From Rickettsiales bacterium (lineage in GTDB: Bacteria; Pseudomonadota; Alphaproteobacteria; Rs-D84; CACZYB01): DNA of 15,823 bases. The first letter of the stretch is position 1; every line of letters begins with the position of its first letter. A program made the translations under genes and the position numbers. This document shows, in pieces, positions 1 through 15,823 of the stretch. Below the pieces are notes generated by a model, which was not told the DNA's origin, did no database searches, and saw nothing but the letters and a program-made list of their open reading frames with translations. Location: positions 1 to 15,823 of the forward strand of contig JAISNH010000107.1 in NCBI GenBank assembly GCA_031276335.1, in the 5' to 3' direction.

Positions 1-638
1 CAGTCGAGGGAGGATGAGAATGCGACTATGCCGTACCTGGATGCGCGGCCGTATGTCGGCTTCAGCCCGACCAGTCCGCAGAATGACGCCGGCTGCCGTA
101 TGGATCCGCCGGTGTCCGATCCCGTTCCCGCGATGGCGAGTCCGGCCGCGACGGCCGCCGCCGTTCCGCCCGAGGATCCTCCGGGCACCAGCACTTCGCC
201 GCGGCGCCTGTACGGATTTTGCACTTCGCCGAAATAGTTCGTGCGCGTGGTCGATCCCATGGCGAATTCGTCGAGGGCTGTTTTGCCCAGCATTGCCGCG
301 CCGGCGGAAAACAGGCGCTCCGTGACCGTCGATTCGTACTGCGGCACGAAGTCGGCGAGCATTTTCGAGCTTGCGGTCGTCCTTACGCCCTTCGTGCAGA
401 ACAGGTCCTTGATTGCCAGCGGCAGGCCCTCCAGCTCCCTCGCCTTTCCCCGCGCGATGTTCTCGTCGGCGGCCTTCGCCGCGGCCATGGCGATTTCCGG
501 AGTTTCGGTGACATAGCAGTTCAGCTCCCTGTGGCGTGCCATGTTTTCGATGTAGGCGGCCGTGAGCTCCCTGGCCGATATTTGTTTTCTCTTGAGGGCC
601 GCCGAAGCCTCCGTCGCCGTCAGGTCGGTAAGTGTCAT
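1..638 (-). CDS. gatA: Aspartyl/glutamyl-tRNA amidotransferase subunit A, N-terminal part (cut by window start)
   Basis: GatA is the glutaminase subunit of the cytoplasmic GatCAB complex. It frees ammonia that is used to convert Glu-tRNA(Gln) or Asp-tRNA(Asn) to the Gln or Asn form. The 212 codons visible here are about the first two-fifths of a typical GatA. The amidase-signature catalytic residues are all present: K77 in the AIKDLF motif, the cis-serine S155 in VPGGSSGG, and the nucleophile S179 in [12 protein letters not shown]. The GLKPTYGR and [12 protein letters not shown] segments that follow are typical of the family. The ATG at 638-636 begins 10 nt after the secD stop, so the two genes are probably co-transcribed. 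No gatC lies upstream, although gatC often precedes gatA. The reading frame runs open to base 1 and the C-terminal part lies outside the window. Confidence 0.97.
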
Positions 639-648
639 TGTGTTTCCC

Positions 649-2199
649 TTATATCTCTATCGTCTTTGTCTTGCCGTTTTTCGCCCATGTTTCCAGTATC
701 AGCTTTAGCACGGTTATGTTCGTGAACAGCGAGGCGAGTATCCCCATGATGAGGGTGACCGCGAATCCCTTTACCGGACCTGTGCCGAATTGGAACATGA
801 TCAGGCCGGATGCCAGAGTCGTCAGGTTTGAATCCATGATTGCGGAAAACGCGCTTGAAAATCCGTTTTCGATTGCCCGTATCGTGCTTATTCCGTTTCG
901 CTTTTCCTCGCGCATTCGCTCGAAGATCAGGATGTTCGCGTCGACCGCCATGCCGATGTTGAGGGCGATTCCCGCAATCCCGGGAAGCGTCAGCGTCGCG
1001 CCAGTCAGCGCTAGACCGGCGAATATCAGGACTATGAGGAAGCTCAGCACTATGTCTGCGAATACGCCCATAAGCCCGTAGGTCGCGACCATGAAGACGA
1101 GCACGAGGGCTAGTCCCAGCATGCTTGCGAACGAGCCCTTCCGTATCGAATCCGCGCCGAGTCCGGCGCCGACCGTGCGCTCCTCTACGACGGTCAGCTC
1201 GGTCGGAAGGGCGCCGGAGCGCAGCATCGTGGACAGGTCGTTCGCCTGCTCGGTGGTAAATCCGCCGGTGATTTGGCCGACCCCGCCGGTGATGGGCTCG
1301 CGTATCGTGGGCGCGGAAAGTATCCGTCCGTCCAGTACTATTGCGAACCTCCGCCCGACGTTGTCGGAGGTAAGCCGCGCGAATTCGCGCGCCCCCAGGC
1401 TGTTGAACACGGTCGTGACCGCCGGGGCGCCGGTGTTGCCGTCGTACGCGACGCGGGAATCGGTCAGGGTTTCGCCCGACACGGCGACGCGCTTCTTGAT
1501 TGCGACGCCGTCGATTACTTCGTCGTCGAGCGCGATCTGCCCGGTCTTCATGGCCTCCTCGTCGACCAGGTGGAAGGTCATTTTCGCGGTCTTGCCGATA
1601 AGCTCCTTCACGCGGTCGGGATTGTCCACGCCCGGCAGCTGCACCATTATGCGCCTGTCGCCCTGCTTCTGTATCGAGGGCTCCTTGTTGCCCAGGCTGT
1701 CGACCCTGCGGCGCACGATTTCGATTGAGCTGGAGAGCACGTCGGATTTGATTTTTGCGATTTGCGCCGGCGAATAATACAGCTTCAGGCGGCTCCCCTC
1801 GGTGTCGATTTCGATTTCGTTGTTCGTTGCGGCGCGCATCCGCTTGCGAGCGTCCGCGAGATCGGCTTCGTTCTTGATGTTCACGGTGACGAGGTTTGAG
1901 GAGCCGGACAGGTTCGAATACGGGATCATCGCGACGTTCTTTTCCCTGTCGCCGCGCAGCTCCTTCCTGACGGTGTCCTTCAGTATGGAATAGCGCTCGC
2001 GGACGACGGCATCCGTGTCCGCCTCGAGTAGGATGTAGGCGCCGCCCTTCAGGTCTAGCCCGAGGGAGATTTCGTTGTCCCTCATGAATGCCGGAAGGCG
2101 CATGCGCCGCTCGATTGGAAGGAAGGTCGGAAGCGCCAGGATTATCGATGCGGCCAGCACCGCCAGCACGGTGAACAGCTTGAATTTCGGAACTCTCAT
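649..2199 (-). CDS. secD: Protein translocase subunit SecD
   Basis: SecD is an inner-membrane RND-type component of the Sec translocon. With SecF it uses the proton gradient to assist export at the periplasmic side. The 516-residue protein has an N-terminal membrane segment (about 8-28) and the SecD signature [16 protein letters not shown] (44-59). The P1 periplasmic domain follows, and then the conserved stretch around [21 protein letters not shown] (279-299). The last 150 residues hold five membrane segments, with the motif [17 protein letters not shown] at 416-432. The length fits a separate SecD rather than a SecD-SecF fusion, and secF is not seen nearby. It has its own promoter just upstream (2234-2262) and is followed by gatA after 10 nt. 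Confidence 0.97.
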
Positions 2200-2233
2200 T
2201 TGAACGGCCTTTCAGGTTTTGATAGTCCCCGGC

Positions 2234-2262
2234 ATGATACAAAAGATTTGGCGGTTTTGCAA
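2234..2262 (-). promoter_or_regulatory. Sigma70-type promoter for secD-gatA
   Basis: Read on the minus strand, a -35 element TTGCAA (2262-2257) is followed by exactly 17 nt and then a -10 element TATCAT (2239-2234). Initiation would fall near 2227, giving a leader of about 28 nt before the secD ATG at 2199. The same -10 hexamer and spacing occur at the dotI and atpD promoters in this window. Confidence 0.65.
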
Positions 2263-2285
2263 GGGGAAATAGGTGAAGTCCGCGG

Positions 2286-2645
2286 CTATTTTCCGTAAGG
2301 GCGGAGCGAGAACCGCGCCACCAGGGGATCGGCCGATTCGATGGACAGCACCAATTCCTCCTCCTCGCGGCGGAATGAGAGGGAGTTTTCCGTCTGCTTG
2401 GCAAGCTTCCAGCCTAGCGCGGGCAGGGTGCCGGCATAGAACTTCACGAATTCGGATTTCTTGAGGGTCGGGCTCGATACGTACTGCTCGATTATGCGCG
2501 CCTCCTCGGTGTCAAACGAGAAGGGCTCCTCTTCGCTAAGGCCGTCTTGAAGGGGGATTTCCTCGAACGCGGACATGAACTCGGCCGCGCCCGCGGAGGC
2601 ATACGCCCCGAAAAACAAAATGAAAATCGCCAGAATTTTTTTCAT
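2286..2645 (-). CDS. Small secreted protein of unknown function
   Basis: A 119-residue protein with a clear Sec signal peptide: KK at 2-3, a hydrophobic core to about 16, and likely cleavage after ASA or AGA around residues 18-20. The mature part is acidic at first (LSEEEPFSFDTEEARIIEQY). It then carries a segment FVKFYAGTLPALGWKL, followed by short beta-strand-like stretches ending SLRPYGK. From memory, this layout resembles a family of small uncharacterised periplasmic proteins common in alphaproteobacteria, but I know of no function. It starts 1 nt after the dotG stop, and its Shine-Dalgarno lies in the last codons of dotG, so translation is likely coupled. That places it in the dotIHG transcription unit. 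A role in the secretion system is only suggested by position. Confidence 0.8.
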   Translation of the reverse strand: MKKILAIFILFFGAYASAGAAEFMSAFEEIPLQDGLSEEEPFSFDTEEARIIEQYVSSPTLKKSEFVKFYAGTLPALGWKLAKQTENSLSFRREEEELVLSIESADPLVARFSLRPYGK

Positions 2646-2646
2646 G

Positions 2647-4755
2647 TTATCCCCCCCCTCCTTCGTATTGCGATCCGCCGAACATGCCTTCCATATTTTC
2701 GTCGATGCGAAGCATGACGTCGTCTTGCAGGAACACCATTATGCGGGTTCCGGCCGGCACCGTGAACGGTATGCCGCGCTTCATGGTCTGCTCCATAAGC
2801 TTGGTCGCCACGGATTTCCAGTTCTGCTGCACCTCCAGCTTCATCTTGTCCTTGGACGACAGGGTCACGTCGGTTATTGTGTCGTTGAGGCCGTAGGCAT
2901 AGTCGGTAAGCGACTCATCTCCCGACTTCTCGCTGTTGAGGGCATTGAAGCCCTCCTCGTCGGTGTCAAGCACTTGATACGTCCCGTCGCTTCTGCGCAC
3001 GCGGTTGACGAAGCTGGAGGTCGACGGGAACAGGGCCTCCATCGCGACCGGCAATACGCTGTACAGCAGGGGGTTCGTTATCAGCTGCCTCATGTATTCG
3101 GTGTCGTTCTTGCCCGGCACGCCGGAGCGTCCCTGCGCGTCTGCGGACCAGGAAGAGATGCCGCCGGTTTCAAGATTGAATTCCGCGCCGTCCGGCCTTA
3201 TTATTCTGAGCCATTCTATATTTATTTTTTCAATTTGGTTTACGCCTGCATTTTCAGGAGGAGTCGCCTGGCCGATTAGTTGCGAACCTGCGGGAATTAT
3301 TATCGTGCGTCCGTCGCTGCCATAGACGTTGCGCTCTACTACTGCCACCGAATCGACCGCCCAATTTTCAAATCCGGTGCCGGCTTTGTCGCTAATTAAA
3401 TCGCTGCCGCTGGCACCGTTGAAGTAAAGCGGCCGGGCCAGCACCGCCGGTATGGGTTTCGCCCGACGCAGCACGTAGCGCTCGTCTTTGGGCCCTGATG
3501 AAACTTGTTTCTCATCCATTATCGTGAAGGGCACCATGGCGTTTTTCTGTTTCGAGATTATCCCCAGCGGGTCGACGGCCTTGTACCTGTCCCCGGCCGA
3601 TCCGTCCGGGTTGGCTGGGGGATCCCTCGGCGGCAGGACGCCGTCCACTTTCACGGCGATGCGGTTGCTCCACACTTCGTCGAAGCTGGGGTTGAAGTCG
3701 TTCGCGCCCTGCGCGGCCATTACGCCGGCCAGCTCCGGCAGCACCAGCGAAAGCCTTTTCTCGTCGGCCAGCTTCTTGTTCCGCACCATGCCCTTGCCGA
3801 GTATTTTCCCCGTGCCCGTCTCCAGCACCATCCCGTCCTCCTGCAGCACGCCCACGATTTTCGAGCAGTTCGGCGCGAACACGTCGTTGTTCGACTGCAC
3901 CCAGCCGATGAACATCCCGGAGAAGTCGTATGCCTTGCTCGCGTATTTCTTGCAGTCGTCCGGATAGACCGTTCGCTCGGATTTCGCGGGCGCGGCGGCG
4001 GCGGGCTCTGGCTCTGCCTCCTCGATGTCCTCTTCCTCCTCGTAAAATTCCTCGTCGTAGAACTCGTCTTCCTCCGGGGCGTCCTCGGCCTGGGCCTGGG
4101 CCTGCGCCGACAGGGATACGGGAATCTGGAACTGGCGCACCTTGCCGCGATTGTCCCGGTCGTTCTTTCCCGCCTCGCCCTCCGGGTCGTTGTATTCGAC
4201 CTGCAGGAATATGTTCATGTTCCCGGACTTCGACGGCGTCCAGAACAGGTTGATCGTGCACCCGACCTCGGGCGTGATAGATTCCTTCACGGTGCAGGTG
4301 TTGTCGATGGCTAGCCCGTCGATCGGGGTCGAGGGCGAGATGTCCAGTATCTTTATCGGCGTGTTGGCTACGGATAATAGTATCGCCTGGAACGACTCCT
4401 CCCCGACATGCGCGTTGGGAAGGGCGATCTGCGCCGGGTTGGTGGACAGCACGGGGTTGACGTAGGTGAAGGTCTGTATCACCTCCTTCTTGATTTCGTC
4501 GGCGTCGACCGCGCCTTCTGCCGCGGTGGCCAGCTTTTTGATCTCGTCGGCCTGCCCCTTGTTCTTCGAGGCGAGGTTTATGCCCACGACGAACACGGCC
4601 AGCATCGCGAGCCCGAGCGCGACCAGCACGTAGTTGGTGCGCCGCGTCTGTATTTCGGACTGGCTTTTCTTCTCGTCCGGAAGGCTTTCGCTGTTTTCCT
4701 CCGCGGCCGGTACGGCGGGCGCCTTCTTTGGTTTTAGTTTCAGGAATTCGAACAT
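2647..4755 (-). CDS. dotG: Type IVB secretion core protein DotG/IcmE (VirB10/TrbI family)
   Basis: DotG spans the envelope of type IVB secretion systems and forms the channel core together with DotH. The 702-residue protein has a short cytoplasmic tail and one membrane segment (about 41-61). A beta-rich Ig-like region (about 105-215, with C154 and C166) follows, and then a very acidic linker (about 223-250). The C-terminal VirB10/TrbI domain (about 435-685) carries the segments GRTIIIPAGSQLIGQ (482-496), INIEWLRIIRPDG (511-523) and NWKSVATKLMEQ plus RGIPFTVPAGTRIMVF (645-675). Legionella DotG is longer and has many pentapeptide-like repeats in the middle, which are absent here. The ATG at 4755 has a G-rich Shine-Dalgarno and lies 13 nt after dotH. 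The last four codons encode a glycine tail from a G8 run that also serves the next gene as ribosome binding site. A conjugative TraO (R64-type) is an equally possible name. Confidence 0.9.
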   Translation of the reverse strand: MFEFLKLKPKKAPAVPAAEENSESLPDEKKSQSEIQTRRTNYVLVALGLAMLAVFVVGINLASKNKGQADEIKKLATAAEGAVDADEIKKEVIQTFTYVNPVLSTNPAQIALPNAHVGEESFQAILLSVANTPIKILDISPSTPIDGLAIDNTCTVKESITPEVGCTINLFWTPSKSGNMNIFLQVEYNDPEGEAGKNDRDNRGKVRQFQIPVSLSAQAQAQAEDAPEEDEFYDEEFYEEEEDIEEAEPEPAAAAPAKSERTVYPDDCKKYASKAYDFSGMFIGWVQSNNDVFAPNCSKIVGVLQEDGMVLETGTGKILGKGMVRNKKLADEKRLSLVLPELAGVMAAQGANDFNPSFDEVWSNRIAVKVDGVLPPRDPPANPDGSAGDRYKAVDPLGIISKQKNAMVPFTIMDEKQVSSGPKDERYVLRRAKPIPAVLARPLYFNGASGSDLISDKAGTGFENWAVDSVAVVERNVYGSDGRTIIIPAGSQLIGQATPPENAGVNQIEKINIEWLRIIRPDGAEFNLETGGISSWSADAQGRSGVPGKNDTEYMRQLITNPLLYSVLPVAMEALFPSTSSFVNRVRRSDGTYQVLDTDEEGFNALNSEKSGDESLTDYAYGLNDTITDVTLSSKDKMKLEVQQNWKSVATKLMEQTMKRGIPFTVPAGTRIMVFLQDDVMLRIDENMEGMFGGSQYEGGGG

Positions 4756-4768
4756 CGGCCGCCCCCCT

Positions 4769-6286
4769 TTACTGGGTTCTGACGACAGAGCATGGCTCGT
4801 TGTGCAGGGACAGCTTCTGGCATATTTCGTTGGCCACGTCTATCTGGTTGAACGGCCCTATGCGCAGGCGGTAGAATTCGCCGCCGTAGTATCGCTGCAG
4901 CCCTATCTCGTCCACGCCCGAGGTTTCGACCGAATAGAAGGGAGTGTATTCGTCGAGCCATGGGAACTGCTCGGTCAGCGCCAGCCATTTGTTCTCCAGC
5001 TCGACCACCGACTTGCCCTTGTATATTTCGACCGACACGTTCATGGAACTCTGCTTGACCAGCGGCACGTAGTGGTTCGGCAGCACGCTGGCGTTCGTCC
5101 TTCCCTTCGGCAGCAGGGCGTTGTACATCGCCTCGTTTTCCTCCGGCGAGTAGCTTCCTCCCATACCGTATCCGCCGTGGTATCCCATAGACGGGTCGAC
5201 CGCCTGCGGGTATCCGTACGCGCCGGTGTTGAGAGTGTCGTATCCAGCGTACGGCGCCTGCATCATCTGGGCGTTTCCGTACTGCGGCGCGGCGGCGCCC
5301 GCGGCGGTTGCGCCCGCGCTGCCCGAAACCGCGATAAGGTCCTGGGGCGGCGGCGGATTGGAAAGCAGGTACGGCTTCGAGCGCAGCTTTATGCATACTA
5401 TCCTCTGGCCGTTCCTAAGCACCAGGTCGCCGATCGCCTCGACCACGATAAGGCGGCTTTGAGGCCCCTCGGTCCTGAATCCGACCGGGGTTTCGCCCCC
5501 TTCGACCAGGAGGGAAACTACGGGGCGCTGGTTCATGTTCAGGGCTTTTTCGCCGAAATCGATGTATGTGAACACCTGGTCGCGCCACACGCGCTCGGGC
5601 GCGATCACATAGTCGTCTGGATTTGGCACGAACACGTCGAGGTCGAAGCGGAACTCCGTCGGATCGACGTTTATGCTTTTTATCCAGCCGAAGTCCTCGC
5701 CTTCCCAGTCGTTGTCCCCGGTCTCGCGGTAGCTCTGCCCGCCCATTATGGATTTCATCGAGGCGAAGTTTCCGCCGCCGCCCGCGGCGGCCGCGCCGGC
5801 GCCTCCGCCCTTGCGGTATCGTACCGGCACCGACACGTCGACGACCGATGCGGTGACCTTTTCGGAATTCAAGGGCTCGGATTTAAGGTAGAATACGTAT
5901 TTGTTGCCGGAGTTTCCGAATATGAACAGGTTGGTGTCCGCCATGGCGCGGCCGTCGACCGGCGAGATCATGAAGGTGTTCTTTTCGACCGGGCGCCCGT
6001 CGAAGAAATCCTTGTCCCCGACATAGGCGTCCTTGATTGTCTCCCATTCCGGGAAGTTTATGACGGTCAGCATTCCGTCGCGCAGCTTCACGGGCATGAC
6101 GGATCCGGGCTCCCACTGTATTTTCTGGTATCCCGGGCGGCTTTGGCCTTCGCCCATGTTCTGCATCGGATTGTCCCACGCGGACTGGGTCCCGAAGCCG
6201 ACGCCCGGGTTCGGCACGTCCTGCGCGTCCGCGCCGCGCGCGAATCCCAGCGCGAGGCAGATCACGATCGCAATTGTTTTTCTCAT
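4769..6286 (-). CDS. dotH: Type IVB secretion outer-membrane protein DotH/IcmK (VirB9-like) with C-terminal SPOR-like domain
   Basis: DotH/IcmK (TraN in R64) is the VirB9-like part of the type IVB outer-membrane core. The 505-residue protein has a signal peptide with an AxA site at A19-D-A21 and no lipobox. The N-terminal domain (about 52-158) holds VMPVKLRDGMLTVINFP and NLFIFGNSGNKYVFYL. The C-terminal VirB9-type domain (about 205-302) includes RPVVSLLVEGGETPVGFR and DLVLRNGQRIVCIKLRS. A Gly/Ala/Tyr/Pro-rich linker (about 303-395) leads to a final segment (about 430-505) ending FYRLRIGPFNQIDVANEICQ followed by KLSLHNEPCSVV. That is the pattern of a SPOR peptidoglycan-binding repeat. I do not know of a SPOR domain on Legionella DotH. 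It is followed by dotG after 13 nt and preceded by dotI after a 67-nt gap. Confidence 0.88.
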   Translation of the reverse strand: MRKTIAIVICLALGFARGADAQDVPNPGVGFGTQSAWDNPMQNMGEGQSRPGYQKIQWEPGSVMPVKLRDGMLTVINFPEWETIKDAYVGDKDFFDGRPVEKNTFMISPVDGRAMADTNLFIFGNSGNKYVFYLKSEPLNSEKVTASVVDVSVPVRYRKGGGAGAAAAGGGGNFASMKSIMGGQSYRETGDNDWEGEDFGWIKSINVDPTEFRFDLDVFVPNPDDYVIAPERVWRDQVFTYIDFGEKALNMNQRPVVSLLVEGGETPVGFRTEGPQSRLIVVEAIGDLVLRNGQRIVCIKLRSKPYLLSNPPPPQDLIAVSGSAGATAAGAAAPQYGNAQMMQAPYAGYDTLNTGAYGYPQAVDPSMGYHGGYGMGGSYSPEENEAMYNALLPKGRTNASVLPNHYVPLVKQSSMNVSVEIYKGKSVVELENKWLALTEQFPWLDEYTPFYSVETSGVDEIGLQRYYGGEFYRLRIGPFNQIDVANEICQKLSLHNEPCSVVRTQ

Positions 6287-6333
6287 TTCTTTCCGCCCTC
6301 TTGTCCTACGCCTATTTTAGCCTCGTTCGTATG

Positions 6334-6351
6334 AATAATACAAGCATTATT
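6334..6351 (-). other. Small AT-rich inverted repeat in the dotI-dotH gap
   Basis: AATAAT (6334-6339) and ATTATT (6346-6351) form a 6-bp inverted repeat around a 6-nt loop, starting 2 nt after the dotI stop codon. It is too weak to be a convincing terminator. It could mark an mRNA processing point between dotI and dotH, or it could be chance in AT-rich spacer DNA. I see nothing else in the 67-nt gap apart from the dotH ribosome binding site. Confidence 0.25.
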
Positions 6352-6353
6352 TT

Positions 6354-7004
6354 CTATTCCGCGGTTTTGTCGTATTCGTATTTCGTGACTGTGAACCCCA
6401 GGGGATTCCTGAAGGCCGTCCCGCCGCTTTTCTTCATGTCCGCGGTTGCGAACCTGGCGGTTATCCGGAGCTTTTTCCGGCCCTTGGAGTGGTTCAGCCC
6501 GTTCGCATCCATCGAGGTCGTATCGACCGTCACGTCCCAATAGTCGTTCCTGCTCATGTAAAGGACTTTTTCCGGGTCGATTGAGGCGACGATGATTTTG
6601 CGCTGGGGGTTCGAGATTTTTTCCGCGTATTCCGGGCTGTTCAGGAACTGCTGGTACATCGCGGGCTCGGACATCAGGGCGACGTCGGAATCCGGCCCGA
6701 CGAGCGCCATGGTCTTCGCGCGGTCGGCATACTGGCTTTCGCGGTCGATTGCGTACTTGGCGATGTAGTTCGCCGCTATCGTGTTGCCGATCGTTCCGGC
6801 TTTCGTGGACAGGCTTGCGGGCGCGACGTAAATTATGCGCTTGTCCGCGTCGTCGGCCTCGATCAGGAAGGCCTCTATTTTCTCGCTTGGAGCGACCTTG
6901 TAGAATGCGGCCAATAGGATGATGTTGAGGAAGATTGAAAGCGCGGCGAACACGCCGATCGCCCGCAAGATCCACAGGTATCTCTGCTCGTCGATTTTTT
7001 TCAA
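6354..7004 (-). CDS. dotI: Type IVB secretion inner-membrane protein DotI/IcmL (VirB8-like fold)
   Basis: DotI (TraM in R64) is a bitopic inner-membrane protein whose periplasmic domain has a VirB8-like fold. It forms part of the inner-membrane complex of type IVB systems. The 216 residues match the usual size, about 212 in Legionella. There is one membrane segment (about 12-34), then a periplasmic domain with NTIAANYIAKYAIDRESQYADR (73-94), a pattern of alternating strands around KIIVASIDPEKVLYMSRNDYWDV, and KLRITARFA near the end. Identification rests mainly on topology, size and the dotI-dotH-dotG gene order, with sequence similarity secondary. The start is a TTG at 7004-7002, preceded by a G-rich Shine-Dalgarno and a promoter about 30 nt upstream. 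It is the first gene of its operon. Confidence 0.82.
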   Translation of the reverse strand: MKKIDEQRYLWILRAIGVFAALSIFLNIILLAAFYKVAPSEKIEAFLIEADDADKRIIYVAPASLSTKAGTIGNTIAANYIAKYAIDRESQYADRAKTMALVGPDSDVALMSEPAMYQQFLNSPEYAEKISNPQRKIIVASIDPEKVLYMSRNDYWDVTVDTTSMDANGLNHSKGRKKLRITARFATADMKKSGGTAFRNPLGFTVTKYEYDKTAE

Positions 7005-7031
7005 TTCCCGCCCCCCTTTCCTTGTTTGACA

Positions 7032-7060
7032 ATGATAATATCATAATGCGGAAAAAGCAA
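7032..7060 (-). promoter_or_regulatory. Sigma70-type promoter for dotI-dotH-dotG
   Basis: On the minus strand TTGCTT (7060-7055), a 17-nt spacer and TATCAT (7037-7032) form a plausible promoter. Initiation would be near 7025, leaving a leader of about 20 nt with the G-rich Shine-Dalgarno before the TTG start at 7004. The -10 hexamer and spacing are identical to those at secD and atpD. Confidence 0.6.
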
Positions 7061-7071
7061 GCGGGATTTAA

Positions 7072-7087
7072 GCGCCCGCGCGCCCGC
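7072..7087. repeat. Tandem 8-bp repeat in the divergent control region
   Basis: GCGCCCGC occurs twice head to tail (7072-7079 and 7080-7087), upstream of the -35 of the dotI promoter. The first copy can also pair with GCGGG at 7061-7065. It may be a protein-binding site or simple GC-rich slippage. Confidence 0.4.
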
Positions 7088-7089
7088 AT

Positions 7090-7111
7090 CCGCGGCCGCC
7101 GCGGTTTTCTT
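7090..7111 (+). terminator. Terminator-like GC hairpin with T-rich tail
   Basis: CCGCGG (7090-7095), a 3-nt loop CCG, and CCGCGG (7099-7104) form a 6-bp GC-only stem followed by TTTTCTT (7105-7111), the form of an intrinsic terminator on the plus strand. No plus-strand gene ends upstream of it. It would stop transcripts entering the atp promoter region from behind dotI, or act as an attenuator for an unseen upstream start. Confidence 0.4.
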
Positions 7112-7128
7112 GGATCTTGAATCCCGGA

Positions 7129-7138
7129 TTTGATCAAA
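7129..7138. promoter_or_regulatory. Palindrome TTTGATCAAA upstream of the atp promoter (possible operator)
   Basis: A perfect 10-bp palindrome lies 7 nt upstream of the atpD -35 element, centred near -47 from the expected start site, a position often used by activators. It overlaps a second small palindrome AATCC-C-GGATT (7120-7130). The half-site TTGAT recalls FNR/FixK boxes, but the 4-nt centre of those boxes is missing, so I do not name a regulator. Confidence 0.35.
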
Positions 7139-7143
7139 CTTTC

Positions 7144-7184
7144 CCTTGACCTGCTTCCGCGTAAATTGTATCATTGGGTCAAGG
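7144..7184. promoter_or_regulatory. 8-bp inverted repeat bracketing the atp promoter (possible operator)
   Basis: CCTTGACC (7144-7151) and GGTCAAGG (7177-7184) are perfect inverted copies 33 bp apart centre to centre, about three helical turns. The left arm contains the whole -35 element and the right arm covers the expected start site. A protein binding both arms would block the promoter. In RNA only the right arm would be transcribed, so this is a DNA-level signal. Confidence 0.4.
7146..7174 (+). promoter_or_regulatory. Sigma70-type promoter for the N-ATPase operon
   Basis: TTGACC (7146-7151, 5 of 6 to consensus), a 17-nt spacer and TATCAT (7169-7174, 5 of 6) form the strongest promoter match in the window. 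Initiation near 7181 gives a leader of about 24 nt that holds the Shine-Dalgarno GGAGGGGGG ahead of the GTG start of atpD. Confidence 0.75.
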
Positions 7185-7189
7185 AATAA

Positions 7190-8759
<1,570 letters not shown>

Positions 8760-8763
<4 letters not shown>

Positions 8764-9152
8764 AGATGGAGCTTGAAATAATCACACCTCTGGAAATCGT
8801 CCGCGTGGACGGGGTGGACTCGGTGTCGGCCGAGGGGCTGGAGGGCGGATTTACGATACTGCCGCGCCACGGCGACTATGTGTCCGCGCTGTCGGTGTCG
8901 ATTTTTTCGTTCCGCCGCGGGCGGGAGGAGGTTTTCTTCGGCCTGGACGAGGGCGTTCTGACCAAGGTTGGGCGGAAGGTTGCCGTTTCGGCGCATGCCG
9001 CCGTCCGGGGTAAATCGCTTTCCGATCTTAGGCGCGAGATGGAGCGGCACGAGCGCGAGCTCGACGAGGGCGAGATAAAGACGAAGATGGCGCTGGCCTC
9101 GCTGGAGGGTGGCATCGCGCACCTTATGCTTGAGCTGAAGGAGCAGGGCTGA
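8760..9152 (+). CDS. atpC: N-type ATPase subunit epsilon
   Basis: Epsilon is part of the central rotor stalk and links gamma to the c ring. The 130-residue protein has the N-terminal beta-sandwich (LEIITPLEIVRVDGVDSVSA, then EGGFTILPRHGDYVSAL near 27-43) and a C-terminal helical region (about 85-128, SLSDLRREMERHERELDEG). Both are as expected for epsilon. The ATG at 8760 is used because it overlaps the micro-ORF stop. An in-frame ATG two codons later is an alternative. Its stop TGA shares one base with the atpQ ATG. Confidence 0.93.
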
Positions 9153-9490
9153 TGCAAAGGAAGGGAAGCATACGGCACAGGAGGAACGCGCGCTCCGATT
9201 CCGAGCTGAAGCGTCTCGTCTGCCGAAAGATTGAAAGCCGCGCCCGCAGGAAGGACCCCGGGGAGGAGGCGGTATGGTACGCTTTTTCTTTCCTGGGTCT
9301 GGTCGGGTGGAACATCGTCGTTCCGACGGCGCTCCTTACCTGGCTCGGGGTTACGCTCGACCGGAAGTACGGTTTAAGCGAGGTGCGGCTTGCCCCCCTG
9401 TTCATAATGCTCGGGCTGGCCGTCGGCGCGTACAACTCCTGCCGCTGGATAAGCGGAGAGAACAGGAAGATAGGAAGGGGGCGGAGATGA
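9152..9490 (+). CDS. atpQ: N-ATPase accessory membrane protein AtpQ (AtpI-like)
   Basis: AtpQ is a small membrane protein found in N-ATPase operons and related to the AtpI-type assembly factors of ordinary F-ATPases. The 112 residues consist of a basic N-terminus (about 1-38, many Arg/Lys), a membrane segment at about 41-67 (AVWYAFSFLGLVGWNIVVP), a short loop with LDRKYG, a second segment at about 79-97 (RLAPLFIMLGLAVGAYNS) and a basic tail. Identification rests on topology, size and position between atpC and atpR. It overlaps atpC by one base and atpR by four. It probably helps c-ring assembly, by analogy with AtpI. Confidence 0.85.
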   Translation: MQRKGSIRHRRNARSDSELKRLVCRKIESRARRKDPGEEAVWYAFSFLGLVGWNIVVPTALLTWLGVTLDRKYGLSEVRLAPLFIMLGLAVGAYNSCRWISGENRKIGRGRR

Positions 9491-9774
9491 TGTATGCGGC
9501 TTTTGCCATTTCGGGTTTTGCGTGCGGGCTCGCCTATTTCGGATCCGTCTGGAAAAGCGCGCGCCGCGCTTCCGCTGGCGCCTCAAGCGCCGCCCGGGCG
9601 CGCTTGGATTTTTTGTTGCGCCTCTCCGTCCTTGGGTGCGCCGCGTATGTCGCGCTCAGGCATGCTGGGGCGGTTGGGGGCGGCTGGCCTCTTATGCTTG
9701 CCGGGCTTGCGGGATTTGTGATTGGAAAGATAGTCGTGATATGGAGGGTGCGCCGTGAACATGAATCCCGATGA
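9487..9774 (+). CDS. atpR: N-ATPase accessory membrane protein AtpR
   Basis: AtpR is a small hydrophobic protein specific to N-ATPase operons. Its role is unproven, although an ion-supply or assembly role with the c ring has been suggested. The 95 residues form three likely membrane segments: about 4-22, 42-58 and 66-87. Charged residues lie in the connecting loop (SARRASAGASS) and in the tail (RVRREHESR). The start is the ATG at 9487, which overlaps the atpQ stop (ATGA) and has a GGAAGGGGGCGG Shine-Dalgarno just upstream. A second ATG follows directly. The longer upstream open frame overlaps atpQ and is not used. The 3' end overlaps atpB by 20 nt. Confidence 0.85.
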   Translation: MMYAAFAISGFACGLAYFGSVWKSARRASAGASSAARARLDFLLRLSVLGCAAYVALRHAGAVGGGWPLMLAGLAGFVIGKIVVIWRVRREHESR

Positions 9775-10522
9775 CATAATCGTGGCGAGCCTGCCCGTGA
9801 AGCTGTTCGGGCGCGCGTTCGCGTTCGACGTCAGCATGACGCTTGCCGGCACGTGGATCGTCATGGCCTTCATATTCGTGTTCTTCCGGCATGTGACGAG
9901 GAATTTTTCGCCGGATTTCAGGATGACGCGGATGCAGGGCGCTCTCGAGGCCGTGGTGATTTTCTTCCGCGACCAGGTGGAGAGCATGACCGGGCGCCGC
10001 GCGGGCGGCGTGCTGTATCTGGTCATGAGCCTGTTCGTGTTCATACTGGTTGCGAACTGGAGCGCGCTTCTGCCGATTCCGTTTCCGGTCGAGGGCGGGA
10101 CAAGGTGGTACGCGCCGCCGACCGCCTCGCTTTCGACGGCGGCCGCGCTTGCGATCGTGGTGATGTGCTCGGTCGTTTTCTACGGCGTTCGCGGCAAAAG
10201 CCTGGGGGGCTATCTCGGGAAGTTTTTCGAACCCGTGTTCGTACTGCTGCCGATAAACGTTCTGGGCGACCTTTCGAACGGTATGTCGCTTGCCGTCAGG
10301 CTGTATGGGAATGTTATGAGCGCGCAGATGCTGGTCGGGATGCTGTTCGCCTTCGCGCCGTTCGTATTGCCTGGGCTGATGGGGATTTTCGGGCTGGTGT
10401 CGGGCACGATACAGCCGTACATTTTCGCGACCCTCGCCGCCGTGTACATAAGCGCGGGTCTCGGCGAGGCGACCGATAGTGAAAGGGAGGAGCTGGAGCG
10501 GCTCCGCCTGCAAAGGGTTTAA
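9755..10522 (+). CDS. atpB: N-type ATPase subunit a (membrane stator)
   Basis: Subunit a forms the ion half-channels next to the rotating c ring. The 255-residue protein has about five membrane segments. The essential stator arginine is R182 in LSNGMSLAVRLYGNVMSAQM (173-192). The partner glutamine is Q220 in SGTIQPYIFATLAAVYIS. Family residues such as ANWSALLP (100-107) are present. The GTG at 9755 is the preferred start because GGAGGG ends 6 nt before it. The ATG at 9761 is the alternative but would be 12 nt away. It overlaps atpR by 20 nt, so translation is probably coupled. Confidence 0.95.
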   Translation: MNMNPDDIIVASLPVKLFGRAFAFDVSMTLAGTWIVMAFIFVFFRHVTRNFSPDFRMTRMQGALEAVVIFFRDQVESMTGRRAGGVLYLVMSLFVFILVANWSALLPIPFPVEGGTRWYAPPTASLSTAAALAIVVMCSVVFYGVRGKSLGGYLGKFFEPVFVLLPINVLGDLSNGMSLAVRLYGNVMSAQMLVGMLFAFAPFVLPGLMGIFGLVSGTIQPYIFATLAAVYISAGLGEATDSEREELERLRLQRV

Positions 10523-10543
10523 CAACAAGGAAAGGAGAAAGAA

Positions 10544-10825
10544 ATGGATACAGGAATGATATGGGTTGCGGTTGCATCGATCGCGGCCTCCGGCCTCGCG
10601 GTTACGGTATGCGGGCTGTTTTCGTCGGTGGCGGAGGGGCGCGTCGTGGAAAAGGCGCTCGTCTCGATGGCGCAGCAGCCGGACGAGGCCGGCGGGATAA
10701 GGAACACGATGTTCGTGTCGATGGCCATGCTGGAAAGCTGCGCGATATACGCGCTTCTGCTGGCGATGATACTGATATTCTCGAACCCGTTCTGGAACTA
10801 CGCGGTCGAGCACGCGGCAAGGTAG
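10544..10825 (+). CDS. atpE: N-type ATPase subunit c (rotor ring)
   Basis: Subunit c forms the ion-carrying rotor. The 93 residues make two membrane helices (about 5-38 and 55-82) joined by the loop QQPDEAGGI. Helix 2 carries MLESCAIY, where E64, S65 and Y69 match the Na+-ligand residues E65, S66 and Y70 of Ilyobacter tartaricus. Aligned on the loop proline, helix 1 has E31 where I. tartaricus has the ligand Q32, so the site has two carboxylates. This is a known N-ATPase trait, and the similar Burkholderia pseudomallei c17 ring has been reported as proton-specific. The loop arginine of E. coli (RQP) is Q44 here. The glycine-repeat positions of helix 1 read G24, F26, S28, A30, G32. A strong Shine-Dalgarno (AAGGAAAGGAG) precedes the ATG, fitting the high copy number of c. 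Confidence 0.96.
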   Translation: MDTGMIWVAVASIAASGLAVTVCGLFSSVAEGRVVEKALVSMAQQPDEAGGIRNTMFVSMAMLESCAIYALLLAMILIFSNPFWNYAVEHAAR

Positions 10826-10833
10826 GGGGCTAG

Positions 10834-11628
10834 ATGGGCATCGACTGGACGACAGTGCTGTTTCAAATCCTGAACTTCGTAATCGTGGTTCTGATACTTC
10901 GGCGCTACCTGTTCCATCCCGTCCTTTCCGCGATGGAGCGCCGCGACAGGGCGATATCCGACAGGCTCCGGCAGGCGGAAAGGCTTGCCGGGGAGGCCGA
11001 GGCGGAAAGGGCCGCGCTTCAGGCGGAGCGCGCCATGCTGGAGGAAGAAAGGGAGGCGGCCGTGAAGTCCGCGCGGACGGCCGCCGAAGCCGAGTCGCGG
11101 GAGCTGCTCAAGTCGTTCAGGCGCGCCATGCAGTCGCGCCAGCGCGCCTTCGACGGCAGCCTGAAGGAGGAGAGGGAGGCGCTGAGAAAATCCGTCGCCG
11201 CGATCGCCGGCCGTACTATTTTCGATACCGTCGCCTCCGCGCTGTCCGGCCTGGCGGGCGCCTCTGTCGAGGAGGCGGTGCTTGAAAGCTTCATTTCCCG
11301 GCTGGAGCAGGGGCGCGTGGAAAAGCTCCGCGAGCTTAGGCGCTATTACGATGAATCCGGAAAGATCGCCGTCGTGTCGTCGTTCAGGATCGGCGCGGCG
11401 AAACGCATGAGGATCTGGCGCGCGCTTGCCTCCCTGCTGGGGCGAAGGAAGATCGAAAGGCTCGCCTTCCGCCTCGACGGGAAAATCCTCTGCGGGCTGG
11501 AGCTGGTCTGCGATTCGCTTGTCATCGGCTTCGGTATGGACGCGTATCTGGCGCGGTTCGGCGAAAACCTCGACGCCGCGATCGCCTCGGCTATGGATTT
11601 GAAGAAACCCGTGAAACGAAAGGGATAG
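10834..11628 (+). CDS. atpF: N-type ATPase subunit b with delta-like C-terminus
   Basis: Subunit b is the peripheral stalk that holds the head against rotation. The 264 residues are much longer than the roughly 156 of E. coli b. An N-terminal membrane segment (about 8-25, VLFQILNFVIVVLILRRYLF) is followed by a long charged coiled-coil region (about 35-130, rich in RAALQAERAMLEEEREA-type heptads). A globular C-terminal part contains KILCGLELVCDSLVIGFGMD and AYLARF (about 219-245), resembling the end of subunit delta. No separate atpH is present, so this b probably does the job of both b and delta, as in other N-ATPases. It starts 8 nt after atpE and ends 6 nt before atpA. Confidence 0.92.
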   Translation: MGIDWTTVLFQILNFVIVVLILRRYLFHPVLSAMERRDRAISDRLRQAERLAGEAEAERAALQAERAMLEEEREAAVKSARTAAEAESRELLKSFRRAMQSRQRAFDGSLKEEREALRKSVAAIAGRTIFDTVASALSGLAGASVEEAVLESFISRLEQGRVEKLRELRRYYDESGKIAVVSSFRIGAAKRMRIWRALASLLGRRKIERLAFRLDGKILCGLELVCDSLVIGFGMDAYLARFGENLDAAIASAMDLKKPVKRKG

Positions 11629-11634
11629 GAAAAT

Positions 11635-13140
11635 ATGCTGAAGGAAACTGTAAGGGGGGCGCTTAGGGGTGCAAGGGCGGCGGCGCGGCGGACCCGTCCC
11701 CGTCCCGTTGCGCGCGAAATCGGCCGCGTGGTGGAGGTTGCGGGCGGCGTGGTCACGGCCTCCGGGCTTTCCTCCGTTCGCATGTCCGAACTTGTCGAGG
11801 TCGGCGGCCGCATGGGTATGGTGATCGGGCTTGCCGAAAAAACCGCCGGCATCGCGATGCTCGCCTCCTCAAGCGGCATATCCGCCGGCGACAGGGTCGC
11901 GCGGACCGGTCGGCTGAACGACGTTCCGGTCGGGCGCGGGCTTCTGGGGCGCGTGGTCAATCCCTTGGGCGAGCCGATTGACGGCGGCCCGGAAATCGAG
12001 GCGGCCGAACGGTACGATATAGAGCGTCCCGCCCCCCCGATTATAGAGCGCGCGGCGGTCGCGGCCCCGCTTGTCACGGGGATAAAGGCGATCGACGCGG
12101 TCATCCCCATCGGCCGGGGCCAGCGCGAGCTGATACTCGGCGACCGGCAGACGGGCAAGACCGCGATTGCGCTGGACGCCATGCTTGCGCAGAAGGATAC
12201 CGGCGTCATATGCGTTTATTGCGCGATCGGGGGGCGTACCGATTCCGTGGCCAGGGTCGTGGACGTCCTGCGCCGGAAGGGCTGCATGAAGCATACTGTC
12301 GTCATGGCCGCCGGCGGCGAGGAGGAGCCGGGCCTCTTGTACATCGCGCCGTACGCCGCGACTTCGATTGCCGAATATTTCATGGAGCGGCATAAAAAGG
12401 ACGTGCTGATCGTCTACGACAACCTGACCGCGCACGCGCAGGCCTACAGGCAGCTTTCCTTGACGCTCCGCCGCCCCATGGGTCGCGAGGCCTATCCGGG
12501 CGACATATTCTACATCCATTCGCGGCTTCTGGAGCGCGCGACGCATTTGAAGCGTGGCGGCTCGATTACCGCGCTGCCGGTTTGCGAAACGCAGGCCGAA
12601 AACATCTCCGCCTATATTCCGACCAACCTGATTTCCATTACCGACGGCCAGATTTTCTTGACCGGCGCGCTGTTCGCCAAGGGGGTTATTCCGGCCGTCG
12701 ACATCGGGGTTTCGGTTTCCCGCGTCGGCTCGAAGGCGCAGCTTCCGGCCTACAAGGCGGTCGCGGGCGACATGAAGATTTCGTATTCGCAGTTCGAGGA
12801 GCTGGAGGCCTTCGCCAAGTTCGGCACGCAGCTGGACGAGGCGACGCGGAGCTCGCTTGCCCGCGGCGAGCGGATTCGCGAAACGCTGAAGCAGCCGGCG
12901 CTTGAGCCCATTCCGGCGGGACTTCAGGTCGTGGCGATATGCGCGGTCAACTCCGGCGCGCTCGACGACGTGCCGTTGGAAAGGATCGCGCCCCTGCACT
13001 CCGAGCTGCTTGCGCGGGCGTCGCGCGAGCTGCGTGCCGAGCTCTCCGGAATCGATTCTGGCGCCCCCCTTGCCGCCGGGACCAGGCGCGATATCGAGAA
13101 GCTCGCGGCCAGGGTCGCGGCCAAATATAGGAAAGGATAG
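11635..13140 (+). CDS. atpA: N-type ATPase subunit alpha
   Basis: Alpha alternates with beta in the head and supplies the arginine finger to the catalytic sites. The 501 residues start with a short basic N-terminus (about 1-25, LRGARAAARRTRPRP) where F-type alpha has the delta-binding segment. The P-loop is GDRQTGKT (169-176). IVYDNLTAHAQAYRQLSL (259-276) and GREAYPGDIFYIHSRLLER (283-301) follow. The arginine finger is R363 in VDIGVSVSRVGSKAQ. The helical C-terminal domain runs to a basic end. The altered N-terminus is consistent with loss of the delta subunit. The atpG start follows the stop by 1 nt. Confidence 0.96.
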   Translation: MLKETVRGALRGARAAARRTRPRPVAREIGRVVEVAGGVVTASGLSSVRMSELVEVGGRMGMVIGLAEKTAGIAMLASSSGISAGDRVARTGRLNDVPVGRGLLGRVVNPLGEPIDGGPEIEAAERYDIERPAPPIIERAAVAAPLVTGIKAIDAVIPIGRGQRELILGDRQTGKTAIALDAMLAQKDTGVICVYCAIGGRTDSVARVVDVLRRKGCMKHTVVMAAGGEEEPGLLYIAPYAATSIAEYFMERHKKDVLIVYDNLTAHAQAYRQLSLTLRRPMGREAYPGDIFYIHSRLLERATHLKRGGSITALPVCETQAENISAYIPTNLISITDGQIFLTGALFAKGVIPAVDIGVSVSRVGSKAQLPAYKAVAGDMKISYSQFEELEAFAKFGTQLDEATRSSLARGERIRETLKQPALEPIPAGLQVVAICAVNSGALDDVPLERIAPLHSELLARASRELRAELSGIDSGAPLAAGTRRDIEKLAARVAAKYRKG

Positions 13141-13141
13141 C

Positions 13142-14053
13142 ATGCGGACGCTGGAGGGACTGAAGCGGCGGATTAAAACCACGAACTCGCTTAAGGGCAT
13201 AGTGTCCGGCATGAAGACGCTGGCGACCGTCAGCCTGGAGGGTTACTCGCGCTCCGCTGCCGCCGGCTCGGCCTACCTTAGGAACGTCGAGCTCGCGCTC
13301 GAGGGCGTCTTGAAGGAGCGTCCGGCAAGCCTAGTTCCCCCGCGGGAGGACGCGCCGCAGGTGCTCGCCCTAATCGTCGGTTCCGACCAGGGGCTGGTTG
13401 GGCGTTTCAACAAGCAGGTAGTACTGCACGCCTTCGACTTCCTTTCGCGCCGCGGAATAGGGGCCTCGGATGCGACTCTTCTCGCCGCGGGGAAAAGCCT
13501 GTCGGCGAAGATAGTTGCGGAGGGGCGCGACATCGACACCCTGTTCGGCATGCCGGGCTCGGCCAGGATGATTCCGTCGGTCGCCAAGAAGATAATAATG
13601 CGTTTGGGCGAGCTGACCGGCGGGTTTTCGCGCGGCGGGAATTCCAGCCCGGCCGACGCCCCCGCGCGCGTGTACATTTTCCACAACAGGAGGGAGGGCG
13701 ACGGCTTCAAGAGCCAGTCCACGCGGCTGCTTCCGGTCGATGAGAGGTTCCTGCGCTCGCTTGGAGCCCGGCGCTGGCCGTCGAAGAACGTTCCGTTCCA
13801 CCGGGCGGAGCGTCCCGCGCTCCTGTCCGCCTTCGTGCGCGAGCTGCTGTTCATCGGGGTGTACAGGGTTATTTCCGAAAGCCTTTCCGCCGAGCATTTC
13901 ATCCGCATGATGACCATGAAGAACGCCGAGAAGAACATCGGCGATCAGCTGGATGCGATGAACCTTGAATACCGCACCCGCCGCCAGGCCGAGATTACCG
14001 AGGAGCTTATCGACGTCGTGGCGGGAGCCGAGGTATTGAGGGGCAAGGCGTAA
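13142..14053 (+). CDS. atpG: N-type ATPase subunit gamma
   Basis: Gamma is the central rotating shaft. The 303-residue protein begins with the usual helix (LEGLKRRIKTTNSLKGIVSGMKTLATVSL, where the GMKTLA part matches AMKMVA of other gammas). The core carries LIVGSDQGLVGRFN (77-90). It ends with the second coiled-coil strand, MMTMKNAEKNIGDQLDAM and EYRTRRQAEITEELIDVVAGAEVL. The start is the ATG at 13142, chosen because AGGAAAGGA lies just upstream in the end of atpA. The longer upstream frame is a shadow inside atpA. It is the last gene of the operon. No clear terminator follows, so some readthrough into the next unit is possible. Confidence 0.95.
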   Translation: MRTLEGLKRRIKTTNSLKGIVSGMKTLATVSLEGYSRSAAAGSAYLRNVELALEGVLKERPASLVPPREDAPQVLALIVGSDQGLVGRFNKQVVLHAFDFLSRRGIGASDATLLAAGKSLSAKIVAEGRDIDTLFGMPGSARMIPSVAKKIIMRLGELTGGFSRGGNSSPADAPARVYIFHNRREGDGFKSQSTRLLPVDERFLRSLGARRWPSKNVPFHRAERPALLSAFVRELLFIGVYRVISESLSAEHFIRMMTMKNAEKNIGDQLDAMNLEYRTRRQAEITEELIDVVAGAEVLRGKA

Positions 14054-14070
14054 GAATTCCAAAATAATTG

Positions 14071-14099
14071 TTGTACGCGGTGCGGAAATGGTATATAAT
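14071..14099 (+). promoter_or_regulatory. Promoter for the structured leader and secreted-protein genes
   Basis: A perfect -10 TATAAT (14094-14099) lies 17 nt after TTGTAC (14071-14076), which matches the -35 consensus at only 3 of 6 positions. Initiation would be near 14106. The promoter starts 18 nt after the atpG stop and separates the two secreted-protein genes from the atp operon. Confidence 0.6.
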
Positions 14100-14105
14100 T
14101 CCACC

Positions 14106-14310
14106 GTATCCATAAAGGGTGCCGAGGCGTCGAAGCCTTCGTAATTAGCAAGTGCCGATATGACACTTAAACCTCATATCCCCGTATTCCACGGGGAGTC
14201 TTCAGCGCATGTACAGGGAGAAATCCTAAAGGCTGGAGAGGTCATTGCTAATTATGATTCTTTGAACTCCCCGCTCTTTGTGGAACATGGAAACCACAAA
14301 GGAGAAAAGT
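14106..14310 (+). ncRNA. Structured 5' leader with competing helices (candidate cis-regulatory RNA)
   Basis: This 205-nt region has no supported protein gene but much pairing potential. A 10-bp perfect helix joins TAATTAGCAA (14142-14151) and TTGCTAATTA (14245-14254), extendable by three pairs to 14139/14257. Inside it, CCCCGT (14180-14185) pairs with ACGGGG (14191-14196), and GGGA-GAAA-TCCT (14216-14227) forms a GNRA-capped stem. Outside it, a small stem GAGGC/GCCTT lies at 14124-14139. Two strands have alternative partners. CGGGGAGT (14192-14199) can instead pair with ACTCCCCG (14266-14273). CTTTGTGGA (14276-14284) can pair with TCCATAAAG (14109-14117) at the 5' end instead of with the ribosome binding site. 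I do not recognise a known riboswitch class, and RNA thermometer or protein-binding leader are alternatives. Confidence 0.5.
14274..14304 (+). promoter_or_regulatory. Hairpin masking the Shine-Dalgarno
   Basis: CTTTGTGG (14276-14283) pairs perfectly with CCACAAAG (14294-14301) around a 10-nt loop, and pairing can extend to 14274/14304 with one bulged G. The right arm holds most of the Shine-Dalgarno AAAGGAG (14298-14304), which sits 6 nt before the ATG at 14311. When folded, the hairpin should reduce translation. Confidence 0.6.
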
Positions 14311-15207
14311 ATGAAAACCACGATAAGCGCCGCCGCCTTGGCATTTGCCTTGCTGGGTGGAATGCCGGGACATGCATTGGGGCAGGAGGTAAAACTATCC
14401 CAAAAAGCCAAAATACTAGAGGCGACATGCCGGGATATATGGGATAAGATAGGGAAATTACGCGATGCGGACGGGACTAATCCTCCACGGGGGCAAAGGG
14501 GTTCTTATCATGGAAGCAATACTCAAGATATAATGGATGAAGAGTGTGTTGGAAAGGACGGATTGAAATACCTGGAAAAAGTGATAGAGGATTCCTACAA
14601 GACGTTGCAGGATGAGCGCGCGACCGCCGCCCACAGGGAAGAAGTCTCGAAAATCATGGTAAAGGCAATTGAAGCCCAAACTCTTTCGGCCACCTTGGAA
14701 GTCGCTGAGATGCTTATGGAAAGCCCGCGCTACAAAGACCTGCCGCAAGTCAAAGAGCTGGAAACTAAGCTAACCGGCGACTTTTGGGATGGCGGCTCGA
14801 AAATGCGAATTACCGAATACATATTTGAAATAGTTTCAACATTCTCCGAATTTCGCGACATGTCACACATTGACTGCTACAGGGCAAGGGGTGGTGGTGG
14901 CTATTCCGGCTGGTGGAAAATAGAGGGCGAGGGCTACTCATGTCCGGATTTATTTTTTGATCTGAATGGATCTACCTCCGAATCCATTTCGTGCCGTGCC
15001 GTAGATTTCGACCTGTCAAAGCTGAAAGAGTTCCCTTATGAAGGTTGCCCGATAGAAACCGGTAAGAGTGACTTGGGTGAACTATACATATCCAACTGCC
15101 CTGCCTTGGTCGACATTATTGTCGAACAAGCTAAACGGTATCAGCCCAATTTCACCAAAGGCGAATTCGTCTTTTGCGTGGAAGAATCTAAAAATAGCAA
15201 TAAATAG
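14311..15207 (+). CDS. Secreted eight-cysteine protein of unknown function
   Basis: I do not recognise this 298-residue protein. A signal peptide is clear: K2, a hydrophobic core at about 5-17, and likely cleavage after A22-L-G24. The mature part begins as a helical charged region (about 30-150). It then becomes Gly/Tyr/Trp-rich (GGGGYSGWW near 195-202) with acidic strands to the end. The mature protein has eight cysteines (40, 79, 189, 211, 228, 246, 263 and 289), which would suit four disulfides in an oxidising compartment. The ATG at 14311 is chosen because it has AAAGGAG 6 nt upstream and starts the signal peptide. In-frame ATG 14287 and TTG 14278 lie inside the masking hairpin. The gene is visibly more AT-rich than the atp genes and uses more AAA, GAA and ATA codons, which hints at separate history. 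Export to periplasm, outer membrane or host is likely. Confidence 0.8.
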   Translation: MKTTISAAALAFALLGGMPGHALGQEVKLSQKAKILEATCRDIWDKIGKLRDADGTNPPRGQRGSYHGSNTQDIMDEECVGKDGLKYLEKVIEDSYKTLQDERATAAHREEVSKIMVKAIEAQTLSATLEVAEMLMESPRYKDLPQVKELETKLTGDFWDGGSKMRITEYIFEIVSTFSEFRDMSHIDCYRARGGGGYSGWWKIEGEGYSCPDLFFDLNGSTSESISCRAVDFDLSKLKEFPYEGCPIETGKSDLGELYISNCPALVDIIVEQAKRYQPNFTKGEFVFCVEESKNSNK

Positions 15208-15211
15208 CAAT
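15192..15211 (+). repeat. Two tandem copies of a 10-bp unit across a stop codon
   Basis: AAATAGCAAT occurs at 15192-15201 and again at 15202-15211. The second copy supplies the TAG stop of the secreted cysteine-rich protein, and the Shine-Dalgarno of the next gene (AAGGAG) follows directly. A unit length that is not a multiple of three means that gain or loss of one copy would move the stop. Confidence 0.6.
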
Positions 15212-15224
15212 AAGGAGATGGTAA

Positions 15225-15823
15225 ATGAGCAGGAAATTTTCAGCAAGCATGCTAGTGGCGGTAGGATTCATCATAAACGGACAGGATGCGCTTGCTTCGA
15301 TCAGCGAAATAAAAAGCCGATACGTATTCTCGCAGCAAAAGGCGCGGGAATTTTGCACCGGTCTGTCCGGGAAAATCGACCAGGTGAAGATAATGGCCGG
15401 AATTTCGACGGCGGCCAGCGGGGTCGGAACGCTTGCGGCCGGCACGGCTCTCGTGACCGGAGTGATGAAGGCCAACCTGGACAAGAGCATCGCAAAGAAC
15501 AAAAGCGGCGTGGATACCATACTTGAAATTCGGGAAAGCGGCGGCATAACGCCGGAAAACATTTCCAAGGTAAGGCAAGCCCTGCAAGAAATCAGCGATG
15601 CCAAAAACGAACTTGGAACCGAACTTTCGCCGGAGCAGAAGAAATCCGCCAAGCTGGGCACGGTACGGACGGTAGGCTCGTTTGTTGCCGGGGGCACGTC
15701 GGCGGCCTCGGCCGTCACCTCGTTCATAGGCATGGACCAGCTGGACAAGCTGGCCTCCGACATGGACGAGTGCAGCACCGCCATATCCGAGATCAAGTAC
15801 CACCGGGCCGAGCTGGAGGCCGA
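15225..15823 (+). CDS. Secreted protein with two Gly/Ala-rich hydrophobic segments (cut by window end)
   Basis: I do not recognise this protein. The first 199 codons are visible and the frame runs open past the window end. A signal peptide is present, with R3-K4, a hydrophobic core and an ALA site at A22-A24. Two hydrophobic, small-residue-rich segments follow: one at about 56-80 (AGISTAASGVGTLAAGTALV) and another at about 145-170 (VGSFVAGGTSAASAVTSFIG). Each is followed by a similar short motif (NLDKSIA and QLDKLAS), which suggests an internal duplication. Charged helical stretches lie between and after them. Cysteines occur at 43 (AREFC) and 183. The ATG at 15225 has AAGGAG about 6-7 nt upstream and lies 17 nt after the preceding gene, so the two are probably one operon. 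Glycine-zipper-like segments could insert in or bind membranes, but this is inference. Confidence 0.75.
   Translation, partial: MSRKFSASMLVAVGFIINGQDALASISEIKSRYVFSQQKAREFCTGLSGKIDQVKIMAGISTAASGVGTLAAGTALVTGVMKANLDKSIAKNKSGVDTILEIRESGGITPENISKVRQALQEISDAKNELGTELSPEQKKSAKLGTVRTVGSFVAGGTSAASAVTSFIGMDQLDKLASDMDECSTAISEIKYHRAELEA

Follow-up and report, generated by a model that had tools for sequence, protein, structure and literature searches.

Positions 7205–14053 of the window (the whole stretch of 15,823 nt analysed here) carry what we take to be an F-type ATP synthase gene set, whose order, with beta and epsilon first, recalls the N-ATPase operon. It is followed by a leader rich in helices and by a gene for a 298-aa protein (Table 1), for which scans against Pfam, PADLOC and PHROG found nothing at the limits applied. 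Immediately 3′ of this gene lies a second one (15225–15821) with a signal-peptide-like start by eye, and the genes 14311–15207 and 15225–15821 probably share one operon. A consensus promoter scan of the leader found no complete promoter; judging from the sequence, transcription would start near 14105. No terminator was found in the leader.

Table 1. Features of the leader and the downstream gene in the window.
Feature	Position	Strand	Basis
−10-like hexamer TATAAT	14094–14099	+	seen by eye
Outer helix, 5′ strand (partner 14274–14284)	14109–14119	+	sequence; family support z 7.5, n = 74
Hairpin P0, a1 in loop 14129–14134	14124–14139	+	predicted fold
b1 strand (partner b′ 14245–14257)	14139–14151	+	pair probability 0.97–0.98
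Hairpin P3 (14180–14185 with 14191–14196), competitor of stem PA	14180–14196	+	z 5.6 and predicted folds
Stem PA (C4 outer stem), 5′ strand	14192–14198	+	family alignment/covariation; predicted probability 0.00 in the window alone
Stem P4, GNRA tip 14220–14223	14199–14239	+	9/9 stem pairs with two-sided changes
P4 internal loop AUGUACA / AAA	14209–14215 / 14228–14230	+	loop letters in 80 elements
Stem P5 (14241–14245 with 14254–14258)	14241–14258	+	covariation and flank matching
P5 loop b′ UGCUAAUU	14246–14253	+	covariation and flank matching
a′ in the joiner between P5 and PA	14260–14265	+	joiner–flank matching
Stem PA, 3′ strand CUCCCCG	14267–14273	+	covariation
Two-partner strand, pairing with 14109–14119 (5′ end) or 14294–14301 (SD side)	14274–14284	+	family test
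SD-side partner CCACAAAG (14294–14301) and Shine–Dalgarno AGGAG (14300–14304)	14294–14304	+	sequence
Gene 3′ of the leader, 298 aa; start resembling a signal peptide (by eye)	14311–15207	+	sequence and protein scans

All the pairings named in the initial annotation are present in the window sequence where they had been placed. The anti-Shine–Dalgarno (anti-SD) strand has two partners: CTTTGTGGA (14276–14284) pairs with TCCATAAAG (14109–14117) through 8 Watson–Crick pairs and one G-U, extendable to 14119/14274, and CTTTGTGG (14276–14283) forms 8 pairs with CCACAAAG (14294–14301) in the SD hairpin. The second choice, proposed between an internal hairpin and ACTCCCCG, can also be read in the sequence, since ACGGGG (14191–14196) finds a partner either locally in 14180–14185 or in CCCCG within 14266–14273; it corresponds to the local hairpin P3 versus PA, the outer stem of a C4-type RNA. 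The closing helix, given as 10 to 13 bp, comprises 13 pairs (14139–14151/14245–14257). In addition, a1 (UCGAAG, 14130–14135) and a′ (CUUUGA, 14260–14265) form 5 Watson–Crick pairs and one G-U, and the joiner of the window could pair with the SD too, by UUCUUUG with CAAAGGA.

The leader folds well by computation. For 14104–14330 (227 nt), the predicted energy was −74.8 kcal/mol versus −55.4 (sd 4.4) for shuffles (z −4.45, 0/200), and in the ensemble the helix 14139–14151/14245–14257 had a probability of 0.975, the helix of the 5′ end with the anti-SD strand 0.945, P3 0.939 and the SD hairpin 0.006. Eighteen folds of the leader with varied ends were predicted. The pairing of b1 with b′ kept a probability of 0.97–0.98 in all of them, with a1–a′ beside it at 0.90–0.97, while the SD hairpin did not exceed 0.22 and PA stayed at 0.00. 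The probability of the outer helix hangs on the 3′ cut: it was 0.95–1.00 for ends up to 14330, 0.00–0.22 at 14351 and 0.63–0.94 at 14400. Thus, in predicted folds, the three-way junction described below is not the favoured fold of the window by itself. The nested C4 fold lies 13.4 kcal/mol above the best fold at 37 °C; this computed preference for the docked fold, in which a1–b1 would pair with a′–b′, takes neither pseudoknots nor cotranscriptional folding into account.

A search of the own genome with the window leader gave two more copies and one partial match, plus weak matches, and the copies found in this way have the core CATGTNCAGGGAGNNATCCTAAAG in common. Used as a pattern with at most 3 mismatches, this core was found once in one genome (G004) and three times in another (G007), i.e., in 2 of 10 other genomes of the same family. 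A shortened core pattern led to two viral contigs, and a looser one gave 11 matches in named genomes: in two, Pleomorphomonas koreensis and a Sphingomonadaceae MAG, the fold could be seen by eye, four were the G004 and G007 copies again, and five, L034 among them, were discarded by eye as chance. Elements of G007 and G004 met again (L028, L030, L033 and L035) were counted once, and six loci (L022, L029, L031, L032, L034 and L037) were discarded by eye as chance before counting. A covariance model built for the element family, R1, matched five of these six in the loop part only (22–25 positions) and L034 over its full length (28.3 bits, E 3.8e-5), so L034 may be a weak true member that was wrongly discarded.

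A plasmid BLAST search with the Sphingomonadaceae copy (L036) led to three Shinella plasmids, the same kind of search with the window leader gave no match, and no match to L036 was found in the phage collection. L039 was omitted because its core is identical to that of L038; L040 was omitted for a group II intron in its 5′ part, its core scoring 88.6 bits with R1, on par with L038 and L039. On this Shinella plasmid (NZ_CP132306.1), the element immediately follows a gene for a group II intron reverse transcriptase, and homology to sister elements begins only at the b1 region.

Among 385 genomes of the class, 54 had R1 matches with E ≤ 0.01, and among 299 genomes of the phylum, 43 had matches with E ≤ 0.001; both sets are samples of larger groups. 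The own assembly (746 kb, 77% complete) holds 11 element copies, of which 10 came from the class search and one (C14:907–1003) from the phylum search; another genome, G500, holds 10. For comparison, 81 R1 matches from 79 chosen loci, a subset of the class-wide matches, were aligned, of which 80 are distinct. At one locus (L056:1382–1468 and 1501–1588), two R1 elements stand with 32 nt between them.

Covariation in homologous leaders, the check proposed in the initial annotation, was found. Twelve elements were aligned by MAFFT from sequence, and a structure of 25 pairs was drawn by hand on those same sequences; in this set, 93.7% of cells were paired versus 77.3% after shuffling, the shuffles, like the permutations used below, ignoring kinship among the elements. 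Two-sided changes occurred in 17 of the 25 core pairs (9.3 in shuffles), with 51 such cells versus 15.6, and on each of five measures 0/500 shuffles reached the core. When partners were slid by 1–3 columns, core pairing dropped to 40–53%. The family covariation supports a three-way junction made of an outer stem (PA), a tetraloop hairpin (P4) and a variable-loop hairpin (P5). The internal loop of P4 reads AUGUNCA in 79 of 80 elements and AAA in all 80, while the stems vary freely; this constancy is partly conditioned, as R1 and the seed pattern contain the loop.

Two other causes of conservation were considered. An open reading frame at 14160–14447 has a peptide-like stretch in common with the copy on contig C94; it was rejected as coding because most changes are non-silent by eye and pairing accounts for the conservation. 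CsrA-type binding to GGA in the tip was dropped because the sequence of the P4 tip varies.

The two segments presented by the core match the region upstream of their own element. Over the 80 elements, the P5 loop (b′) scored 17.95 with its own upstream flank and 11.67 with permuted flanks (z 26, 0/2000), and the joiner between P5 and PA (a′) scored 15.44 and 11.49, respectively (z 17, 0/2000). Since the upstream flanks lie outside R1, this result is not built in. Furthermore, a1 lies 5′ of b1 with a gap of 3–14 nt in 65 of 80 elements (counted within 0–30), whereas the control with swapped joiners gave a mean of 23.3 and a maximum of 33. The window is among the 15 elements outside this count because a1 at 14130–14135 is not its best-scoring joiner site. 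By this matching, the upstream segment is a1–b1; the joiner contains a′, and the P5 loop contains b′. The closing helix of the initial annotation is b1–b′. Hairpin P3 also stood above permuted values (14.39 versus 13.57, z 5.6, 0/2000).

The two-partner strand was followed through 74 of the 80 elements; in the six left out, b1 was weak or the flank too short. Both of its pairings, as claimed for the window, have support across the family: the outer 5′ helix scored 14.26 versus 12.18 permuted, and the SD-side pairing 14.23 versus 12.86 (0/4000 each). In the window's own family (n = 14), the outer helix was supported (0/4000), and the SD-side pairing was not significant (230/4000). The clearest sister cases are G000:C40 (L077) and G007:C41 (L019), where both pairings are kept with different letters. 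In predicted folds of these two and of G000:C90, however, the docked duplex is accompanied by a hairpin that holds the SD, which speaks against a strict coupling of docking to SD release.

A start codon follows the element at 20–75 nt in 73 of 80 cases (median 48; 79 assigned), as found by a scripted rule that favours near starts and covers 150 nt only. SD scores were 11.7 3′ of the elements (n = 79) versus 7.7 in the control direction (n = 60), and open reading frames of at least 100 aa were present in 61/80 versus 12/80. The pairings, the core and this position before start codons are established by comparison among the elements.

What stands between core and start codon differs among relatives. 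Nine elements, chosen by eye after the joiner and loop matching had been seen, carry a2 behind PA and b2 at the SD; in these, the loop matched the SD window (z 5.6) and the joiner the 90 nt behind (z 5.2; 0/2000 each). At the SD of the window b2 is absent, and with it the b′–b2 complementarity of the C4 antisense RNA (RF01695), so the defining C4 antisense step is lacking in this copy. A terminator-like hairpin stands directly 3′ of PA in 30 of 80 elements (letter shuffles: mean 1.0, maximum 3), and by position 28 of these 30 stems begin within the last one or two letters of the PA 3′ strand. For the 70 elements without obvious a2–b2, the PA 3′ strand scored 12.17 with its own SD window versus 11.64 permuted (3/2000) and the joiner 10.69 versus 9.95 (5/2000); the loop was not above permuted values (161/2000). 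In the own family (n = 15), joiner–SD complementarity was no better than permuted (1288/2000). The sequences are best read as a family with exchangeable outputs, namely an SD hairpin, as in the window, a segment antisense to the SD, or a terminator that follows the core. Elsewhere in the same genome, a leader at G000:C113:3051–3094 (L011:1552–1595) resembles the SD region of the window; by eye, it keeps an outer helix of TGCAAAGG with CCTTTTGCA, plus a TATAAT box, and no R1 core was found in it. It is perhaps a natural deletion that left the output part alone.

The genes behind the elements are diverse. Seventy of the 79 assigned downstream proteins were scanned, nine short or doubtful ones being omitted. 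Among the matches listed, Pfam gave outer-membrane beta-barrels (6), HTH_3 (6), glycosyltransferase 2 (in 3) and DUF4268 (in 2), with DNA methyltransferases, HNH and ORF6N as singles; PADLOC gave the candidate defence system PDC-S11 in 2 together with restriction and methyltransferase models; and PHROGs gave repressors, a GtrB-like protein and a DNA methyltransferase. At the RF02221 loci compared (L111–L130), several downstream genes look like what we take to be phage antirepressors of the BRO-N or KilA-N type, and the stretch just before such a gene is matched by loop and joiner.

With Rfam at the gathering thresholds, no family was found on the window or on the first nine loci. At E ≤ 10, the window gave three implausible matches, neither RF01695 nor RF02221 (sRNA-Xcc1, gathering score 53) being among them, and no Rfam riboswitch matched the window element. 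RF01695 had no match in the own genome, and the copy C14 reached 35.1 bits with RF02221, below its gathering score. The RF02221 model matched 5 of 20 R1 loci on the element, all sub-threshold (E 0.0074–0.4), and the best RF02221 match among R1 loci had 37.2 bits and E 2.3e-5 in a 201-base search. In the opposite direction, R1 matched, at the same place, 6 of 30 RF02221 loci: E was ≤ 0.0013 for four and 0.11 and 0.28 for the other two, and the remaining 24 loci gave no match. Both models met at one place in seven loci (G663:C26, G667:C300, G645:C8, G621:C20, G621:C235, G597:C9 and G000:C14), all below the RF02221 cut-off. By these reciprocal and shared matches, the family is homologous to sRNA-Xcc1, the window copy itself being without a match. 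The Rfam search suggested in the initial annotation thus leaves the window under every threshold and links its relatives to RF02221 sub-threshold. The statement that no known class was recognisable is not supported: the core is a relative of sRNA-Xcc1, set in the a1–b1 and three-way-junction layout of C4 antisense RNA.

R1 matched none of 20 C4 elements or the c4 of phage P1; its sole match there (L160:405–493) is a separate element about 1 kb before the C4 element L160:1501–1588. With no C4 element matched by R1, it is the layout and the a/b design that speak for kinship with C4 proper. The GenBank record of phage P1 has the order a1, b1, c4, a2, b2 and then icd, with a1 and b1 marked putative, and we confirmed the complementarity of a1, b1, a2 and b2 to c4. 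In RF01695, a′ and b′ match both sides in the 19 elements tested of 20 fetched (four tests, 0/2000 each). In RF02221, 21 elements from 20 of the 30 fetched loci match on both sides (four tests, 0/2000 each), the scripted placement of the P5 loop being wrong in some, e.g., L119. The complementarity of a′ and b′ to an upstream a1–b1, typical of C4, is found in the window's family as well, and in the window itself b1 is strong and a1 weak by score. One locus (L128:1501–1586 and 2780–2867) has two RF02221 elements about 1.2 kb apart, and the copy number of RF01695 is very high in two genomes (27 matches in G632 and 14 in G646).

According to one study, C4 RNA consists of the stems P1, P2 and P3 with the loops a′ and b′; RNase P cleaves it on the 5′ side of P1, ribosome binding sites are partly covered by b′, and A. 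baumannii has 21 similar sRNAs (PMC5320573). A table of Weinberg 2010 lists 'c4 antisense RNA' together with 'c4-a1b1' (PMC2864571); from its name, the latter would be the upstream a1–b1 segment. A further source places sRNA-Xcc1 5′ of symE in integron cassettes (PMC12444791).

Based on these results, the reading we favour, with some reserve, is that the window leader contains an antisense RNA module of the C4 type, which would act as a switch in cis for the downstream gene; that the element is a C4/sRNA-Xcc1-like structured RNA is more certain than the full mechanism. The core (PA, P4 and P5) would fold like phage C4 RNA and present b′ in the P5 loop and a′ in the joiner. In the docked fold, a1–b1 would pair with a′–b′, P3 would replace PA, and the 5′ end would hold 14274–14284, leaving the SD free and the gene on. 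In the C4 fold, PA and P5 would form, the 5′ end would be released, and 14276–14283 could pair with the SD side, turning the gene off. In relatives, the output may instead take the phage P1 form, with a2–b2 located at the SD, or consist of a terminator immediately 3′ of PA. Candidates for the trigger of the flip are an RNase P cut before PA, as in P1, an RNA acting in trans or a factor bound by the internal loop. We infer which fold is on, the coupling of docking to SD release, the action in cis and the trigger from this arrangement. The near-invariance of the internal loop of P4 makes a ligand possible.

Among other explanations, an element that is itself the gene of a C4-like trans-acting small RNA, with the downstream gene reached only by read-through, is unlikely but has several points behind it. 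Terminator-like hairpins stand directly behind PA in the 30 elements counted above. Also, two papers describe sRNA-Xcc1 as cloned and seen as a single Northern band of about 100 nt, mapped at 88 nt (PMC2996969), and C4-like RNAs of A. baumannii as abundant and seemingly processed (PMC5320573). However, the distance to SD-bearing starts is narrow (73/80 at 20–75 nt, by the rule that favours near starts), a′ and b′ fit the flanks of their own element far better than foreign ones, and the window offers no terminator. By the title of its 2011 paper, sRNA-Xcc1 is reportedly a trans-acting sRNA.

We regard it as quite improbable that the leader is a riboswitch proper, in which the AUGUNCA/AAA loop binds a ligand or protein and thereby sets PA versus P3. 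The constancy of the loop letters (79 and 80 of 80, partly conditioned by model and seed) beside freely varying stems would suit such a sensor, as would the exchangeable expression platforms, but the downstream genes (outer-membrane proteins, HTH regulators, glycosyltransferases, methyltransferases and nucleases) have no common pathway, and a conserved loop could instead serve folding or processing. The initial annotation had left the choice between riboswitch and RNA thermometer; its notion of a leader with shared strands able to hide or free the SD stands, and the thermometer is unlikely. A hairpin hiding the SD before a gene for a secreted protein (by eye) would fit a thermometer, yet no Rfam thermometer matched the window, the gap between both folds, 15.5 kcal/mol at 20 °C, is still 13.1 kcal/mol at 42 °C (computed energies only), and the conserved a1–b1 and P4 loop would have no role, so we consider it very improbable. 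Chance inverted repeats without function, a reading to which the SD-side hairpin, short and weakly supported in its own family, would lend itself if taken alone, are refuted by covariation for the core and b1–b′, and flank matching, a1–b1 spacing and the two-partner test leave them next to no probability.

The cis-switch reading can be carried further, although this extension is itself doubtful: a phage-type antisense RNA may have been domesticated as a general sensory leader, in which the AUGUNCA/AAA loop would read a signal, the a1–b1/a′–b′ lock would store the state, and the output platform would be swapped from gene to gene. If this is true, the family would form a new class of riboswitch-like leaders serving accessory, surface and defence genes, and sRNA-Xcc1 would belong to it instead of being a purely trans-acting sRNA. 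The comparison joins the separately described C4 and sRNA-Xcc1 and a large family below the Rfam thresholds into one design. It suggests that phages' antisense immunity device was turned into a modular leader of accessory genes, and it predicts action in cis, on the next gene, for RNAs of the sRNA-Xcc1 type. What the upstream a1–b1 does, a segment only putative in the P1 record, becomes testable. In open-licence literature (subscription journals lying outside the search), 'C4 antisense RNA' never appeared alongside 'alphaproteobacteria'; sRNA-Xcc1 and C4 antisense RNA were co-mentioned in one paper, as separate Rfam hits, and 'c4-a1b1' occurred in one paper.

Compared with the C4 RNA of P1 and P7 (RF01695), the window's family has the same succession of a1–b1, a core of outer stem, tetraloop hairpin and variable-loop hairpin, and then a gene, with a′ in the joiner and, in some lineages, many copies per genome. 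It differs in that the C4 covariance model does not match it and in the long conserved internal loop of P4, not seen in the C4 elements compared. The window itself lacks a2–b2 and has its SD under a hairpin with a competing 5′ strand. As to downstream genes, one of the ORF6N antirepressor type was found among the matches listed for the 70 proteins. The likeness to sRNA-Xcc1 (RF02221), the integron-cassette sRNA of Xanthomonas, extends to the order of stems, an internal loop in P4 and a GNRA-type tip, and sRNA-Xcc1 elements also have a1–b1 5′ and a2–b2 3′ of the core; by eye, the internal loop letters are AAUACAACA/GAAUA in sRNA-Xcc1 versus AUGUNCA/AAA in the family. With translational and transcriptional riboswitches, the family shares a conserved core joined to exchangeable expression platforms. 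Unlike them, it has no known ligand or shared metabolic gene, and its recognition segments are base-pairing arms whose complements lie in their own flanks.
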